From positions 1-64,000 of the forward strand of contig CALVCL010000012.1 of the NCBI GenBank assembly GCA_944326085.1: DNA of 64,000 bases, written 5' to 3'. Shown here piece after piece: positions 1-64,000 of this stretch (within the stretch, counting starts at the first letter, position 1; each line of letters starts with the position of its first letter). The stretch comes from an uncultured Tidjanibacter sp. (lineage in GTDB: Bacteria; Bacteroidota; Bacteroidia; Bacteroidales; Rikenellaceae). A model generated the notes under the pieces. It made no database searches, was not told the origin of the DNA, and was given only the letters and a program-made list of their open reading frames with translations. A program made the translations under genes and the position numbers.

Positions 1-594
1 ATACTTGGCAAGGTACTCGCTCTGGACTATGACACGGGAGAGGAAGAAAGGATATCCCATGTGCTGTCCATGGACAGAGCGGCAAGGGAATATTTCTTCT
101 CATGGTGGAACAGGAGAGTGGAACGCATCAACCGAATAGAGGATGATGCTGAGGTGGAGAGCCGTGAGATGAAGCACCCGGCGCATGTGGCGAGGCTTGC
201 CCTGACAATGCAGGCCATGCGATACGCTTCCGGAGAAGACCATCTGCAGTCCGTGAATCTGGCTTCCGTAAAAGCCGCTGTCCGGCTGAACGGCTACTTC
301 GAGGACTCGTACCGCCGCATCCGTTCCTTCGTGGCAAACGATTCCTGCGAGGAACCGCCCAAGGTGCTGCTCTCGCTGCTGCCTGACATCTTCGACACGA
401 GGACGGCCATCGCCATAGGCAGGGAACAGCAGGATGTCAGCGAGCGCACGGTGATGAACTACCTCAAGGAACTGTGCAGGAGCGGGCTGCTGCGTAAGGC
501 CAAGGCCGGGCATTACGAGAAAGTCATATATGATAAATCTGGAAAATCTAATGAAAGCAACAATGAACCGCCAGTCCAAAACTGTAACGGATGA
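1..594 (+). CDS. DUF3987-like replication protein of a mobilizable element, C-terminal part
   Basis: The frame is open from base 1, so only the C-terminal 197 residues are visible and the true start lies outside the window. The end of the protein looks like a winged helix-turn-helix: residues around DVSERTVMNYLKEL resemble a recognition helix, followed by a basic GLLRKAKAG wing. Length, position and neighbours match the DUF3987 (primase/helicase-like) proteins that precede a DUF6371 gene and a mob gene in Bacteroides mobilizable elements; this family call is from context and general appearance, not from a diagnostic motif. It would act in replication or processing of the element. The nearest downstream gene starts 136 bp later, after a large dyad. 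Codon use is GC-rich compared with the restriction locus further right. Confidence 0.55.
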   Translation: MLGKVLALDYDTGEEERISHVLSMDRAAREYFFSWWNRRVERINRIEDDAEVESREMKHPAHVARLALTMQAMRYASGEDHLQSVNLASVKAAVRLNGYFEDSYRRIRSFVANDSCEEPPKVLLSLLPDIFDTRTAIAIGREQQDVSERTVMNYLKELCRSGLLRKAKAGHYEKVIYDKSGKSNESNNEPPVQNCNG

Positions 595-602
595 CCCCTT
601 GT

Positions 603-687
603 TGCAGCCTGCAGTCTTTGCAGTTTTGCAGTCTCGGAGTACCGGAAAGGTAAAATTCCTGCAAGACTGCAAGAACTGCAGACTGCA
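603..687. repeat. Symmetric dyad of eight TGCAG/CTGCA units
   Basis: Four TGCAG units start at 603, 610, 619 and 627, and four CTGCA units start at 659, 667, 676 and 683. They mirror each other exactly about position 645. The arms 603-631 and 659-687 pair at 25 of 29 positions, with a 27-nt loop. A ninth unit lies at 704-708. The dyad fills the gap between the end of the upstream gene (594) and the start of the DUF6371 gene (731). It could be an iteron-like protein-binding array, a single-strand origin or an mRNA hairpin; the sequence does not decide. Confidence 0.8.
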
Positions 688-730
688 AATGGCGGTTTTC
701 ATTTGCAGGAATCCACAAAAAAAGAACATC

Positions 731-1798
731 ATGAACGGATACAGATTCCACCTACAGAAATACCGTCCGGGCAGCAAGACCGCCTGCCCGGAGTGCGGCA
801 GGAAATCCTGCTTTACCCGTTATATCGACGAGGCGGGAGAGATTTCCTTCCCTGACAACGTGGGCATCTGTGACCATATCAACAGTTGCGGCTACCACTA
901 TACCCCGAAGGAATATTTCCGGGACAATCCGACTGTCAAAGAGAGGTTGGGTAAGCAGGAGAGGAACTTCCGCACACCGATGGCTGCAAGACCGATAGCG
1001 AAACCAGTACCGGAACAGGAGCCATCAATTTCTTTTCTTCCCTCTGATTGGGTGGAGCAGTCCATGCGCAGGTACGACATCAACCCCTTGTACCGGTACT
1101 TCACCAAGGTGGCCGGCAAGGAGGATACGGACAAGCTGTTCCGCCTCTACAGGGTCGGCACCTCAAGGATGTGGGACGGTGCGACCGTATTCTGGCAGAT
1201 AGATGTCAAGGGCAATGTGCGGGCAGGCAAGATTATGGGCTACGATGCGGCAACCGGCCACCGCATCAAGGGACCTTTTAACCAAGTCAATTGGGTACAC
1301 TCGGTGAGAAAGGTGCCGGATTTCAGGATGAAGCAGTGCCTGTTCGGTGAGCACCTGCTGTCGGACACTTCCGCCGCCATATCCTCCAAGCCTGTAGCCA
1401 TTGTCGAGAGCGAGAAGACGGCACTTATAGCCGCACATTTCATTCCCGACTTTATCTGGCTTGCCACCGGAGGGATGCACGGGTGTTTCAACAGCGAGGC
1501 CATGCAGGTATTGCGCGGTCGGGAGGTGATTCTCTTCCCCGACCTTAAGGTGACGGACGAATGGAGGCAGCGACTACCTATGCTGGAGGCCGTCTGCAGG
1601 CGTGCCACCTGCTCCGACCTGCTGGAGAAGATGGCGACCGACGAGCAGCGCAGTCAGGGACTGGACATCGCTGACTTTCTGCTGATGGAGGACACGCCGC
1701 AGATGATTCTTGCGAGGATGATAGAACGCAACCCCGTGTTGCAGACATTCATCGAAACCTTCGGGCTTGAACTGGTGGATGCGGGGAGGGCGGAATGA
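731..1798 (+). CDS. DUF6371 / Toprim-like primase of a mobilizable element
   Basis: A 355-residue protein when started at the ATG at 731 (MNGYRFHLQKYRPG). The open frame extends upstream to 530, but that part overlaps the previous gene and runs through the dyad, so 731 is the better start. The N-terminus has a zinc-ribbon-like segment (CPECGRKSC near residues 18-26, with a later C/H pair around CDHINSC). The middle carries a Toprim-like motif VAIVESEKTALIAA, with an acidic stretch ILFPDL further on, as in DnaG-type primases and DUF6371 proteins. The likely role is priming replication of the mobile element after transfer. It sits between a DUF3987-like gene and a relaxase, the usual gene order in such elements. 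Confidence in the family is good, in the reaction moderate. Confidence 0.7.
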   Translation: MNGYRFHLQKYRPGSKTACPECGRKSCFTRYIDEAGEISFPDNVGICDHINSCGYHYTPKEYFRDNPTVKERLGKQERNFRTPMAARPIAKPVPEQEPSISFLPSDWVEQSMRRYDINPLYRYFTKVAGKEDTDKLFRLYRVGTSRMWDGATVFWQIDVKGNVRAGKIMGYDAATGHRIKGPFNQVNWVHSVRKVPDFRMKQCLFGEHLLSDTSAAISSKPVAIVESEKTALIAAHFIPDFIWLATGGMHGCFNSEAMQVLRGREVILFPDLKVTDEWRQRLPMLEAVCRRATCSDLLEKMATDEQRSQGLDIADFLLMEDTPQMILARMIERNPVLQTFIETFGLELVDAGRAE

Positions 1799-1838
1799 TG
1801 TAAAAGCAGCGGACAGCTCGCTGTCCCATGGAAAAGGG

Positions 1839-1973
1839 GTTGTAAAATCCCGTAGCCTATTAGGGCATTTTCACCGCCTCCGCTCCGCTTCCGGCAGTCA
1901 AAAAGCCCATAGCCCGAGTGAATACCTCAGGCTCCAAATATATGCCTCCGGCAATAAAACGGGATTTTACAAC
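1839..1973. repeat. 15-bp perfect inverted repeat upstream of the relaxase; candidate oriT region
   Basis: GTTGTAAAATCCCGT at 1839-1853 is repeated in exact inverted form at 1959-1973. The 105 bp between the arms contain further short repeats (CCTCCG and CTTCCGGC-type blocks). The second arm lies 28 bp before the relaxase start. Relaxase genes often lie next to their origin of transfer, which usually holds inverted repeats next to the nick site, so this is a reasonable oriT candidate. No nick site was identified. Confidence 0.45.
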
Positions 1974-2001
1974 AGAAATGACAACCATAAGACGAACAGA
2001 T

Positions 2002-3375
2002 ATGAGCAATGCACAATACGCGGTCTGCCACCTGCAGCGTGGCAGCGGTAATGACAGTGGAATGTCATGCCATATAGAAAGGAAGGATGCCAAGGGAAAG
2101 AAATATGTTCCGGCAAATGCTGATGCAGACAGGACGCATCTAAACAGGGAACTGGTCAGATTCCCAGAAGGGGTATCCTGCCGCACCGAGGCGATACAGC
2201 ACCGTATCGACACGGCCGGGCTGCGCCGCAAGGTCGGCAGGAACCAGACAAAAGCCATCCGTATCATCCTGACCGGGACACATGAACAGATGATGAAGAT
2301 TGCCAATGGCGGCAGGCTGGACAACTGGATTGATGCCAACCTCAAATGGCTAAGGGATACATTCGGTGAAGACAACCTTGTATCGTGCGTATTGCACATG
2401 GACGAGAAAACGCCGCACCTGCACGCCACTGTCGTTCCCATTGTAACCGGGGAGCGTATCCGCAGGAAGCGGGAGGGCGAGAAGAAGTACGAGACGAAAT
2501 CCGGTCCCCGTTTGTCAGCGGATGATGTGATGCGGCGCACCAAGCTTCATGAATACCAGAACAGTTACGCAGCGGCCATGAAACCGTTCGGGTTACAGCG
2601 TGGGATTGTCGGCTCCACCGCCAAACATCAGGCAAATTCGGATTATTACAGGCAGCAGGTCATCCGTTATGAGGAGGACATAGCCAAGTTGCAGGCAGAT
2701 GTGGAGAAGGCGCAGGAGGGCAGGAACACCATCCTCTCGTGGTTCGGCAAGGGAGACCTTGCCAAAGCGAAAAAGGAACTATCGGACAAGGATGAGAAGA
2801 TTGCCGAACTCAATAAACAGATTAAGGCTCTTCAGGCAGAAAAGGCACGGTTGCAGGAGCAACATAAATCAGGAATCGAAAAGCTGCGGAACGGCTACCA
2901 GAAAGAGATAGACGCAGCCATCCGCAGGGCGGAAACCGCCGAGCGGCAGTCAGAAGAGAAAGATGCCGTCATAGACAGGCAGCGGAAACAGATAGGCCTG
3001 CTCGACCGTAAGGCAAACCCTCAGCGTTACAGCCTCTCATCCGGTGCCGAGCTTGTCCGAATCAACGTGTCCAACTACCGGAATCCGTCGCTCCATATCT
3101 GGACACGGGTCGGAGAGGAACTTTTTGAGGACACCAAGTTCCAGATAGACTATGATGTGGCCCAAAGGCATTTCAACGGCTTGATCACAGATGAGGAGTT
3201 TGTCAATGCCGTCTTCGAGCCGCAGGAACAGGTAAGCGGGAAGCAGGCCGAGCTGTTGGGAGCAGCTTTTACTCTTGCCGCTGGTGGTCCGGCAGAGGTT
3301 CACGTTGGTACTGGTTCTGGCAGCTCATCGTCTGACCTTCCGTGGAGTGAACAGAAAAAAGGGAATAGAAGATAA
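2002..3375 (+). CDS. MobV/Pre-family relaxase (plasmid recombination enzyme type)
   Basis: A 457-residue protein starting at the ATG at 2002 (MSNAQYAVCHLQRG). The in-frame ATG at 1918 lies inside the candidate oriT region and is less likely. The relaxase domain fills about residues 1-210 and carries the histidine motif HMDEKTPHLHATVVPI, typical of MobV/Pre enzymes that nick one strand at oriT and remain attached to its 5' end. Residues about 220-340 form a long charged coiled coil, followed by a Ser/Gly-rich tail. The protein would let the element be mobilised by a conjugation machine supplied in trans; no transfer genes are seen in the window. The gene ends only 67 bp before the first inverted repeat of the hsdS locus, and base composition drops sharply there. 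Confidence 0.85.
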   Translation: MSNAQYAVCHLQRGSGNDSGMSCHIERKDAKGKKYVPANADADRTHLNRELVRFPEGVSCRTEAIQHRIDTAGLRRKVGRNQTKAIRIILTGTHEQMMKIANGGRLDNWIDANLKWLRDTFGEDNLVSCVLHMDEKTPHLHATVVPIVTGERIRRKREGEKKYETKSGPRLSADDVMRRTKLHEYQNSYAAAMKPFGLQRGIVGSTAKHQANSDYYRQQVIRYEEDIAKLQADVEKAQEGRNTILSWFGKGDLAKAKKELSDKDEKIAELNKQIKALQAEKARLQEQHKSGIEKLRNGYQKEIDAAIRRAETAERQSEEKDAVIDRQRKQIGLLDRKANPQRYSLSSGAELVRINVSNYRNPSLHIWTRVGEELFEDTKFQIDYDVAQRHFNGLITDEEFVNAVFEPQEQVSGKQAELLGAAFTLAAGGPAEVHVGTGSGSSSSDLPWSEQKKGNRR

Positions 3376-3442
3376 AAACTAATTCAAAGTATGTTACGGA
3401 AAAACTTTAGCATACATATAATTAATCATCACTTACTATACA

Positions 3443-3475
3443 TACGCCCCATTATGGGAATGTGCCGTTTGAAGT
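3443..3475 (+). repeat. Inverted repeat IR1, left copy (33 bp)
   Basis: The 33 bp beginning TACGCCCCATTATGGG are identical to the reverse complement of 7198-7230. They encode the same peptide (TPHYGNVPFEV) just ahead of the first target-recognition domain in both hsdS genes. Recombination between the copies would exchange everything downstream of the conserved hsdS N-terminus. Confidence 0.93.
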
Positions 3476-4637
3476 ACCAGATTCTTGGGAATGGTGTAAA
3501 CTTGGAACTGTAAATGAAATTGCACGAGGAGGGTCTCCACGACCTATTAAAGACTATTTAACTAATGATGCTAGCGGTATTAATTGGATTAAAATAGGTG
3601 ATACTACAAAAGACGGCAAATATATAGATTCAGTAAAAGAGAGAATCCGGCCAGAAGGCGTAAAAAAATCACGGATGGTTCATAAAGGAGATTTTCTACT
3701 TACAAACTCCATGAGCTTTGGACGACCATATATATTAAATGTAGATGGTTGTATTCATGACGGTTGGTTGGTAATTTCTCCAATTGGAGAAGCATATATG
3801 TCAGACTTCTTGTACTATCTACTTTCATCTTCATTCGCTTTCGAGCAATTTACGAATGTTGCAAGCGGAGGTGTCGTAACAAATCTAAATTCAGATAAAG
3901 TTGCAGATACAAAATTTCCACTTCCTCCTCTTGCTGAACAAAAACGTATAGTTGTAGAAATCGAGCGTTGGTTCGCATTAATAGACCAGATAGAGCAAAG
4001 TCAATCAGACTTGCAAGATACAATTAGGCAGACTAAAAGCAAAATTCTTGACTTTGCCATTCACGGCAAGCTCGTGCCGCAAGATCCGAATGACGAGCCT
4101 GCTATTGAACTGTTGAAACGTATAAATCCCAACTTCACTCCTTGTGATAACGGGCATTATCCGCAGTTACCTGACGGGTGGGTAGTAGTTCCAATGCAAA
4201 TGCTGTGTTCTTTGACGGATGGAGAGAAACTTGACGGTAAAGAAATGCCAAACCTTGACGTAAAATATCTAAGAGGAGAACGTGACTTTAAGACACAGAC
4301 AAATGGGCGATATGTAGCAGCCAATAGCCTATTGATTTTGGTTGATGGAGAAAACTCTGGTGAAGTGTTCAGAACGCCGATTGAAGGTTATCAAGGCAGC
4401 ACATTCAAGCAACTACATATCAATGAAAATATGCTTGCAGAGTATATCTTACACGTTATAAACCTGCATCGTAAAGCATTGCGTGAAAACAAAGTAGGTT
4501 CGGCAATACCTCATCTGGATAAGAAGCTATTTAAGGCAATAGAAGTACCCGTACCACCTTATGATGAACAAGTAAGAATTGTTACTGTGATAAATTCAAT
4601 GCATAGTAAATTGGATGCAATAATGGAGAATTTATAA
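3462..4637 (+). CDS. hsdS: Silent, headless type I specificity subunit (hsdS cassette)
   Basis: About 390 residues with two target-recognition domains (TRDs), but without the first 60 residues of the expressed hsdS. The reading frame is homologous from the IR1 repeat (3443) onward and runs into a stop at 3423 upstream. There is no proper start; a GTG at 3462 is the first possible one. TRD1 covers roughly 3480-3920, and the central conserved helix (AEQKRIVVEIERWFALIDQI, then FAIHGKLVPQDPNDEPA) covers 3925-4140. TRD2 runs from about 4165 to 4560, and the gene ends in a second conserved segment. It lies opposite in orientation to the expressed gene, with no hsdM upstream. The most likely role is a storage cassette for DNA inversion, not a translated gene. 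AT-rich like the rest of the locus. Confidence 0.85.
   Translation: MPFEVPDSWEWCKLGTVNEIARGGSPRPIKDYLTNDASGINWIKIGDTTKDGKYIDSVKERIRPEGVKKSRMVHKGDFLLTNSMSFGRPYILNVDGCIHDGWLVISPIGEAYMSDFLYYLLSSSFAFEQFTNVASGGVVTNLNSDKVADTKFPLPPLAEQKRIVVEIERWFALIDQIEQSQSDLQDTIRQTKSKILDFAIHGKLVPQDPNDEPAIELLKRINPNFTPCDNGHYPQLPDGWVVVPMQMLCSLTDGEKLDGKEMPNLDVKYLRGERDFKTQTNGRYVAANSLLILVDGENSGEVFRTPIEGYQGSTFKQLHINENMLAEYILHVINLHRKALRENKVGSAIPHLDKKLFKAIEVPVPPYDEQVRIVTVINSMHSKLDAIMENL
4141..4162 (+). repeat. Inverted repeat IR2, left copy (22 bp)
   Basis: CTTGTGATAACGGGCATTAT plus CC is identical to the reverse complement of 6514-6535, and it marks the start of TRD2 in both hsdS genes. It contains a small dyad, GATAA-N6-TTATC, which would suit a tyrosine recombinase crossover site. 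Inversion here would swap TRD2 alone. Confidence 0.85.
4148..4181 (+). repeat. Inverted repeat IR3, left copy (34 bp)
   Basis: These 34 bp (TAACGGGCATTATCC...) are identical to the reverse complement of 5085-5118. They overlap IR2 and extend into the start of TRD2 (peptide NGHYPQLPDGW). They link the TRD2 of the plus-strand silent gene with the minus-strand half cassette. Confidence 0.88.
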
Positions 4638-4655
4638 ACTCTCCATTATTGCATC
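4614..4655. repeat. Tail-to-tail hairpin between two hsdS cassettes
   Basis: GATGCAATAATGGAGA at 4614-4629 is repeated inverted at 4640-4655, with 10 nt between the arms. It arises because both converging cassettes end in the same coding sequence (DAIMENL and DAIMESL). It may serve as a terminator for either strand or as another recombination substrate. Confidence 0.75.
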
Positions 4656-5118
4656 AAGTTTTTCAAACATTGCGTTTGTTGCATTGATTATACGCTTTTG
4701 TTCTTTTCTTGGCGGTATCGGCATGCAAAGTTTAGAGTATTCTGAAATCCAATAACGCTTATGAGTGTCACCAATGAGCCGTGTTATGTTCATAAACATA
4801 GCAACATATTCAATTTCTATATCAGCTGCTACTTTTAAGATTTTCATAGCAGATGATTTCACCTTGAATGGAAAATCAACGAGTTTAGAATCTGTGGTGA
4901 AGTCATCAAAAATGATACAGGGCGTATTCTGATAAATGCCTTCTGTTTCGTTAGTATATCCTATTACAAAAGACTTCCCTGCCGTTAAAACAGGGGTTAA
5001 ATATCTGTCGTCATAATCAGTTGAATTGACTATATAGGCTTGTGGTTGTTCGTATTCAACTATGTCCTCTAATCGACATTTGCACCACCCGTCAGGTAAC
5101 TGCGGATAATGCCCGTTA
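4632..5118 (-). pseudogene. hsdS: Silent hsdS half cassette (TRD2 only)
   Basis: An open minus-strand frame of about 162 codons runs from the IR3 repeat (5118) to the stop at 4632. It begins with NGHYPQLPDGW, exactly as the TRD2 of the plus-strand cassette does, and continues with a different recognition domain (CRLEDIVEYEQPQAYIVN...). It ends with the conserved segment PIPPRKEQKRIINATNAMFE. It has no start codon near IR3, no TRD1 and no N-terminal conserved region, so it cannot be a working subunit by itself. The intact frame and the repeat at its edge indicate a reserve TRD2 kept functional by recombination, not a decayed gene. Confidence 0.8.
5085..5118 (-). repeat. Inverted repeat IR3, right copy (34 bp)
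   Basis: Exact reverse complement of 4148-4181, at the 5' edge of the half cassette. Recombination with 4148-4181 would exchange the TRD2 of the plus-strand silent gene for the one stored here. Confidence 0.88.
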
Positions 5119-5157
5119 GGTTGCGCTTTATATTGTTATCGTATTCATCAAAAATTA

Positions 5158-5967
5158 ATGTATATGATAACAAAATTCAAAGACTATCTTGCCAAAACGA
5201 ATTTGGCAAAGAACACCGTAGCATCGTATGTGTGGACGGTGAACTACTTTCTCAGTCACTATGGAGAAGTGAACAAGAAAAACCTGTTGGCCTATAAGGG
5301 CTATCTGGTGGAAAACTTCAAACCGCAGACCGTCAATCTCCGTTTGCAAGGCATCAACAAGTATCTGGAGTTTACCAAGCACGACAGGTTGAAAGTGAAG
5401 TTTGTCAAAGTGCAGCAAAAGAACTTCTTAGAGAATGTCATCAGCGATGCCGACTATAAGTTTCTGAAAGCGCAGTTGAAGGCTGACGGTTACGATGATT
5501 GGTATTTCGTGGTATGGTTTATGGCGGCGACAGGTGCACGGGTAAGTGAGTTGTTGCACATAAAGGTTGAACACGTGAAAGTGGGTTATCTCGACCTTTA
5601 CAGCAAAGGCGGGAAAATACGCCGTCTTTATATCCCCAAGAATTTGCGGAATGAAGCCAAGCAATGGTTGAATGGGAAAGGCATAACAAGCGGTTATCTC
5701 TTTCTCAATCGTTTCGGGCAGCGCATTACGACACGCGGTATTGCCCAACAACTAAAGCATTTTGCCGATAAATATGGACTGAACCGTGATGTTGTTTATC
5801 CTCATTCTTTTCGTCACCGTTTCGCCAAGAATTTCCTTGAACGTTTCAACGACCTTGCCTTGTTAGCTGACCTTATGGGGCATGAAAGCATAGAAACCAC
5901 TCGCATCTATCTGCGCCGTACCGCCAACGAACAGCAGAAGATTGTTGACAAAGTGGTAAATTGGTGA
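5158..5967 (+). CDS. Tyrosine recombinase (hsdS invertase)
   Basis: A 269-residue site-specific recombinase of the XerC/D-like phage-integrase family. The N-terminal SAM-like DNA-binding domain covers about residues 1-85 and the catalytic domain about 100-269. All active-site residues are visible: R128 (TGARVSELL), K153 (SKGGKIRR), H216 and R219 (HSFRH), H242 (GHESIETT) and the nucleophile Y251 (RIYLRR). It sits between the half cassette and the expressed hsdS, inside the segment bounded by IR1, as DNA invertases of Bacteroides type I loci do. It is therefore predicted to invert the hsdS segments. An in-frame ATG at 5164 is an alternative start. It could instead be a leftover integrase, but its small size and position favour the invertase role. 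Confidence 0.9.
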   Translation: MYMITKFKDYLAKTNLAKNTVASYVWTVNYFLSHYGEVNKKNLLAYKGYLVENFKPQTVNLRLQGINKYLEFTKHDRLKVKFVKVQQKNFLENVISDADYKFLKAQLKADGYDDWYFVVWFMAATGARVSELLHIKVEHVKVGYLDLYSKGGKIRRLYIPKNLRNEAKQWLNGKGITSGYLFLNRFGQRITTRGIAQQLKHFADKYGLNRDVVYPHSFRHRFAKNFLERFNDLALLADLMGHESIETTRIYLRRTANEQQKIVDKVVNW

Positions 5968-5993
5968 TAATGTAGCCTTAGAAACGTGTTTTA

Positions 5994-7409
5994 TCACGCT
6001 TCTAAGGCATTTTGAATGTTGTCAAAAACGGAAAACAGTTCTTCAATTTTTAGCACTATTCTATCTTGTTCTTTTCGTGGCGGTAATGGCATTCCTATTT
6101 TATGCAATTCATTAGACGACAAGCCTAACAATCCGATACCTTTACCTCCTATTCGATTATGTTCTTTCAAGAATCGTAAAACATAATAATAAAATAAGAC
6201 ATTTAAGTCTCCTTTAGGGCGCAATCTATGAATGTGATTCTGAATGCAGATATTATAATCAAAATTCCATATTGCAGAACGGCCAATATCTCCGCCTTCA
6301 CATACAAGTAAGTCACCCTTTTGGACAGTACATTTTTCTAATTCATTATCCCTAAAAGGCATTTGTTTAACAAGAGACAAGTCAAACTGATTCCAATACA
6401 CATTGGATGTTGTAAGATAGTTTCTCAATACACCTTCTTTGTTTGATGAGTTAAGAGCCTTTCCCGTATTATGATAGAATATATCTCCTAAAATTACATC
6501 AATCCAACCAACGGGATAATGCCCGTTATCACAAGTAATTTCGGCCTTAGGATTGATGCGTTTTAGCAGTTCCGATGCTGGCTCGTCATTCGGGTCTTGC
6601 GGAACGAGTTTGCCGTGAATGGCGAGGTCAAGGATTTTGTTCTTGGCTTTTTTGATAACTTTCTGTAAATCCAATTTGCCTTGCTCAATTTGGTCAATTA
6701 AAGCAAACCAATTCTCTATCTCTGATACTATTCGGTGCTGTTCTGAAAGAGGGGGAAGAGGGAAAAACATTCGTTCCAAATTATATTTAGGTAATCCCTC
6801 ACGACCACTACCTGTTATCTTCATTGATTTAGAGAATATAGAGGATAGAACAAACGCATGGAAATATTCAGATACAACAAATATTGGACGCATAATGCAA
6901 ACATGTTGACTTACATTTCCCCGTTGAAAGTTTTCAGGAACAATTGCACAACGTCCCAAAGACCCACCTGTTATGTTTAAGAGTAAATCATTAGGCAAAA
7001 CTTCAGTACCAATCATAGTTTGATGTACCTCTTCTGATATAAATTTGATATCTTCGTAAACTAATCCACCGTTATAAATATTTTGAGACCGGAAAAATGG
7101 AATGCCCTTAGAGGAATAGTTACTGCCTCGCGGGGTACTTCCAGAACCTATTTTTGAACAAATATGTTCTATATCCGTCCACACCCAATTATCAGGCACT
7201 TCAAACGGCACATTCCCATAATGGGGCGTATCAGAAGTCTTTGCAGACTTTCTACTTCTCTTTATCTTTCCCTCTTTTATCAACTGCTCTTTTTCTACCT
7301 TGATGCGTTCAAGCAGGACAGATGCAGGTTCATCATTCGGGTCTTGTGGTACAAGTTTGCCATGAATGGCAAGATCTAATATCTTTTGACGTAATTTCTT
7401 AGTATCCAT
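5994..7409 (-). CDS. hsdS: Type I restriction-modification specificity subunit, expressed copy
   Basis: A complete 471-residue HsdS. The N-terminal conserved helix (MDTKKLRQKILDLAIHGKL) is followed by TRD1 from about residue 60 to 225. The central conserved region (SEQHRIVSEIENWFALIDQI and a second AIHGKLVPQDPNDEPAS) comes next, then TRD2 to about residue 435 and the C-terminal conserved helix (LPPRKEQDRIVLKIEELF). It directs the HsdM/HsdR complex to a bipartite DNA target, each TRD reading one half. It starts 5 bp after the DUF1016 gene on the same strand and is the only hsdS copy with its own N-terminus and an upstream hsdM, so it is the expressed one. Repeats IR1 (7198-7230) and IR2 (6514-6535) cut it at the TRD borders, so its sequence is expected to vary within a population. 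Confidence 0.93.
   Translation of the reverse strand: MDTKKLRQKILDLAIHGKLVPQDPNDEPASVLLERIKVEKEQLIKEGKIKRSRKSAKTSDTPHYGNVPFEVPDNWVWTDIEHICSKIGSGSTPRGSNYSSKGIPFFRSQNIYNGGLVYEDIKFISEEVHQTMIGTEVLPNDLLLNITGGSLGRCAIVPENFQRGNVSQHVCIMRPIFVVSEYFHAFVLSSIFSKSMKITGSGREGLPKYNLERMFFPLPPLSEQHRIVSEIENWFALIDQIEQGKLDLQKVIKKAKNKILDLAIHGKLVPQDPNDEPASELLKRINPKAEITCDNGHYPVGWIDVILGDIFYHNTGKALNSSNKEGVLRNYLTTSNVYWNQFDLSLVKQMPFRDNELEKCTVQKGDLLVCEGGDIGRSAIWNFDYNICIQNHIHRLRPKGDLNVLFYYYVLRFLKEHNRIGGKGIGLLGLSSNELHKIGMPLPPRKEQDRIVLKIEELFSVFDNIQNALEA
6514..6535 (-). repeat. Inverted repeat IR2, right copy (22 bp)
   Basis: Exact reverse complement of 4141-4162, at the start of TRD2 of the expressed hsdS. The bases directly flanking both copies differ, so the identity ends sharply at 22 bp. 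Confidence 0.85.
7198..7230 (-). repeat. Inverted repeat IR1, right copy (33 bp)
   Basis: Exact reverse complement of 3443-3475. It lies about 60 codons into the expressed hsdS, just before TRD1. The segment between the two IR1 copies (about 3.7 kb) holds all three hsdS recognition cassettes and the recombinase. Confidence 0.93.
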
Positions 7410-7414
7410 AGCAA

Positions 7415-8572
7415 TCAGTCTTTATTCAGAAACAGGTTGCAAAATTCGTTCAGCTTCTCCTGCATACGTTCTTGTGGAATAAGGATACGCTTGTATTCAG
7501 CTATCATTGTCGGGCTCATGCTCCGGCTCATGGCATATTCTACCACTACCCTATCTGCTTCAGGACAGAGAATTATACCTATGGACGGATTCTCGTTGGA
7601 ACGTTTTACATCCCGGTCAAGTGCTTCCAAATAAAATTCCAACTGACCGAGATCACGAGGATGAAACTTCGTCTTTTTCAGTTCTACAGCGACCAATGCC
7701 TGCAATCCACGATGAAAGAACAGCAAATCGGCTTTAAATGTAGACGCCCCGATATTGAGACGATATTCCTGATCCATGAATATAAAATCTTTGCCCAATT
7801 CAAGGATAAACTGCTTCATGTGCTCCAGCAAACCATTTCTCAACCGTGATTCACTATGCTTCTTTGGTAAATCAAGAAAATCAATAAACAAAGTATCTTT
7901 AAACATGACCGGAGCAGCAGGGTATGCTTTAAGCAACCCTTTTGACATATTGTCCTTATTACCTAATAAAGCCGTATATGTCTGATTTGAGATACAACGC
8001 TGAAGTTCCCGTTTTACCAGATGTTCTTTATTGGCATAAAGAATATAGAACATCCGTTCTTCGTTACTTTTACAACGGCATAAGATTTCAATATGGTTGG
8101 TCAATGTTGTCAATTCCAGTATCTTCGGCATTTGTCCAATTTCTGGCTGGACGATTTGTGCAGTTTTTGGATGTACTATTATTGCGTGTTCTGAAGATGG
8201 CTCTGAATGTGATGTCTCTATTTGTCCAATTCTTGGCTGGACAAATTCAGAGTTCAGGTATTTCTCAACTGTAGTAGCAAATGCCGCAGAAGAATATTCG
8301 TCATAAAATAGCACCATGTTATAAATGCTGCTTCGCCCAAATCCTTTGATGTCCGGTCGTTGTGAACGAATATATTCAGACAACTGTGTTACGACCTTGC
8401 TTCCCCATTCTTCGCTTTTCAATTTGGCTGAAACATAACCTCCCACATGCCATGCTGTTTGAAGCAACTCTTCATTAACAGCTTTGGAAGCACGACTCTT
8501 ATGTTGGAGAATGATGTCTATGACTTCTCCGAACTGTTGTTCGACTGATATGGCTATCTTATTGTTTTCCAT
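7415..8572 (-). CDS. DUF1016 PDDEXK nuclease-domain protein (YhcG type) inside the RM operon
   Basis: A 385-residue protein starting at MENNKIAISVEQQFGE (8572), 4 bp past the hsdM stop; an earlier ATG at 8587 would overlap hsdM by 11 bp. The N-terminal DUF1016 helical domain (VGGYVSAKLKSEEWGSKVV, then LSEYIRSQRPDIKGFGRSSI) is followed by a C-terminal PD-(D/E)XK nuclease fold. The acidic residue in STFKADLLFFHRGL and the E-x-K of VAVELKKTKF are likely active-site residues. Between the domains is a low-complexity stretch with the repeated motif IVQPEIGQ/IVQPRIGQ. Such proteins are common near type I RM systems and sit between hsdM and hsdS here. The role is unproven; an accessory nuclease or complex-associated factor is plausible. 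Spacing of 5 bp to hsdS supports co-translation. Confidence 0.85.
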   Translation of the reverse strand: MENNKIAISVEQQFGEVIDIILQHKSRASKAVNEELLQTAWHVGGYVSAKLKSEEWGSKVVTQLSEYIRSQRPDIKGFGRSSIYNMVLFYDEYSSAAFATTVEKYLNSEFVQPRIGQIETSHSEPSSEHAIIVHPKTAQIVQPEIGQMPKILELTTLTNHIEILCRCKSNEERMFYILYANKEHLVKRELQRCISNQTYTALLGNKDNMSKGLLKAYPAAPVMFKDTLFIDFLDLPKKHSESRLRNGLLEHMKQFILELGKDFIFMDQEYRLNIGASTFKADLLFFHRGLQALVAVELKKTKFHPRDLGQLEFYLEALDRDVKRSNENPSIGIILCPEADRVVVEYAMSRSMSPTMIAEYKRILIPQERMQEKLNEFCNLFLNKD

Positions 8573-8576
8573 ACAC

Positions 8577-9998
<1,422 letters not shown>

Positions 9999-10001
9999 TT
10001 A

Positions 10002-12707
10002 TTATGCTGCTTTTCTTAAAACTACAAATGTATAAAGAGAACGGAGTGCATCGTCTGCTTTCTGCATATTACCAAACGCCCGTATCATTTGTGCCGCATG
10101 GGTTGCATCGTCTTCACGAATATCCCTCACAGTACAAGCACCGTTGGAGGCGATGTAGTCCACTATGCGACTTATCACTTCGCGCTGTTTATCTGTTATT
10201 TCTCGCTGGTTTTGTCCTAGCCATAGATTGAAGTACTGTTTGGAGGTAGTGACTACACTATCCAACCGTTCGATTTGCCGGAAAGCATAGCGCACAAGCT
10301 GAATGATATTTGTAAGTGCATCGCTTTCTTCTTTGGTGGTAGAGCGTCGCACACTGTTTGGATTCAGGATGGCATACGAGTTCCAAAGTTGCTTGGATGT
10401 GAAATGATTGTTTGCCATTTTGAGCTTGTTCTCCAAATCTTTTAACATTGAATAAGTAATCGGCTCTCCTTCATTATTGTAAATGATTCGCAATGCTTCA
10501 ATTTCGTCAGTGTGTTCTCTGCAAAACTCTTCGAAGGCCTCGGTCGTGTTTTGTGCTTCCTCAATAGAAAACCCTTTAGAGATAAGTGTATCTTCTCCCG
10601 GCATCAGCGTATTGACAAATCCTGCGGCAAGAATAAGCAAGTATCGTCTTGCATCTGCATGATTGGCAAGTGGGGAAACCAATCCTTTCCGCTCGTTATT
10701 TGGCTCGTTTATGCTGACAAACGGTGGGAGTGTGCTATTGTCAAGTGCATCATAAATTCTGGAAGCAAGTCCCTTCATGTCATCATGAGCCAAGCGGGCG
10801 AACTCATTTCTCTGCGAATTGTCTGCCTTGTTATATATTCGAGAAAGCGTTGCTGCAAGACGTTGCAAATATTCATCGGGGAGATAGCCATGACTGATCC
10901 GCTCCAATAACTCTTTAAGAGTAATTGTTCTTGTTGTCGGCTCATCTGCTGTCGTCGGTATTATCTTTTCGTGTTCAGTTACACCTACGGCATCAACCAA
11001 GTAGAAGCAATCTTTACTGAATGCATTCGGGGTGACATTGCGCAGTTGCTCGTCTCCAATGGTGCGCACGCCGCGACCTTTCATCTGTATATACAGGGGC
11101 AACGATTCCACATCGCGCATAAACATCACAACCTCCAACGGTTTTATATCCGTTCCGGTTGCAACCAATGTGCAGGTAACTGCAATACGGAAATCCTTGT
11201 CGTTGCGGAACTGGCGTATCAGTTCGTTGCTGTCGCCTGCAGAATATGTGATTTTTTGCACAAAGCGGTTATCGGTACGGCCGAATACCTCTTTCGCAAT
11301 CTGTACGATATTGGTAGCGTGAGTTTCGTTGAGGGCAAATATCAATGTCTTCGGCAAATAGTCAAAGTTGGCTTCCCTTTGAGGGTCATTGAATAGTTCG
11401 GTATAGACTACATCGCGATAAGTGGATAAGACAAGTTTAATCTGTGCCGGATTGATGACACTTCGATTCAGTTCCTTACTGGTATAAGTTTTAGTCTCCT
11501 TGTTGAAGATGGTTTTTATATCTCCTGTATAGCGTGTTTCTTCTTTTACCTTTTCACCCTCCAATATGGCACCGCCATTCTCCGTTACCTGTGTTTTGAT
11601 TCTATATACACGGCAATCCACATTCACGCCGTCAACAATACTTTTTTCCAGAGTATAATTGACTATACGGTTGTTGTTGAAGAACGCCATAGTCTCCGGT
11701 ACAGGTGTGGCTGTCAATCCAACGAGTCTTGCCGTATCAAAATACTCCAATACTTTCCGCCAGTTTCCATAAATGGATCGATGACATTCGTCTATGATAA
11801 TCAAATCAAAATAATCATGCGGCAGGTTTGGATTAGGCGGCAAAATGATTTCTTCGGCTGGTTCATTACCTTCATCTTCGTCATCATCGTCGATAACATC
11901 TCCTTTTAAAAAGGAAAAGAGGCGCTGAATAGTCGAAATAATCACATTGCTGTCTGACGGAATGGATGAAGAACGAAGCCTGTTTACCGTAAATATGGTA
12001 TTGAAGGCTTCTCCGTTTTCTGTCAATCGGAAAGTTCCGAATTCGCCCTCGGCTTGTTTGCCAAGATTATTTCTATCCACCAGAAACAGTATCCTTCTCA
12101 TAGGAGTATAGGACAGCAACCGATATGCAGCAAGACAAGCTGTATATGTTTTGCCTGCCCCAGTTGCCAAAACCATCAAGGCACGGTTTTGCCCGGTACG
12201 AAAACTTTTTTCCAACTCGGTTACGGCTTCATACTGGCAATCTCGCAATCCTTTTTTTTGTAAAGTAGGAAGTCCTGCAAAATAATCACCTATCCCTAAC
12301 TGCTTGACCAACTCATAGGGAGTTGGGATAGCCATTATCTGTTTGAAACTTTGCTCCTGCTTGCGGAAGTCACAGAAATACAGATTCTTCCCATTGGAAG
12401 TAAAAATAAAAGGCAATGGGTTCTGATATGTCTGATATATATGAGGAACTCTTTTGGCATATAATGCCGCCTGCTCACATACCTTATCGGAAAGCGCATC
12501 CACATTTTCCCTTTTGGCCTCAAGAACACCAACAGCCTTACCATTAATGAAAAGGAAATAATCCGCTTCAAGATTACCCTTCAGCAATCCTTCCCTTATG
12601 GCAACAGCTGTACAGGTTGGTTCATAATCTTCCCTATTGATTACTTTCCAACCCGCCTCGGCGAACCACAGATCTATCTTTTGCCTAGCTTTTTCTTCTG
12701 GTGTCAT
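10002..12707 (-). CDS. hsdR: Type I restriction endonuclease/translocase subunit
   Basis: A 901-residue HsdR. The N-terminal nuclease domain shows E47, D49 (LEADYFLF) and the E63-A-K65 motif (VLEAK) of the PD-(D/E)XK type. The SF2 helicase motor follows: Walker A ATGAGKT with K186, Walker B/DEAH variant IIIDECHRS, motif III-like GLTATP, and motif VI-like QMKGRGVRT. The C-terminal part resembles the EcoEI-type HsdR C-terminal domain that contacts HsdM/HsdS. It translocates DNA with ATP and cuts at a distance from unmethylated targets. It is the first structural gene of the operon, 68 bp after the small xre-like regulator. Length and motifs look intact, so the restriction system appears functional. 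Confidence 0.94.
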   Translation of the reverse strand: MTPEEKARQKIDLWFAEAGWKVINREDYEPTCTAVAIREGLLKGNLEADYFLFINGKAVGVLEAKRENVDALSDKVCEQAALYAKRVPHIYQTYQNPLPFIFTSNGKNLYFCDFRKQEQSFKQIMAIPTPYELVKQLGIGDYFAGLPTLQKKGLRDCQYEAVTELEKSFRTGQNRALMVLATGAGKTYTACLAAYRLLSYTPMRRILFLVDRNNLGKQAEGEFGTFRLTENGEAFNTIFTVNRLRSSSIPSDSNVIISTIQRLFSFLKGDVIDDDDEDEGNEPAEEIILPPNPNLPHDYFDLIIIDECHRSIYGNWRKVLEYFDTARLVGLTATPVPETMAFFNNNRIVNYTLEKSIVDGVNVDCRVYRIKTQVTENGGAILEGEKVKEETRYTGDIKTIFNKETKTYTSKELNRSVINPAQIKLVLSTYRDVVYTELFNDPQREANFDYLPKTLIFALNETHATNIVQIAKEVFGRTDNRFVQKITYSAGDSNELIRQFRNDKDFRIAVTCTLVATGTDIKPLEVVMFMRDVESLPLYIQMKGRGVRTIGDEQLRNVTPNAFSKDCFYLVDAVGVTEHEKIIPTTADEPTTRTITLKELLERISHGYLPDEYLQRLAATLSRIYNKADNSQRNEFARLAHDDMKGLASRIYDALDNSTLPPFVSINEPNNERKGLVSPLANHADARRYLLILAAGFVNTLMPGEDTLISKGFSIEEAQNTTEAFEEFCREHTDEIEALRIIYNNEGEPITYSMLKDLENKLKMANNHFTSKQLWNSYAILNPNSVRRSTTKEESDALTNIIQLVRYAFRQIERLDSVVTTSKQYFNLWLGQNQREITDKQREVISRIVDYIASNGACTVRDIREDDATHAAQMIRAFGNMQKADDALRSLYTFVVLRKAA

Positions 12708-12775
12708 AGCTGTTCCTATATTTCTGCATTATCAGAAGTTATACGCTAAAAAAGATAACACATGTCCACAGGACA

Positions 12776-12982
12776 TCATTCCCGTTCATCCTTGTCTGTT
12801 ATCAGATCTTTTAAGTCTACCTGAAGAATCTCTGCAATTTGCTGCAGTGTCTCCAAGTTAGGCTGGATTCTGTTGCAAGCATAGGCATTGACCATACTGA
12901 AGCTCTTATCCAGTTTTTTAGCCAACCACGTTTGGGAAATACCTTTGTCCGACAAGACCGCCTTTATCCTATTTAGTTTCAT
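12776..12982 (-). CDS. Small XRE-type helix-turn-helix regulator
   Basis: A 68-residue protein if started at MKLNRIKAVLSDKG (12982); the open frame reaches 13030, but those codons overlap the promoter box at 13005-13012. It is a single Cro/C1-type helix-turn-helix domain (SQTWLAKKLDKSFSMVNAY, then QPNLETLQQIAEILQVDL). It is positioned ahead of hsdR on the same strand and is likely a controller of the RM operon, restraining HsdR expression or its own. Such one-domain regulators are commonly found beside restriction genes. Confidence 0.82.
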   Translation of the reverse strand: MKLNRIKAVLSDKGISQTWLAKKLDKSFSMVNAYACNRIQPNLETLQQIAEILQVDLKDLITDKDERE

Positions 12983-13004
12983 TCTTAGATGCGATTTTAT
13001 TGTG

Positions 13005-13012
13005 CAAATATA
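13005..13012 (-). promoter_or_regulatory. Predicted -7 box for the xre/hsd operon
   Basis: The minus strand reads TATATTTG, a perfect match to the Bacteroidota -7 consensus TAnnTTTG, about 23 bp before the xre start. It lies back to back with the box at 13046-13053. No TTTG is found at the ideal -33 spacing; the nearest is 15 bp upstream. Confidence 0.6.
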
Positions 13013-13045
13013 GCGAATTATATTCAACAAATCGATTTATTTTCG

Positions 13046-13053
13046 TATATTTG
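13046..13053 (+). promoter_or_regulatory. Predicted -7 box for the 13111-14411 gene pair
   Basis: TATATTTG matches TAnnTTTG exactly and ends 57 bp before the start of the small cysteine protein. Together with the minus-strand box it makes a compact divergent promoter region where the XRE protein could act on both sides. Confidence 0.6.
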
Positions 13054-13110
13054 TACCATTCAAAGAATCTCTTTCTAAAAAAGATTGGATAATTCACATT
13101 CACCTCAGAT

Positions 13111-13356
13111 ATGAGCAAAGTATTAAAACCCAATGACGCCATTAAGGCTGTTTATGAAGATAAATTCCAATTATTTTTGCAGAATATTGGAGTTTATGAA
13201 AACGTTGTGTCCGGAACCGAGAAATGCAAATTTTGCAGTCAACCAATCACCATAGATAACATCGCATCCGTTTTTCCAGAAAGCGGAACCATCAAATTTG
13301 TCTGTGATAATTCTGAGTGTATTTGTAAAATGAATAACTATTTTAACGAGAAATAA
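13111..13356 (+). CDS. Small cysteine-pair protein of unknown function
   Basis: An 81-residue protein I do not recognise. It has a CKFC pair near residues 39-42 and CDNSEC near 65-70, a spacing that would suit a small zinc ribbon. The first 35 residues are mixed helical with no signal peptide. Its stop codon overlaps the start of the next gene by one base (TAATG), so the two are almost certainly translated together. It is transcribed away from the RM operon from a divergent promoter region. Position at the edge of a restriction locus suggests a defence-related or regulatory role, but that is inference only. Confidence 0.7.
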   Translation: MSKVLKPNDAIKAVYEDKFQLFLQNIGVYENVVSGTEKCKFCSQPITIDNIASVFPESGTIKFVCDNSECICKMNNYFNEK

Positions 13357-14411
13357 TGATAAACATTAATATCAATATTCCTATCAGCATCTTATGTTTC
13401 ACTGCAGGCGGTGGAACCGTTTGGTATATCCTTACTCATCCTGAGGTTTTAGATAAGTGGGCATCCATTTTTTATAGGTTGTTCAAGGCTATATATAAAG
13501 GAGCCGACAAGCAATATGTAAAGTATAATATCCAATCTACCATCAACGGTTTCATAGCCAAAATCAATGCCGACGTTCCTAATCTTGATGCGCAAAGGGT
13601 TAATATTGATTGGATTGACGAAGAAATTACGCCAGAAGCTTTTTTAAAATCCGGAACTCTCGTTCTTCGGATGCACAAAAGCACTAACCAGAATAGGAAT
13701 ATCGTTAATGCTACGTATACATTCGTTTCTCGCGAGGTATTAAAGAAGGTCAAAACATATTTAGCGCCCTACCAAAAAGAAGCGATTGATTTATTTGTGT
13801 CATATAAGGCTTTAGAAAAAGCAGGACACGATATTATGGATGCTTTTGTTCAAACCTATCTCCGTGACGGACTTGAGATGGGTTCAATTGACAAATTGTA
13901 TGCGAAATTTGAAAAAATTGATACAAGTGGGCTATTTTTCCCGGTGTTTATTACTGAGATGACCTTTCTCGGCGAGAAGATATTTGGTAAAGGCGTTAAT
14001 CGTAATAAGATCTATAATGAGGTTGATGCCCTTATTTCGTTCCTCTTAACTCTTGCAAACCGTAAAACAGGAGAATACTCCAATTTGGAGCATAGCGGAG
14101 AGTATTCGAAATTTGCAATCAGAATTGTTGGCAAACAGCATAAAATCGAAGAGGAAGGCAAGCAAATCTATATCAATAACATTCGGAAAATTTCACAGCC
14201 TATCGAGACTTTATACCTCATAGGAAACTCATACAACTATAAATTCATAAATGAGGTCTCATCTGACTTGATTGAAGATGATTTTTGGGAAATATTTCAC
14301 AAAGCTACTACTAACGCCAAATTACGGACAAGTGAGGGTACAGAATTTTCTGTCAAGACTTACATAACTACATTAAGAAAAAAAAACGTGACGATTGTCA
14401 CAAGAAGATAG
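13356..14411 (+). CDS. Membrane-anchored protein of unknown function, partner of the cysteine-pair protein
   Basis: A 351-residue protein not recognised as a member of a known family. A hydrophobic segment at about residues 5-27 (IPISILCFTAGGGTVWYIL) would anchor the N-terminus in the membrane; there is no cleavage motif. The rest is soluble, alpha/beta in appearance, rich in Lys and Ile, and without obvious nuclease, ATPase or NADase motifs. The start ATG overlaps the stop of the upstream gene. The gene is AT-rich like its neighbours and flanked on the right by decayed mobile DNA. A membrane effector paired with a zinc-ribbon sensor is an attractive but unproven reading. Confidence 0.7.
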   Translation: MINININIPISILCFTAGGGTVWYILTHPEVLDKWASIFYRLFKAIYKGADKQYVKYNIQSTINGFIAKINADVPNLDAQRVNIDWIDEEITPEAFLKSGTLVLRMHKSTNQNRNIVNATYTFVSREVLKKVKTYLAPYQKEAIDLFVSYKALEKAGHDIMDAFVQTYLRDGLEMGSIDKLYAKFEKIDTSGLFFPVFITEMTFLGEKIFGKGVNRNKIYNEVDALISFLLTLANRKTGEYSNLEHSGEYSKFAIRIVGKQHKIEEEGKQIYINNIRKISQPIETLYLIGNSYNYKFINEVSSDLIEDDFWEIFHKATTNAKLRTSEGTEFSVKTYITTLRKKNVTIVTRR

Positions 14412-14940
14412 TTGAAAATAAATTCTTGAAAACATTATCCATTACTCCTTTTTTCAGGAAGGTGGTAATGTGGTAAAATACCAAAGTGGCTCAGCTGAAA
14501 ATTTCCGTGGCACGATAAGCCACCCTTAACCGAAGATGGTACAAAGCCGATATAGTGACTATCCCAGAAAAAGGCCTAATATCCATTCAAAAGCATGTTA
14601 TGCAACATGAATGAGTAAATAGCAATGAAAGAATTTTGTCAGATGGAATTAAAAGCATTCCTTTACATCAAAGATAGTTGTGGAGGCTTATAGGTACATC
14701 TTATATGCCCTCCACCCTTGACTATGAAAAACCAAGCCATAACTAAAAAAGCCTTGATTATGGTTTTGTACGGGATCATATTAAGGGACGCCTTAATTCC
14801 CATTTTTCTCTTGTTTATATGCCATGTTTTCCTATTCGTTTTGTAAACCGGAATGACAAAGAAATCAATGTATTCCTTTTTTTTAGTTTACTGTACAAGC
14901 CAAATTTGGGATATTATTCCTTGCTTGATAAGCATATGAT
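14412..14940. other. Non-coding or decayed stretch
   Basis: No convincing gene was found. There are short runs of coding-like sequence interrupted by stops near 14470-14600 and a 40-codon frame at 14724-14846 that would encode one hydrophobic segment. None has enough length or context to call. The AT-rich content and broken frames suggest remains of former accessory genes. Confidence 0.5.
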
Positions 14941-14970
14941 GTGATTTTACATGTATATTTGCCTCATGGA

Positions 14971-15434
14971 ATGGAATCGAATCAATCAAACACCAATACA
15001 GACTTCATCATCAGTTTCTTCCTTCCGAATGGAATGATAGACTGGTTTGAAATAGTAAAAATGGCAGAAGAGCCGAATACTGGCAAAAGCCGGGCGGACA
15101 TACTTTATGACAGTATCCTCAACATTTACCTAGACAACGCGACAACTGGGAGAGCGATCTTTTGGGACTGAAGCCCAACGGTTTTACGGAGGCTACAATC
15201 ATTAAGGATTATCCGATACGTAATCGCAAAGTCCTGCTCCATGTCAGACGCCGGTGCAATTGGAATGCGGACGGCAGAAACGTTATCCTCAATCAATACC
15301 CCCTCACAAATGAGGTACGAAAGTGTCCGTGGAATTCGTTTTTTAAAGACGGCCCTAGACAACCTGCCGTTAACAGCGACGGCTTTAGGGAGATTCTTGG
15401 CGTACATTCCGAACTTCGTTTATTAAAGAACTAG
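14971..15434 (+). pseudogene. Degenerate ISAon1-type transposase, N-terminal region
   Basis: Pieces of one protein lie in successive frames: FFLPNGMIDWFEIVKMAEE at about 15015-15070, then LKPNGFTEATIIKDYPIRN and KVLLHVRRR from 15165 to 15258 in a second frame, and FLKTALDNLPLTATALGRF near 15336-15392 in a third. The pattern (pathway from a PEG/PNGhhDhF start to GF...IxDYPIRxRxVxLHVRRR) is that of the N-terminal region protein of ISAon1-family elements in Bacteroides. At least two frameshifts separate the pieces and the catalytic DDE part is missing, so it is a dead remnant. Confidence 0.65.
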
Positions 15435-15445
15435 AAATTCAAAGA

Positions 15446-15774
15446 AATCCATTGCTATATCTTCTCCAAAGCTCTATCATGTAGAACGCAACGTATTTGT
15501 TAATATCTTGATTGAACTCCAAACAAGCGGCATCGAAGTGGCAATTCTTACATCAATAGAAAGTGACCAGACTGAATTTTTGAAAAGCAAAGGATTATTC
15601 GTAAAGGCAATATCAAAATTGTCACTGTGTTCATGTGTTATTGACAAGGCCATTACTTGGTACGGAAGCATAAATATCCTTGGTTATGCAGCAGAAGAAG
15701 ATAATATTATCAAAATTGAGGACTTCAAACTTGCAAATGAGCTATTGAATGTCATCTACGATAGCAAAAGATGA
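15446..15774 (+). pseudogene. Fragment of a PLD-like phosphodiesterase/helicase-associated protein
   Basis: An open frame (start possible at 15508) encodes LYHVERNVFVNILIELQTSG upstream of the first ATG and then VIDKAITWYGSINILGYAAE and DNIIKIEDFKLANELLNVI. The latter resembles the end of PLD-like domains found in helicase-type proteins, where a conserved segment reads IDK..vWYGS.NlLG...ed..mRi....A.eLl. The HKD catalytic motif and everything before it are absent. It is probably the surviving C-terminal end of a larger gene, truncated by insertion or deletion events near 15440. Confidence 0.5.
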
Positions 15775-16312
15775 TTTAGACGCAATCCCATATATTGGCA
15801 CTATAGTAAAGAATATTAAGGGAACTATATGGTATCAAATATTGTATAAATCTTACCACTAAACTTGATTATCAGGCATATATACGAGGTCTGTCGGTTC
15901 AAGCGTGGAGCCGATTTCGTCTATCTGTCAGGAGGCTGTGGTAAAACCTTGAAGAAAATAAACGACACTCAATACCCCACACTCGAATAGATATGAGGTA
16001 TCGAGAGAGCACAGATACTCCCCTGCCACATAACCTAAACAAGAATGAGTGTTATCCGTCGTCCTTTCTTCATTGAAACTACCACATTTCCTGACAAGGA
16101 CAGTGAAAACACTTTCAGCAATATGTCCGTTGATTACTCAACTGTGACAAATATAGAAAATATTTACGACATGACGGACAACACTCAGGGAGTATTGAAC
16201 GTCAAATTTCGAAATAATCTTCGAACAGACAACACATATTTATCACAGAAATAAATAAGACCGCTACAAATTTCAACGAAGCGCAAATCTATCTAGACAG
16301 AAAAATACCAAC
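15775..16312. other. Stretch without a supported gene, next to the tRNA boundary
   Basis: Only a 69-codon frame (16045-16254, MSVIRRPFFIETTTFPDKDS) is present, with no recognisable family and no promoter box. No copy of the tRNA-Val 3' end was seen here or elsewhere to the left. The stretch likely contains the inner end of the accessory region. Confidence 0.4.
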
Positions 16313-16341
16313 AAAAAAATCGGCCACATTACTGCGGCCGA
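16313..16341 (-). terminator. Intrinsic terminator of tRNA-Val
   Basis: On the minus strand TCGGCCGCA pairs with TGTGGCCGA around a GTAA loop and is followed by seven T residues, 8 bp past the tRNA 3' end. Confidence 0.85.
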
Positions 16342-16348
16342 CCTCTCT

Positions 16349-16426
16349 TGGTGGGAGCACAGGGATTCGAACCCCGGACCCTCTGCTTGTAAGGCAGATG
16401 CTCTGAACCAGCTGAGCTATACTCCC
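16349..16426 (-). tRNA. tRNA-Val(TAC)
   Basis: A 75-nt cloverleaf plus encoded CCA (16349-16351). The acceptor stem GGGAGTA (16420-16426) pairs with TGCTCCC (16353-16359), with one G-U pair. The anticodon arm is CTGCC-TTACAAG..., giving anticodon TAC, and the T arm carries GGTTCGAATCC. Its 3' end points toward the accessory region, the side on which integrative elements usually insert in tRNA genes. Confidence 0.96.
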
Positions 16427-16472
16427 TTGTTCTTGTTTTCTACAACCGTCGTTTGTTTCCCGATTGCGAGTG

Positions 16473-16503
16473 CAAAGATACAGCATTTCCCTTTCATTCC
16501 AAA
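16473..16503 (-). promoter_or_regulatory. Promoter of tRNA-Val
   Basis: The minus strand carries TTTG (16500-16503) and TATCTTTG (16473-16480) with a 19-bp spacer, the full Bacteroidota -33/-7 consensus. Transcription would start near 16466, about 40 bp ahead of the mature tRNA. Confidence 0.8.
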
Positions 16504-16670
16504 CTTTTCGAAGACTTTTTACATCTTTTTTGCAAGTTTTTTTCAGTACCTCAAACTACAATCTAATTATCAGTAACTTATCAACAGAAAGAAATTGCAA
16601 TTATTTTTTTGACTTTAGAAGTTTTACCTCTTTACAGACTCTTGCATCATTTCAACTCAGCAAGCAAACG

Positions 16671-17582
16671 CTACATTTTCATCACATTCCCATACAAAGC
16701 ACGGTAGAAAACCCCTAGTGGCAACATTTTTTTTGCTCTATCCGCAAAGAAAAGTTCACCAAACTGCTCTCGGACAGGCACAGGAAACAATTGATTGACG
16801 ACACTTTTTGCCAATAAAGCCGACAAACCCATCGAATAAAGGTTCAGAACAAGAAAACCTCCGCTCTCTGCCAGCAATGCGGCACAGCATTCAAGCATTT
16901 CGCCGATATTCTGTTCAAGCACCCATTTTTCACCTTCGGGCCCACGCCCATAAGCAGGCGGGTCAAGTATTATACCGTCATATTTACGGCCGCGCCTGAC
17001 TTCTCTGCGCACAAACTTCAAGGCATCCTCAACAATCCAACGTATTCCGTCCAGGCCGCTTGCCTCCATATTCTCGCGCGCCCATGACACAACCTGACGC
17101 ACGGCATCGACATGTGTAACATCCGCCCCTGCACTGTGTGCCGCAAGCGATGCTCCTCCCGTATAGGCGAACAGGTTGAGGACACGCGGCTCCTTGCCGA
17201 GCGACACTTTCATATCCTGTACGGTATCATAAATGAAGTTCCAGTTCTCAGCCTGTTCCGGAAACAATCCTACATGCTTGAACGATGTCAACCCCATACG
17301 CATGCGCAATTTCATACCGCGGTAACAGTATTCTGTAAACCAGCGTTCCGGCATACCCTTGCGCAGGAGCCAGCGGCCGCGTTCCTCGCTGCCTGCATCG
17401 CGTCTGAAAACAGCATCGGCCATTCGCTCCCATTCAGCATCCGGCAACGATTTACGCCATATCGCCTGCGGCTCCGGACGTACTGTTACCCAACGTCCGA
17501 AACGTTCCATTTTTTCAAACCCGCCGCAATCAATCAGTTCGTAATCATCCCATGCAGGGGTAAGTATTTCCGGTCCTTTCAT
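16671..17582 (-). CDS. Class I SAM-dependent rRNA methyltransferase (RlmI-like)
   Basis: A 303-residue protein starting at MKGPEILTPAWDDYELI (17582), 23 bp after the U32 gene; a farther ATG at 17609 would overlap that gene. The C-terminal two thirds hold a Rossmann methyltransferase fold with SAM motif I VLNLFAYTGGASLAA and the catalytic-type motif IV LDPPAYGRG. The N-terminal part resembles the substrate-binding portion of 23S rRNA cytosine/guanine methyltransferases (RlmI/RlmK group). The exact target base cannot be read from the sequence. Its placement in an operon with a U32 family protein, a family active on RNA in E. coli, points to a shared RNA-modification role. Confidence 0.85.
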   Translation of the reverse strand: MKGPEILTPAWDDYELIDCGGFEKMERFGRWVTVRPEPQAIWRKSLPDAEWERMADAVFRRDAGSEERGRWLLRKGMPERWFTEYCYRGMKLRMRMGLTSFKHVGLFPEQAENWNFIYDTVQDMKVSLGKEPRVLNLFAYTGGASLAAHSAGADVTHVDAVRQVVSWARENMEASGLDGIRWIVEDALKFVRREVRRGRKYDGIILDPPAYGRGPEGEKWVLEQNIGEMLECCAALLAESGGFLVLNLYSMGLSALLAKSVVNQLFPVPVREQFGELFFADRAKKMLPLGVFYRALYGNVMKM

Positions 17583-17605
17583 ATATGATATTGTATTATG
17601 CTTTT

Positions 17606-19441
17606 TCAATCACGCCCTTCGAAAATCACACGCATTTCACACTTACCGCAATCGAATTCAAGACGGTATCGAAACGGCCCATGCTTCAACCACAACGGTG
17701 TACTGCCGCCTTTTGCTCCCTTGCAGCAAAGCCCGTTCTCACGCCTTACACAGAAAGGAGTCGTCATGACCGCTACTCCGCAAAGGTCTCCACGCATATC
17801 ATAACCATCATATACAGTCTTGCAGCCAGCCCGCATGTAAAACTTCCTGGCCAACGAATTGGTAACATTCTCCGACGCTTCAGCAACAGCTCCGTAAGGA
17901 TACTTTGCAGTTTCATTCACGACAGCAAAATGCCGCACAGGCGTTCTGTTCTGTCGTTTTTGCAGCAATTTGTCAAGTCCCTTCCTGCGCAGTGCGTTGA
18001 GTTCCGATATACGTACAAAAGGCACATGCGACGCATCGCCGTCAAAACACACCTCCACGACATCAAACATCGTGTCACCCGAACGTTGCAACTGCGACGA
18101 AATAGTATCCAGCGCCTTGACCGTATCCCGAGCCTCACCGTTGCCACATTCGGCAGACACTGTAACAGCGACACCATCCGCATCGGTGAAAGTCACCTCT
18201 AACGACCCTGCATTATATTTCACTGTCGCCACGACATCCACTGCGCGTCTCGTCCTGCATCCATCCAGCAACGTACTAAAACGATGGTCGTAGTTGCGAT
18301 ATACTTCCATACCCACCGATAATTTTATATTGCGGTTCGTATATATGCGTGCGCCATCTATCTTATTAACATTTGTACCTGACAGTTCTCCTCCATACAT
18401 GAAGCACAAACCGTCACCGGCAGCCAATTGTATATGTCCGTCCGTCTCGAACCAGCCGTCACCGGAACGCACCACACGCCCCACCATACTGCCCGTCGCC
18501 TTTGGAGTGTCGGGCGTAGAAACGCCTGCACGTCGGCCGCCGAAATAATATTCCGTCCAACCTCTCGAAAACGTCTTTGAGATATCCGGTTCAAAACCTA
18601 TATCGCTGTGACCCGACGACGCTCTGACAAGATGCGGTCGCAAAGCCAATGCCCTGTCAATCCTGCGACGGTACCATGCCACCGTATTTTTAACATACGC
18701 CGCATCCTTAAGACGTCCCTCAATCTTGAATGAACTAACTCCTGCATCCAACAAATCGCCTATATGCCCCGAAAGGTCAAGGTCCTTGACGGACAGCAAA
18801 TGTTTGCCTCGGCGCAAAACATGCCCATCGGCATCCAACAAGTCGTAAGTCAGACGACAGGCCTGCGAGCAATCGCCCCTGTTGCCGCTTCGCGACGACA
18901 TAGTACGGCTCATATAACATCTGCCACTGCGACATACGCATATTGCTCCATGCACGAAACACTCCAGTTCCACATCAGTGACCGCTCTTATGGCTTTTAT
19001 TTCATCGAGCGATATGCTGCGTTCCAATATAACACGCGAAAAACCGCGGTTCGCCAAAAAAGCCGCCTTTTCAGGAGTTGCATTAAATGTTTGCGTCGAA
19101 GCATGCAGTTCCACACCACTCAACCCCATTTCAACATAGGCCATATCCTGTACAATCAATGCATCCGCCCCTGCATCTATTACACTCTGTGCAATCCGAC
19201 GCGCATTTTCCAACTCATTTTCAAACACAACCGTGTTTAGCGTCACATAAACACGTACCCCAAAACGACGTGCATATTCCACGACAGCAGCAATATCATC
19301 GACACTGTTACCTGCCGCCTGCCGCGCCCCGAAACGGGGACCGCCCATATATATGGCATCCGCTCCGCAATCTATGGCTGCAAAGGCTACCTCCCTGTCA
19401 CGGGCAGGGGCCAACAACTCTACCCTGTTATGTTCCGGCAT
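17606..19441 (-). CDS. U32 peptidase-family protein (RlhA/TrhP-like, RNA hydroxylation)
   Basis: A 611-residue protein with the U32 signature ECFVHGAICVCRSGRCYMS followed by GNRGDCSQACRL, supplying the cysteines thought to hold an iron-sulfur cluster. The TIM-barrel-like N-terminal part starts ELLAPARDREVAFAAIDCGA. Although named peptidases, E. coli relatives RlhA and TrhP hydroxylate 23S rRNA and tRNA, and UbiU/UbiV act in quinone synthesis. The long form with an extra C-terminal region is typical of RlhA-type proteins. The methyltransferase gene follows in the same direction. Confidence 0.85.
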   Translation of the reverse strand: MPEHNRVELLAPARDREVAFAAIDCGADAIYMGGPRFGARQAAGNSVDDIAAVVEYARRFGVRVYVTLNTVVFENELENARRIAQSVIDAGADALIVQDMAYVEMGLSGVELHASTQTFNATPEKAAFLANRGFSRVILERSISLDEIKAIRAVTDVELECFVHGAICVCRSGRCYMSRTMSSRSGNRGDCSQACRLTYDLLDADGHVLRRGKHLLSVKDLDLSGHIGDLLDAGVSSFKIEGRLKDAAYVKNTVAWYRRRIDRALALRPHLVRASSGHSDIGFEPDISKTFSRGWTEYYFGGRRAGVSTPDTPKATGSMVGRVVRSGDGWFETDGHIQLAAGDGLCFMYGGELSGTNVNKIDGARIYTNRNIKLSVGMEVYRNYDHRFSTLLDGCRTRRAVDVVATVKYNAGSLEVTFTDADGVAVTVSAECGNGEARDTVKALDTISSQLQRSGDTMFDVVEVCFDGDASHVPFVRISELNALRRKGLDKLLQKRQNRTPVRHFAVVNETAKYPYGAVAEASENVTNSLARKFYMRAGCKTVYDGYDMRGDLCGVAVMTTPFCVRRENGLCCKGAKGGSTPLWLKHGPFRYRLEFDCGKCEMRVIFEGRD

Positions 19442-19520
19442 AGTTAAATACTACATTTACGGATACAAAGATATGCAACATAACGAACCAAAGAAAACGA
19501 CAAGCAGCCCCAACATAGCT

Positions 19521-19557
19521 ATAAAAATACAGGGTCCGCATTGTAATGCGGACCCTG
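19521..19557 (-). terminator. Intrinsic terminator of the TPR gene
   Basis: CAGGGTCCGCATT (19530-19542) and AATGCGGACCCTG (19545-19557) pair perfectly; the minus strand then runs into a T-rich stretch. It lies 26 bp past the TPR gene stop. Confidence 0.85.
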
Positions 19558-19582
19558 ATAAATCATTTTCCAAATCCAGACC

Positions 19583-20554
19583 TTATGCAGCCGGTTTGTT
19601 GAGAATATCTATTTGAGCTTTTGCATTTGCCACATTCGGGCCAGCTACAACCTTGTTGTAGTTTGCAATTGCAGCATCTTTGTTTTCGGTATTCTGATAA
19701 GCGGCACCGAGCATATAATAGATATTGGACTTCTCTACATCATTTGTCTGCATTTCGGCTGCAGTTTCCCCCCATTCGATGACATTCTGCCAATTCTGAC
19801 TGTTGGTGGCAGCCTGTATCTTAAGAAGATATGCATTCGCATTTACCGGATCAACAGAAAGAATATCGTCTGCACAAGCGTAAACCTCATCTGCATTGCC
19901 TGCTTCGGCAGCGCTGATGGCACGAATGGTCTCATAGTAGATAATTTTCTCCCTTGCTGCGGCGGCAGGCTCCTGATAACGGCTGTGGCGCTGTTCGAGA
20001 GCAACGACATCGTGATATATCTTCATACCGTTATCGTAGTCCCCCGAAGCGGCATAGCTCTCCGCAAGGTAAAGCGCCAAAGTCGTATCGGTAGGATTGG
20101 CCTCATAACCTTTTGAGAAAATTTCGATAGCCTTATCCCACTGCTTTGCGTTGAATGCATCGCCACCAAGGTGGGTATAAATCTGCGACATCAGCTTGCG
20201 CGAATTACCGAGCACCTTAACGTCCTGGAACAACTGTGCATACTGCAGTGCAGAGTCGAGTTCCACAAGAGCCTCCTCGAATTTCTGCTCCCTGCACAAA
20301 TCCAATCCATACTGGAAATAACAGGTAGGCAGAAGTTTTTGCGCAGCCTGAACAGTAGCAGAAGCATCTGCACCGGCATTAAGTCCCATTTCAACAGTCT
20401 CGTTAAGTGCGGCTATTGCTGCGGGAAAATCTTTTGCCTGTATCAATGCAGCAGCTTCGTTATACCTGGTGTTAACATCGTTGACTGTCTGAGCCGACAG
20501 CCCTGTCACAGCCATCATGGCAACGGCCGCCAGCAAGAACTTGATTTTCTTCAT
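19583..20554 (-). CDS. Secreted tetratricopeptide-repeat protein
   Basis: A 323-residue protein with a signal peptide (MKKIKFLLAAVAMMAVTGLSAQ, cleavage likely after SAQ). The rest is a series of TPR-like helical repeats, clearest at AFNAKQWDKAIEIFSKGYEA, LAESYAASGDYDNGMKIYHD and AAYQNTENKDAAIANYNKV. It would act in the periplasm as a protein-protein scaffold. No enzymatic motif was seen. It stands alone between its terminator and a 90-bp spacer to tadA. Proteins of this kind are common in Bacteroidota, and no specific function is assigned. Confidence 0.8.
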   Translation of the reverse strand: MKKIKFLLAAVAMMAVTGLSAQTVNDVNTRYNEAAALIQAKDFPAAIAALNETVEMGLNAGADASATVQAAQKLLPTCYFQYGLDLCREQKFEEALVELDSALQYAQLFQDVKVLGNSRKLMSQIYTHLGGDAFNAKQWDKAIEIFSKGYEANPTDTTLALYLAESYAASGDYDNGMKIYHDVVALEQRHSRYQEPAAAAREKIIYYETIRAISAAEAGNADEVYACADDILSVDPVNANAYLLKIQAATNSQNWQNVIEWGETAAEMQTNDVEKSNIYYMLGAAYQNTENKDAAIANYNKVVAGPNVANAKAQIDILNKPAA

Positions 20555-20646
20555 TTTCAGTTAATTTTATCGGTTTTATTTAGTTTGTTCTGAAATATCC
20601 ACTTCTAGGCAAATTAACCACACCACAAAAATATCAATTTACAAGT

Positions 20647-21108
20647 TTACTTCAAATTCAACCCCCGTAGTTTTTTAAAAAAACCTGTCATCAGTTCCGC
20701 GCACTCCTGTTCAAGAATTCCGGAAGTAACCGTTGTTTTCGGATGAAGTACTCTGGCGCCAATTGTTGTATATCCACGTTTAGGGTCTGACACACCATAT
20801 ACAATTCTTCCTATTTGTGCCCATGCCAATGCTCCGGCACACATAACGCACGGCTCCACAGTTACATACAACGTACACTCATTCAAATATTTACCTCCAG
20901 CAGCCTGCATTGCCGCCGTAATAGCCTGCATCTCTGCATGAGCTGTAGCATCAACAAGCGTTTCAACAAGATTGTGTCCGCGTCCGACTATTCTGCCTTT
21001 TGCCACAACCACCGCGCCTATAGGAACTTCATGTTCTTCTAACGCAGCTTGTGCCTCAGAAATTGCGGCACGCATAAAAAATTCATCTTCCTGTCGTCCC
21101 TTCTCCAT
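20647..21108 (-). CDS. tadA: tRNA-specific adenosine deaminase
   Basis: A 153-residue zinc deaminase started at MEKGRQEDEFFMRAA (21108); the upstream in-frame ATG at 21186 lies beyond the promoter box at 21134-21141. The catalytic motifs are HAE (H57, E59) and PCVMC (C87, C90), which hold the zinc and the proton shuttle. It converts the wobble adenosine of tRNA-Arg(ACG) to inosine. The final LRGLNLK tail and overall length fit bacterial TadA. It is divergent from aspS. Confidence 0.93.
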   Translation of the reverse strand: MEKGRQEDEFFMRAAISEAQAALEEHEVPIGAVVVAKGRIVGRGHNLVETLVDATAHAEMQAITAAMQAAGGKYLNECTLYVTVEPCVMCAGALAWAQIGRIVYGVSDPKRGYTTIGARVLHPKTTVTSGILEQECAELMTGFFKKLRGLNLK

Positions 21109-21133
21109 GAAAATTCGTACTTTTGAACCCCCG

Positions 21134-21141
21134 CAAATGTA
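21134..21141 (-). promoter_or_regulatory. Predicted -7 box of tadA
   Basis: The minus strand reads TACATTTG, matching TAnnTTTG, with a GTTG 20 bp upstream as a weak -33 element. It supports the tadA start at 21108. Confidence 0.6.
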
Positions 21142-21233
21142 GTATAAACAACGGTGCATAGCAACATACACCGCCAGCAAATCCACTTTTACGGTTTATA
21201 TTGCATTGCAGGGCCACTAAATCCATATAAATT

Positions 21234-22988
21234 ATGTACAGAACTCATACATGCGGAGAGCTCCGCATCGACAATACCGGCATGGAGATAACCCTTGCCG
21301 GATGGGTACAGAAAGTACGCAACCTCGGTGCGATGACCTTCATCGACCTGCGTGACAGGTATGGCATAACACAGCTCGTGGTTGACGAGAATACACCGGA
21401 CACTGTCCGTCCGACAGCTGCCGAACTCGGACGCGAATATGTAATTCAGGCAACCGGTACGGTTCGCGAACGTTCAGCCAAAAACCCGAAGATGGCTACC
21501 GGCGACATCGAAATCGCAGTAACGGCACTAAATATTCTAAACCGTTCCGAAGTTCCTCCCTTTACCATCGAGGAGCACAGCGACGGAGGTGACGACCTGC
21601 GAATGAAATACCGCTATCTCGACCTTCGTCGTCCACCGCTGCAGCGTAACATCATGCTGCGCCACCGCATGGCACAAAGCGCACGCCGTTTCCTCGACAA
21701 CGAAGGTTTCCTCGAAATAGAAACCCCATTTCTAATACGTTCCACCCCTGAAGGCGCCCGCGACTTCGTAGTTCCATCCCGCATGAACCCTGGCGAATTC
21801 TACGCCCTGCCGCAGTCGCCGCAGACGTTCAAGCAGCTGCTCATGGTATCTGGTTACGACCGCTACTTCCAGATTGTCCGTTGCTTCCGTGACGAAGATC
21901 TCCGCGCCGACCGTCAGCCGGAATTCACCCAAATCGACTGTGAAATGTCGTTCGTAGAACAAGAGGATGTACTCGAAATATTCGAACGCTTTGCCAAATA
22001 CCTGTTCCGCGAAACACTCGGCATAGAATTCGATTATACATTCCCGCGCATGCCGTGGAGCGAAGCCATGGCCCGCTACGGTTCTGACAAGCCCGACACA
22101 CGTTTCGGTATGGAAATAAACGAACTTACCGACAAGGCACACGGCAAAGGTTTCGTGGTATTCGACTCGGCCGAATATATCGGCGGCATTGTAGCCGAAG
22201 GCTGTGCAGGCTATACCCGCAAGCAGCTCGACGAACTGACCGAATTCGTTAAACGCCCCCAGATAGGAGCCAAAGGTCTCGTATGGATACGTATTGCTGA
22301 AGACGGTTCCGTAAAATCGAGCATCGACAAATTCTTTACTGCCGACGAACTGCTCGACTGGTCAAAGGATTGCGGTGCCAAGGCAGGTGACCTCATGCTT
22401 ATACTCGCAGGCGACCGCATGAAAACGCTTGCCGCACTCAATGCGTTGCGTCTCGAAATGGGCGATAGGCTTGGTCTCCGCGACCCGAACAAATTTGCAC
22501 CGATGTGGGTTGTGGATTTCCCGCTACTGGAATGGGACGATGAAACACAGCGTTTCTACGCCATGCACCACCCATTCACTTCACCGAAGCCCGAAGACAT
22601 ACCGCTCTTCGACACCGATCCAGGCAAGATACGTGCCAACGCGTACGACTTCGTTGTCAACGGTACTGAAGTCGGCGGCGGTTCCATACGTATATTCGAT
22701 AGTGCTCTCCAGAGCCGTCTGTTCGAGACCCTGGGTTTTACCCATGAGGCAGCCGAAAAACAGTTCGGCTTCCTTATGAATGCGTTCAAATACGGTGCAC
22801 CGCCTCACGGCGGTATCGCATTCGGTTTCGACCGTTTCTGCTCGCTCTTCGGCGGAGCCGATTCAATCAGGGACTTTATCGCGTTCCCGAAAAACAATGC
22901 AGGCCGCGATATGATGATTGATGCCCCTGCAGAGCTTGCCGACGCACAACTTGACGAGCTTGCACTCAAGGTGGAGAAAAAAGCATAA
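21234..22988 (+). CDS. aspS: Aspartyl-tRNA synthetase
   Basis: A 584-residue class II synthetase of the bacterial type. The N-terminal OB-fold anticodon-binding domain covers about 1-110 ([19 protein letters not shown]). Motif 2 is [20 protein letters not shown] near residue 220. The GAD insertion domain lies between about 290 and 415, and motif 3 is GIAFGFDRF near residue 525. It charges tRNA-Asp in the cytoplasm. It is a single-gene unit closed by a strong terminator. The GAD domain and length match the bacterial AspRS, which may be discriminating or may also charge tRNA-Asn; that cannot be settled here. Confidence 0.96.
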
Positions 22989-23005
22989 CATCCCGTTTTC
23001 ACAAA

Positions 23006-23042
23006 AATATAAGCCGACCATAACTGGTCGGCTTATATTTTT
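23006..23042 (+). terminator. Intrinsic terminator of aspS
   Basis: A perfect 15-bp stem (23006-23020 with 23025-23039), loop TAAC, followed by T residues. Confidence 0.9.
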
Positions 23043-23230
23043 GATAACGCTATGCATCAAACATAAAATCACAATACACTATCTCGCCCACGCTCGCAGC
23101 TATGGGCCAAAGATAGAAACAATTCACACCAGAAGTTGTACATAAGCGGACAGATTGGTGCACAGTATATCTTTTAGCCGAAGATATTACAAGTAAATAT
23201 CAATTACATTAATACTTATCCTTCATATAC

Positions 23231-23255
23231 AAAAAAGCAGACCCGAATGGTCTGC
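23231..23255 (-). terminator. Intrinsic terminator of the DUF5856 gene
   Basis: GCAGACC (23237-23243) pairs with GGTCTGC (23249-23255); the minus strand continues into six T residues. It lies 30 bp past the gene stop. Confidence 0.8.
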
Positions 23256-23284
23256 ATCACAACTAAAACCAAACTCGCACAAAA

Positions 23285-23692
23285 TTATTGCAACCTTTTA
23301 AGACGATACAGCAACGACTGTATGGCCTCCTGATAATCGTCAAGAATAGCCAGTGCAAAACTTTCACAAAACAATTCGCGCTTGCTGTTCACATATTTGA
23401 AGAATTTCTCGCAATGAGTTTCGATAATGCGCGGTGCCGTTGCCTGCGGAACGACAATCTCTATATCTCCCCGCATTGCATACGTGGTCTCCACAAGCCT
23501 GTCAGTTGCTTCACTGAGCTTCTCAAGAGCTTGATCTATTGCCACATGCTGTGCATAGCTGCACGGACCGCTCACCTTCCAGTGATGGAGTTTAAGACTG
23601 GTGTTGAATGCTACAAGTTCTCCGAAGAAAACACCGTATTCCATGTTTTCATCCAGTTCCTTCTGTTCCTTTGGTTTTGATACTGTTACCAT
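23285..23692 (-). CDS. DUF5856 protein, Dps/ferritin-like four-helix protein
   Basis: A 135-residue, predicted all-helical protein. The segment LKLHHWKVSGPCSYAQHVAI followed by a long acidic helix (LEKLSEATDRLVETTYAMRG) resembles the start of Dps-like ferritins, where HWNVxGPxF..LH supplies ferroxidase residues. The remaining ferroxidase ligands are not clear, so iron storage is not asserted. DUF5856 is the name I associate with such Bacteroidota proteins. It forms its own unit with a terminator and a structured leader. Confidence 0.65.
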   Translation of the reverse strand: MVTVSKPKEQKELDENMEYGVFFGELVAFNTSLKLHHWKVSGPCSYAQHVAIDQALEKLSEATDRLVETTYAMRGDIEIVVPQATAPRIIETHCEKFFKYVNSKRELFCESFALAILDDYQEAIQSLLYRLKRLQ

Positions 23693-23708
23693 AATGTTTC
23701 TTTTTAAC

Positions 23709-23747
23709 AGCCGCGTTCATCCCGACGGGTACCCGCCCTCAGCGGCT
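23709..23747 (-). promoter_or_regulatory. Structured leader of the DUF5856 gene
   Basis: AGCCGC (23742-23747, minus strand) pairs with GCGGCT (23709-23714) and encloses a second palindrome, GGGTACCC (23727-23734). The structure ends 16 bp before the start codon. No run of T follows, so it is not a simple terminator and may be an mRNA leader structure. Confidence 0.45.
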
Positions 23748-23840
23748 TGATACTAATTTTTGATTTCGCAGGCAAAAGTAGCAACAAGCCACGACATTGC
23801 AGTTAATGAAACATTACAGTTCGATTACACATACATCAAT

Positions 23841-24605
23841 CTAAGGATAAGTTACTTCAATACGTATTCTCCTGTCTCCGGTAGGTTCCCAACGCGGTCC
23901 CTCGATAAGAAGGCGTATCAAATCGGCATTTACTTCGGTAGAAAAACCGGACACTACCTGTATAGCCGAAGGGACTCCGACATCATTGACTCGAAACTCG
24001 ACAATAACCACACCCTCAGCCGGCGAACCATCCGCCAACATGGTAACCTTACGGTTTTGCCTGAAATATTCTTCGAATTCCAGATTTCTGACAAAACGAT
24101 TATTTCCTGTCGCGCTCATTGGAACGGCGACAGTCACAATCTCGTCAGACTGCACCTTTTCAACAGCCGCTGAATCGTACAACTCCACTGTCACTGCGTT
24201 CTCACTATTTGCAGTCCGTACAGACATCTTATTTTCCGCAACAACTGCCTTGGCGGCCTGCATGCGCAGAGGCGTGTTCGCAGCAACCATTACAGGAACA
24301 TCCTGTTCCTGCATTTTAAAAGCCGGAATAACAAACAACCATACGACAGTTCCAAGCGTCACCGCTGCTACGCTGCTCCATACCGCAATTCGACGTCTAT
24401 GCAACGCAGGCAATGTCCTTTTACCGTGTTCCGACACATGCTCTATACGCTGCCGCAGATCGGCCAACTTGTCTGAATGATTACCATATACTCCATCGAA
24501 TCCATCCAAAGCCTCGGCTAGGAATGGATCCGACATCGCATCACGCTCCAGCCGGTTAGCCTCACGTCCTCGTCTGCTGCCAAATATGTAATCAGTCAGT
24601 TTCAT
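23841..24605 (-). CDS. Membrane protein with anti-sigma-like N-terminus and TonB C-terminal domain
   Basis: A 254-residue protein starting at MKLTDYIFGSRRGRE (24605), overlapping the end of the sigma factor by 14 bp. The N-terminal about 80 residues are cytoplasmic (SDPFLAEALDGFDGVYGNHS is typical of such partners). One membrane segment follows at about residues 81-103 (IAVWSSVAAVTLGTVVWLFV), then a linker and a TonB-like C-terminal domain (GVVIVEFRVNDVGVPSAIQV...GPRWEP). The overlap with the sigma gene suggests it is the cognate anti-sigma factor, with the TonB-C part as the periplasmic sensor. A role as energy transducer is less likely, because no proline-rich spacer is present. Confidence 0.75.
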   Translation of the reverse strand: MKLTDYIFGSRRGREANRLERDAMSDPFLAEALDGFDGVYGNHSDKLADLRQRIEHVSEHGKRTLPALHRRRIAVWSSVAAVTLGTVVWLFVIPAFKMQEQDVPVMVAANTPLRMQAAKAVVAENKMSVRTANSENAVTVELYDSAAVEKVQSDEIVTVAVPMSATGNNRFVRNLEFEEYFRQNRKVTMLADGSPAEGVVIVEFRVNDVGVPSAIQVVSGFSTEVNADLIRLLIEGPRWEPTGDRRIRIEVTYP

Positions 24606-25182
24606 TATTACCCCTTTCAAGACATATCTTCAAATTACGCTTGCCATTCTGCAATAAACTTTTCACGCTCTTAAGCGGATAAAGCGTTTCGGCCGCTATA
24701 TCGGCATACGACTTATCATCGTAAAAAAATTTAATTATACACTCGCGCTGCTTATCAGGAAGTTTATCCATACATTCCGCCAGCCGTGCTCTGTCATCTG
24801 CTTCTACATCGCCATCAAGCATCTTGACAACATCAAGACATTCCACAATCGGAGCAGCAATGTCTTCCGGAAGTTCTGTATGGCGACGACGCAACTTCTG
24901 AAGACAGTGATTTTTGGTCAACACATACAACCACGGGCGGAACTCACGTATCTCGTACCTTCCTGCTTTTGTTGTCAACTCCTCGAAAATATCCATAACA
25001 GCATCTCCCGCATCGTCTGTATTGCGCAAATAGCGCAGGCATACGCCGTAAACCATAGGGATATACCGCCCAAACAATTCTCCGATGTAACGATTCGTCT
25101 TGTCTTGTGCATACAATGCGAGCAATTTTTCGTCGCTCGCAGCATTATTGGCCTTGTCAATATCCGGCATATCTGAATACAA
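24592..25182 (-). CDS. ECF-type RNA polymerase sigma-70 factor
   Basis: A 196-residue sigma factor. Region 2 is YLRNTDDAGDAVMDIFEELT and EFRPWLYVLTKNHCLQKLRR; region 4 is LPDKQRECIIKFFYDDKSYA and the helix-turn-helix TLYPLKSVKSLLQNGKRNL. An alternative start is MPDIDK at 25170. It heads a two-gene unit with the membrane TonB-C protein, overlapping it by 14 bp, which fits sigma/anti-sigma pairing. Its target promoters cannot be read here. Confidence 0.9.
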   Translation of the reverse strand: MYSDMPDIDKANNAASDEKLLALYAQDKTNRYIGELFGRYIPMVYGVCLRYLRNTDDAGDAVMDIFEELTTKAGRYEIREFRPWLYVLTKNHCLQKLRRRHTELPEDIAAPIVECLDVVKMLDGDVEADDRARLAECMDKLPDKQRECIIKFFYDDKSYADIAAETLYPLKSVKSLLQNGKRNLKICLERGNNETD

Positions 25183-25209
25183 AATTCAGAGTTTTTAACT
25201 CTTTATATA

Positions 25210-25217
25210 CAAAAGTA
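25210..25217 (-). promoter_or_regulatory. Predicted -7 box of the sigma factor operon
   Basis: The minus strand reads TACTTTTG, matching TAnnTTTG, with a TTG about 20 bp upstream. Transcription would begin near 25203, some 20 bp ahead of the start codon. It lies in the 260-bp region divergent to rsmH. Confidence 0.5.
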
Positions 25218-25444
25218 TATGTTTTACTGACAGTATACAATACCAATCGACACAACGCCGTAATTATTAACAGCTGTTTCAGAAAAAAGTAGTATCTTTA
25301 CAAAGATTTTTGCAACACGTCCGCGCCAATATGCACCAACAATGTGTAATAAGCGACAAGTACCCATAAACCAAATTGTTATCCAACTACTAAACCTATA
25401 GGCAATAATATTTCGAACAGTTGATGACATTATACCGTGCACAG

Positions 25445-26368
25445 ATGAACGAATACCACATACCGGTACTGGCCGAAGAATCCCTGGAACTGTTGGATAT
25501 CAAACCCGACGGTATCTATGCCGACCTGACATTCGGTGGCGGGGGGCACTCATCGCTCATACTGTCACGCTTGGGTAAAAGCGGACATCTTTTCTCTTTC
25601 GACCAGGATGCCGATGCCAAAGCCAATGCAGCCACAATTCACGACTCACGTTTTACATTTATTGAGAGCAACTTCCGATTCATGCGCGGACAACTGCGCC
25701 TCCACGGAGTGGAACATGTAGACGGAGTCTTCGCCGACCTTGGGGTCTCCTCTCACCATTTCGACACTCCTGAACGCGGCTTTTCGTTCCGCTACGATGC
25801 ACCGCTCGACATGCGTATGAACAGACGTGGCGGCATATCCGCTGCCGACGTGGTAAATACATATGACACTACAAGACTGACTGACGTTTTCGGTCGCTGG
25901 GGAGAACTCCAGACCCCGTACAAAATAGCCAACTGCATAGAACGTGCCCGCATGGTTGCACCGATAGCCACAGTCGAAAATCTTATAGAAGCGGTCGTGC
26001 CATGTACACCGGCCAAAGACCGCTCTGGATTTCTCTCCAAACTGTTTCAAGCCATCCGCATCGAGGTAAACGGCGAAATGCGCGCCCTGGAAATGGCTTT
26101 GGAACAGAGTCTGCGTGTACTGCGTCCTGGAGGAAGACTTGTTGTCATATCATACCATTCGCTTGAAGACCGCCTTGTAAAAAACTTTATGCGCAGCGGG
26201 AACTTCGAAGGCAAGACGACAAAAGATTTTTACGGCAACGTCTCCTCGCCGTTTGAAATCATCACCCGCAAGGCCGTCACACCATCAGAACATGAAATTG
26301 CAGACAACCCACGGTCGCGCAGTGCCAAATTGAGGGCGGCCATAAAATCCGATACAGACATAAATTGA
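25445..26368 (+). CDS. rsmH: 16S rRNA (cytosine-1402-N4)-methyltransferase
   Basis: A 307-residue MraW/RsmH, first gene of the dcw cluster. Started at MNEYHIPVLAEESLELL (25445), the family's usual N-terminus. SAM-binding motif YADLTFGGGGHSSLIL, then GVFADLGVSSHHFDTPERGF and the C-terminal RPGGRLVVISYHSLEDRLVK are all hallmark segments. It methylates C1402 of 16S rRNA in the decoding centre. The cluster is read in one direction through ftsZ. Confidence 0.95.
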   Translation: MNEYHIPVLAEESLELLDIKPDGIYADLTFGGGGHSSLILSRLGKSGHLFSFDQDADAKANAATIHDSRFTFIESNFRFMRGQLRLHGVEHVDGVFADLGVSSHHFDTPERGFSFRYDAPLDMRMNRRGGISAADVVNTYDTTRLTDVFGRWGELQTPYKIANCIERARMVAPIATVENLIEAVVPCTPAKDRSGFLSKLFQAIRIEVNGEMRALEMALEQSLRVLRPGGRLVVISYHSLEDRLVKNFMRSGNFEGKTTKDFYGNVSSPFEIITRKAVTPSEHEIADNPRSRSAKLRAAIKSDTDIN

Positions 26369-26380
26369 CGTGCCAAAGCC

Positions 26381-26779
26381 ATGATGACAGGACAAAACTA
26401 CAATAACAGCGACGTAGACGAAAAACCTCTGGGAGAAGTCGGCATACGTCAGAAAGAGCCGCGCGGCAAGGCAGCACGTGCAGCAAGGGATGTCATTACC
26501 GGAGACTTCATGGGTAGCAGCAGATTCCGCCGCTGGTATCCGTTTGCCCTGTATTGTACGCTGCTTGTATTTCTTTACATAGGCCACACATTCAATTTCC
26601 AGAGGTTGCAGCGCCTTGAGATACAGCAAAGAATGCACACCAACGAAGAACGTTCACGTTCGATGGTATTCTCATCGATAAGGATGAACGCCTCTCGTCA
26701 CAGCCACATAATAGACGAACTCGAGCGACGCGGACTGTCACTCGAGGAATCGACAGTACCTCCGAAAGAAGTGCGCTGA
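26381..26779 (+). CDS. ftsL: FtsL-like cell division protein
   Basis: A 132-residue protein starting 12 bp after rsmH. About 45 charged cytoplasmic residues precede one membrane segment at about residues 49-66 (WYPFALYCTLLVFLYIGHTF). A short periplasmic coiled coil follows (NFQRLQRLEIQQRMHTNEER). Sequence is weakly conserved in this family; topology, size and place between rsmH and the PBP make the call. FtsL would recruit and activate FtsW/FtsI in the divisome. Confidence 0.8.
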   Translation: MMTGQNYNNSDVDEKPLGEVGIRQKEPRGKAARAARDVITGDFMGSSRFRRWYPFALYCTLLVFLYIGHTFNFQRLQRLEIQQRMHTNEERSRSMVFSSIRMNASRHSHIIDELERRGLSLEESTVPPKEVR

Positions 26780-26819
26780 CCAAAACGTAACGGCTCGATT
26801 GCCAGGATAACAGACAATC

Positions 26820-29012
26820 ATGGAAGGCAGAAGTAAAAACAACAGGACCAACCCGCACCAACAAAGCATAAAAAAGAGCATCATGGCGCGAGTGAGGGTG
26901 CTTTATATCATCTTCGCCGTAATAGGTATATCCATATTCTCCATGATAATCATAACGCAATACGGACCAAACGGCACTCCGCTTCGAAACCGTTCCGACC
27001 AAAAGTGCTACAAGATGATAGAAGTTCCCGCCTCGCGGGGCAATATATACTCACACGACGGGCGCATACTAGCCACCGACTCGCCGTCATACAACATAAC
27101 GCTCGACTTTACGGTTCTGGATAACATGAGCAGCGACGAGTTCAACCGCCTCGCTGCAGAACTTGCCGACAGTCTGAGCCGAACCATACCTGAATATTCG
27201 AAAGACTACTTCACGCGACGTCTGCGCGAAATACGCGCCAAAGCATTGCGCGGCGGACGCGGAAGCCAAAGCCAAAAACTAATACCTGGCAAGGTAAACC
27301 AGATACAGCTCGACAAAATGAGGACATTCCCAATCTTCAATAAGGGACGACTCGGAGGGGGCTTCATCTATACACAGGATGCAGAACGCTATAAACCGTA
27401 CGGCACGCTCGCAGCTCGCACGCTCGGCCAACCGGGTGAATTCGGGCTCGAGGCATCATTCAACAAAGTATTGTCAGGAAGCGACGGCCGTAACATGTGC
27501 GTGCGTCTAGTACGTGACGTATGGGTGCCGGTGGTATCAAAAGACAACATAGACGTAGTTAACGGATACGACATACGCACCACCATCGATGTCGACATGC
27601 AAGATATAGCCGAAAGCGAACTCCGCCGTCAGATACTCGACAAAAATGCTACATGTGGGACAGCTGTAATCATGGATGTCAAGACAGGCGAAATACGAGC
27701 CATATCAAACCTCACACGCTACGGCAACATCGTACGCGACGATGTAAACCATGCAATAACGATGCGATGCGAACCTGGCTCAACTTTCAAGCTGGTATCG
27801 CTCATGGCACTTATCGAAGAAGCCGGCTATTCGCTCGACCATCCTGTCGACTGCACGGAGAAAGGACGTTATTACTATGAAGTCGGTCGACGAAAATACC
27901 TCATCGTCGATTCACATGCCGCTGGGCAGACCGACATGCTCGGTGCCATGGAGCAATCTTCCAATATCGGTTTCGTGAAGCTGATAGACGGCGAATACCA
28001 TGACCAACCTGAACGCTTTATAGACTTCATCAACTCATTGGGGATAGACCGTCCTATCAACATGCAGCTATACGGAGGTCTCAGACCTATAATAAAGGAT
28101 CCCAGGCGCAAGAAGGAAACTGCATGGGACGCTATTTCACTTATGAAAATGTCATACGGCTATGCTGTCGAACTGACGCCGATGCACACACTTATGCTTT
28201 ACAATGCAATTGCCAATGACGGCCACATGGTAGCTCCGCGCCTTGTCACGGCAATAGAAGAAAACGGCGTCGTCAAAGAAAAGTTCGGTATCGAAACAGT
28301 CAACAGAAAGATATGTAGCAACCATACATTGAAACTTGTGCGTCAGGCACTGGAAGGTGTTGTTGAGGAAGGGACAGGTTCACTCATGAAAAACCCCAAC
28401 TACAAGGTAGCCGGCAAAACAGGTACTGCACAGATAGCAATGAAAAACAAGGGCTATGTAGACGAACGCGGAGGACGCGACTATCTGGCCACGTTCGTAG
28501 GATACTTCCCTGCCGATAATCCACGATACAGTTGCATTGTGGCCATAAAGACCTACAACGGTCCAGGTGCACGCAACCAATATTACGGTGCTTCACTGGC
28601 CGGTCCTGTATTCAAGGCCATAGCCGACAGGATATATTCCCTCGACGCCGAGTGGCATGCAGATATATCAAACGAAGACCTGTCGCATGTCGCACAGGTT
28701 AAAGGCGGCGATATAGATGAAATACGCACAGCATCAAGCCGTCTTTCGATACGCACGCTCAACGAAACGCGTGGCGAAACATGGGGCACCACAAAACTCG
28801 ACTCAGCACGTGTAGAGATATTGCCGCTCGAACCAGAGGAAGGCATCATGCCTTCGGTGCGTGGCATGGCTCTCAAGGATGCACTTTATCTCCTTGAAAG
28901 CAAAGGGCTCAAAGTACACGTACAGGGTAAGGGACGAGTAGTGTCGCAATCGATACGCGCCGGAGCGCGAATAAGAGAAGGCAATTATGTATCAATAACG
29001 CTGCGTCCATAA
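26820..29012 (+). CDS. ftsI: Class B penicillin-binding protein with PASTA domain (FtsI/PBP3 type)
   Basis: A 730-residue septal transpeptidase. After a basic cytoplasmic tail comes one membrane anchor at about 25-45 (VLYIIFAVIGISIFSMIIIT), then the dimerisation/pedestal domain (EVPASRGNIYSHDGRILATD). The transpeptidase has all three motifs: S321-T-F-K324, S380-S-N382 and K533-T-G535. The C-terminus carries one PASTA domain from about residue 675 (MPSVRGMALKDALYLLESKG). It cross-links septal peptidoglycan together with FtsW. An in-frame ATG at 26883 gives a shorter alternative start. A PASTA domain is usual in Bacteroidota FtsI but absent from E. coli FtsI. Confidence 0.93.
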   Translation: MEGRSKNNRTNPHQQSIKKSIMARVRVLYIIFAVIGISIFSMIIITQYGPNGTPLRNRSDQKCYKMIEVPASRGNIYSHDGRILATDSPSYNITLDFTVLDNMSSDEFNRLAAELADSLSRTIPEYSKDYFTRRLREIRAKALRGGRGSQSQKLIPGKVNQIQLDKMRTFPIFNKGRLGGGFIYTQDAERYKPYGTLAARTLGQPGEFGLEASFNKVLSGSDGRNMCVRLVRDVWVPVVSKDNIDVVNGYDIRTTIDVDMQDIAESELRRQILDKNATCGTAVIMDVKTGEIRAISNLTRYGNIVRDDVNHAITMRCEPGSTFKLVSLMALIEEAGYSLDHPVDCTEKGRYYYEVGRRKYLIVDSHAAGQTDMLGAMEQSSNIGFVKLIDGEYHDQPERFIDFINSLGIDRPINMQLYGGLRPIIKDPRRKKETAWDAISLMKMSYGYAVELTPMHTLMLYNAIANDGHMVAPRLVTAIEENGVVKEKFGIETVNRKICSNHTLKLVRQALEGVVEEGTGSLMKNPNYKVAGKTGTAQIAMKNKGYVDERGGRDYLATFVGYFPADNPRYSCIVAIKTYNGPGARNQYYGASLAGPVFKAIADRIYSLDAEWHADISNEDLSHVAQVKGGDIDEIRTASSRLSIRTLNETRGETWGTTKLDSARVEILPLEPEEGIMPSVRGMALKDALYLLESKGLKVHVQGKGRVVSQSIRAGARIREGNYVSITLRP

Positions 29013-29091
29013 CATAACATAATATCAAGTTTGGTTTAAACGCTCGCGACCGAAAGCCGACAATGCCGGCCGCATAAATTGTATAGAGCAA

Positions 29092-30552
29092 ATGAAACTC
29101 ACGGAACTTATTTCTGGAATAGAAACGATAACCACAGCAGGCCGCGCGGATGCGGATATATTATCATTGGGATTCGACTCGCGCAATGTCTGCGAAGGTC
29201 AACTGTTCTTTGCCGTGCGTGGCAGCGCCACTGACGGCCACAACTACATAGACGCCGCCATAGACAAAGGCGCTTCAGCCATAATATGCGAGCATCTGCC
29301 CACACACGTTAACGCAAACACTGCCTATATTATAGTACGCGACAGCTCGGCCGCAATGGGATACATAGCTTCGGCATTCTACGGACACCCCAGCCGCAAA
29401 CTGCGGCTTACCGGGGTAACGGGCACCAACGGCAAGACAACCACAGCTACATTGCTGTACGACATGTTCCGCAGGCTTGGTTACAAGACTGGCCTAATCT
29501 CCACTGTTGCTTATAAAATCGATACCGAAGAACGCCCTTCTACCCATACTACACCTGATGCCATACGCCTCAATGCCATGCTGTCAGAGATGGTGGAACG
29601 CGGCTGCGACTATTGCTTTATGGAAGTAAGTTCGCACAGCATTGTGCAGGAACGTATCGCAGGATTGACATTCGCAGGCGGCATATTTACCAACATCACA
29701 CACGACCATCTCGACTATCACAAAACATTTGCCGAATACATACGTGCCAAAAAGATGTTTTTCGACAAACTGCCGCGCGAAGCATTCGCACTCGTTAACT
29801 CCGATGACCGCAACGGCATGGTCATGGTTCAGAACACCGCAGCCCAAATACATACATACGCGCTGCGCGGATTTTCCGATTTTCCATGTCACATAATAGA
29901 AAATACGACCGAAGGTATGTCCCTCGAGATAGACGGCAGACAGGTATGGACACACTTTCTCGGACGTTTCAATGCCTACAACCTAGCCGCAGTATACGGT
30001 ACGGCACGGCTGCTCGGTGCCGATAGCGAAGAAATACTCAAGGTACTCAGCACACTGACACCAGTCAACGGTCGTTTCGATACTCTCCATTCCCCATCAG
30101 GCATCACCGCCATTGTAGATTATGCACACACACCTGACGCTCTGAGCAACGTTGTCGACACTATCAATGAACTGCGCGAAGGTGCCGGACGCCTTATCAT
30201 TGTTGTTGGATGCGGTGGTGACCGCGACAGGACAAAACGCCCCGTTATGGCACGGATAGCCACAGAGAATGCCGACCTCGCGATATTTACATCAGACAAT
30301 CCACGCCACGAAAATCCCAACGTCATTATAGACGAAATGACGGCTGGCTTGCCCGAAAGTTCCGGATGGCTTACCATCCCCGACCGTCGTCAGGCAATCA
30401 AGGCAGCCGCAAGTGCTGCCCGCAATGGCGATTACATACTTATTGCCGGCAAGGGTCACGAAACATATCAAATAATAGGTGATGTCAAGAGTCATTTCGA
30501 TGACAAGGAAGAGGTGTGCCGCGCACTCGGTATCGACAGCGAAAACAAATAA
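29092..30552 (+). CDS. murE: UDP-MurNAc-L-alanyl-D-glutamate ligase
   Basis: A 486-residue Mur ligase. The ATP-binding P-loop is [11 protein letters not shown]; the central domain has [14 protein letters not shown] and the lysine-containing segment [16 protein letters not shown]; the C-terminal domain has [26 protein letters not shown] and the meso-diaminopimelate-type motif DNPRHENP (DNPR). That motif indicates addition of meso-DAP rather than lysine. It acts in the cytoplasm as the third peptidoglycan ligase step. It starts 79 bp after ftsI. Confidence 0.95.
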
Positions 30553-30632
30553 ACTGCACACCGCATATCACCAGATTGCTTAAAGGATTATTTTTACAAT
30601 CCGAAAAACATAGATGCAAAACATCATCAATC

Positions 30633-31907
30633 ATGCTCTACTCTCTGCTCGAATACATAGAGAAATACTTTGACCTGCCTGGCGCCGGTCTGTTCCAATA
30701 TTTGTCTTTCCGTTCGGCATGTGCGATAGTGGTCGCACTGCTTGCAGGTACCGTCTTCGGCAAAAAAATCATTGAACGCCTGCGCCGTCACCAGATAGGA
30801 GAGGAAATACGCAACCTCGGCCTCGAAGGGCAAATGGAGAAGCGTGGTACACCGACAATGGGAGGTATCATCATTCTCGGGGCATTGCTAATTCCTGTGC
30901 TACTGTTCTGTGACTTGAGTAACATTTATGTACAATTGATGATTATATCATCCATATGGCTCGGTCTGCTCGGTTTTGCTGATGATTACATCAAGGTATT
31001 CAGGAAACACAAGGAAGGTCTCAAGGGTAAATTTAAAATCATCGGACAAGTAGGTCTCGGCATTATCATAGGTACGGCAATGTGCTTCAGTCATGATATT
31101 GTTATAGTCGAGAAATCTCAACAGGCATCGGCAATAGAGATTGCGGCTATACAAGCCGATACAGACAACATAAGTACAGATCAATACAAAGCTGCAGAGA
31201 GAGATACCGTCGGAATGGAATACCAGAAAACCACCAAGACTACCATACCGTTCGTCAAGAACAACGAATTCGACTATCACTGGCTTATACCTACAGACAA
31301 GCCATACGGTGATGTACTGACATGGATTCTCTATATCCTCGTGGCTATATTCATCATAACAGCCGTATCCAACGGTGCCAACCTTACGGACGGACTCGAC
31401 GGTCTGGCTGCTGGAGTATCGGCCATAATAGTCGTGGTACTTGGTGTATTCTCATATTTATCAGGCAACATCATCTACTCCGACTATCTCAACATAATGT
31501 ACATACCAGGGACAGGCGAACTGACCGTCTTCGCTGCTGCACTCGTTGGAGCACTTATCGGTTTCCTGTGGTACAACTGCTACCCTGCACAGGTTTTCAT
31601 GGGAGATACCGGAAGCCTTGCTCTTGGAGGCATAATTGCAGTATTTGCGCTGCTGGTACGCAAAGAGTTGCTGCTGCCGCTGCTATGCGGTGTATTCCTT
31701 GTCGAAGCAGTATCGACAATGATACAGGTAGGCTACTTCAAATACACTAAAATGCGCTATGGTGATGGACGTCGCTACTTCCTCATGGCCCCACTCCATC
31801 ACCACTATCAGAAGAAGGGTATTCCCGAAACCAAAATAGTGGTCCGCATGTGGATCGTGCAGATACTGCTTGCGGCATTGACACTAGTCACACTCAAGAT
31901 ACGATAG
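30633..31907 (+). CDS. mraY: Phospho-MurNAc-pentapeptide transferase
   Basis: A 424-residue integral membrane enzyme that makes lipid I from UDP-MurNAc-pentapeptide and undecaprenyl phosphate. Started at [19 protein letters not shown] (30633); an open frame back to 30516 overlaps murE and is not credible. Conserved blocks: [24 protein letters not shown] (the DD pair), [24 protein letters not shown] and [12 protein letters not shown] 60-residue polar insertion near residues 165-220 ([20 protein letters not shown] and on) makes it about 60 residues longer than E. coli MraY; such an insertion is usual in Bacteroidota. Confidence 0.95.
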
Positions 31908-31933
31908 AAGACGATAAGATACATACTATATTT

Positions 31934-33307
31934 ATGGAACGCATAGTCATACTCGGTGGCGGCGAGAGCGGTTACGGCTCGGCAGTGCTTGCCAAAGTGA
32001 AATGTTTCGATGTATTTCTGACCGACAATGGGCAAATAAAGCCTGAGTACTCATCGGTACTCGAGCGCTACAACATAGAATACGAGCAGGGTGGTCACAC
32101 AGAAGAACGAATACTTTCGGCAGACTTGGCCGTCAAAAGTCCAGGCATCCCAGAAAAAGCTCCGATAGTGCGCAAACTGCATGAACGCGGCATTCCGGTA
32201 ATATCCGAAATAGAATTCGCAGGACGCTACACCAAAGGCCGCACAATATGTATCACAGGGTCCAACGGCAAAACCACAACCACAACGCTCGTGGGTGAGA
32301 TACTCAGAGCGGCAGGCTACAATATGGCCATAGGCGGCAACATCGGAGAAAGTTTTGCCTATACTGTTGCTACCGACGACAAGGATTGGTATGTGCTCGA
32401 ATTGAGCAGTTTCCAACTCGACGGCATCATCGCATTCCGTCCCGATATAGCCGTACTCACGAACATAACACCCGACCATCTCGACCGATACGGATACGTA
32501 TTCCAGAACTATATCAACAGCAAGATGCGTATCATGATGAATCAGCGTCCTGGTGACTGTTTCATCTACGGTGCAGACAGTCCTGTACTGGAACGCGAAG
32601 TGCCGGCTCACCACCTCGTCATGGATACATTGCCTTTCTCGGCAAAATCCAATGCCGCATGGGGTATAGCCGTAAACGGAGGAGCATGCCTTGCTCCCGA
32701 CAATTCGTTTGTCGCTTCTGCAGACGGACATTCAGTGACAATAGACATCTCGCGCATGAAAATAAAAGGCATACACAATGTATGCAATGCCGAAGCAGCA
32801 GCACTTGCGGCACTTGCGGCAGGTGTAGCACCAGAGACAATAGCCGAAACGATATACGCATTCGAAGGTGTCGAACACCGCATGGAGGCTGCCGGTACGG
32901 TCAACGGTGTGGAATACATTAACGATTCCAAGGGCACCAACGTGGATTCCACATGGTACGCCCTAAACAGCATGACACGTCCGACCATATGGATCGCCGG
33001 AGGCACCGATAAAGGCAACAATTACGACGACCTGCGCGAGCTGGCTGTAAAGCATGTCAAGGCACTTGTTTGCATGGGTGTTGACAACTCCAAACTCGTA
33101 AATTACTTCACAGGACTTGTACCAGCCGTCTATGACACCCATTCGCTGGAAGAGACAATGCGTATATGTGCTGAGATAGCCGAACAGGGAGATACGGTAT
33201 TGCTTTCCCCTGCATGCGCAAGTTTCGACCTGTTCAACAACTACGAAGACCGCGGGCATCAGTTCAAGGCAGCTGTGGCCCGCATGAAAGAGAAGACAGC
33301 CAAATAA
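31934..33307 (+). CDS. murD: UDP-MurNAc-L-alanine:D-glutamate ligase
   Basis: A 457-residue Mur ligase started at MERIVILGGGESGYGSAVL (31934). The ATP-binding loop is CITGSNGKTTTTTL, the central domain has LELSSFQLDGI and NITPDHLDRYG, and the C-terminal domain has NDSKGTNVDSTWYALNSM and LLSPACASFDLFNNYEDRG, all typical of MurD. It adds D-glutamate to UDP-MurNAc-Ala. Separated by 26 bp from mraY and 4 bp from ftsW. Confidence 0.95.
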   Translation: MERIVILGGGESGYGSAVLAKVKCFDVFLTDNGQIKPEYSSVLERYNIEYEQGGHTEERILSADLAVKSPGIPEKAPIVRKLHERGIPVISEIEFAGRYTKGRTICITGSNGKTTTTTLVGEILRAAGYNMAIGGNIGESFAYTVATDDKDWYVLELSSFQLDGIIAFRPDIAVLTNITPDHLDRYGYVFQNYINSKMRIMMNQRPGDCFIYGADSPVLEREVPAHHLVMDTLPFSAKSNAAWGIAVNGGACLAPDNSFVASADGHSVTIDISRMKIKGIHNVCNAEAAALAALAAGVAPETIAETIYAFEGVEHRMEAAGTVNGVEYINDSKGTNVDSTWYALNSMTRPTIWIAGGTDKGNNYDDLRELAVKHVKALVCMGVDNSKLVNYFTGLVPAVYDTHSLEETMRICAEIAEQGDTVLLSPACASFDLFNNYEDRGHQFKAAVARMKEKTAK

Positions 33308-33311
33308 ATAA

Positions 33312-34832
33312 ATGACTGACAGGAACTATAACAATATTCCGGATGACGAAAGCCGCGACCGACAGGGACGCGACGCTCTCGATGCTGCCGCACGCAACAG
33401 ACAACGACGTTCGTGGACGGAAAAGGGAGTCGATGCGGCACGTACCGCCGAAGCCGAAGCCAAACGCCTTTCCGAAAAAGGCATCGAAATAGGCAAAACC
33501 GTCCGCAAGAAAAGCCGGCGGTGGATTGATGCAATCTTCGGAGGCGACAAGGTGCTGTGGACGGTCATTATCATCCTGCTCATCTTCTCGATGCTGTTAA
33601 CCTTCTCCGCCACAGTCTACAAGCCCGGCGGCACCCCTACTTCAAAACTTATTACGCAGATGGGGTTCATCGTAGCCGGTATTGCAGCATTACTGGTGGT
33701 GCATGTAGTCAAATATCAGTTTTACGGGCGCATAGCCAATGCCGTATTTTTCGTGGGGTTAATCCTCACGGTACTCGCCATGCTCATAGGTCCCGAAGAG
33801 GCAGGCGCTCGACGCGACCTCGACATCCCGATAGTGCATATCCGCTTCCAGCCGTTCGAGGTGTTGAAGATAGGCGTCATCATGGTATTGGCCAAACAGT
33901 TGGCTAGACGCCAGAAAAACATAGAACATACCCCCATACTGCCCAGCTTCAACCCGCTCTCATGGGCGAAGGACGCACAAGGCAACATGGATATCCTCGT
34001 TCACGAAACAATACCCGTCTTGGGGCCTATTGTCATAACATGTATCTTCACCTTCCTGTCAGTGGGTAACTCAACGACACTCATCATCGCAGGAACATGT
34101 TTCGTGATGCTGTTCATCGGACGAGTGCGTATGGCCGACCTCGCCAAAATGATTGGACTTGTAGCCGTAGCAGGCGTCGTGCTGTTCGCGGCAGGATTGG
34201 GACGAAGCGATACGGGACGAAGCCGAATGGCCAGCTTCAAACCCGACATGCTTGCCAAACACGTACGCATGACATCAGACAGCATTGAGGTATACTCCTA
34301 TCCTGAACAAATACTAGAAAACGGCAAAATAATCCCTGCCGAAAGCGACCAGTCCATAAACGCCAAGATGTCGATAGCATCCGGCGGTTTTTTCGGGAAA
34401 GGTCCTGGAATGAGTACACACCGTTCCAATCTTGCCGAAGCAGAAAGGGACTTTGCCTATGCGTTTATCATAGAAGAATATGGAGCCGTAGGTGGACTTG
34501 TAATACTTCTGCTGTATCTGTGGCTGTTTTTCCGCACGATACAGATATTCAAAAAGTGCGGCACAGCATTTCCCAGCCTGCTGGTGTTGGGTCTCGGACT
34601 CATGATAGTATTGCAGGCCATGATACACATGTTGGTATCGGTATCGCTGTTCCCAGTCACGGGTCAGCAGCTGCCGCTGATAAGCAAGGGCGGTACTTCG
34701 CTCATGTTTACCCTCATGGCTCTCGGCATGATACTCGGCGTAAGCCGTCAGACTGCCGAACGGACACTCGACAATCCCAAAGGTGAATCACTACTTGAAA
34801 AAGGTGGACAGCAAAATAATACCAAACGATAA
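33312..34832 (+). CDS. ftsW: SEDS-family septal peptidoglycan polymerase
   Basis: A 506-residue protein with about ten membrane helices that polymerises lipid II at the septum with the ftsI product. Recognised from RSNLAEAERDFAYAFIIEEYG with the conserved acidic residue, and from FPVTGQQLPLISKGGTSLMF near the C-terminus. Ahead of the first membrane helix lies an unusually long hydrophilic N-terminal tail of about 78 residues, charged and rich in Arg/Ala/Glu (RQGRDALDAAARNRQRR, EAKRLSEKGIEIGKTV). RodA cannot be excluded by sequence alone, but the position between murD and murG makes FtsW the likely identity. Confidence 0.92.
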   Translation: MTDRNYNNIPDDESRDRQGRDALDAAARNRQRRSWTEKGVDAARTAEAEAKRLSEKGIEIGKTVRKKSRRWIDAIFGGDKVLWTVIIILLIFSMLLTFSATVYKPGGTPTSKLITQMGFIVAGIAALLVVHVVKYQFYGRIANAVFFVGLILTVLAMLIGPEEAGARRDLDIPIVHIRFQPFEVLKIGVIMVLAKQLARRQKNIEHTPILPSFNPLSWAKDAQGNMDILVHETIPVLGPIVITCIFTFLSVGNSTTLIIAGTCFVMLFIGRVRMADLAKMIGLVAVAGVVLFAAGLGRSDTGRSRMASFKPDMLAKHVRMTSDSIEVYSYPEQILENGKIIPAESDQSINAKMSIASGGFFGKGPGMSTHRSNLAEAERDFAYAFIIEEYGAVGGLVILLLYLWLFFRTIQIFKKCGTAFPSLLVLGLGLMIVLQAMIHMLVSVSLFPVTGQQLPLISKGGTSLMFTLMALGMILGVSRQTAERTLDNPKGESLLEKGGQQNNTKR

Positions 34833-34867
34833 CGGGTCACAAACCCACCCTCAAAAACAACACGGCA

Positions 34868-35983
34868 ATGAAAAACGGCAAACTAAGGATAATACTCAGC
34901 GGAGGCGGCACGGGCGGCCATATTTATCCGTCCGTAGCTGTGGCCGAAGCCCTGCGTTCGAAACTCGGCGATGATGTCGAACTTCTGTTCGTAGGCGCGC
35001 TCGGCAAAATGGAGATGGAAAAGATACCGGCATTGGGTTACAACATCGTTGGCCTGCCCGTTGCCGGACTTCAACGCAGGCTCGATGCCCGCAACCTTGC
35101 CCTGCCGTTCAAGGTACTTCGCAGCATCCGCGAAGCACGACGCACAGTGCGTAACTTCGGTCCCGATGCAGTAGCAGGTTTTGGCGGATATGCCAGTGCT
35201 CCGGTACTGTGGGCGGCACAGCGTATGGGCATACCAACCCTCATTCAGGAACAGAACTCATACGCAGGTGTCACCAACAAGATACTGTCAAAACACGCCG
35301 ACCGCATTTGCACGGCATACGACGGCATGGAGCGTTTCTTCCCTGCCGACAGGATAATATTCACGGGCAACCCGCTGAGGGGCAACTTTGCCGAAGCGGC
35401 TCCACGTGCTGAAGCAGCGGCACATTTCGGACTGTCGCCCGAAAAGCCCACCATACTCATCGTAGGAGGAAGCCTCGGCACACGCACCCTCAACGAAGCA
35501 ATGAAACGGCACATCGACACTCTGCGTTCGCGTGACGACGTACAGGTCATCTGGCAAAACGGCAAATACTACGACCGTGAAATGGCTGAATTCATGCAGG
35601 GACACCTCTGCTCAAACATCTGGCGCGGAGCCTTCATCGACCGTATGGATTACGCCTATGCAGCAGCCGATGTGGTAATATCGCGTTCTGGTGCATGCAG
35701 CGTATCCGAACTAGCCTTGGCAGGCAAAGCTGTCATATTCGTACCATCGCCCAACGTTGCCGAAGACCACCAGACCAAAAATGCCCGTGCTCTCGTCGAC
35801 CGCAATGCAGCATTGCTAATTCCGGATGTGGAAGCGATAGAGAAGGCAATACCGGCCGCTCTCGGCCTCCTGTCTGACACCAGCAGGCGTGCAGACCTCG
35901 AACACAACATACGCCTCATGGCTACTCCCGATGCGGCAAGCCGTGTGGCAGACGAAATCATAAAACTCGCCAAAAGAAAATGA
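34868..35983 (+). CDS. murG: Lipid II-forming GlcNAc transferase
   Basis: A 371-residue GT28 glycosyltransferase. N-terminal glycine-rich motif SGGGTGGHIYPSVAVAEAL binds the lipid side, FGGYASAPVLWAAQ and LIQEQNSYAGVTNKIL follow, and the C-terminal domain has VVGGSLGTR-like VGGSLGTRTLN plus RSGACSVSELALAGKAVIFV for UDP-GlcNAc binding. It adds GlcNAc to lipid I on the inner face of the membrane. Its stop overlaps the murC start by 4 bp (ATGA). Confidence 0.95.
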   Translation: MKNGKLRIILSGGGTGGHIYPSVAVAEALRSKLGDDVELLFVGALGKMEMEKIPALGYNIVGLPVAGLQRRLDARNLALPFKVLRSIREARRTVRNFGPDAVAGFGGYASAPVLWAAQRMGIPTLIQEQNSYAGVTNKILSKHADRICTAYDGMERFFPADRIIFTGNPLRGNFAEAAPRAEAAAHFGLSPEKPTILIVGGSLGTRTLNEAMKRHIDTLRSRDDVQVIWQNGKYYDREMAEFMQGHLCSNIWRGAFIDRMDYAYAAADVVISRSGACSVSELALAGKAVIFVPSPNVAEDHQTKNARALVDRNAALLIPDVEAIEKAIPAALGLLSDTSRRADLEHNIRLMATPDAASRVADEIIKLAKRK

Positions 35984-37359
35984 CATCGCCGAACAACATA
36001 TATTTTCTCGGTATAGGCGGCATAGGCATGAGTGCAATAGCCCGCTACTACCTGCTCGAAGGAGCATCGGTAGGCGGCTACGACCGCACCGAAACGCCTC
36101 TGACATATCAGCTCTCGACAGAAGGCGCCGACATACACTACGAAGATGACCCGTCGCTCATTGCGGAACATTTCCGCAATCCGGATACGACACTGGTCGT
36201 TTACACACCAGCCATACCTCACGACCATACCGAACTGGCATGGTTCCGTGCAAATGGCTTCCGCGTACTGAAACGTTCCGAGATACTCGGTGTATTGGCG
36301 CGCGACAAATATGTCATGGCAGTAGCCGGTACTCACGGCAAAACCACAACCACCACACTCACAGCATGGCTCAACCATGTTGCCGGTGACGGTGGCAGCG
36401 CATTCCTCGGCGGCATATCCAAAAACTTCGGCAGCAACTTCATACACGGTGCAGGCAACAGACTGGCTGTCGAAGCCGATGAATTCGACCGTTCATTCCT
36501 CCAGTTGTGGCCAAACGCAGCAGTTATCACTTCAGCCGATGCCGACCATCTCGACATTTACGGCACACATGAAGAGCTGCGACGCACATTTGCACAGTTT
36601 GCCGGCCAGATAAAACCGTGTGGTACACTTATTATCAAGAAAGGAGTAGAACTGCCTATAGATAATGGCCGTATCAAAAGTTACACATACGCACTCGATG
36701 ACAAGTCGGCCGACTTCCATGCCGAAAAAATCACAGTACAGGCCGACGGCACATATATGTTCGAAATCGTTTGTCCGGAACGTACCATTCGCGGATGTCA
36801 TCTCGGCATTCCCGGCAAGGTAAACGTAGAAAATGCCGTAGCGGCAACCGCACTTGTATGGACAGCAGGCTTCGACGAAGAGAAACTACGCGAAGGGCTC
36901 GATTCGTTCGCAGGTGTAAAACGACGTTTCGACTTCCACATAAACACTCCGGAACTCATCTATATGGATGATTATGCTCATCATCCCGAAGAGTTGCGAG
37001 CTACACTTATGTCGGTGCGCGCCATGTTTCCGCACAGGAAGATAACCGCCGTATTCCAGCCACACCTTTACACCCGTACAAGAGATTTCTACCGTGGCTT
37101 TGCAGAGGTGCTGTCACTGGCCGACGAAGTCATACTAATCCCAATCTATCCCGCACGCGAAGAACCGATAGAAGGTGTATCCTCGGAGATGATAGCGGAA
37201 CTGCTCACAGTTCCGCACCGTATCGTACCGCTCGAGAACCTTCCTCGCGAGATAGAACATGCAGCTCTCGACATACTGATAACGTTCGGTGCAGGCAACA
37301 TCGACAACTACACCAACGAGATAGCACAACGCCTCCGCGAACGTCTGAAAGGCAAATAA
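35980..37359 (+). CDS. murC: UDP-N-acetylmuramate:L-alanine ligase
   Basis: A 459-residue Mur ligase with N-terminal FLGIGGIGMSAIARYYL, the ATP-binding loop AVAGTHGKTTTTTL, VEADEFDRSFLQLWP, SADADHLDIYG, and the C-terminal MDDYAHHPEELRATLMSVR and VFQPHLYTRTRDF. It adds the first amino acid of the stem peptide, the committed ligase step. Translation is coupled to murG by the ATGA overlap. A strong hairpin separates it from ftsQ. Confidence 0.95.
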   Translation: MTSPNNIYFLGIGGIGMSAIARYYLLEGASVGGYDRTETPLTYQLSTEGADIHYEDDPSLIAEHFRNPDTTLVVYTPAIPHDHTELAWFRANGFRVLKRSEILGVLARDKYVMAVAGTHGKTTTTTLTAWLNHVAGDGGSAFLGGISKNFGSNFIHGAGNRLAVEADEFDRSFLQLWPNAAVITSADADHLDIYGTHEELRRTFAQFAGQIKPCGTLIIKKGVELPIDNGRIKSYTYALDDKSADFHAEKITVQADGTYMFEIVCPERTIRGCHLGIPGKVNVENAVAATALVWTAGFDEEKLREGLDSFAGVKRRFDFHINTPELIYMDDYAHHPEELRATLMSVRAMFPHRKITAVFQPHLYTRTRDFYRGFAEVLSLADEVILIPIYPAREEPIEGVSSEMIAELLTVPHRIVPLENLPREIEHAALDILITFGAGNIDNYTNEIAQRLRERLKGK

Positions 37360-37477
37360 ATTCAGACAACGCACGGCGCAGAAACGCCTGCAGCAATTTG
37401 CCAACTGAAATGACTGCCAGTTGACCTCGTATCTCGGATTTTTATAGTAATTTTATGGCTTGAAAAGACGGCTATAC

Positions 37478-37508
37478 GCATCCCCGCTGCCTATGGCAAC
37501 GGGGATGC
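37478..37508. repeat. Hairpin between murC and ftsQ
   Basis: GCATCCCCG (37478-37486) pairs with CGGGGATGC (37500-37508), and the loop can pair TGCC with GGCA. It stands in the only sizeable gap (173 bp) of the mur/fts cluster. Only a short T stretch follows, so it may act as a partial terminator or as an mRNA-stabilising or processing structure. Confidence 0.6.
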
Positions 37509-37532
37509 TTTACAGCACCCTACGCCACAACC

Positions 37533-38366
37533 ATGAAACGCAGTCTGAAAATAGCTTTGTCAGCCATCGTATGGATAGCCATAGTGGCATACCTGATATG
37601 GTCCGGCAACCTCGGTGAACGAAAACGTGCCGAGGTGTACGTGCATGGTGTGGAAATCAAAATAAAAGACAGCAGCGAAATTTCAATTATCCGTACCTCC
37701 GATGTGGAACAGTGGATAAAATCGGCAGGACTTTACCCACTCGACAAGCATATAGACTCCGTTCCGCTTGTCAAAATATCGGATGTCGTGTCCTCACACA
37801 ACTTTGTAAAAAAGGTCCGCACATCGGTTGCCATCAACGGAACAGTATATATAACCGTAAGTCAGCGCAAACCGATAATGCGCGTCATCACCGACAACGG
37901 GTACGACTTTTACTATACCGAAGACGGATATATCGTACCTGTCGGCCATCACTCTGCTTACTATGTACCAGTAATTACCGGACATTTTCCCATACCGTTC
38001 CCGACTTCGTTCAGCGGTCCGCTGAACGGCAGCAAGAACGACAAAGAAAAAAACTATGACACAAATTACATATTTATATACAAACTCATTAATTTTGTAA
38101 AATACATAGAGGATAATGAGTTTTGGAATGCACAGATTGTGCAAATCAATGTACTTCCGCATTCCGCAGGGCAATCCGAACCTGAAATAGAACTCATACC
38201 GCGTGTGGGTAATCATGTAATACTGCTCGGCAGTCTCGACGGTTATGAACAGAGACTAGACAAGCTCATGACATTCTACCGCAAGGTTGCCCCTGCCGAA
38301 GGTTGGGACCGCTGGAGCTACATTAACCTCAAGTACGACGGCCAGGTGGTATGCCGCAAGAGATAA
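37533..38366 (+). CDS. ftsQ: Cell division protein FtsQ
   Basis: A 277-residue bitopic membrane protein. A short cytoplasmic start is followed by a membrane segment at about residues 5-23 (LKIALSAIVWIAIVAYLIWS), then the POTRA-like domain (VEIKIKDSSEISIIRTSDVE, LVKISDVVSSHNFVKKVRTS) and the beta domain (VTVSQRKPIMRVITDNGYDF variant: ITVSQRKPIMRV). It links early and late divisome proteins. Place between murC and ftsA agrees. Confidence 0.88.
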   Translation: MKRSLKIALSAIVWIAIVAYLIWSGNLGERKRAEVYVHGVEIKIKDSSEISIIRTSDVEQWIKSAGLYPLDKHIDSVPLVKISDVVSSHNFVKKVRTSVAINGTVYITVSQRKPIMRVITDNGYDFYYTEDGYIVPVGHHSAYYVPVITGHFPIPFPTSFSGPLNGSKNDKEKNYDTNYIFIYKLINFVKYIEDNEFWNAQIVQINVLPHSAGQSEPEIELIPRVGNHVILLGSLDGYEQRLDKLMTFYRKVAPAEGWDRWSYINLKYDGQVVCRKR

Positions 38367-38446
38367 CAGCGTACCGTCCGGTAGTTGGCATACGTGATCC
38401 GGAACTTGCCGGACATGATTTTTGACGACGATAAATTACCCTACAA

Positions 38447-39943
38447 GTGGATAAGAGGAATTACATAGTAGTCATAGACCTCGGTTCAGGCAATGTAACT
38501 GCAGCTGCGGGCAGCAAGGCCCCTGACGGGAAACTCAATGTCATAGACCTTGTATCGGAACCAATGCTCGGCATGTCATCAGGCGAGGTAATCAACATCG
38601 AACAGGTGACCACAGCTGTACGAACAGCCGTAGACAAATTGGAGGAACACCTCGGCATCAAAATCACCGAAGCCTATGCCGGCATATCGGGCCACGATAT
38701 TCAGTGTGCAGACAGTTCGTACTATGTCTATGTGAGCGGCGAGGACCACGAAATATGCGAAGAAGATGTAACTAAACTGCACGAAAGTATGGCTAACCTG
38801 CAACCACCGGAAGGTATCTGCATATTGGGACGTACACCGCAGAAGTATGTCATCGACTCGCGTGAGGAGACCATGCAGCCCGTGGGCCGTTTCGGACAGC
38901 AACTTGAAGCTACATTCAATTTCGTGCTTGCCAACCGCAGCAGTCTCGAAAGACTAGGTAAGGCTTTTTCACGCCTCGGCATAGAGCGCCGCCGCATTTT
39001 CACCAATGCGCAGGCGAGCGCTGAAGCTGTACTGACCGACGATGAAAAAGAACTTGGTGCTGCCGTAGTCGACATAGGTGCAGGTTGTACTGACATATGC
39101 ATCTGGCAGGACAACATCATGCGCTACATAGGCACGCTTCCAATAGGTTCCGATGCCATAAACCGTGACATACGCTCCATTGCCATTCCGGAAAGGTTTA
39201 TCGAAAAGCTGAAAACCACATACGGCTATGCAATGGCATCGGCCCTGCCCGAAGACCGCAAGATGCAAAGTATCAAAATAAAGGGTCGTACCCAGCGCGA
39301 AACAAAAGAAATATCCATATTTAACCTTACGCAAATTATTGAAGCGCGTATGCTCGACATTGTCGAGAACGTAATCGATGAAATCAAGGAATCTGGCTAT
39401 GGCGACAAACTCGGTTCAGGAATAGTGCTTACAGGCGGCGGTGCTCACCTGAAAGGTATAGACTCACTGTTTCGCGAACGCACCAAATACGATGTACGTA
39501 TCGGTGGTCCATGTAGGGACTGGCTAAACGAGGCATCGCAGAACATGGCAGATAATCTGCAGGCATCATCGGCTGTCGGTCTTTTACTGCTGGGTATCGA
39601 GGAGAGTAATATAGAAGCAACTGACAGTCCGATAGCAAAACCGGAGCAACGGAACGAAAAGACCACACAAACAAAAGACAAATACAACGAAATACCTGCT
39701 GCGCACGACAATCACGGCACACAGCATACCAAGCCCGATAAGCCTCAGTGGCACAATCGCTACGATGATGAAGATACTGACATCAACTCACCTGGTAATA
39801 TGCCAGAAACGGAAACTCCGGCAAACAATGAGCCAGAACAAAACTCCGGCAAAAAGCGCGGCAGCTGGTGGGGCAAGTTAATCGACAACGTAAAAACCAC
39901 GCTCAAGGACTCTTTTGATGTCGTTGACGACGACAAAATATAA
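38447..39943 (+). CDS. ftsA: Cell division protein FtsA
   Basis: A 498-residue actin-like ATPase that tethers FtsZ to the membrane. The start is a GTG at 38447 (MDKRNYIVVIDLGSGNVTAA), because no in-frame ATG fits the conserved N-terminus. Phosphate-binding blocks IDLGSGNVTAA and VVDIGAGCTDICIW, and adenosine block GSGIVLTGGGAHLKGID are visible. A long polar linker (about residues 390-465) leads to a C-terminal amphipathic helix WWGKLIDNVKTTLKDSF, the expected membrane anchor. The longer linker compared with E. coli FtsA is common in Bacteroidota. Confidence 0.95.
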   Translation: MDKRNYIVVIDLGSGNVTAAAGSKAPDGKLNVIDLVSEPMLGMSSGEVINIEQVTTAVRTAVDKLEEHLGIKITEAYAGISGHDIQCADSSYYVYVSGEDHEICEEDVTKLHESMANLQPPEGICILGRTPQKYVIDSREETMQPVGRFGQQLEATFNFVLANRSSLERLGKAFSRLGIERRRIFTNAQASAEAVLTDDEKELGAAVVDIGAGCTDICIWQDNIMRYIGTLPIGSDAINRDIRSIAIPERFIEKLKTTYGYAMASALPEDRKMQSIKIKGRTQRETKEISIFNLTQIIEARMLDIVENVIDEIKESGYGDKLGSGIVLTGGGAHLKGIDSLFRERTKYDVRIGGPCRDWLNEASQNMADNLQASSAVGLLLLGIEESNIEATDSPIAKPEQRNEKTTQTKDKYNEIPAAHDNHGTQHTKPDKPQWHNRYDDEDTDINSPGNMPETETPANNEPEQNSGKKRGSWWGKLIDNVKTTLKDSFDVVDDDKI

Positions 39944-39949
39944 CCGGCA

Positions 39950-41245
39950 ATGGTAGAAGACGATGTACTCGTAGGCATTAATCTGCCGAAAAAGACACCT
40001 GCCATAATTATGGTACTTGGTGTCGGCGGCGCAGGCGGCAATGCCGTAAACCACATGTACGACCTCGGTATTACCGATGTTACATTCATGGTATGCAATA
40101 CTGACCGACAGGCCCTCAAAGCCAGTCCGGTTCCAATACAGATAATGCTCGGAGAAGGTCTTGGCGCAGGCAACGACCCCAACAAGGGACGTCAGGCCGC
40201 CATAGAAAGTCTCGACGACATAGTACTACGCTTCGAACAGGAAGACACGAGAATGGTATTCATCACTGCCGGCATGGGCGGTGGTACCGGTACCGGTGCT
40301 GCTCCCGTCATAGCCAAGGCTGCACGCGACAAAGGTATCCTTACAATAGGTATTGTCACCCTGCCATTTACTAACGAGGGCCCCAAACGTGTCAACCAGG
40401 CTGCGCGCGGCTTGGAGGAATTAAAAAAGAATGTTGACTCGCTTGTAGTCATTCACAATAACAACATATCAAAGATATACGGCAACCTTCCACTGAAAGA
40501 GGCTTTCGGCAAAGCTGACGATATTCTTGCCACGGCAGCTAAAGGGATTGCCGAACTTATTACACGCGAAAGCTTCATCAATGTGGACCTTGCCGATGTA
40601 CGTACCGTCCTTACCAACAGCGGCATGGCTCTTATGGGCTCAGGACGTGCCAGTGGTCCCGACAAAGTACTCGCAGCTACCGAGGCGGCTCTCGCCTCCC
40701 CGCTCCTCAATCATCAGGAAATAAAAGGAGCACGTAACATACTTGTCAATCTGTCATACGGTAAAAACCAAATCAGTTTCGACGAAGGCAACATCATGCT
40801 GGATACCATACAAGCGAAAGCCAGCCGCGGAATTAACACGCCACACGCAGCCGATATCATATGGGGGGCAGGCCTGAACCCTGCTCTAGACGATGATGAA
40901 GTAGAAGTAACGATAGTCGCCACAGGTTTCGAAAGTATTAACCCTCTTGCTCCGCAACAGGGACAAACATCACAAGAACCTCACCACGGTCAGAACAGCA
41001 TATTCAGCACAGTGGCAAGTCGTAAGCAGCCATCCTCTTCGGGAATTATCCATATCCGCAAGACCGACCGCCTAGGCAATGTCGAACAATTCCTTGCAAC
41101 ACCGGCATACGTTCGTCGAAACATAAGACTCGCCAACGTAACCGCACTGTCGAGCAACAAAACCTCGAAAGTGTCAATAAAGGACGAAGAATCTGAACAA
41201 ACCCCACATGAGCAGAATGATACCGACTTGTTCGGCAAACACTGA
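39950..41245 (+). CDS. ftsZ: Cell division GTPase FtsZ
   Basis: A 431-residue tubulin homologue that forms the Z-ring. The GTP-binding signature is GGGTGTGAAPVIAKAARDKG, preceded by VLGVGGAGGNAVNHM; the T7 synergy loop is visible at NVDLADVRTVLTNSG. After about residue 320 a variable linker leads to a PAYVRRN motif near residue 380, the Bacteroidota form of the C-terminal peptide that binds FtsA, followed by about 45 further polar residues. It starts 6 bp after ftsA. No terminator was seen before gldE, 68 bp on. Confidence 0.96.
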   Translation: MVEDDVLVGINLPKKTPAIIMVLGVGGAGGNAVNHMYDLGITDVTFMVCNTDRQALKASPVPIQIMLGEGLGAGNDPNKGRQAAIESLDDIVLRFEQEDTRMVFITAGMGGGTGTGAAPVIAKAARDKGILTIGIVTLPFTNEGPKRVNQAARGLEELKKNVDSLVVIHNNNISKIYGNLPLKEAFGKADDILATAAKGIAELITRESFINVDLADVRTVLTNSGMALMGSGRASGPDKVLAATEAALASPLLNHQEIKGARNILVNLSYGKNQISFDEGNIMLDTIQAKASRGINTPHAADIIWGAGLNPALDDDEVEVTIVATGFESINPLAPQQGQTSQEPHHGQNSIFSTVASRKQPSSSGIIHIRKTDRLGNVEQFLATPAYVRRNIRLANVTALSSNKTSKVSIKDEESEQTPHEQNDTDLFGKH

Positions 41246-41313
41246 TGCCACACGAACGATTCGACGCTACACCATTTAATGCAACGTTCGAGCAAAATTA
41301 ACAGGCAAAGATT

Positions 41314-42642
41314 GTGACACACTTTGGCAGCATACTAATCTACAACGGGTTCGAACTTAACAATCTGTTGAGTATTATTATATTAATATTGCTCATATGC
41401 ATATCGGCACTGGCTTCAGGGTCGGAAACATCGCTGTTTTCACTTTCACCTGCTGACATACGCACAGTCCAATCACGCGGCACAAAAAGCGACAAAGCCA
41501 TACTGTCGCTCCTGTCATCAGACGATTACATGCTGGCAACAATACTAATACTTAACAATCTTGTCAATATCATTATTGTCATACTGTCGAACAACATAAT
41601 AGATGCACTCGTAACGTTTACATCCGATGGATGGAACTTCGCGTTCAAGACAGTAATAGTTACCTTCATATTGTTGCTTTTTGGAGAAATAATTCCGAAA
41701 GTAACGGCGTCGCATTTCCCACTTCAGTTTGCCAGTGCAATAGCTGTACCGTTACTCGGACTCGTGCCGATATTCAAGCCTCTGTCGTGTATACTCGTAA
41801 AGATGGGTGAAAGGTTTAACCGCAGAGCAACAAAACACCATGCGTCCAACAATATTTCAATGGACGAACTTTCCGATGCATTGGAAATAACTCAGGATCA
41901 AAGTCAGGAAGAGAAAAAAATGCTTTCCGGAATTGTCGATTTCGTCAACACATCAGTTGAAGACATAATGTGTTCTAGACTCGACATTACGGCCATAAAC
42001 GTGGAATCAGGTTTCGATAAGGTCCGCCGCACTATTGTAGAATCCGGTTTCTCACGAATACCTGTCTACAGTGACAGTATCGACCACATCACAGGTATAC
42101 TGTATGTGAAGGACATGCTCAAATACATCGACAAGGACAACAGTTTCAAATGGCAGGAACACCTGCGAAGTGCCTACTACATACCGGAACACAAGAAAAT
42201 CAATGACCTTTTGGCCGAATTCCAAAGCAACAAGGTACATATGGCCATTGTCGTCGATGAATATGGTTCGACACTCGGTCTTCTATCACTGGAGGATATA
42301 ATAGAAGAAATTGTAGGTGAAATAACCGACGAGAGTGACAAAGAGGAAAACTATTATCGAAAGCTAGATGAAAATACCTACATTTTCGATGGTAAAACCC
42401 ACTTGTACGACTTCCTCGATATTCTCGAACTTGAAAGTAATATGTTCGATGATGTCAAAGGCCAGGCCGAAACCATTGCCGGTCTGATGCTGGAGATACA
42501 CCGCGATTTCCTAAGGGAAGGTGATGTCATTGCATCGCACGGCATAACATTCACTGTCGAGGCTGTCGACAAACACCGCATCGAGAAAGTCAAGGTAATA
42601 CTCCCGTCCAGAAATCACGACGAATACAAATCACCCAACTAA
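41314..42642 (+). CDS. gldE: GldE-type CNNM/CorC membrane protein
   Basis: A 442-residue protein with a GTG start at 41314. The N-terminal CNNM (DUF21) domain has about four membrane helices (LLSIIILILLICISALASGS and others). Two CBS domains follow (VEDIMCSRLDITAINVESGF; HMAIVVDEYGSTLGLLSLED), then a CorC-type HlyC domain at the C-terminus. GldE is associated with gliding motility in flavobacteria and with GldD, but it is also kept in non-gliding Bacteroidales, where a role in metal ion or lipoprotein handling is suggested. The following gene is a phosphopantetheinyl transferase, as often seen. Confidence 0.85.
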   Translation: MTHFGSILIYNGFELNNLLSIIILILLICISALASGSETSLFSLSPADIRTVQSRGTKSDKAILSLLSSDDYMLATILILNNLVNIIIVILSNNIIDALVTFTSDGWNFAFKTVIVTFILLLFGEIIPKVTASHFPLQFASAIAVPLLGLVPIFKPLSCILVKMGERFNRRATKHHASNNISMDELSDALEITQDQSQEEKKMLSGIVDFVNTSVEDIMCSRLDITAINVESGFDKVRRTIVESGFSRIPVYSDSIDHITGILYVKDMLKYIDKDNSFKWQEHLRSAYYIPEHKKINDLLAEFQSNKVHMAIVVDEYGSTLGLLSLEDIIEEIVGEITDESDKEENYYRKLDENTYIFDGKTHLYDFLDILELESNMFDDVKGQAETIAGLMLEIHRDFLREGDVIASHGITFTVEAVDKHRIEKVKVILPSRNHDEYKSPN

Positions 42643-42661
42643 ATTCGTTGGCGGCATATAG

Positions 42662-43378
42662 ATGCTTCACTATCAATGCTCACTAGATATGCAACATGGC
42701 ATAGCACATACATCACATATCATGCGAGACAATACAACACGCACGGAATGGCATCACCGTACACTTGGCAGCACACACATAATCATAACACCACTTGATG
42801 ACATTTCAGCCGCCAACGACAATTTTCTGACGGCTGACGATATGGCTGTAATATCTGAACTAGGATGCGACAAACGTAAACGAGAACAGGCTACATGGCG
42901 CAATGCCTTACGCAAACTGCTTGCGACATTTGGCAATGATTGGGAACATTCTCCAATTGCATACCTGCCCGTCGGTGCACCGTACCTGACAGAATGTCCT
43001 CTGCACATAGGAGTATCACACACATCAGCACATGCGGCAATAATCGTATCCGAGCGACCTTGCGCAATAGATATCGAACAACTCGGTCGTTGCTTTTCAC
43101 GCATAGCGTCCCGTTATCTTTCCTCCGACGAATACAAAAAGTACGGTGACACACTTTTGCCTGAAACATGGTGTGCCAAGGAAACACTCTACAAGGTATC
43201 AGGACGCAACGGTCTCAAACTAACTTCAGACCTGCAAATAATAGCTTCCGACAACGGGACTCTCACAGGTGCCATACACCAACCTGACGGCACATGGAAC
43301 AAATATCTGCTCCACACCTTCCGTCATGCCGACACGGTATGCGTATGGACTGATAGTATGATCTCCAAAGGAATATAG
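42662..43378 (+). CDS. 4'-phosphopantetheinyl transferase superfamily protein
   Basis: A 238-residue protein, or 218 if started at MRDNTTRTEWHH (42722). The signature residues are the magnesium-binding D and E in CAIDIEQLGR and the W-C-A-K-E-x-x-x-K motif (WCAKETLYKVSG). It would transfer the phosphopantetheine arm from CoA to an acyl or peptidyl carrier protein. The bipartite length is Sfp-like rather than AcpS-like. Only 19 bp separate it from gldE. Confidence 0.85.
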   Translation: MLHYQCSLDMQHGIAHTSHIMRDNTTRTEWHHRTLGSTHIIITPLDDISAANDNFLTADDMAVISELGCDKRKREQATWRNALRKLLATFGNDWEHSPIAYLPVGAPYLTECPLHIGVSHTSAHAAIIVSERPCAIDIEQLGRCFSRIASRYLSSDEYKKYGDTLLPETWCAKETLYKVSGRNGLKLTSDLQIIASDNGTLTGAIHQPDGTWNKYLLHTFRHADTVCVWTDSMISKGI

Positions 43379-43444
43379 TTGCACCTCGAACGCATGACTA
43401 TTGCCGAATTTTTAATACCTTTACGAATATTAAAAACCATAACC

Positions 43445-44209
43445 ATGACCGAAGCCAAAAATCCCATATTCATAGCCGGTCCTTGCGTCATCGAGAACAT
43501 GGAACTGCTCGATACGGTGGCTGCGGAACTTGTTCGCATAAATACCGAATTGGGAGTTGAAATAATCTTCAAGGCATCTTTCGACAAAGCCAACCGCACA
43601 TCTCTATCTTCATTCCGCGGACCAGGAATAGAGAAAGGGCTGGAAATGCTCTCTGAAATAAAATCGCGTTACGGGCTGCGCATTCTGACTGATATACATG
43701 AAGCCTGGCAGGCATCCCCTGTAGGGGAAGTCGTTGATGTGATACAAATACCGGCATTTCTATGCAGACAAACCGACCTGCTTGTCGCAGCCGCACGTAC
43801 AGGACGTACGGTAAACATAAAGAAGGCACAGTTTCTGTCAGGCAAAGATATGTTCTATCCAGTGCAGAAAGTACGTGAGAGCGGTTGTGACGATGTATGG
43901 CTCACCGAACGCGGCAACATGTTCGGCTACAACAACCTGATAGTCGATTTTCGCAATATCCCTGACATGTTCGAATTCACTTCGCGTGTCATCATGGATT
44001 GCACACATTCAGTACAGCGTCCTGGAGCAGGCAAGGGCATAACGGGCGGCAACCGTGAATTTGTTCACCCGATGGCTCTTGCAGCCAAGGCATTCGGCGC
44101 GAACGGATACTTTTTTGAAGTACATCCTGATGCCGACCATGCATTAAGCGATGCCGCAAATTCGCTGTACCTCTCCGACCTTACAAAAGTAATACAGTCG
44201 CTCCTATGA
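43445..44209 (+). CDS. kdsA: 3-deoxy-D-manno-octulosonate 8-phosphate synthase
   Basis: A 254-residue enzyme started at MTEAKNPIFIAGPCVIENME (43445), 66 bp downstream of the first in-frame ATG, which overlaps nothing useful. The conserved FIAGPCVIENM, FKASFDKANRTS, RGPGIEKGLEML, TDIHE and DCTHSVQRPG segments identify it. It condenses arabinose 5-phosphate and phosphoenolpyruvate to KDO-8-P for LPS core synthesis. It lies just before kdsD, whose start overlaps its stop. Confidence 0.95.
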   Translation: MTEAKNPIFIAGPCVIENMELLDTVAAELVRINTELGVEIIFKASFDKANRTSLSSFRGPGIEKGLEMLSEIKSRYGLRILTDIHEAWQASPVGEVVDVIQIPAFLCRQTDLLVAAARTGRTVNIKKAQFLSGKDMFYPVQKVRESGCDDVWLTERGNMFGYNNLIVDFRNIPDMFEFTSRVIMDCTHSVQRPGAGKGITGGNREFVHPMALAAKAFGANGYFFEVHPDADHALSDAANSLYLSDLTKVIQSLL

Positions 44210-45168
44210 ACAGCAGCATAATAGAAAGCGCCCTGCGTACATTCAGGGAAGAGTCCGAAGCAGTAGCTTCGCTTGCAGAACAGTTGACAGAAGATTTTGA
44301 AAAATCGGTACGCGCTATACTCGCTACACACGGGAAAGTCATAGTTACCGGAATGGGTAAATCAGGTCTCATAGGTCGTAAAATAGCAGCGACCCTCGCA
44401 AGTACAGGTACACCATCGTTCTTTCTGCATCCGGGTGAAGCATACCATGGCGACCTAGGAATGATAGAGACTGCCGACATTGTACTTGCGCTGTCAAATT
44501 CCGGACAGACCGATGAGGTATTGCGCCTCATACCATACCTTCAAACAAACGGCAATACGGTCATCGCCATGACTGGTAACGCCAACTCTACACTAGCTAA
44601 AAATTCTACATACCATCTTGATGTATCGGTAAAAAATGAGGTATGTCCGCTCAACCTTGCACCGACATGCTCTACTACAGCACAACTTGCAATGGGCGAC
44701 GCACTTGCAATGGCACTAATGCACGAACGCGACTTCCGTGCCGAAGACTTTGCACGTTTCCACCCGGGCGGCTCACTCGGAAAGCGCCTTCTCACAAAAG
44801 TTGGCGATGTAATGCGAAAGGAACATCTTCCTACCGCCACGCCATCGACCAAACTCGGCGAGGTAATAATTACCATCAGCGATGCCCGTATGGGTGTTGC
44901 CGTAATAATGGATAACGGACGTATCGCAGGTATCGTAACAGACGGTGACGTCAGACGGGCGATGATGAAATACGGAGCACGTTTCTTCGACATTACGGCA
45001 GGCGACATCATGACGCGCACTCCAAAAGTGATACGTGCCACCGACCGCCTTACCGATGCCGAACAACTTATGCAGGACAACAAGATACACTCTCTTATCG
45101 TCACCAACGAGAATGGCGACCTTGCTGGCATAGTCGAATTATACGACCTGATGCGCAGTGGCAGGTAG
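44206..45168 (+). CDS. kdsD: D-arabinose 5-phosphate isomerase
   Basis: A 320-residue KpsF/GutQ-type protein. The N-terminal SIS sugar isomerase domain has VIVTGMGKSGLIGRKIAATL, ALSNSGQTDEV and CPLNLAPTCSTTAQLAMGDA. Two CBS domains follow at the C-terminus (VGDVMRKEHLPTATPSTKLG; ITAGDIMTRTPKVIRATDRL). It makes arabinose 5-phosphate, the substrate of kdsA, with which it overlaps by 4 bp (ATGA), so the two KDO steps are translated together. Confidence 0.95.
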   Translation: MNSSIIESALRTFREESEAVASLAEQLTEDFEKSVRAILATHGKVIVTGMGKSGLIGRKIAATLASTGTPSFFLHPGEAYHGDLGMIETADIVLALSNSGQTDEVLRLIPYLQTNGNTVIAMTGNANSTLAKNSTYHLDVSVKNEVCPLNLAPTCSTTAQLAMGDALAMALMHERDFRAEDFARFHPGGSLGKRLLTKVGDVMRKEHLPTATPSTKLGEVIITISDARMGVAVIMDNGRIAGIVTDGDVRRAMMKYGARFFDITAGDIMTRTPKVIRATDRLTDAEQLMQDNKIHSLIVTNENGDLAGIVELYDLMRSGR

Positions 45169-45216
45169 CACTACTACTGCCGTAACACATATATACCTGT
45201 ACAGACACAACACATT

Positions 45217-45248
45217 ATGCGCCATTGGCCGATAAGCCAATGGCGCAT
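45217..45248. repeat. 13-bp perfect hairpin between kdsD and ung
   Basis: ATGCGCCATTGGC (45217-45229) and GCCAATGGCGCAT (45236-45248) pair exactly around a 6-nt loop. No T-run follows on either strand, so it is not a standard terminator. It ends 16 bp before the ung start. Confidence 0.8.
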
Positions 45249-45264
45249 CCGACAAACAACAGCC

Positions 45265-45927
45265 ATGAATGTAAGAATAGCCTCTGACTGGAAGGAAATT
45301 TTGCAACCTGAATTCGATAAACCGTACTTTGATAATCTCATAAAGTTCGTCAAGGAGGAATATGCCGCACGCCGCATATACCCGCGCGGCAGCAACATAT
45401 TCCGGGCATTTGACAAATGCCCTCTCGACAGGCTGAAAGTAGTAATCATAGGGCAAGACCCGTATCACGGCGAGGGACAGGCCAATGGATTATGTTTCTC
45501 GGTCAATGACGGCATACCGTTTCCACCATCACTGCGCAACATATTCACCGAGATAAACCACGACACCGGAGCACCGATACCTTCCAGCGGCAATCTCGAC
45601 CGTTGGGCCGAACAGGGCGTACTCCTTCTGAACGCAGTCCTCACCGTACGCGAACATGAAGCCGCCTCACATGCAGGACACGGCTGGGAAACATTTACCG
45701 ATGCCGTGGTACGTGCCATTGCCGACAATAAGGACGGACTGGTATATATGCTTTGGGGACGTTACGCCCAAAATAAAGGCGCCATTGTCGACCCTTCACG
45801 CAACCTTATCCTTAAAAGTGCCCACCCCTCCCCTCTATCTGCATACAACGGATTTTTCGGGTGCCGTCACTTTTCACAAGCCAATGACTACCTCGTGGCA
45901 CATGGCAAAACACCCATACAGTGGTAA
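45265..45927 (+). CDS. ung: Uracil-DNA glycosylase
   Basis: A 220-residue family 1 enzyme started at MNVRIASDWKEIL (45265); an upstream ATG at 45217 begins inside the hairpin. The catalytic water-activating motif is GQDPYHGEGQANGLCFSV, and the DNA-intercalation motif is HPSPLSAYNGFFGC. It removes uracil from DNA as the first step of base excision repair. The gene closes with a perfect terminator whose stem includes the stop codon. Confidence 0.95.
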   Translation: MNVRIASDWKEILQPEFDKPYFDNLIKFVKEEYAARRIYPRGSNIFRAFDKCPLDRLKVVIIGQDPYHGEGQANGLCFSVNDGIPFPPSLRNIFTEINHDTGAPIPSSGNLDRWAEQGVLLLNAVLTVREHEAASHAGHGWETFTDAVVRAIADNKDGLVYMLWGRYAQNKGAIVDPSRNLILKSAHPSPLSAYNGFFGCRHFSQANDYLVAHGKTPIQW

Positions 45928-45965
45928 CAATACAGCCGGACTTTTAGGTCCGGCTGTATTGTTAC
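45924..45965. terminator. Bidirectional terminator after ung
   Basis: An 18-bp perfect stem (45924-45941 with 45948-45965) and a 6-nt loop. It includes the ung stop codon. Confidence 0.88.
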
Positions 45966-46099
45966 TCCCACAGTCACTCCTGCATATACAGATTCAATGT
46001 TTCCTCAACACGATACACACCGTAATCTCCTTTTGCTACAAATTAACACACCTCATGTAGCGGAGTCAATATGCCTTCACAGGAAAACTTTTCGCCACT

Positions 46100-46471
46100 T
46101 CAATCTGCATGGCCACTGCACCTGGCATACTTAAATATCATAGCACCTCGTTTCAATACCAGACTGTCCTGTGTCAGGCTAACTATCGACATAGTATCCG
46201 TAAACGCCAAAGTCTGACCGTTTCCAATACTGTGTCCCGACAACATCAAAGCGTCTCCATCCCGTTCCCAACTCTCATACTGCAGGGTGGCCATATTAAC
46301 CGACGAGGCCGCACCGCCCTGTTCCAGTGTAAAGCCCTGAACCATACTTTCATTACCCGGCACAGGTTCAATCCATGTACCTTCCAGTTTTACGTCATTA
46401 CATGCACTCAGTATCAAAGCCGATATACAGAGTGCAACATAAGCATACCACCTGTTCATAAACATGTTCAT
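46100..46471 (-). CDS. Small lipoprotein with lipocalin-like fold
   Basis: A 123-residue protein. The N-terminal signal ends in a lipobox (ALILSAC), so the cysteine near residue 24 would be lipidated and the protein anchored in the outer or inner membrane. The mature part (KLEGTWIEPVPGNESMVQGF, then DSLVLKRGAMIFKY) resembles lipocalin-like DUF4488/DUF5004-type beta barrels of Bacteroidota. No specific ligand can be stated. Confidence 0.72.
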   Translation of the reverse strand: MNMFMNRWYAYVALCISALILSACNDVKLEGTWIEPVPGNESMVQGFTLEQGGAASSVNMATLQYESWERDGDALMLSGHSIGNGQTLAFTDTMSIVSLTQDSLVLKRGAMIFKYARCSGHAD

Positions 46472-46488
46472 TTAATCCGTTTGCCGTC

Positions 46489-46523
46489 TAAAAACACAGG
46501 TCGTCCCTGCCGGAACGACCTGT
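46489..46523 (-). terminator. Intrinsic terminator of mdh
   Basis: ACAGGTCGT (minus strand) pairs with ACGACCTGT, extended by three inner pairs, then the strand runs into GTTTTTA. It is 34 bp past the mdh stop. Confidence 0.82.
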
Positions 46524-46557
46524 AAACTTATAAATCTGCGTAAAACGCTACAACAAA

Positions 46558-47499
46558 TTAAAGCGCACCAATTTCGTGGAGCACATTGTTGGTCTTGCGC
46601 ACAGCCTCTGCGCTCTTTTCGAATGCAGCCTTTTCAGCCTCGTTAAGTTCAATCTCAACAATCCTCTCAACGCCGTTGCGGCCTATAATTGCAGGAGCTC
46701 CGATATAAATATCCTTCTGGCCATATTCGCCGTTGAGGCATACGCACGAAGGTATCATTTTCTTCTCATCGTTTATGATGCTTTCTACGATGCGTGCTGC
46801 AGCAGCCCCAGGAGCATACCAAGCCGAAGTACCGAGCATTTTAGTAAGAGTAGCACCGCCTACCATGGTAGCAGCCGAGATTTCGTTAAGTTTTTCCTGG
46901 CTTAGGAACTGCGATACGGGTACACCCTTGTAGGAAGCCTTGTCGATAAGCGGTATCATGGTAGTATCACCGTGACCGCCGATAACCATACCCTCTACAT
47001 CATTGGGAGTAGCATTCAGAGCTTTTGCGAGGTAACCGCGGAAACGCGAGCTGTCAAGAGCACCGCCCATACCGAATACCCTGTTTGCGGGCAGACCGCT
47101 CACCTTGTGTGCGAGGTAAGTCATGGTATCCATCGGATTGCTGATGATAAGCAGGATTGCGTTCGGCGAGTATTTAAGGATGTTGCTAACTACACCCTTA
47201 ACGATACCAGCGTTTACACCGATAAGTTCCTCACGGGTCATACCGGGCTTACGCGGCATACCGGAAGTGATTACAACCACGTCCGAGTTTGCAGTTTTCT
47301 CATAGTCGTTGGTCACACCTACGAGATTGGTATCGAATTCCATCAGCGTAGCTGTCTGATACATATCGAGAACCTTGCCTTCTGCAAGACCTTCCTTGAT
47401 GTCGAGCAATACGACTTCACCTGCTATCTCACGGATAGCCAGAGCATTTACACACGTAGCGCCTACGTTACCGGCACCTACGACCGTTACTTTTGACAT
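46558..47499 (-). CDS. mdh: Malate dehydrogenase
   Basis: A 313-residue NAD-dependent enzyme of the LDH-like malate dehydrogenase group. Rossmann motif VVGAGNVGATCVNALAIREI, substrate-binding GMPRKPGMTREEL, and active-site GGHGDTTMIPL with the catalytic His are all seen. The first arginine of the mobile loop context (PRKPGM) fits malate rather than lactate. It interconverts malate and oxaloacetate; in Bacteroidales it serves the fumarate/succinate branch. Confidence 0.95.
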   Translation of the reverse strand: MSKVTVVGAGNVGATCVNALAIREIAGEVVLLDIKEGLAEGKVLDMYQTATLMEFDTNLVGVTNDYEKTANSDVVVITSGMPRKPGMTREELIGVNAGIVKGVVSNILKYSPNAILLIISNPMDTMTYLAHKVSGLPANRVFGMGGALDSSRFRGYLAKALNATPNDVEGMVIGGHGDTTMIPLIDKASYKGVPVSQFLSQEKLNEISAATMVGGATLTKMLGTSAWYAPGAAAARIVESIINDEKKMIPSCVCLNGEYGQKDIYIGAPAIIGRNGVERIVEIELNEAEKAAFEKSAEAVRKTNNVLHEIGAL

Positions 47500-47595
47500 A
47501 ATACTTGTTGTTTTATGTTTAACCTTTTAAACCTCGGCGTCCGTTTCTTGCGAAACGTGCGCCTGCCGGAAATCCGGCCTGATATAACCTGAACT

Positions 47596-47622
47596 GAAAA
47601 AAGGGAAGCCTTTCGGCTTCCC
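47596..47622 (-). terminator. Intrinsic terminator of gcvH
   Basis: GGGAAGCC (47603-47610) pairs with GGCTTCCC (47615-47622); a run of six T follows on the minus strand. Confidence 0.88.
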
Positions 47623-47630
47623 GCTGTAAT

Positions 47631-48008
47631 TTAGCCTATGAGCTTTGCGTAGTCCTCAGCGGAGAGCAGAGTATCGAGCTCTGCGGCATCGGCTATGGTC
47701 ATCTTGATAATCCAGCCTTCACCGTACGGGTCCTTGTTAACAAGAGCGGGGTCGTTCTCGAGAGCCTCGTTGAATTCGAGGATTTCGCCACCTACGGGGA
47801 GGAATGCATCCGATACGGTCTTAACAGCCTCTATCGAACCGAATACCTCATTCTGCGAAAGATTTTCGCCCACAGTAGGAACATCCACGAATACGATATC
47901 GCCAAGCTGGCTCTGTGCAAAATCGGTAATGCCGACATATGCTTCGTTGCCTTCAACCCTTACCCATTCGTGATCATTGGAATACTTGAGATTAGCAGGT
48001 ATATTCAT
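47631..48008 (-). CDS. gcvH: Glycine cleavage system H protein
   Basis: A 125-residue lipoyl carrier. The lipoylation site is the lysine in [20 protein letters not shown]. It shuttles the aminomethyl group between P, T and L proteins of glycine cleavage; the other gcv genes are not in the window. Length and the N-terminal [12 protein letters not shown] are typical. Confidence 0.95.
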
Positions 48009-48159
48009 CGCTGAAAAATTTGATGGTTAATATTCTTCTTTTATTTGCAACGCCGTCCGAACACCAACGGCACATTACCGTTCTAAACGGAACGACATGT
48101 CAAAGATAACCTTTATTTTCAAGAGCGCAAAGCTTCGTGTGAATTATATAACAGGAAAA

Positions 48160-49269
48160 TCACGACGACTTTCCTTTTCTCTCACAACGGTTATTTTTCT
48201 CTATATCATTGCCTCCGGCAACCACTGCGGCCACCCTGTCGGCCACATCCTGCGGTTTTATGGCAAGCATACATCTGTAATCGCCGAATATGCACGGCTT
48301 GTCACCGAACACCGAACACGGCCTGCATGCCATGTCGGACTGCACGGCATTTGCAGGGTCCTGGCCGTAACCGTAAAATCCGGCGTATGGATGAGTTGCC
48401 CCCCACACCGACACCACCGGCACACCAAGCAGTGACGATATGTGCATCGTTGCGGAATCCATCGATACCATGACATCGAGATTGGACATGAGGTCCATCT
48501 CCTCCGACATCGACATTTTGCCAATAGCCGACACCACTCTGTCATGCAGTCTCTCCATGCCTTCGGCAAAACTTTTCTCGTAATCGCCACCACCAAAAAC
48601 AAATACACGTTCGTACCGGCTGGCCAAAATTCCTATCAATTCATCGGTTTGTGGTATGGGATATATCTTACCCTTATGTTTGGCAAACGGGGCTATACCG
48701 ACCCATACGCCATTCTTCTCGCCTGCCGCCTTGCTTATGGTTTCTGGCACCGGAAACTCTTTACGAAGGGCTTTTGCCGGCAGTTCAAAATGAAGTCCGA
48801 GACCTTCAAACGTCTGCCGGTAACGTTCCGTCATTGCCGGTAGCTGTACGAGTTTTTTGTCGGTACGGCGCGTCATCTCCTTCTTTTCAGCACGTCCCTT
48901 GTCTATCACGGAAAAATGCACGCCGCATGGTAGAAGCAACATCCTGAGTACCTTTGTACGTAGTACGTCATGCAAATCAGCGACTGCATCTATGCCACGC
49001 GCACGTAACTCTCCCGCCAAACGCACCAGACCGCCAAATCCCTTGTGGCGTCCGGTCGGGTCGAAGTCCACGAAATCAATGCCGGGCACACCCCTGAAAA
49101 ATGCATGAAACCCCCTGCGTGTGAGCACACTTATTTTCAGCTCCGGATAAGCATTGCGGAGCGCTGCAATCACCGGCACCGCCATAGCCACATCTCCCAT
49201 AGCTGAAAGACGTATGACCAGAAGATGCCCTATCTCCTTTTTCTTTACCACTATACCACGTATTTTCAT
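48160..49269 (-). CDS. Glycosyltransferase family 9 protein (heptosyltransferase-like)
   Basis: A 369-residue GT9 protein. The N-terminal motif LLVIRLSAMGDVAMAVPVIAAL and the C-terminal donor-binding block (SMDSATMHISSLLGVPVVSVWGATHPYAG, in two pieces around residues 265-295) are those of ADP-heptose:LPS heptosyltransferases. It likely adds a sugar to the LPS core or another glycan in the cytoplasm. The neighbour upstream in the same direction is DUF4254, and the pair is frequent in Bacteroidota. The basic C-terminal tail is unusual but not informative. Confidence 0.85.
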   Translation of the reverse strand: MKIRGIVVKKKEIGHLLVIRLSAMGDVAMAVPVIAALRNAYPELKISVLTRRGFHAFFRGVPGIDFVDFDPTGRHKGFGGLVRLAGELRARGIDAVADLHDVLRTKVLRMLLLPCGVHFSVIDKGRAEKKEMTRRTDKKLVQLPAMTERYRQTFEGLGLHFELPAKALRKEFPVPETISKAAGEKNGVWVGIAPFAKHKGKIYPIPQTDELIGILASRYERVFVFGGGDYEKSFAEGMERLHDRVVSAIGKMSMSEEMDLMSNLDVMVSMDSATMHISSLLGVPVVSVWGATHPYAGFYGYGQDPANAVQSDMACRPCSVFGDKPCIFGDYRCMLAIKPQDVADRVAAVVAGGNDIEKNNRCERKGKSS

Positions 49270-49367
49270 TTGTTCCCAATTTCCGTCAGAACCTCACATC
49301 AATATGCAAAGCCGCCCGCCTATGCATCATATCAACGCATGCGGCGGGCAACAAAGTATGCAAACGA

Positions 49368-49970
49368 CTACTTTTTACCGTAAAGAACTGGATTGAGCGA
49401 CGGGTCGTTGTACATCTTCATCTGCTTATACACCTTCATGTACTTGCGTCCCGCTTCTATGTCCTCCAACAGTTCTTCGATGGCCGTCGAAAGGTCAGCC
49501 TTCTGTGTCAGCAGTACGGCGAGTTTCTTGCCGCATGCAGCACGGTGAGCCTCGTCGGTATCCTGACGCCTAACTTCCTGTTCCATATGATATATCTTGA
49601 GGGCGAGGATTGAAAGCCTGTCAATAGCCCATGCCGGGGTTTCGGTATTGATACGGGCATCGGGAGCCATCTTCACATCCTTGTACTTCTCGAGCATCCA
49701 GCTATCGATATATTCCACCATATCGGTACGCTCCTGGTTTGATGCATCAATACGTCTCTTTATTTTCAGAGCCTCTACAGGGTCGATATTAGGGTCTCTG
49801 ATTATATCCTCAAGATGCCATTGTACGGTATCTATCCAGTTCTTGTGATAAAGCAGATGCTCTATACTGCCCGGAGTATATGGATTGGCTATCGGATGGT
49901 CCACGTTATCATAATTGTGATAGTCTTCTATTGAACGCTCAAATATTTTGTTCGCTTGTTCGGTAAACAT
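49368..49970 (-). CDS. DUF4254 protein
   Basis: A 200-residue, largely helical protein matching the DUF4254 family in my recall, for example IEHLLYHKNWIDTVQWHLED and the DPNIDPVEALKIKRRIDASN stretch. No signal peptide or catalytic motif is evident. The recurrent location beside a GT9 heptosyltransferase suggests a link to LPS or glycan assembly, but no biochemical role is known to me. A 7-bp GC-rich hairpin (GCCCGCC/GGCGGGC) follows at 49314-49349. Confidence 0.8.
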   Translation of the reverse strand: MFTEQANKIFERSIEDYHNYDNVDHPIANPYTPGSIEHLLYHKNWIDTVQWHLEDIIRDPNIDPVEALKIKRRIDASNQERTDMVEYIDSWMLEKYKDVKMAPDARINTETPAWAIDRLSILALKIYHMEQEVRRQDTDEAHRAACGKKLAVLLTQKADLSTAIEELLEDIEAGRKYMKVYKQMKMYNDPSLNPVLYGKK

Positions 49971-50154
49971 AACTTAGTAAATTTTTCATTATATCAGCAC
50001 ACTCGTACTGATGGCGAAATGCAAAGCTACTGTTTTTTCGCTGATTTCCAAATTTAACGCATGAACATGTTTTCACACATATTCACAACATATTCGCCAA
50101 ATCTCCGTATATTTGTAAGTTGTTTGTACTTTCACCAAAAAACTGACATTCATC

Positions 50155-50988
50155 ATGAAAAGACTGTTGTCAATTGTCATGCTTACAGTCTGCATATTCA
50201 ACACTGCAGACTTATTGGCCCAAAGACAAATGACAAAAGAGGAATACATTGCCACATTCGCTCCTTTGGCTATTCAGCAACAAAAGGAATACGGTATACC
50301 GGCAAGCATCAAGATCGCTCAGGGTATTGTTGAGTCGCGTTATGGGAACAGTGACCTTTCGCGCCGCTCCAACAATCACTTCGGCATAAAATGCAAAAGC
50401 AATTGGATTGGCGATACCGTACGCTACGACGACGATGCCGCGCAGGAATGTTTTCGCCGTTACGGTTCTGTTCTCGACTCCTATCGAGACCATTCCGAAT
50501 TTCTCAAGAACAGTCCCCGTTACGAACGCCTGTTCCAGCTAGATCAACACGATTACAAAGGCTGGGCATACGGTCTGAAGGAGTGCGGCTATGCAACATC
50601 GCCAACATATGCCAACTCATTGATACAATGCATTGAGGACTACGAACTGTATCTACTCGACTATGGTGAGTACCCGTCATATCTGGCAGGCGTGGAACCA
50701 CTGTCAATCGTCCCATCTATGGAAGATATGGTGGATGCCTACTACCCAACACGACCTGTAGACATAGACAACTACCAGGTAGCGGTAAATTATGTCGACG
50801 GACACGGCATTTTCGAATGCGACGGCACACGCTACATAATAGCCCAAAACGACGACACATATGCCAAACTGTCCGAAACATTAGGTATATCCGAACGCCG
50901 TCTAAAAAGGTTCAATAAACGCAATCTTCCTGACGGTAAGGTTACGGAAGGAGTTATCGTGTATATCGACCGACCCCAAAAAGGATAA
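50155..50988 (+). CDS. Secreted glucosaminidase-domain protein with LysM-like end
   Basis: A 277-residue protein with a signal peptide (MKRLLSIVMLTVCIFNTADL, cleavage near LAQ). A glucosaminidase (GH73-like) domain follows at about residues 25-165: IAQGIVESRYGNSDLSRRSN with the catalytic Glu, NNHFGIKCK and SYRDHSEFL. The C-terminal about 60 residues (GTRYIIAQNDDTYAKLSETL and RLKRFNKRNLPDG) look like a LysM domain that binds peptidoglycan. It would cleave the glycan backbone of peptidoglycan in the periplasm. A perfect TATATTTG promoter box lies at 50108-50115. Confidence 0.88.
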   Translation: MKRLLSIVMLTVCIFNTADLLAQRQMTKEEYIATFAPLAIQQQKEYGIPASIKIAQGIVESRYGNSDLSRRSNNHFGIKCKSNWIGDTVRYDDDAAQECFRRYGSVLDSYRDHSEFLKNSPRYERLFQLDQHDYKGWAYGLKECGYATSPTYANSLIQCIEDYELYLLDYGEYPSYLAGVEPLSIVPSMEDMVDAYYPTRPVDIDNYQVAVNYVDGHGIFECDGTRYIIAQNDDTYAKLSETLGISERRLKRFNKRNLPDGKVTEGVIVYIDRPQKG

Positions 50989-51016
50989 AATAAACCAAAA
51001 CATATATTTATTCAGT

Positions 51017-51706
51017 ATGGATGCCGACGGAGCATGTAAACAGGAAATTATCGAAAAAGTTACGCACAAAGCGTCAATCAAACAAAGAGTAGAAGACAAT
51101 ACGTTCGTTGTATTCAACGAACTTAAAGAGACGCTTCTTGAGATGTCAGCAGAACTCGATGACGAACTCGACGAAAAAATAGACCGGCGAATTCGCATCG
51201 AATACCGCGACCGAAGCAAATTCGAGGCTCAGATACAGGTTGCTGACGACATACTCATATTCGCCATGCAGACCGATGTTTTCCGCTTTCCGCAGGGACA
51301 CGGCGTATGGGACAATAACTATCTGTCGCAAAATCCCGACAACGCATATTGCGGCATAATAAACATCTACAACTTCCTGTCTGACTCCTTCAGATACAAC
51401 AAGGCAGAAGACGAAGGCTATCTTATCGGGCGAATATTTGTCAATCACCAGATGCAGTATTTCTTCGAAGGCAAAGGAAATTGCTCGCAAAGACGCGACA
51501 GGTTTGGCACACGCCAGATTGACAAGCAGGCGATAAGAGAGATGCTCGAAGCAGCTATATTATTCGCACTCGATTTTGACTTATACGTCCCGCCATACGA
51601 CTTCTTCAAGAGGGCTACAGTAGAGCAGTTCAACTCACGCAACGAACTGTCCAAGCTTACGACAGGCAAGCGACTCGGTTACGACTTCGACTGCAAAGAA
51701 AAATAA
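51017..51706 (+). CDS. Conserved hypothetical protein
   Basis: A 229-residue cytoplasmic protein I do not recognise beyond its being the kind of conserved Bacteroidota protein seen near cell-envelope genes. The first third is acidic and helical (LEMSAELDDELDEKIDRRIR); the middle has FAMQTDVFRFPQGHGVWDNN and DNAYCGIINIYNFLSDSFRY. No nucleotide-binding or metal motif was noticed. It starts 28 bp after the glucosaminidase gene and ends before a strong terminator, so the two probably form one unit. Confidence 0.7.
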   Translation: MDADGACKQEIIEKVTHKASIKQRVEDNTFVVFNELKETLLEMSAELDDELDEKIDRRIRIEYRDRSKFEAQIQVADDILIFAMQTDVFRFPQGHGVWDNNYLSQNPDNAYCGIINIYNFLSDSFRYNKAEDEGYLIGRIFVNHQMQYFFEGKGNCSQRRDRFGTRQIDKQAIREMLEAAILFALDFDLYVPPYDFFKRATVEQFNSRNELSKLTTGKRLGYDFDCKEK

Positions 51707-51727
51707 GGACAAATATCTCTATTACTG

Positions 51728-51758
51728 AAACGGACGCTTGCAAAAGTGTCCGTTTTTT
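51728..51758 (+). terminator. Intrinsic terminator after the hypothetical gene
   Basis: AAACGGACGCTT (51728-51739) and AAGTGTCCGTTT (51744-51755) pair with one G-U, followed by T residues to 51758. Confidence 0.88.
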
Positions 51759-51781
51759 GCACATACTTTTCCGTCTTGTAC

Positions 51782-51810
51782 AAAAAAGGCAGGCTGCAAT
51801 GCAGCCTGCC
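51782..51810 (-). terminator. Intrinsic terminator of gapA
   Basis: GGCAGGCTGCA (51788-51798) pairs with TGCAGCCTGCC (51800-51810); the minus strand continues into six T residues. Confidence 0.85.
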
Positions 51811-51856
51811 TGACAATACCGCAACACGGCATCATTATACCCTGTTAGCCGTGAAC

Positions 51857-52864
<1,008 letters not shown>

Positions 52865-52920
52865 TTATTGGTTATATGGTTATTTAAATAAGTTTTAGGT
52901 TCACACCATATTATACATTA

Positions 52921-52928
52921 CAAATGTA
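52921..52928 (-). promoter_or_regulatory. Predicted -7 box of gapA
   Basis: The minus strand reads TACATTTG, matching TAnnTTTG, with a GTTG 20 bp upstream. The start codon lies about 62 bp downstream, giving a leader of roughly 55 nt. Confidence 0.6.
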
Positions 52929-52976
52929 TAAATCTTTTACCAGCCAATCAACGACTTTTGACACGAAAGCCGAAAT

Positions 52977-53768
52977 TTACCGCATATTGTTCCAATTTCC
53001 GGAGATATGTCCGTTGTCCGATGCCGCTTTTACCGTCTTGGCCATGCTGGACGCGAATACGAAATCATTCAAAGCTTCGTTGTCGGCCGTAAACAGGTTT
53101 GCCGACGAGCCTTCCCACTCCTTGCATCCATTATTGATAAAAACGATTTTCTCGCCTATTTCCATGACAGAATTCATATCGTGCGTATTGACAATGGTCG
53201 TTATGCCGTATTCCTTGGTAATATCGTATATCAGACGGTCTATCACATTGGAGGTAACAGGGTCAAGGCCTGAGTTCGGTTCGTCACAAAAAAGGTAACG
53301 CGGGTTCATGACGATTGCGCGTGCTATGGCGACACGTTTCGTCATGCCGCCGCTCAACTCAGCCGGATAAAGTTTACCTGCACCATCGAGATTTACCCTC
53401 CGCAAACAGAATTCAACTCTTTCACGCTTCTCGGCCATGCTTTGCTCAGTGAACATGTCCAACGGGAAACGCACATTATCCTCCACTGTAAGGGAGTCCA
53501 ACAACGCTCCTCCCTGAAATATCATGCCGACATCGCGCCTTATGGCCTTGCGTTGCTTGAAATCGAGAGAAGTAAACAGAGTGTCTCCATAATATATTTC
53601 ACCACCATCGACATTGAAAAGACCGGCAATACATTTTATAAGCACTGTCTTACCCGACCCGCTGCGACCTATTATCATGTTTATTTCGCCTGGCAGAAAT
53701 TCGGCCGATATGTCCTTCAACACCTGCTTGCCGTCAAATGACTTGCATATATGTTCGCAACGTATCAC
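52977..53768 (-). CDS. mlaF: MlaF-type ABC transporter ATP-binding protein
   Basis: A 263-residue ATPase. Walker A is GRSGSGKT (residues 34-41), the signature is LSGGMTKRVAIARAI, Walker B is YLFCDEPNSGLDP, and the switch His lies in VNTHDMNSVM. The C-terminal extension is of MlaF type. With the MlaE permease it would move phospholipids between the membranes. No MCE-domain (MlaD) gene lies next to it in the window, so the substrate-binding part is encoded elsewhere or missing. Confidence 0.9.
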   Translation of the reverse strand: MIRCEHICKSFDGKQVLKDISAEFLPGEINMIIGRSGSGKTVLIKCIAGLFNVDGGEIYYGDTLFTSLDFKQRKAIRRDVGMIFQGGALLDSLTVEDNVRFPLDMFTEQSMAEKRERVEFCLRRVNLDGAGKLYPAELSGGMTKRVAIARAIVMNPRYLFCDEPNSGLDPVTSNVIDRLIYDITKEYGITTIVNTHDMNSVMEIGEKIVFINNGCKEWEGSSANLFTADNEALNDFVFASSMAKTVKAASDNGHISGNWNNMR

Positions 53769-54505
53769 AAATAGGATATTTGGGTAATTACAAGGTCCAT
53801 CATAAGTATCACCACGGAACTTACCACCACAGCTTTTGTACTGGCACGCCCCACTTCGAGAGAGTTTCCACGGGCATAATAGCCGTAAAATCCGGATATG
53901 GAAGTTATGATGAACGCGTAAACAATCATTTTAATCAAGGCATATACCACAGAAAATATTTTGAAATCCATCTGCAGGCCTTCAATATAAGTATCTATAA
54001 TAACTATTCCCGTCACAAGCGTTATGACATATCCGCCAATAAGACCAACGATTATACTGAGCACGGCCAACAGCGGAAAGAAAATCATAGTGGCAATTAT
54101 CTTGGGCAGAATAAGATAACTTGCGGAATTGACACCCATTATTTCGAGTGCATCTATTTGCTCCGTTATGCGCATCGTTCCTATTTCCGATGCAATGCTC
54201 GACCCCACACGCCCCGCCAATATCAATGCCACTACCGTAGAACTGAATTCCAGTATCATCACCTCGCGCGTGGCATATCCCATAAGTTCCCTGGGAATGA
54301 ACGGCGACTCGAAATTAATACACATCTGCAGCATGAGCACCGCCCCCATGAACACTGACACAAGTGATACGATGCCTATTGAATTAAGACCGAGCGACTC
54401 CATCTCGTCCAGCACTCTGCGGCGGTAAACACTCACATGTTCAGGACGGGAAAACACTTTGCCCATCAGCACGACATACTTCCCTATGACATTAAAAATG
54501 CCCAT
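53765..54505 (-). CDS. mlaE: MlaE-type ABC transporter permease
   Basis: A 246-residue membrane protein with about five to six helices. The conserved MlaE block VALILAGRVGSSIASEIGTM followed by EQIDALEIMGVNSASYLILP identifies it. Its end overlaps the start of mlaF by 4 bp, so permease and ATPase are translated together. It is the membrane part of a retrograde or anterograde phospholipid transporter. Confidence 0.92.
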   Translation of the reverse strand: MGIFNVIGKYVVLMGKVFSRPEHVSVYRRRVLDEMESLGLNSIGIVSLVSVFMGAVLMLQMCINFESPFIPRELMGYATREVMILEFSSTVVALILAGRVGSSIASEIGTMRITEQIDALEIMGVNSASYLILPKIIATMIFFPLLAVLSIIVGLIGGYVITLVTGIVIIDTYIEGLQMDFKIFSVVYALIKMIVYAFIITSISGFYGYYARGNSLEVGRASTKAVVVSSVVILMMDLVITQISYL

Positions 54506-54508
54506 ATG

Positions 54509-54865
54509 CTATCTGCTTTGACTGTCGTTTATATCCTCATACTCAACATAATCTCCGACACTGCTGCTAACTTTTTTCTCTTCGGCAGCCTGTGTACGCT
54601 GTATGGTAACCTCTCCATCTCTTTTCTCTTGCCTTGCATGTCCGCTGCCCCACGAATATCCGCGGAATGTTTCCCCGTTCTCCTCCATCTGACGGCGCAG
54701 ACGGTTCATCTTGTAACGGAATGCCAACACTCCAACTATACCGAGTATGACGATACCAAGTATAATGTAAAAGACCAAACTCAATACATCACCGACGGAA
54801 ATCAATCCGAACAGCATCAATACGAGCAGGATTATCAATATGTATGTACCTATTCCACTTCTCAT
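54509..54865 (-). CDS. DUF4834 membrane protein
   Basis: A 118-residue protein when started at MRSGIGTYILIILLVLM (54865). Two hydrophobic segments (about residues 5-20 and 27-50) are followed by a polar tail containing DGEVTIQR and VGDYVEYEDI, which are recurrent in DUF4834 members. Function unknown. It lies 3 bp before mlaE and probably shares its transcript. Confidence 0.75.
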   Translation of the reverse strand: MRSGIGTYILIILLVLMLFGLISVGDVLSLVFYIILGIVILGIVGVLAFRYKMNRLRRQMEENGETFRGYSWGSGHARQEKRDGEVTIQRTQAAEEKKVSSSVGDYVEYEDINDSQSR

Positions 54866-55071
54866 AAGACATTCTAGACAATGACTGCCAGGCATTATGC
54901 CTATGGCAGAATATACAAAGATAACTCTTTTTCTGCTGAATTATTATAACGCCTGTTCATTTAACTTTTCAACCACATATTTCATAATAGTTTTATGTAT
55001 TTGACAACAATTTTGTATCTTGCCAATATGATATGCCATTAAGGCATGAATACAAACAACAATTTAAGAAT

Positions 55072-55233
55072 ATGGAAAAGTACATTTGCGACGTATGCGG
55101 TTACGTATACGACCCTGCCGTAGGCGATCCTGACGGCGGCATAGCTCCCGGCACCGCTTTTGAAGACATACCCGACGATTGGACATGTCCGCTGTGCGGC
55201 GTGACAAAAGAGCACTTCTCGCTTGCCAAATAA
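55072..55233 (+). CDS. Rubredoxin
   Basis: A 53-residue iron protein started at [15 protein letters not shown] (55072); the ATG at 55033 adds residues not seen in the family. Iron ligands C6 and C9 (CDVCG), C39 and C42 (CPLCG) are in place, with [19 protein letters not shown] between them. It is a small one-electron carrier in the cytoplasm, often in oxygen or peroxide defence. Single gene followed by a strong terminator. Confidence 0.96.
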
Positions 55234-55252
55234 TTACGGAGCGCACAAAATT

Positions 55253-55287
55253 ACGGCCGACACTTTCTCCAAGTGTCGGCCGTTTTT
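55253..55287. terminator. Terminator between rubredoxin and radA
   Basis: ACGGCCGACACTT (55253-55265) and AAGTGTCGGCCGT (55271-55283) pair exactly, with T residues on the plus strand. It sits between convergent genes and may serve both. Confidence 0.9.
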
Positions 55288-55305
55288 CATATTATGTCCC
55301 GCGAA

Positions 55306-56676
55306 CTATTCCTCGGAAGTAAATATAGCCTTACCCAACTGGTCGATGCGTCCGACCTTCACAACACGTATACCTTTCGGAAGTGACGTCTGTTCCTTGT
55401 AATATGCCGAAACTACTATACGGTTGAAACCAAGTCTTGCAGCTTCAAGAATACGCTGATATGTACGCGGAGCTGGGCGCACCTCGCCCGACAGACCAAT
55501 TTCGCCTGCACAGCATACACCTTCGGCAAGCGGACGGTCGAAGTATGACGACAGCACGGCTGCAGCCACGGCAAGGTCCAATCCTGTATCTGCCACCTTG
55601 AAACCGCCGGCAAAATTGAGGAACACATCTTTCTGATACATCTTCATACCGACACGTTTTTCGAGTACGGCAAGAAGCATATTAAGTCTTCTGACATCGA
55701 ACCCAGTCGCAGAGCGCTGCGGAGTACCGTATGCGGCGCCGCTGACCAGCGCCTGTACCTCGATAAGATACGGACGTATGCCATCTGCTGCCGCCCCAAC
55801 GGCTATACCGCTCAAAGGTTCATCATAATGTGACAGCAGTATTTCCGACGGATTGGCTACCTCGGCAAGACCGTCACCGCGCATTTCGAAAACGCCAATT
55901 TCGTACGTCGCGCCGAAACGGTTCTTTATGCCTCGCAGAATGCGGTACACGTTATTGCCGTCACCTTCAAACTGAAGCACCACATCGACAATATGCTCCA
56001 ACACCTTCGGACCTGCTATAGTACCGTCCTTGGTAATATGACCTATCAGGAGTATTGATGTTCCTGTCGTCTTGGCATACTTCAGCAACATGGCTGCACA
56101 CTCCCTTATCTGCGATACGCTGCCCGGAGACGACTCCAGCACCTGACTGTATATGGTCTGTATCGAGTCGATTACCATGAGGTCTGGTTTAACGGCCTCG
56201 GCCTGACGTATGATATCCTCAAGAAGCGTCTCGGCATAAACCAGACACTCGCCGTTGCCACCCTCCAGACGAGTAGCCCTCATTTTTATCTGCTGCGGAG
56301 ATTCCTCGCCCGACACATACAGCGTACGCAATCCGTTGCTGCGCATGGCCAGTTGTAGAGCCATTGTCGATTTGCCTATACCCGGTTCTCCGCCAAGCAG
56401 CACCAAAGACCTCTGCACCATTCCACCGCCTAGCACACGGTTCACCTCTGTGCTTCCAAGGTCTAATCTGCGATGCACAGCCTCCTCTATTTCACCGACA
56501 GGCATCGGACGAGATGCCGTCTGACGCTCATAGGTCAACTGACCACGGTCATCTCCGTGCCCCACAACCTCTTCCGTGAACGTATTCCACTCCCCGCACG
56601 AAGGACACTTGCCGAGCCATTTCGGTGCCTCATAACCGCACGCCGTACAGAAATACGCTTTTTTAACTTTTGCCAT
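55306..56676 (-). CDS. radA: DNA repair protein RadA
   Basis: A 456-residue RecA-like protein started at MAKVKKAYFCTACGYEAPKW (56676). A C4 zinc finger (C10, C13, C24, C27) precedes the Walker A motif GGEPGIGKST and the KNRFG motif (IKNRFGATYEIGVFEM). The C-terminal part is Lon-protease-like (DVFLNFAGGFKVADTGLDLA, GEIGLSGEVRPAPR). It helps branch migration in recombination. It is 20 bp from rseP on the same strand. Confidence 0.95.
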   Translation of the reverse strand: MAKVKKAYFCTACGYEAPKWLGKCPSCGEWNTFTEEVVGHGDDRGQLTYERQTASRPMPVGEIEEAVHRRLDLGSTEVNRVLGGGMVQRSLVLLGGEPGIGKSTMALQLAMRSNGLRTLYVSGEESPQQIKMRATRLEGGNGECLVYAETLLEDIIRQAEAVKPDLMVIDSIQTIYSQVLESSPGSVSQIRECAAMLLKYAKTTGTSILLIGHITKDGTIAGPKVLEHIVDVVLQFEGDGNNVYRILRGIKNRFGATYEIGVFEMRGDGLAEVANPSEILLSHYDEPLSGIAVGAAADGIRPYLIEVQALVSGAAYGTPQRSATGFDVRRLNMLLAVLEKRVGMKMYQKDVFLNFAGGFKVADTGLDLAVAAAVLSSYFDRPLAEGVCCAGEIGLSGEVRPAPRTYQRILEAARLGFNRIVVSAYYKEQTSLPKGIRVVKVGRIDQLGKAIFTSEE

Positions 56677-56695
56677 GGTTTTTGTCACAGATGGT

Positions 56696-58018
56696 CTATC
56701 TTATTATGAACCTGCTTATATCATTGCTTGTTGCATAAAGTAACAAAGCAAACAGTATTGCCATCCCTGCCATTTGCGCATAAGTCATGAATTTGTCGCC
56801 AGGTTTACGTCCTGTAACAATCTCCACCAAAAGGAACAACACATGACCTCCATCAAGCGCAGGTATCGGAAGTATATTCATTACGGCCAGTATTACGGAC
56901 AACAATGCCGTTATCTCCCAAAATACAGGCCAGCTCCACATCGACGGGAATATATTGCCTATCGACAGCGGGCCGCCTATCGACTTGTAGGCTTCCGTCT
57001 GAGGTTTGAATACAAGCTTCAACTGTTTACAATAACTGCCTATCTCTTCACAGAGTCTGTGACCACCGGCCGGTATGGCCTGCCACAACGAATAGCTGCG
57101 CGTATGTATCGGAGTAATGGCAAGCATGTCTACACCCGCTCCTATTTTACCATCGGGCGACACGGCAACCGTAAAGTTGCGCCTGACATCAACTCCGGCG
57201 CTATCGCGTACAACCTCTATATCCGCATTACTACCTCTCAATTCAGGCAGCACCTGTATGTATTCGTCAAAATATTCCAGACTGCAGCCATTGACCCCCA
57301 CAAGACGGTCTCCAGTCTCGATGCCTGCCAAAGCGGCAGCACCATTCTCAACAACCTGCCCGACAAGAAATGGATATCTGGGAGTGATGAATTCCATGTC
57401 CTGCGACAGTTCCATGACAGACATATCAGGCGTACGGAATGTTACCGTATCACCGTCACGCAGCACCTTGGCCTCATAGTTCTGCTCCAGCAGCAATGCT
57501 ATACGCAGTTCCATGAAATCTTCATATTCCACACCGTTTACTGATATGATACGGTCACCGTCACGAAAACCCATCTGTTCTGCATTTTCGCTGAACACAT
57601 AACCGTACTGCATATCCTGCGTAGACCAATAGCTGTCACCCCACTTCCAGCTCATGCCTACGTAAATGAGAAACGCGAAAAGTACATTCATCAATACTCC
57701 GCCCACCATTATGAGCAAACGTTGCCATGCAGGCTTGCTTCGAAACTCGTCTGGTTTCGGTTCACTTTTCATCTGTTCGGTATCCATGCTCTCGTCTATC
57801 ATTCCGGCAAGTTTCACATATCCGCCAAAAGGTATCCAGCCTATGCCGTAACGTGTTCCGCCACGGGTTACAGAGCACCATGGACGTCCAAAAAACAACT
57901 GGAACTGTTCGACCCTCACGCCAAATATACGTGCGAACATAAAATGTCCGAACTCATGAATTATCACAAGCAATGAAAAGCTCAGTACAAACTGAAGTAT
58001 CTTTATCAATATCTCCAT
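56696..58018 (-). CDS. rseP: RseP-type site-2 zinc metalloprotease
   Basis: A 440-residue membrane protease, start MEILIKILQFVLSFSLL (58018); several upstream ATGs exist. The zinc motif is HEFGH (H21, E22, H25), the second ligand motif is NILPIPALDGGH near the C-terminus. Two PDZ-like segments lie between. It cleaves transmembrane anti-sigma factors within the membrane, so it is a candidate protease for the sigma/TonB-C pair at 23.8-25.2 kb; that link is inference. Usually found next to dxr, as here one gene apart. Confidence 0.92.
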   Translation of the reverse strand: MEILIKILQFVLSFSLLVIIHEFGHFMFARIFGVRVEQFQLFFGRPWCSVTRGGTRYGIGWIPFGGYVKLAGMIDESMDTEQMKSEPKPDEFRSKPAWQRLLIMVGGVLMNVLFAFLIYVGMSWKWGDSYWSTQDMQYGYVFSENAEQMGFRDGDRIISVNGVEYEDFMELRIALLLEQNYEAKVLRDGDTVTFRTPDMSVMELSQDMEFITPRYPFLVGQVVENGAAALAGIETGDRLVGVNGCSLEYFDEYIQVLPELRGSNADIEVVRDSAGVDVRRNFTVAVSPDGKIGAGVDMLAITPIHTRSYSLWQAIPAGGHRLCEEIGSYCKQLKLVFKPQTEAYKSIGGPLSIGNIFPSMWSWPVFWEITALLSVILAVMNILPIPALDGGHVLFLLVEIVTGRKPGDKFMTYAQMAGMAILFALLLYATSNDISRFIIR

Positions 58019-58101
58019 AAACATCATTCCGTATCTTTCCTGCACCGGGTGCAGGATAAACAAAACGCCGACAGCGGCACTTTATTACATGGCACCGTCA
58101 A

Positions 58102-59220
58102 CTATAAGGACACTACATGACGGTAAACCTCCATCATGCGGCCATAAAACTTCTCGTAACCAAAATTATCTACGAATGTCTGTCTGGCGGCCTTCCCTAA
58201 CCTTTCGCGCAATGCCGCATCACCAGCAAGTCTATCAAAAGCCATCGCCAAGGCTTCGGCATCACCAGCCGGAACAAGCAATCCGTTCTGGCCGTCACAG
58301 ATATATTCGGCCTGCGCACCGTTACCGGAAGCCACCACAGGTTTGCCTGCCTTCATATACTCTACCGCCGAGAAACAAAAGGCCTCTCTTGCTATGGATG
58401 GCACTACTCCCACATCTACTGACGCGACAAAACTCTCTACATCATCGACATATCCACAGAATGTCACGCGGTCTGATACTCCGTGCTCGCATGCAAGCTG
58501 TTTCAGCGATTCCACATATTCAATATCGCCGCTTCCGGCCACCAATACAGCTATATTTGACTGTGTCATTCCCACAGCTTTGACAAGCACATCGACACCC
58601 TTCTCCGGCACCACACGTCCTGTAAAACCAACCAGAAACACATCCTTGCCGATATCATACCGACTGCGTACATCAACAGACTCCTGCCTGCCATCCGCCT
58701 TGATGCCATTATATATTACAGTAGCTCTGTTTTCCAAACTATGCACACCGGAAAGAAACTCTCCGCGCGCCAACTCTGAGACGAACACCATGGCGTCCAA
58801 ATTACGGTAAAGCCATCTGTACAATGCCGTTTTCTTACCACGTCTGACCAAATGGCGCGTCACAACCACCTTCACTGCACCACACAGTTTGGCTGCATAT
58901 ACGGCCGTAAAGGCATCCTTGAAATTATGCACATGGATTATGTCGGCTTTTGCGCTGCGCACCAGATGCGCAAGTTTCCATGCCGACACCAAATCGGGCA
59001 CTCCACCCAACGGCATCTCCTCGTACTGAAACCCTGCACCGACACATTTATCCCGTATTATATCCGAATGACGCGACACCACAGTCACCATGTGTCCGTC
59101 GCGCGCCAACGCTACCGACAAGTCAAAAGCATACTTTTCGCCTCCGCCCCATCCTGACGACGCGAAAACCTGCATTACACTGAGTTTCCTGTCTGCCTCC
59201 GCTCCCGTCATCATATCCAT
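58102..59220 (-). CDS. Glycosyltransferase family 4 protein
   Basis: A 372-residue GT-B glycosyltransferase. N-terminal ASSGWGGGEKYAFDLSVALA is the acceptor-side loop, the donor side has VGFTGRVVPEKGVDVLVKAV and the EX7E motif in AREAFCFSAVEYMKAGKPVV. Donor and acceptor are not known; envelope polysaccharide or LPS is likely. Its start overlaps the end of dxr by 10 bp. Confidence 0.88.
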   Translation of the reverse strand: MDMMTGAEADRKLSVMQVFASSGWGGGEKYAFDLSVALARDGHMVTVVSRHSDIIRDKCVGAGFQYEEMPLGGVPDLVSAWKLAHLVRSAKADIIHVHNFKDAFTAVYAAKLCGAVKVVVTRHLVRRGKKTALYRWLYRNLDAMVFVSELARGEFLSGVHSLENRATVIYNGIKADGRQESVDVRSRYDIGKDVFLVGFTGRVVPEKGVDVLVKAVGMTQSNIAVLVAGSGDIEYVESLKQLACEHGVSDRVTFCGYVDDVESFVASVDVGVVPSIAREAFCFSAVEYMKAGKPVVASGNGAQAEYICDGQNGLLVPAGDAEALAMAFDRLAGDAALRERLGKAARQTFVDNFGYEKFYGRMMEVYRHVVSL

Positions 59221-60356
59221 TCTGTTGTCATGCGACGCACTTCACTATCGAGATACACATAATCATCCACCTGCGGGTCGACGAGATGGTTAGCCTGTTC
59301 CAAGGCTCGCTCTATCAATCGGACAATATCAATATACCGTATCTTGCCTTGCAGAAAAGCTGACACAGCTACCTCATTTGCTGCATTCATCACACATGGT
59401 GCACTGCCTCCGCGCCTAAGACATTCGTAGGCAATGCCAAGTGCAGGAAATTTCTCACCGTCCACCTCCTCGAAAGTCAAAGTTCCTGTCTTAGCGAAAT
59501 CCAGCCTGCTGCCGCCATAATCAGGTCTGTCCGGAAAAGTAAGCGCATACTGTATCGGCAGGCGCATATCAGGAGTTCCGAGCTGAGCTTTCACGGCACC
59601 GTCCTCATACTCCACCATGGAATGTACCACAGACTGGGGATGTACCAACACGTCTATGCGCCCGGCAGGAAAACCGAACAGCCAATGCGCCTCTATAACC
59701 TCAAAGCCCTTATTGACCATTGTCGCAGAGTCAACCGTGATTTTTGCCCCCATTCTCCAATTAGGATGTTTCAATGCCTGCTCGACCGTCACCTCGCAAA
59801 GTTTTTCTCGCGGTGTGCGCAGAAACGGGCCACCAGACGCAGTAAGTATCAGTCTGCGAGCAGGAGACACCTCTCCGACCATTGACTGGAATATGGCCGA
59901 ATGTTCCGAATCCACAGGGAGTATCGAGGCTCCGTTCTCCTCTGCTGCACTGATTATCTGCCGTCCGGCTATGACAAGACTTTCCTTGTTTGCCAAAGCG
60001 AGTTTCTTGCCACCCTGTACGGCTGCAAGTGACGGTTTCATGCCGGCATAACCGACCAATGCATTCACCACTACATCGACATTGCCACCACGCACAACCT
60101 GTTCTATGGCATCCGCACCGGCATACACCTTGACAGGCCGTGACGACAATGCCTCACGCAACTCACGGTAATGATTTTCTTCTGCTATCACAACTGCATC
60201 TGGCTCGAACTCAATCGCCTGCTCAACCAACCTTTTCCAATTTCTGCCGGCTGTAAGTACAGCCACCTCGAACCTGTCGCTGCGGGTCCTCACCACATCA
60301 AGTGCCTGCTCACCTATCGACCCTGTAGAGCCGAGCAATGCTATTTTCTGCTTCAT
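59211..60356 (-). CDS. dxr: 1-deoxy-D-xylulose 5-phosphate reductoisomerase
   Basis: A 381-residue enzyme started at MKQKIALLGSTGSIGEQALD (60356); the open frame to 60488 overlaps the LytM gene. NADPH-binding GSTGSIG, the LANKESLVIAG segment, ILPVDSEHSAIFQ and MRLPIQYALTFPDR mark the family. It catalyses the second step of the MEP isoprenoid pathway, which feeds undecaprenyl phosphate for lipid I/II. It lies between a LytM-like gene and GT4. Confidence 0.95.
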   Translation of the reverse strand: MKQKIALLGSTGSIGEQALDVVRTRSDRFEVAVLTAGRNWKRLVEQAIEFEPDAVVIAEENHYRELREALSSRPVKVYAGADAIEQVVRGGNVDVVVNALVGYAGMKPSLAAVQGGKKLALANKESLVIAGRQIISAAEENGASILPVDSEHSAIFQSMVGEVSPARRLILTASGGPFLRTPREKLCEVTVEQALKHPNWRMGAKITVDSATMVNKGFEVIEAHWLFGFPAGRIDVLVHPQSVVHSMVEYEDGAVKAQLGTPDMRLPIQYALTFPDRPDYGGSRLDFAKTGTLTFEEVDGEKFPALGIAYECLRRGGSAPCVMNAANEVAVSAFLQGKIRYIDIVRLIERALEQANHLVDPQVDDYVYLDSEVRRMTTEWI

Positions 60357-60366
60357 CACCGCCTTT

Positions 60367-61272
60367 CTATCGGAATATGACATATTGCTGCGGGTCAACT
60401 GGCATTCCGTTGTTCCACAACTCAAAGATAAATTCACTCTGCAAAACAGCCACGCTGTCTGCACGCTCCATATACGCAATTGCCTCACCGGCAGTCACTC
60501 TTTCACCCACCTTCTTAAGCAATTGAGTATTATGCTTGTAGAACGATATATAACCGTTATTGTGCTGTATTTCTATCGTATTGCCATCCTCTGGTGTCCA
60601 CTGGCTCATCACCACCGTACCAGCCTGCGTGGCCACAACCTGTTGCGAACGGTCTGGCACAATACCCATACCAGGCATGCCAGCCAACGGTTCGAAACGT
60701 TGCACAACCACTCCCTCTATCGGAGCTACAAACTCCGTACGTGTCACGGCACTGCCGGCCGGAAGAGATGCAGAGGGCACCAATGCAAAACGGCCGGTTC
60801 CCTCAATCTGCGCTCTCAACAGGCTGTCTGCCCTCGACGGTACCACAACCTCTCGATCGCGCACCAATGAATCGCCACGCACGGCAGCATCATGCAATAC
60901 AGGCACGCCACACTCCATAATAAGGGCAACATTGTTACAATATTCCTGCATGATGCGCATTCTGTACTCCAGCGAGTCAATACGCATGATGTTTTCCGTC
61001 AACATCTCGCGAGCCTTGCGTCCCGGATATCCGGGCAGCGCGTCGAGCACCGGAGTGTAAACAACCCCTGTCACCACGATTGCAAACATCACAATCAATA
61101 CGCCAAGCACAGCCAACGTGATACGCATAGGGCTAATATAAATATACCACACCTCCCTGTCGTTATTACCGCGCTCACGTATGCTGACACGCTGTTTTCT
61201 GGTAAAGTGGCTCAACAGATACCATACACCGGTACGTATCTTCCCTCCGCTGTTATGTTCCTTATCACCCAT
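60367..61272 (-). CDS. LytM/M23-family protein with degenerate active site
   Basis: A 301-residue protein with a cytoplasmic stretch, a membrane segment at residues 51-70 (ITLAVLGVLIVMFAIVVTGV) and a periplasmic M23 (LytM) domain from about residue 180. The domain is recognised from VAPIEGVVVQRFEP, AGTVVMSQW, NTIEIQHNNGYISFYKHN and KVGERVTAGEAIAYM. The zinc ligands of active M23 enzymes are not conserved: HxGxD becomes M199-P-G-M-G203 and HLH becomes E280-F-I282. It is probably not an endopeptidase but a regulator or structural partner of one, like EnvC or NlpD. It precedes dxr by 10 bp. Confidence 0.85.
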   Translation of the reverse strand: MGDKEHNSGGKIRTGVWYLLSHFTRKQRVSIRERGNNDREVWYIYISPMRITLAVLGVLIVMFAIVVTGVVYTPVLDALPGYPGRKAREMLTENIMRIDSLEYRMRIMQEYCNNVALIMECGVPVLHDAAVRGDSLVRDREVVVPSRADSLLRAQIEGTGRFALVPSASLPAGSAVTRTEFVAPIEGVVVQRFEPLAGMPGMGIVPDRSQQVVATQAGTVVMSQWTPEDGNTIEIQHNNGYISFYKHNTQLLKKVGERVTAGEAIAYMERADSVAVLQSEFIFELWNNGMPVDPQQYVIFR

Positions 61273-61351
61273 TTACAGTCATTTAATCCAGACAAAGTTA
61301 GTAAAATAAAAGAGAGTCCGGCGATTTGTCAGGAATAATACCAACGCACAA

Positions 61352-61390
61352 AACAATAAAAAGGCGGTGCCGAAATTCGGCACCGCCTTT
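61352..61390 (-). terminator. Intrinsic terminator of the zinc-ribbon gene
   Basis: AAAGGCGGTGCCGAA (61360-61374) and TTCGGCACCGCCTTT (61376-61390) form a near-complete palindrome, followed by T-rich minus-strand sequence. Confidence 0.85.
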
Positions 61391-61412
61391 ACCTGCGACC
61401 GCTGCGTCGTTT

Positions 61413-62180
61413 TTATTTCTCCTCTTCGTGGAGTTCGTCCGATACAAGTATACGCCCGCAATATTCGCAAACAATAATCTTTTTATTCTGCCTTATCTCG
61501 AATTGACGCTGCGGAGGTATACGGTTAAAACAACCACCGCACGCATCTCTCTTGACAGTAACGACAGCCAAACCGTTGCGTACATTGGAACGAATACGGG
61601 CATAAGCAGCAAGAAGTCTCTCATCTATCTTGGCCATTGCCTTCTCCTCCTCGCCCTTGAGACGCGCCATTTCATCGGCTGTCTCCATGTCTATGCTATT
61701 AAGTTCTGTACGCTTTGCCTCAAGGTCTATTTTACGCTCCTCAAGCACAGCTGCAGTATCCTCCACCTGTTTCTTCTTGCTCTTAATTTCGGCCGTATAC
61801 TCCTTAATATGCTTGTCGTTAAGTTGTATCTGAAGTTCCTGATACTCTATCTCCTTGGAAATGGCATCGAACTCACGGTTATTGCGGACATTCTTCTGTT
61901 GCTCGTTGTATTTGGATATCTGTATTTTTGCCTGTTCTGTATCTTCCTTGGCCTGCTTCACCTGAAGGTTCAACTCATCAATGCTGGCCTTGATATTGTC
62001 GATACGGGTCTGAAGGCCGGTCACTTCGTCCTCAAGGTCCTGAACCTCGGCAGGCAGCACACCTTTGATTTTATTGATTTCATCAATCTGGGAGTCGATT
62101 TTCTGAAGGTCGTAAAGCGCCATTATCTTCTCCTGCATGGAATAATCGACAGCATCTGCCGTCCTTCTGCTTGTTGCCAT
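61413..62180 (-). CDS. Coiled-coil protein with C4 zinc ribbon (DUF164 type)
   Basis: A 255-residue protein. Residues about 20-190 form an antiparallel coiled coil (LYDLQKIDSQIDEINKIKGV onwards). The C-terminal zinc ribbon has CGGC (KRDACGGCFNRIPPQ) and CEYC (VCEYCGRIL). Family members are conserved across bacteria and usually sit next to Nif3-like genes, as here, 19 bp downstream of nif3. Function is not settled; a nucleic-acid or protein-binding adaptor has been suggested. Confidence 0.88.
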   Translation of the reverse strand: MATSRRTADAVDYSMQEKIMALYDLQKIDSQIDEINKIKGVLPAEVQDLEDEVTGLQTRIDNIKASIDELNLQVKQAKEDTEQAKIQISKYNEQQKNVRNNREFDAISKEIEYQELQIQLNDKHIKEYTAEIKSKKKQVEDTAAVLEERKIDLEAKRTELNSIDMETADEMARLKGEEEKAMAKIDERLLAAYARIRSNVRNGLAVVTVKRDACGGCFNRIPPQRQFEIRQNKKIIVCEYCGRILVSDELHEEEK

Positions 62181-62199
62181 ATCTTGTAGTTATTTATGC

Positions 62200-62988
62200 T
62201 TATATCAAATAGTTAACCGGATTAACCGATTGCAAACTTTTATAGAGTGCAAAATTAGCTATTTTTTTTCTAATAATTTCACATATAAGTCCTATAGCGC
62301 AATATTCACTCTCGAAATGTCCTATATCCGCAATTACGAGGTCTCTGTCAGCATCAAGAAAATTGTTGTATCTGAAATCTGATGACACATATACATCGGC
62401 ACCCGCACGCCGGGCATCCTCCATCATGGATGCCCCTGCACCCGTACACAATGCCACACGACTTGTGACATTGCGCACCACATTGCTGTAACGCACACAG
62501 CCAACACCAAGCCTCTCCTTCACCATATACAGAAAGTCCATTGTGGGCACTGGCTCTTGCAGATTGCCTATGACTCCAAAACCAGCACCAGGCATGGCGT
62601 GATTACCGCCGTCAAGCAACTCCATGTCACAAAGTTCCAGCAAACGCCCCAACTCGAAGCTCATGCCTCCAGGCGCGCTGTCCAGATTGGTATGGCTGGC
62701 ATAAATAGCTATATCATGACGCAACGCAGTCGCCACGGCACGTTCTATATATGTTGCCCCCACGATATGTCGCAGCGGATGAAACATCAACGGATGATGC
62801 GATATTATCAATCCAGCCCCCAACGCGACCGCCTCATCGAGAACGGCCTCCGTAACATCTACACATACAAGGGCACTGTTTATCTCTGCATCCGGATTGC
62901 CGACCAGCAGTCCTGCATTGTCATAACTTTCCTGCAGAAAAAGCGGAGCCGCCTCCTCGAGCGGAGCCACTATATCACTGACTTTCAT
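62200..62988 (-). CDS. Nif3-like dinuclear metal-centre protein
   Basis: A 262-residue protein of the NIF3/YbgI family. Metal-binding motifs IISHHPLMFHPLRHI and the C-terminal GHFESE are visible, with ESYDNAGLLVGN at the N-terminus and CTGAGASMMEDARRAGADVY in the middle. The family is often labelled GTP cyclohydrolase I type 2 without firm proof. It is the short form, without the extra central domain found in some Bacteroidota members. Paired with the zinc-ribbon gene. Confidence 0.9.
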   Translation of the reverse strand: MKVSDIVAPLEEAAPLFLQESYDNAGLLVGNPDAEINSALVCVDVTEAVLDEAVALGAGLIISHHPLMFHPLRHIVGATYIERAVATALRHDIAIYASHTNLDSAPGGMSFELGRLLELCDMELLDGGNHAMPGAGFGVIGNLQEPVPTMDFLYMVKERLGVGCVRYSNVVRNVTSRVALCTGAGASMMEDARRAGADVYVSSDFRYNNFLDADRDLVIADIGHFESEYCAIGLICEIIRKKIANFALYKSLQSVNPVNYLI

Positions 62989-63021
62989 AATTGACAGTTG
63001 TTATTTATCCGCACGTTACCA

Positions 63022-63699
63022 TCAGAACAATGTCTGCTCGATAACCTGCGCTTTCTGGTTCTGCTCATCTGGTTCTTCATCCTGTCCAAGGCTGGCATGC
63101 ACGTTTTCAAAAGCAGCCATGGCAGATGCAAAGCCGTCATCCACAGGCACCGCATCTCCTTGTACGAATTCCAACGGTACTGCTACATCAAACAGTACCT
63201 GTTCCTCGAACGGCGGTTTCTGTACGGCTGTGGCTTCCTGCTCTTCTAAAATCCGCGGGGCATCTTCAACAACCACCTTGGGTTCCGCATTCTCTTCAGC
63301 AGAAGCTGCAAATACTTCGGCATCATCATATTCCATATCCTCATCTACCACCTGCCCATCATACGCAAGGTCCTGCTTTATCTGAAGCAGCATGGCACGT
63401 ATATTCATCAATTTCTCTGTGATTTCGGCATCACGGTCAATTTCCTTGCGATAGTCCTTGATATACTTGCGTGCAACCTCAATTTTCATCTTGCGTTCCT
63501 TGACAAGATGATATATGATACGCAGATTGTCTACATCTTTGGGTGTAAACAGTCTGTTGCCTTTTTTGTTGCGATGAGGCTTCAATATATCGAATTCCTG
63601 TTCCCAATAACGCAGCAACGAAGGGTTGACATCGAACATTTCGGCCACCTCACCCATTGAATAGTATATCTTGCCTTTCTTATGCTCTATCTCCTGCAT
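63022..63699 (-). CDS. MerR-family transcriptional regulator
   Basis: A 225-residue protein. The N-terminal MerR helix-turn-helix (YYSMGEVAEMFDVNPSLLRY then WEQEFDILKPHRNKKGNRLF) is followed by a helical segment (KDVDNLRIIYHLVKERKMKI) and a long acidic tail to the C-terminus. No cysteine-based metal site is seen, so it is not a classical mercury-type sensor. This one-domain plus acidic tail form is common in Bacteroidota. Targets unknown. Confidence 0.88.
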   Translation of the reverse strand: MQEIEHKKGKIYYSMGEVAEMFDVNPSLLRYWEQEFDILKPHRNKKGNRLFTPKDVDNLRIIYHLVKERKMKIEVARKYIKDYRKEIDRDAEITEKLMNIRAMLLQIKQDLAYDGQVVDEDMEYDDAEVFAASAEENAEPKVVVEDAPRILEEQEATAVQKPPFEEQVLFDVAVPLEFVQGDAVPVDDGFASAMAAFENVHASLGQDEEPDEQNQKAQVIEQTLF

Positions 63700-63842
63700 C
63701 TGTCAATAATGATTGAAAACGTTGCAATTTACTAAAAAAACACATTACGGCACAACCTTTATTCAGGCACATACATCCGCATGCAATTATAAAAATACAG
63801 GAGCACATTGCACTATCTGACATATTAAGATTACATTTGTCA

Positions 63843-64000
63843 ATGAAAACCATTTCAGGCATGACACGGGAAATAAAAGGAGAAATCATACACGGCAATC
63901 AGATAGGACGTACGCTTGGCTTTCCGACAGCCAACATACGAATATCCTACGACAACGATGCCGCCAACGGTGTTTATGCTGCCCTAGTCCGAATAGGTGA
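63843..64000 (+). CDS. Riboflavin kinase-like gene, 5' end
   Basis: The first 52 codons of a gene cut by the window end, starting at ATG 63843 (MKTISGMTREIKGEIIHGNQ); a second ATG at 63861 is possible. The segment GNQIGRTLGFPTANIRI followed by NGVYAALVRIG is the start of the flavokinase domain (G-x-x-x-GRTLGFPTAN). Because the kinase domain sits at the very N-terminus, this looks like a stand-alone riboflavin kinase and not the usual RibF, where the FAD synthetase comes first. Confidence 0.75.
   Translation, partial: MKTISGMTREIKGEIIHGNQIGRTLGFPTANIRISYDNDAANGVYAALVRIG

Follow-up and report, generated by a model that had tools for sequence, protein, structure and literature searches.

A mirrored TGCAG array between predicted helicase and primase genes, a candidate iteron origin in a Bacteroidota mobile element

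A short gap between two genes in the DNA of an uncultured Tidjanibacter sp. raises the question of what a symmetric set of short repeats does there. The analysis was centered on a stretch of 64,000 nucleotides (contig CALVCL010000012.1, positions 1 to 64,000 of the forward strand), hereafter the window, in which TGCAG starts at positions 603, 610, 619 and 627 (spacings 7-9-8) and its inverse CTGCA at 659, 667, 676 and 683 (spacings 8-9-7), the two sets mirroring each other about a centre at ~645. A preliminary description of the locus had reported these four direct and four inverted units, and they proved exact in position and symmetry; it had missed two further outer units that flank them, TTGCAG and a degenerate CTGTAA, with which the complete plan of the array is R-FFFF-RRRR-F. 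Its opinion that such regularity exceeds chance was borne out, since ten TGCAG or CTGCA matches fall within one 90-bp stretch, whereas, when the 64-kb window was dinucleotide-shuffled 50 times, the largest clusters held 3-5. The array fills the 136-bp gap from the DUF3987 gene to the Zn-ribbon/DUF6371 gene, and the features of the region are as follows:

1-594, + strand: 3' part of the DUF3987 gene, AAA+ helicase with a predicted MCM-like fold (Pfam DUF3987, 1.2e-7)
355-522, + strand: predicted C-terminal winged-helix DNA-binding domain of the helicase (AlphaFold2 model of the relative L024 mapped onto the window)
442-480 and 490-522, + strand: predicted recognition helix and wing, respectively (same model)
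582-587, no strand: outer left unit, degenerate CTGTAA, inverted with respect to the next four units; CTGCAA in relatives
603-631, + strand: left arm, four direct TGCAG units
632-658, no strand: central spacer of 27 bp, its sequence and length differing between relatives
659-687, - strand: right arm, four CTGCA units (inverted TGCAG)
703-708, + strand: outer right unit, TTGCAG
731-1798, + strand: Zn-ribbon and DUF6371 gene, predicted Toprim-type primase (Pfam, 6e-59 and 5e-25)
1839-1973, no strand: 15-bp perfect inverted repeat GTTGTAAAATCCCGT...ACGGGATTTTACAAC, adjoining the relaxase gene; candidate oriT
1918-3375 (ORF), + strand: Mob_Pre (MobV-type) relaxase gene (Pfam, 2e-23)

The placement between replication-type genes, as first described, was upheld by the domain matches, with the DUF3987 AAA+ helicase on the 5' side and the Zn-ribbon and DUF6371 primase on the 3' side. 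The 5' end of the helicase gene lies beyond the edge of the contig and window, and a full-length relative, L024 (Pfam DUF3987, 1.4e-54, plus AAA), was used for the domain search and for modelling. The AlphaFold2 model of L024 (pLDDT 86, pTM 0.85) has a C-terminal winged helix at residues 393-449, mostly with pLDDT >80, including a helix at 423-435 and strands at 439-443 and 446-449. The best PDB fold matches listed for it were overwhelmingly MCM helicases, and a sequence search of the PDB with the helicase profile gave nothing significant. The model of the DUF6371 protein (pLDDT 90.5) matched the folds of T7 gp4 primase, T4 primosome chains and DnaG. According to these models, the array is flanked by a predicted primase and a predicted ring helicase that carries a DNA-binding tail of its own.

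An element inside the plasmid pFunn3_1 has the same gene order, that is, integrase, HTH, DUF3987, array, DUF6371 and MobV, the latter being the name given there to the relaxase. In the window the first GTG of the relaxase ORF falls within the 1839-1973 inverted repeat, so the true start of the gene is probably further downstream. The presence of a relaxase in the element, together with the insertion of other elements just 5' of the array in relatives, could suggest that the array belongs to the oriT of the relaxase or serves the element as a recombination site. We give this reading hardly any credence, because the perfect inverted repeat adjoining the relaxase gene is separate from the array and, judged by its sequence and position, a better oriT candidate, because the insertions use another core, ATAAATCTGGNAAATTTAAT, located 5' of the array, and because the array units track the helicase tail, as described below.

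The distribution of the array was examined among relatives of the DUF6371 gene, found in 30 genome contigs and many whole genomes. Those examined with enough upstream sequence carried an array at the same place down to about 54% DUF6371 identity; the absence or scrambling of the array in close relatives, which the preliminary description had named as fatal to its reading, was thus not observed at or above about that identity. In more distant loci the same gap held arrays of other words, for example TTTCAG, TGGCAC, GTTCAC, TGTTAC, TGTCCC and CTACAT. A first array caller, working over 380 bp, lost power, and a local two-strand caller was used instead. Run blind, it found a significant array (p <= 0.01) in the helicase-DUF6371 gap of 43/77 loci (22/51 after removal of redundancy), although it misses some short arrays visible by eye (e.g. 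L089 and L094). At control positions the same caller found 1/75 before the helicase, 4/76 inside the helicase, 1/76 inside DUF6371 and 2/73 after DUF6371. The last unit ended 5' of the DUF6371 start in 40/41 loci, and the period of same-strand units was mostly 7-9 bp (mode 9). Position, this period, inverted orientation and uniformity of the units within a locus were kept across loci, while the units themselves differed from locus to locus.

The gene 5' of the array encoded a DUF3987, AAA_25 or D5/VapE helicase, and a primase followed in each class; the helicase-array-primase architecture thus recurs on unrelated ATPases. Among DUF3987 genes lacking linkage to DUF6371, an array was detected at p <= 0.01 in 30/121, so the arrangement is common, not universal. 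Repeated short words were also noted, outside the significance testing, right 3' of DUF3987 on autonomous plasmids from other phyla, namely pSR11 (where they are mirrored), Priestia p3, pGM03 and pOSC7112.05. The GC skew of seven plasmids gave no pointer to the array, the skew being likely dominated by gene orientation. Terminal repeats were absent from three small faecal 'phage' contigs, where they were sought as evidence of circular closure, and a scan of viral contigs found no relatives of the DUF6371 primase gene.

Several loci have a layout of their own. In five (L101, L102, L103, L151 and L214) the helicase frame reads through its own array and the repeats are translated as the tail of the protein (e.g. 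..CTIALS..SAKVQSA..). In four others (L090, L106, L149 and L150) the repeated units are replaced, at the same place, by a single long and nearly perfect inverted repeat (e.g. GTTACTATGCACATTTTCGCAAC / GTTGCGAAAATGTGCATAGTAAC), perhaps as degenerate three-unit arms or as a structure-based variant. In one genome (G349, C1:520-529 kb), two different helicase-array-DUF6371 units, L112 and L114, occupy one strand at a distance of ~6.2 kb, an arrangement that suggests tandem elements.

The hairpin and binding-site readings were compared across relatives. The preliminary description had proposed a 29-bp hairpin; the array region does fold as DNA (z = -5.6 against shuffles), but the structure amounts to 30 facing positions, with 26 Watson-Crick pairs, two G.T pairs and two C.A mismatches, both mismatches falling in spacers between units. 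In 22 aligned relatives, unit positions were paired in 429/440 cells and spacer positions in 159/220; two spacer helices were paired in 22.7% and 75% of cells, and one facing spacer pair never forms. Covariation was not above that of shuffles (0.084 vs 0.080, with 128/500 shuffles as high), and complementary spacers were likewise lacking from the unrelated arrays built of GTTCAC and TGTTAC. On these pair counts, unpaired spacers and shuffle-level covariation, the hairpin was ruled out as a conserved feature. In the comparison of covarying pairs with conserved sequence that had been suggested for this locus, pairing was not kept; the units were kept within each locus, with the word changing between loci. 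From the alignments, what evolution keeps is the repeated units, and pairing is a by-product of their two-way orientation.

The same data weigh on two readings in which the array acts as a single strand. One is a structured element, either a hairpin origin for primase-dependent complementary-strand synthesis, similar to the ssi of RSF1010, or a stem-loop origin of the pRN1 type. Folding far above shuffles, mirror-symmetric arms and an adjacent primase agree with it, and pRN1 requires a stem-loop 3' of its winged-helix replication gene (PMC4234260); but the frequently unpaired spacers, the lack of excess covariation and the non-complementary spacers of the GTTCAC and TGTTAC arrays argue against it, as does the concerted change of the direct copies, which goes beyond what pairing alone requires. 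We regard a structured single-strand element as improbable, and the structure-based single-strand origin of the first description was accordingly set aside. The other reading places the array in mRNA, as an attenuator, a terminator or a translational control of the helicase-primase transcript. The array is indeed foldable and intergenic within a presumed operon, but covariation was lacking, an Rfam search gave no family at threshold and only sub-threshold chance matches, the unit follows a DNA-binding domain, and in some relatives (e.g. L101, L102 and L103) the units lie inside coding sequence. An mRNA role, which had also been offered at the outset, is in our view very improbable.

The unit word follows the DNA-binding domain at the C-terminus of the helicase encoded 5' of the array. 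To avoid a false protein-site association produced by array-encoded residues, loci with a frame through the array were masked before the Mantel tests, a masking that may be incomplete for L101-L103 and similar loci. A partial Mantel test of unit against tail similarity, given the helicase core, was significant (r = 0.31, p = 0.0005, n = 65 loci); the coefficient was 0.39 for DUF3987 alone and 0.45 for AAA_25 alone (p = 0.001, stricter array cut-off), where the core given the tail gave -0.15. In the DUF3987 set the core still correlated with the unit given the tail (r = 0.17-0.23), so shared ancestry was not fully removed. After de-replication at a core similarity of 0.6, the effect persisted in the whole set and in DUF3987 (0.15-0.26, p <= 0.005) and disappeared in AAA_25 (n = 8-9 loci). 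Between helicase classes there was no signal (r = -0.03), with too few comparable tails.

Individual loci show the same association. In the clearest case, a natural domain swap, L141 and L148 have cores that are 90% identical and last 50 residues that are only 27% identical, and their units are GTTCAC and TGTTAC, respectively. L141 shares its unit with L146 (tails 88% identical), and L148 shares its unit with L133 (tails 86% identical), though L148 and L133 are no more than 69% identical over their cores. Within the clan of the window, all helicases with the predicted recognition helix S[EK]R[TS]VM go with TGCAG, and all four with T[DE]RTVM (L044-46 and L186) go with TTTCAG. The 7-9-8/8-9-7 spacing is the same in the TGCAG and TTTCAG arrays of this clan, and in the TTTCAG relatives two units remain CTGCA. 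Uniformity within loci, concerted change between loci and tracking of the helicase domain together lend strong support, at the level of sequence comparison, to iteron-like binding sites, the first of the functions suggested in the preliminary description.

Binding sites could also be an operator, at which the helicase, or some other HTH protein that the element encodes, represses or activates the DUF6371 primase-relaxase operon. Such a role, which may coexist with that of an origin, would yield the same protein-site covariation, the array lies immediately 5' of the primase gene, and iterons frequently serve as operators too. On the other side, in the relatives checked the helicase operon was not itself preceded by another cluster of units of similar size, and 8-10 mirrored sites are many for a simple operator. 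The placement of arrays after three unrelated helicase classes, each then followed by a primase, and after DUF3987 on autonomous plasmids, fits replication better. We therefore consider the array unlikely to be an operator instead of an origin, although less so than the single-strand readings.

The reading we favor, with a probability of roughly 0.77, is that the array is the iteron part of the replication origin of an excised mobile element, read by the winged helix of the upstream helicase. Position, geometry, concerted units, the tracking of unit and tail with its domain swap, and the predicted folds of both enzymes are its in silico basis, from which we infer physical binding, helicase loading, head-to-head assembly and origin function. 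Several copies of the DUF3987 helicase would bind the ~5-bp double-stranded units through their C-terminal winged helices and, with four units each way, two opposed helicase assemblies could be loaded head to head. The bound helicase would then open the DNA at the array, and the DUF6371 primase, encoded just 3', would prime synthesis on the opened DNA; as the origin of the excised element, the intergenic array may also tune expression of the primase. SaPI origins have an AT-rich stretch between their iteron clusters; the centre of the array (632-658), unlike these, is 44% G+C, compared with 46% for the whole intergenic region, and no AT-rich unwinding element was found there.

In other respects the locus resembles characterized systems. 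In the SaPI Rep and SCCmec Cch2 initiators, a C-terminal domain reads short iterons just 3' of its own gene (PMC7581432). The SaPI Rep/ori system comprises an initiator helicase with a C-terminal DNA-binding domain, multiple iterons directly 3' of its gene and cognate specificity (PMC7581432). Here likewise an AAA+ helicase gene lies immediately 5' of the array, short direct repeats lie immediately 3' of that gene, a C-terminal double-strand DNA-binding domain is predicted (the AlphaFold2 winged helix), and the repeat is specific to the cognate C-terminal domain in silico, with a residual effect of ancestry. Unlike SaPI Rep, which is of the DUF927 or D5/Primase_Cterm type, the window helicase and its full-length relative lack a match to either and match DUF3987, a separate Toprim primase and a relaxase follow, and the host phylum and element type are others. 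The array system appears to work like those of SaPI and SCCmec, but for this reason we do not file it as a member.

In SCCmec, the isolated C-terminal domain of Cch2 binds 5-nt iterons just 3' of the helicase gene, and the binding was unaffected by deletion of nearby inverted repeats (PMC7581432). The placement and unit length are alike here; Cch2, however, belongs to the D5 family of helicases and goes together with three iterons and the unusual primase CCPol-MP, in contrast to 8-10 mirrored units and a DnaG-like primase. Phage P4 alpha is a primase-helicase whose winged helix binds the origin repeats (PMC4234260) and whose primase is also of the Toprim type, but it is a single fused protein, whereas separate helicase and primase genes flank the repeats of the window. 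In pRN1 the origin likewise lies just 3' of a winged-helix replication gene, orf904, and depends on a stem-loop (PMC4234260), with an inverted-repeat shape and poorly conserved sequence; unlike the present arrays, in which units and not pairing are kept, it is said to lack iterons. The oriV of RSF1010 similarly has iterons, helicase and primase as separate parts (RepC iterons, RepA, and RepB' with ssi hairpins), but there a separate protein, RepC, binds the iterons, whereas in the window the reader of the iterons appears to be part of the helicase.

Kazlauskas et al. (2018) assigned DUF3987, by prediction, to the helicases of mobile elements and raised the possibility that the C-terminal winged helices of related proteins recognise origins (PMC5862659). 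Full replication of PICMI satellites requires a primase gene that contains DUF3987, and deletion of prim in PICMI115, an element and host different from those of the window, lowered copy number (PMC10803314). No prior description was found in the searchable papers on DUF3987 or Bacteroides iterons, and none of them described an origin for DUF3987-type helicase-primase elements of Bacteroidota. The novelty lies in the type of helicase and the range of hosts, in the mirrored geometry of 8-10 units and in the protein-site covariation, including the natural swap. Many mobilizable elements of Bacteroidota carry helicase and primase genes, and for these candidate origins are now proposed, together with a rule for finding them, namely to look in the gap 3' of the helicase gene. 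The dozens of natural protein-site pairs supplied, among them a near-perfect domain swap, make origin recognition, incompatibility among resident elements and replicating vectors for laboratory Bacteroides directly testable. A broader proposal, which we advance tentatively and at somewhat below even odds, is that the helicase tail and the downstream iterons are swapped as one cassette while core and primase stay, across unrelated helicase families, in mobile elements from Bacteroidota and from certain other phyla. Such swaps would change origin identity, with for instance less cross-talk between co-resident elements, and the variants would constitute a readable code from winged helix to DNA.

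Some observations concern the surroundings of the array. The 3' end of DUF3987, which immediately precedes the array, appears to be a hot spot at which other elements integrate; the core lies at positions 533-552 of the window, and the other loci concerned are L305 and L306 (genome of L042), L303 and L304 (G349), L023 and L020. In one genome ~86 kb separate the helicase from the array, with a tyrosine integrase beside the junction and a copy of the core at either end; an insertion of this kind would split the initiator from its iterons. The genome that holds the window also has a second, partial copy of DUF6371 (73% identical), located where a contig starts (G000:C6:1-264), and may therefore hold another such element. 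Finally, 3' of the relaxase gene, positions 3462-9995 of the window hold several HsdS-like specificity genes, an HsdM-like gene and a tyrosine recombinase (5158-5967), which, with the Hsd assignments made by reading the translations, seemingly represent a type I restriction locus in which recombinase-driven shuffling is likely.

Follow-up and report, generated by a model that had tools for sequence, protein, structure and literature searches.

Organization of the hsdS locus

The window, which is the whole 64,000-nucleotide stretch of DNA analyzed, contains a complete type I operon of hsdR, hsdM and a full hsdS, accompanied by further hsdS copies that lack the head, at least one of which is inverted (Table 1). 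Sequence matches to Pfam and PDB entries make the domain layout clear: the three hsdS pieces matched Methylase_S with E-values of 8.9e-29, 5.8e-28 and, for the half gene, 3.1e-4 (21.4 bits, slightly below the Pfam cut-off of 22 bits), and the recombinase matched Phage_integrase with an E-value of 2e-25. A preliminary description of this DNA had placed a full hsdS at 5994-7409 (minus), a headless hsdS with two TRDs at 3462-4637 (plus) and a complete tyrosine recombinase at 5158, and ORFs of 471, 391 and 269 aa indeed lie there. It had also reported a TRD2-only half gene; this piece is present, but the end given for it, 5118, is one base out of frame and the open frame spans 4632-5117. From its location behind hsdM the full hsdS is probably the expressed copy, and we take the headless cassette and the TRD2-only piece to be silent stores of recognition domains.

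Table 1. Genes and putative crossover sites of the hsdS locus and its flanks, in window coordinates
Feature	Position	Strand	Evidence
DUF6371/zinc-ribbon protein adjoining relaxase	530..1798	+	profile match
MobV-family relaxase adjoining headless cassette	1918..3375	+	Mob_Pre; NCBIfam MobV 207.8 bits (cut-off 100)
Headless hsdS cassette: TRD1B + central region + TRD2B	3442..4637	+	ORF 3462-4637; Methylase_S
TRD2-only half gene (TRD2C), 161 aa + stop	4632..5117	-	open frame; weak Methylase_S
Predicted PsrA/CreX-family tyrosine recombinase, 269 aa	5158..5967	+	Phage_integrase
Full hsdS: head + TRD1A + central conserved region + TRD2A, 471 aa	5994..7409	-	Methylase_S, two stretches
YhcG/DUF1016 PDDEXK-nuclease-like gene between hsdM and hsdS, 390 aa	7415..8587	-	YhcG_C, DUF1016_N; PADLOC candidate PDC-S02
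hsdM, type I methyltransferase, 472 aa	8577..9995	-	Pfam N6_Mtase, HsdM_N; PADLOC MTase_I
hsdR, type I restriction subunit, 901 aa	10002..12707	-	Pfam ResIII, EcoEI_R_C, HSDR_N; PADLOC REase_I
HTH regulator, border of shared R-M module	12776..13030	-	HTH_3
Site s1, headless cassette: ATAC-GCCCCA-TTAT	3442..3455	+	exact repeat + pattern search
Site s1, full hsdS: ATAC-GCCCCA-TTAT	7218..7231	-	exact repeat + pattern search
Site s2, headless cassette: ATAA-CGGGCA-TTAT	4147..4160	+	exact repeat + pattern search
Site s2, TRD2-only cassette: CTAA-CGGGCA-TTAT	5106..5119	-	exact repeat + pattern search
Site s2, full hsdS: ATAA-CGGGCA-TTAT	6516..6529	-	exact repeat + pattern search

Of 79 related loci, some of them incomplete, 33 have the YhcG gene. 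The match of the R-M module to two related loci, L009 and that of Rikenella microfusus (L083), stops at 13054-13055, by the HTH regulator, and the DUF6371 gene has 81% DNA identity in R. microfusus, where it too sits beside mobV. Two further repeats, neither of them in the preliminary description, were also seen: a diverged inverted pair in the central conserved region (4035-4132/6547-6644, 98 nt, 82%) and a tail-to-tail repeat formed by the 3' ends of TRD2B and TRD2C (4608-4661, 89%).

The recombinase is 66% identical to the protein of the S. pneumoniae 19F locus, 62% identical to that of an E. faecalis locus and 67% identical to a record annotated PsrA, and by its sequence it belongs to the PsrA/CreX family. 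Residues R128, K150/K153, H216, R219, H242 and Y251, presumed to be catalytic by their roles in the family, are invariant in a seven-row alignment. This enzyme probably catalyzes the inversion.

A putative 14-bp crossover site

Inverted repeats are positioned where each TRD begins. The preliminary description had reported three exact pairs of 33, 34 and 22 bp. All are exact, the first being one base longer than described (34 bp, 3442-3475/7198-7231) and the others having the lengths given (4148-4181/5085-5118 and 4141-4162/6514-6535), but the functional sites seem to be cores of about 14 bp within these repeats and not the full 22-34 bp. The crossover sites have a common form of arm, 6-bp spacer and arm. 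A search of the 64 kb with the pattern ATAMSSSSCATTAT, composed after the sites had been seen, returned six matches at up to one mismatch, five of which are the five sites (shuffle mean 0.59). The 10-bp CreX core ATTATGGGAA, taken from PMC6620402, has two exact matches in the 64 kb, both at s1; the exact core does not occur at the s2 copies, which retain ATTAT. Homology on the head side to three related loci (L083, L009 and L088) ends at 7218, that is, at s1 of the full hsdS. At sites encoding His-Tyr the codons were CATTAT in 172 of 175 and CATTAC in 3, compared with background frequencies of 64% for CAT and 70% for TAT. In the resulting site model the loosely defined "inverted repeat" becomes 14 bp made up of two arms and a proposed address, which makes register keeping and partner choice testable in a simple plasmid assay and provides a precise motif for finding and counting the switch in reads.

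Inversion in silico and a proposed mechanism

Inverting the DNA in silico at the repeats produced eight arrangements with exactly six distinct full-length in-frame HsdS of 455-472 aa, and all six TRD combinations were reachable within two inversions. The earlier expectation that two TRD1 and three TRD2 modules could give six specificities is thus borne out in silico. An s1 inversion brings the headless cassette into frame with the head, and the three inversions of s1 with s2 gave a gene with a single TRD (222 aa), a gene with three TRDs (691 aa) and an unchanged full gene.

We propose that the hsdS behind hsdR-hsdM, which bears the N-terminal head, would be expressed and that the other two copies would donate recognition domains to it. 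The recombinase of the locus would act at short sites immediately before each TRD, with s1 preceding the two copies of TRD1 and s2 the three copies of TRD2, such that s1 inversion would exchange TRD1 plus the linked TRD2 and s2 inversion would exchange TRD2. The exact cuts presumably lie within the sites, and crossover would take place inside the 6-bp spacer between the left arm ATAA/ATAC and the right arm TTAT. Strand pairing across the spacer would restrict recombination to partners with the same spacer, s1 with s1 (GCCCCA) and s2 with s2 (CGGGCA). Spacer matching would hold TRD1 and TRD2 in register, and the inversion products would therefore be in-frame two-TRD HsdS proteins. The predicted outcome is a population whose cells differ among six methylation/restriction specificities. 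Inversion probably continues in this strain, and switching presumably carries a biological benefit.

Arrangements in related loci

The preliminary description had held that one arrangement in all reads, together with the same fixed order in related genomes, would speak against switching, and had suggested a search of other strains for alternative arrangements. Such arrangements exist: related loci differ in order, so the fixed-order half of that argument does not apply. In R. microfusus the block TRD2B-TRD2C-recombinase-TRD2A is inverted (92.7% DNA identity to the window), and hsdR, hsdM, YhcG and the head are collinear with the window and 97-100% identical; the full hsdS of this species has an internal frameshift. 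In Bacteroidales SW299 (L010), TRD1A, 97.8% identical over window positions 6519-7231, occupies the silent slot behind the flank that bears TRD1B in the window. Both relatives also hold other TRDs, and ordinary homologous exchange could therefore explain part of the difference. Eight E. faecalis plasmids (L124-L131), about 99% identical in blocks, carry a homologous locus in differing arrangements that break at CGCCTATTATG, where left flanks stay and right flanks move.

Among TRD clusters with at least two known slots, 17 of 25 are found in more than one slot, and 47 of 328 similar TRD pairs span both the TRD1 and TRD2 classes, indicating that TRDs do shift position over longer times. The recombinase lies in the two orientations relative to hsdM at a ratio of 32:31 in 63 loci. 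Its orientation is without phylogenetic signal, with 22 changes on the tree versus a shuffled mean of 19.4 (63 loci) and, when the E. faecalis plasmids are left out, 21 versus 18.6 (55 loci). The related loci were all found through the recombinase, and loci that have lost it by deletion consequently go unseen.

Near-identical copies were not found in viral contigs (six related stretches, best 79%) or in plasmids (16 records, best 70%), the only Bacteroidales record among the latter being from Segatella hominis (66%). No match came up when 22 sister genomes, 10 of which have a completeness of 90% or more and a contamination of 5% or less, were searched at the DNA level. The tRNA-Val end, a repeat of which would have marked the other end of an element, matched the genome only once, at the tRNA itself.

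Spacers match between partner sites

Across 56 loci the spacer was identical in 34 of 34 pairs of s1 partner sites and in 65 of 66 pairs of s2 partner sites (one exceptional locus, L020, has non-uniform spacers), and none of the 161 cross-class pairs of TRD1 and TRD2 sites had the same spacer. The spacer itself differs from locus to locus. The recombinase tree implies at least 16 changes of spacer at s2 and at least 10 at s1, and copies within a locus stay alike. These counts derive from 211 sites in 63 loci, of which 23 fall in seven loci that were set aside (L069, L074-L077, L080 and L082); an arm filter removed one of the remaining 188, and one R. microfusus s1 site, misclassed owing to the internal frameshift, was assigned by hand. 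Unfiltered, 68 of 79 s2 pairs matched, the misses coming from L020, L049 and five streptococcal loci whose sites were read in a different register; 36 s1 pairs matched, two of them from streptococcal loci (L076 and L080) in the wrong register. Site selection tolerated no more than one mismatch to ATTAT, which in part imposes the A at the end of the spacer, and the informative bases are therefore the first five. The site regex gave no match in six Treponema loci. One of these loci, L064, does show repeats that bear a CTATGAG arm.

The spacer may thus serve as an address for pairing, holding TRD1 and TRD2 in register. We lean slightly toward the broader reading of a diversifying pairing code in PsrA-family shufflons, under which the 6-bp spacer must match between partners and is not read for its identity by the recombinase. 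If true, this code would keep TRD1 and TRD2 exchange apart inside each locus and would also distinguish loci. PMC6620402 gives the 5 bp upstream of the core as CTCTT at two pneumococcal repeats and GAAAC at the third, and offers this difference as a possible reason why the 85-bp repeat is unaffected by CreX loss; under a pairing code these would be two addresses.

Alternative explanations

The repeats could be the relic of a past duplication whose order is fixed in the lineage, and the assembly of the window does hold a single arrangement. We regard this as highly improbable, as the recombinase is complete with its presumed catalytic residues, the repeats are exact over 22-34 bp though adjoining central regions have drifted to 82%, and the relatives and the recombinase orientation behave as described above; a fixed duplication was rejected on the varying order among relatives. 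Switching might instead proceed by homologous or RecA-independent exchange at longer repeats and not through the recombinase of the locus. According to PMC6620402, the 85-bp and 333-bp pneumococcal repeats still switch after CreX loss, and in the window the 98-nt inverted pair lies between TRD1 and TRD2. The longest exact repeat in the window, however, is 34 bp, the 15-bp pneumococcal repeat is by the same account strictly CreX-dependent, PsrA is stated to drive all three pneumococcal inversions (PMC7096588, in a passage citing Li et al. 2019), and breakpoints in relatives fall at short sites, all of which makes such exchange very unlikely. We conclude that the locus is very probably a PsrA/CreX-type hsdS inverton acting as a six-way specificity switch.

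Spacer matching could also be a by-product, reflecting gene conversion and common coding sequence with no pairing rule. Partner sites exchange DNA and thereby homogenize, the sites are coding, with the spacer "CA" falling in a His codon, and the site finder contributes to the agreement at the final A. Adjacent six-mers nevertheless match less, at 8 of 33 and 21 of 68 pairs to the left of the spacer and 21 of 33 and 21 of 68 to the right of TTAT (these controls, like the between-locus counts, predate reassignment of the R. microfusus site). Orphan s2 copies have the same spacer even though the sequence to their left belongs to no long hsdS frame and in several cases contains a stop directly upstream, and the residue encoded at the spacer differs among loci. 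Together with the repeated change of spacers on the recombinase tree while copies within a locus remain alike, this leaves a by-product possible but rather doubtful beside the pairing code.

Comparison with known systems

That hsdS inversion is known in Bacteroides, as the preliminary description noted, stands, but the closest system found is the pneumococcal PsrA/CreX locus, and the host here is probably a member of the Rikenellaceae and not a Bacteroides. The E. faecalis plasmid locus shares with the window a homologous recombinase (62%) and the same site form, and differs in having two TRD2-only pieces, an extra 332-aa ORF by the recombinase and other spacers. The R64 shufflon likewise switches by inversion at several sites through a tyrosine recombinase, Rci, and its sites have a short spacer and a single conserved arm, but it switches pilus tip genes.

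In B. fragilis NCTC 9343, the hsdS shufflon BB is described in PMC3090145 as having four repeat sets, eight products and an adjacent tyrosine integrase. It and the window locus are both multi-cassette type I specificity shufflons with a neighboring tyrosine recombinase or integrase. The one 38-bp BB repeat printed there has no match in the window at up to three mismatches, and identity of the window locus with BB was rejected on the absence of that printed repeat. "Inverton group 145" of gut Bacteroidota and Firmicutes_A comprises, according to PMC11892184, hsdS-overlapping inversions with a tyrosine recombinase, relaxase/mobilization genes and repeats conserved across phyla; at the level of this description it resembles the window locus.

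The S. pneumoniae SpnIII/Spn556II/cod/ivr locus, with recombinase PsrA (CreX, IvrR), has three hsdS genes, one expressed and two donors, and its in-locus tyrosine recombinase and three repeat pairs give six alleles (PMC4948785, PMC6620402, PMC7394358, PMC4190663); hsdSB exchanges a 553-bp 3' half and hsdSC bears two repeats (PMC4948785, PMC6620402, PMC7394358). The window shares the three hsdS genes, the six-way layout, the 66% identical recombinase and, at s1, the core. It differs in its Bacteroidota host, in the YhcG gene between hsdM and hsdS, in mobV beside the headless cassette, in its spacers, and in exact repeats of 22-34 bp compared with 15, 85 and 298-333 bp in the pneumococcal locus. 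The locus is very probably a further example of a switch of known kind, a pneumococcal-type six-state methylation/restriction switch placed in a small-genome Bacteroidota species and adjoining mobilization genes; comparison of many relatives suggests that a six-letter address at each flip point orders the parts.

Locus organization and genomic setting

A type I restriction-modification operon consisting of hsdR, hsdM, a YhcG/DUF1016 gene and hsdS is followed by a tyrosine recombinase gene and two more hsdS pieces, which extend the locus to position 3442 (Table). The preliminary description is confirmed for all three hsdS pieces and for its exact inverted repeats, with the corrections that the frame of the half gene was off by one base and that the first repeat is one base longer. 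The full hsdS holds TRD1A and TRD2A, the headless cassette TRD1B and TRD2B, and the half gene TRD2C; we refer to the two putative crossover sites before TRD1 modules as s1 and to the three before TRD2 modules as s2.

Table. Features of the window and segments compared with related loci
Feature	Positions	Strand	Counterpart
Mobilisation genes and restriction-modification locus	1-13055		
mobV and DUF6371 genes, matching segment	9-3495		R. microfusus, 82%
Flank bearing TRD1B	3369-3489		SW299, 89%
Segment inverted in R. microfusus	3924-6761		L083, 92.7%
Tail-to-tail ends of TRD2B and TRD2C	4608-4661		
Tyrosine recombinase, 269 aa	5158-5967	plus	
Operon, hsdR to hsdS	5994-12707	minus	
TRD1A module	6519-7231		SW299, 97.8%
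Restriction-modification module	7218-13055		R. microfusus and Ca. Bacteroides merdavium, 97% (DNA), ending 13054-13055
YhcG/DUF1016 gene	7415-8587	minus	PDC-S02 (PADLOC)
tRNA-Val	16349-16426		

The genome comprises 1.69 Mb in 14 contigs, and the window begins at base 1 of contig C12, in the same stretch as genes for a MobV relaxase and a DUF6371 protein, which adjoin the restriction-modification module. The module looks like the cargo of a mobilisable element near a tRNA-Val gene. At the DNA level, a search across the genus (23 genomes, among them the window's own) matched that genome only. Matches were found in 10/268 genomes of the family (E <= 1e-20) and 6/393 of an order sample (E <= 1e-60), own genome included in both; the best other family match, G244, aligns over the same interval of the query as Rikenella microfusus does. 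The window probably comes from a member of the Rikenellaceae.

A contig scan for recombinase homologues, from which the best 80 of 88 encoding stretches were taken, provided 79 distinct loci for comparison. Among these, some of them incomplete, 33 carry the YhcG/DUF1016 gene, which in the window lies between hsdM and hsdS and whose PDDEXK-nuclease-like product matches a candidate defence family. The ends of TRD2B and TRD2C meet in a near-perfect inverted repeat spanning both stop codons, which might be a terminator or have been left by duplication of a cassette; similar repeats occur in L083 (R. microfusus) and L081.

Predicted inversion products

In silico inversion between same-class sites that face in opposite directions reached 8 arrangements, which encode all six TRD1xTRD2 combinations in full-length frames of 455-472 aa, every combination being at most two inversions away. 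Of three cross-class inversions, one left the full gene unaltered and the other two produced genes with one TRD (222 aa) and with three TRDs (691 aa). Because the s2 copies preceding TRD2A and TRD2C form a same-class pair in direct orientation, a deletion that includes the recombinase would be possible in principle.

Rearrangement among relatives

In R. microfusus, hsdR, hsdM, YhcG and the N-terminal head of hsdS are collinear with the window and 97-100% identical, but window segment 3924-6761 aligns in the opposite sense; the TRD1 modules of R. microfusus differ from those of the window. In strain DSM 15922 of this species the full hsdS (L083:8105-9500) is frameshifted near the end of TRD1, either through misassembly or as a genuine off state. 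In Bacteroidales SW299 (L010), TRD1A adjoins the flank that bears TRD1B in the window, with the match stopping at the two sites, s1 and s2; this contig begins within the recombinase gene and therefore lacks the hsdM side.

Clustering of 187 TRD segments at >=85% over >=300 nt gave 25 clusters in which the slot is known for two or more members; 17 of the 25 span more than one slot, and 31/46 pairs lie in different slots. We also compared 8/9 Enterococcus faecalis plasmids that have the E. faecalis recombinase homologue. Their hsdS regions are built of blocks ~99% identical, and none of the seven others is collinear with L124. At their s2 sites the left 16 bases are bound to the slot while the right-hand sequence moves with the TRD.

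In all 63 loci with hsdM within 9 kb, hsdM is directed at the recombinase, which has the same orientation as hsdM in 32 and the opposed one in 31. On the recombinase tree this orientation requires 22 changes against a shuffled-label mean of 19.4 (280/300 shuffles required <=22), and 21 against 18.6 when the eight E. faecalis plasmids were left out (55 loci). Recombinase orientation is thus without visible inheritance, as expected if flipping outpaces lineage splitting.

The recombinase is 96% identical to its Rikenella homologue, 88% to that of Phocaeicola vulgatus, 79% to Chryseobacterium, 72% to Treponema, 66% to Streptococcus pneumoniae and 62% to E. faecalis. The residues that we take to be catalytic are unchanged across the alignment of these seven proteins. 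A plasmid protein 67% identical to the recombinase is annotated PsrA, and the recombinase's own sequence relatives in the PDB are XerC-like, XerA, XerD, XerH and IntI4 proteins. One Phocaeicola coprocola locus (L015) has two recombinase copies, at 8108-10802, on opposite strands and facing apart.

Putative crossover sites and spacer matching

In 56 loci readable in one register, the site consists of a left arm, a 6-bp spacer and the right arm TTAT, followed by NNG (G in 92%). The left arm is mainly ATAA or ATAC, and orphan copies show CTAA, GTAT and others. At 175 sites in 55 loci, picked by protein sequence alone, the overlapping His-Tyr codons read CATTAT 172 times and CATTAC 3 times, against a background of 64% CAT and 70% TAT in hsdM and hsdR of the same loci, which argues that selection acts on the site DNA beyond the protein.

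With 187/211 sites retained, spacers were identical among same-class partners in 34/34 s1 pairs and 65/66 s2 pairs (uniform in 32/32 and 43/44 loci), and no spacer was common to s1 and s2 within one locus (0/161 pairs). Unfiltered counts were 36/36, 68/79 and, across classes, 0/183; the s2 misses come from five streptococcal loci with a shifted site reading frame and from L020 and L049. In these five streptococcal loci (L074-L077 and L080) a DNA-level search found one common s2 spacer per locus, CTCTTA, or CTCTCC in L077. Adjacent six-mers agree less often than the spacer, in 8/33 and 21/68 pairs for the left-hand six-mer and in 21/33 and 21/68 for the one beyond TTAT. When representatives of different loci were paired, the spacer agreed in only 389/1035 s1 and 165/1378 s2 pairs, and it changed on the tree at least 16 times for s2 (44 loci) and at least 10 times for s1 (32 loci), with within-locus copies remaining alike.

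Tyrosine recombinases cut at two points, and the overlap that these delimit must be homologous between partner sites, as at loxP. A spacer variable across loci and fixed among partners is what is expected of such an overlap, and the matching spacer would serve to separate s1 from s2. Against a strict barrier, 47/328 similar TRD pairs cross classes, most of them 72-82% identical and three reaching 85-86%, so that TRDs shift position over longer time. One Prevotellaceae genome (L037) has similar TRDs (86%, 406 nt) at 7547 and 10142, in a TRD2 and a TRD1 slot.

Comparison with known systems

Such switches are reportedly known from many phyla, as surveyed for epigenetic invertons by Huang et al. 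in 2020. The locus is a genuine, probably active member of this known kind. A literature search of titles and abstract openings returned no spacer or overlap rule for hsdS inversion, PMC6620402 being nearest, and within the same scope we have not found a printed account of the matching spacer, a comparative result.

According to PMC6620402, ATTATGGGAA is the core common to all three pneumococcal repeats. CTCTT precedes it in the 15-bp and the 333-bp repeat and GAAAC in the 85-bp one, and the paper suggests that GAAAC may account for the insensitivity of the 85-bp repeat to loss of CreX (PsrA). The literature is split on the need for this recombinase: PMC7096588, citing Li et al. 2019, has all three inversions driven by PsrA, whereas in PMC4948785 only the 15-bp inversion required it. 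The exact core occurs in the window at both s1 copies and no other place in 64 kb. The S. pneumoniae 19F locus has two spacers, since GAAACATTATGAG stands at both outer-repeat copies and CTCTTA at the s2 sites. PsrA is reported to require the 15-bp repeat and the sequence directly upstream (PMC7096588), consistent with a site made up of a spacer and both arms. PMC3090145 describes an hsdS shufflon in B. fragilis, PMC7394358 surveys inverting type I loci, and PMC11892184 reports an inverton group that is conserved across phyla and combines hsdS with genes for a tyrosine recombinase and for mobilisation.
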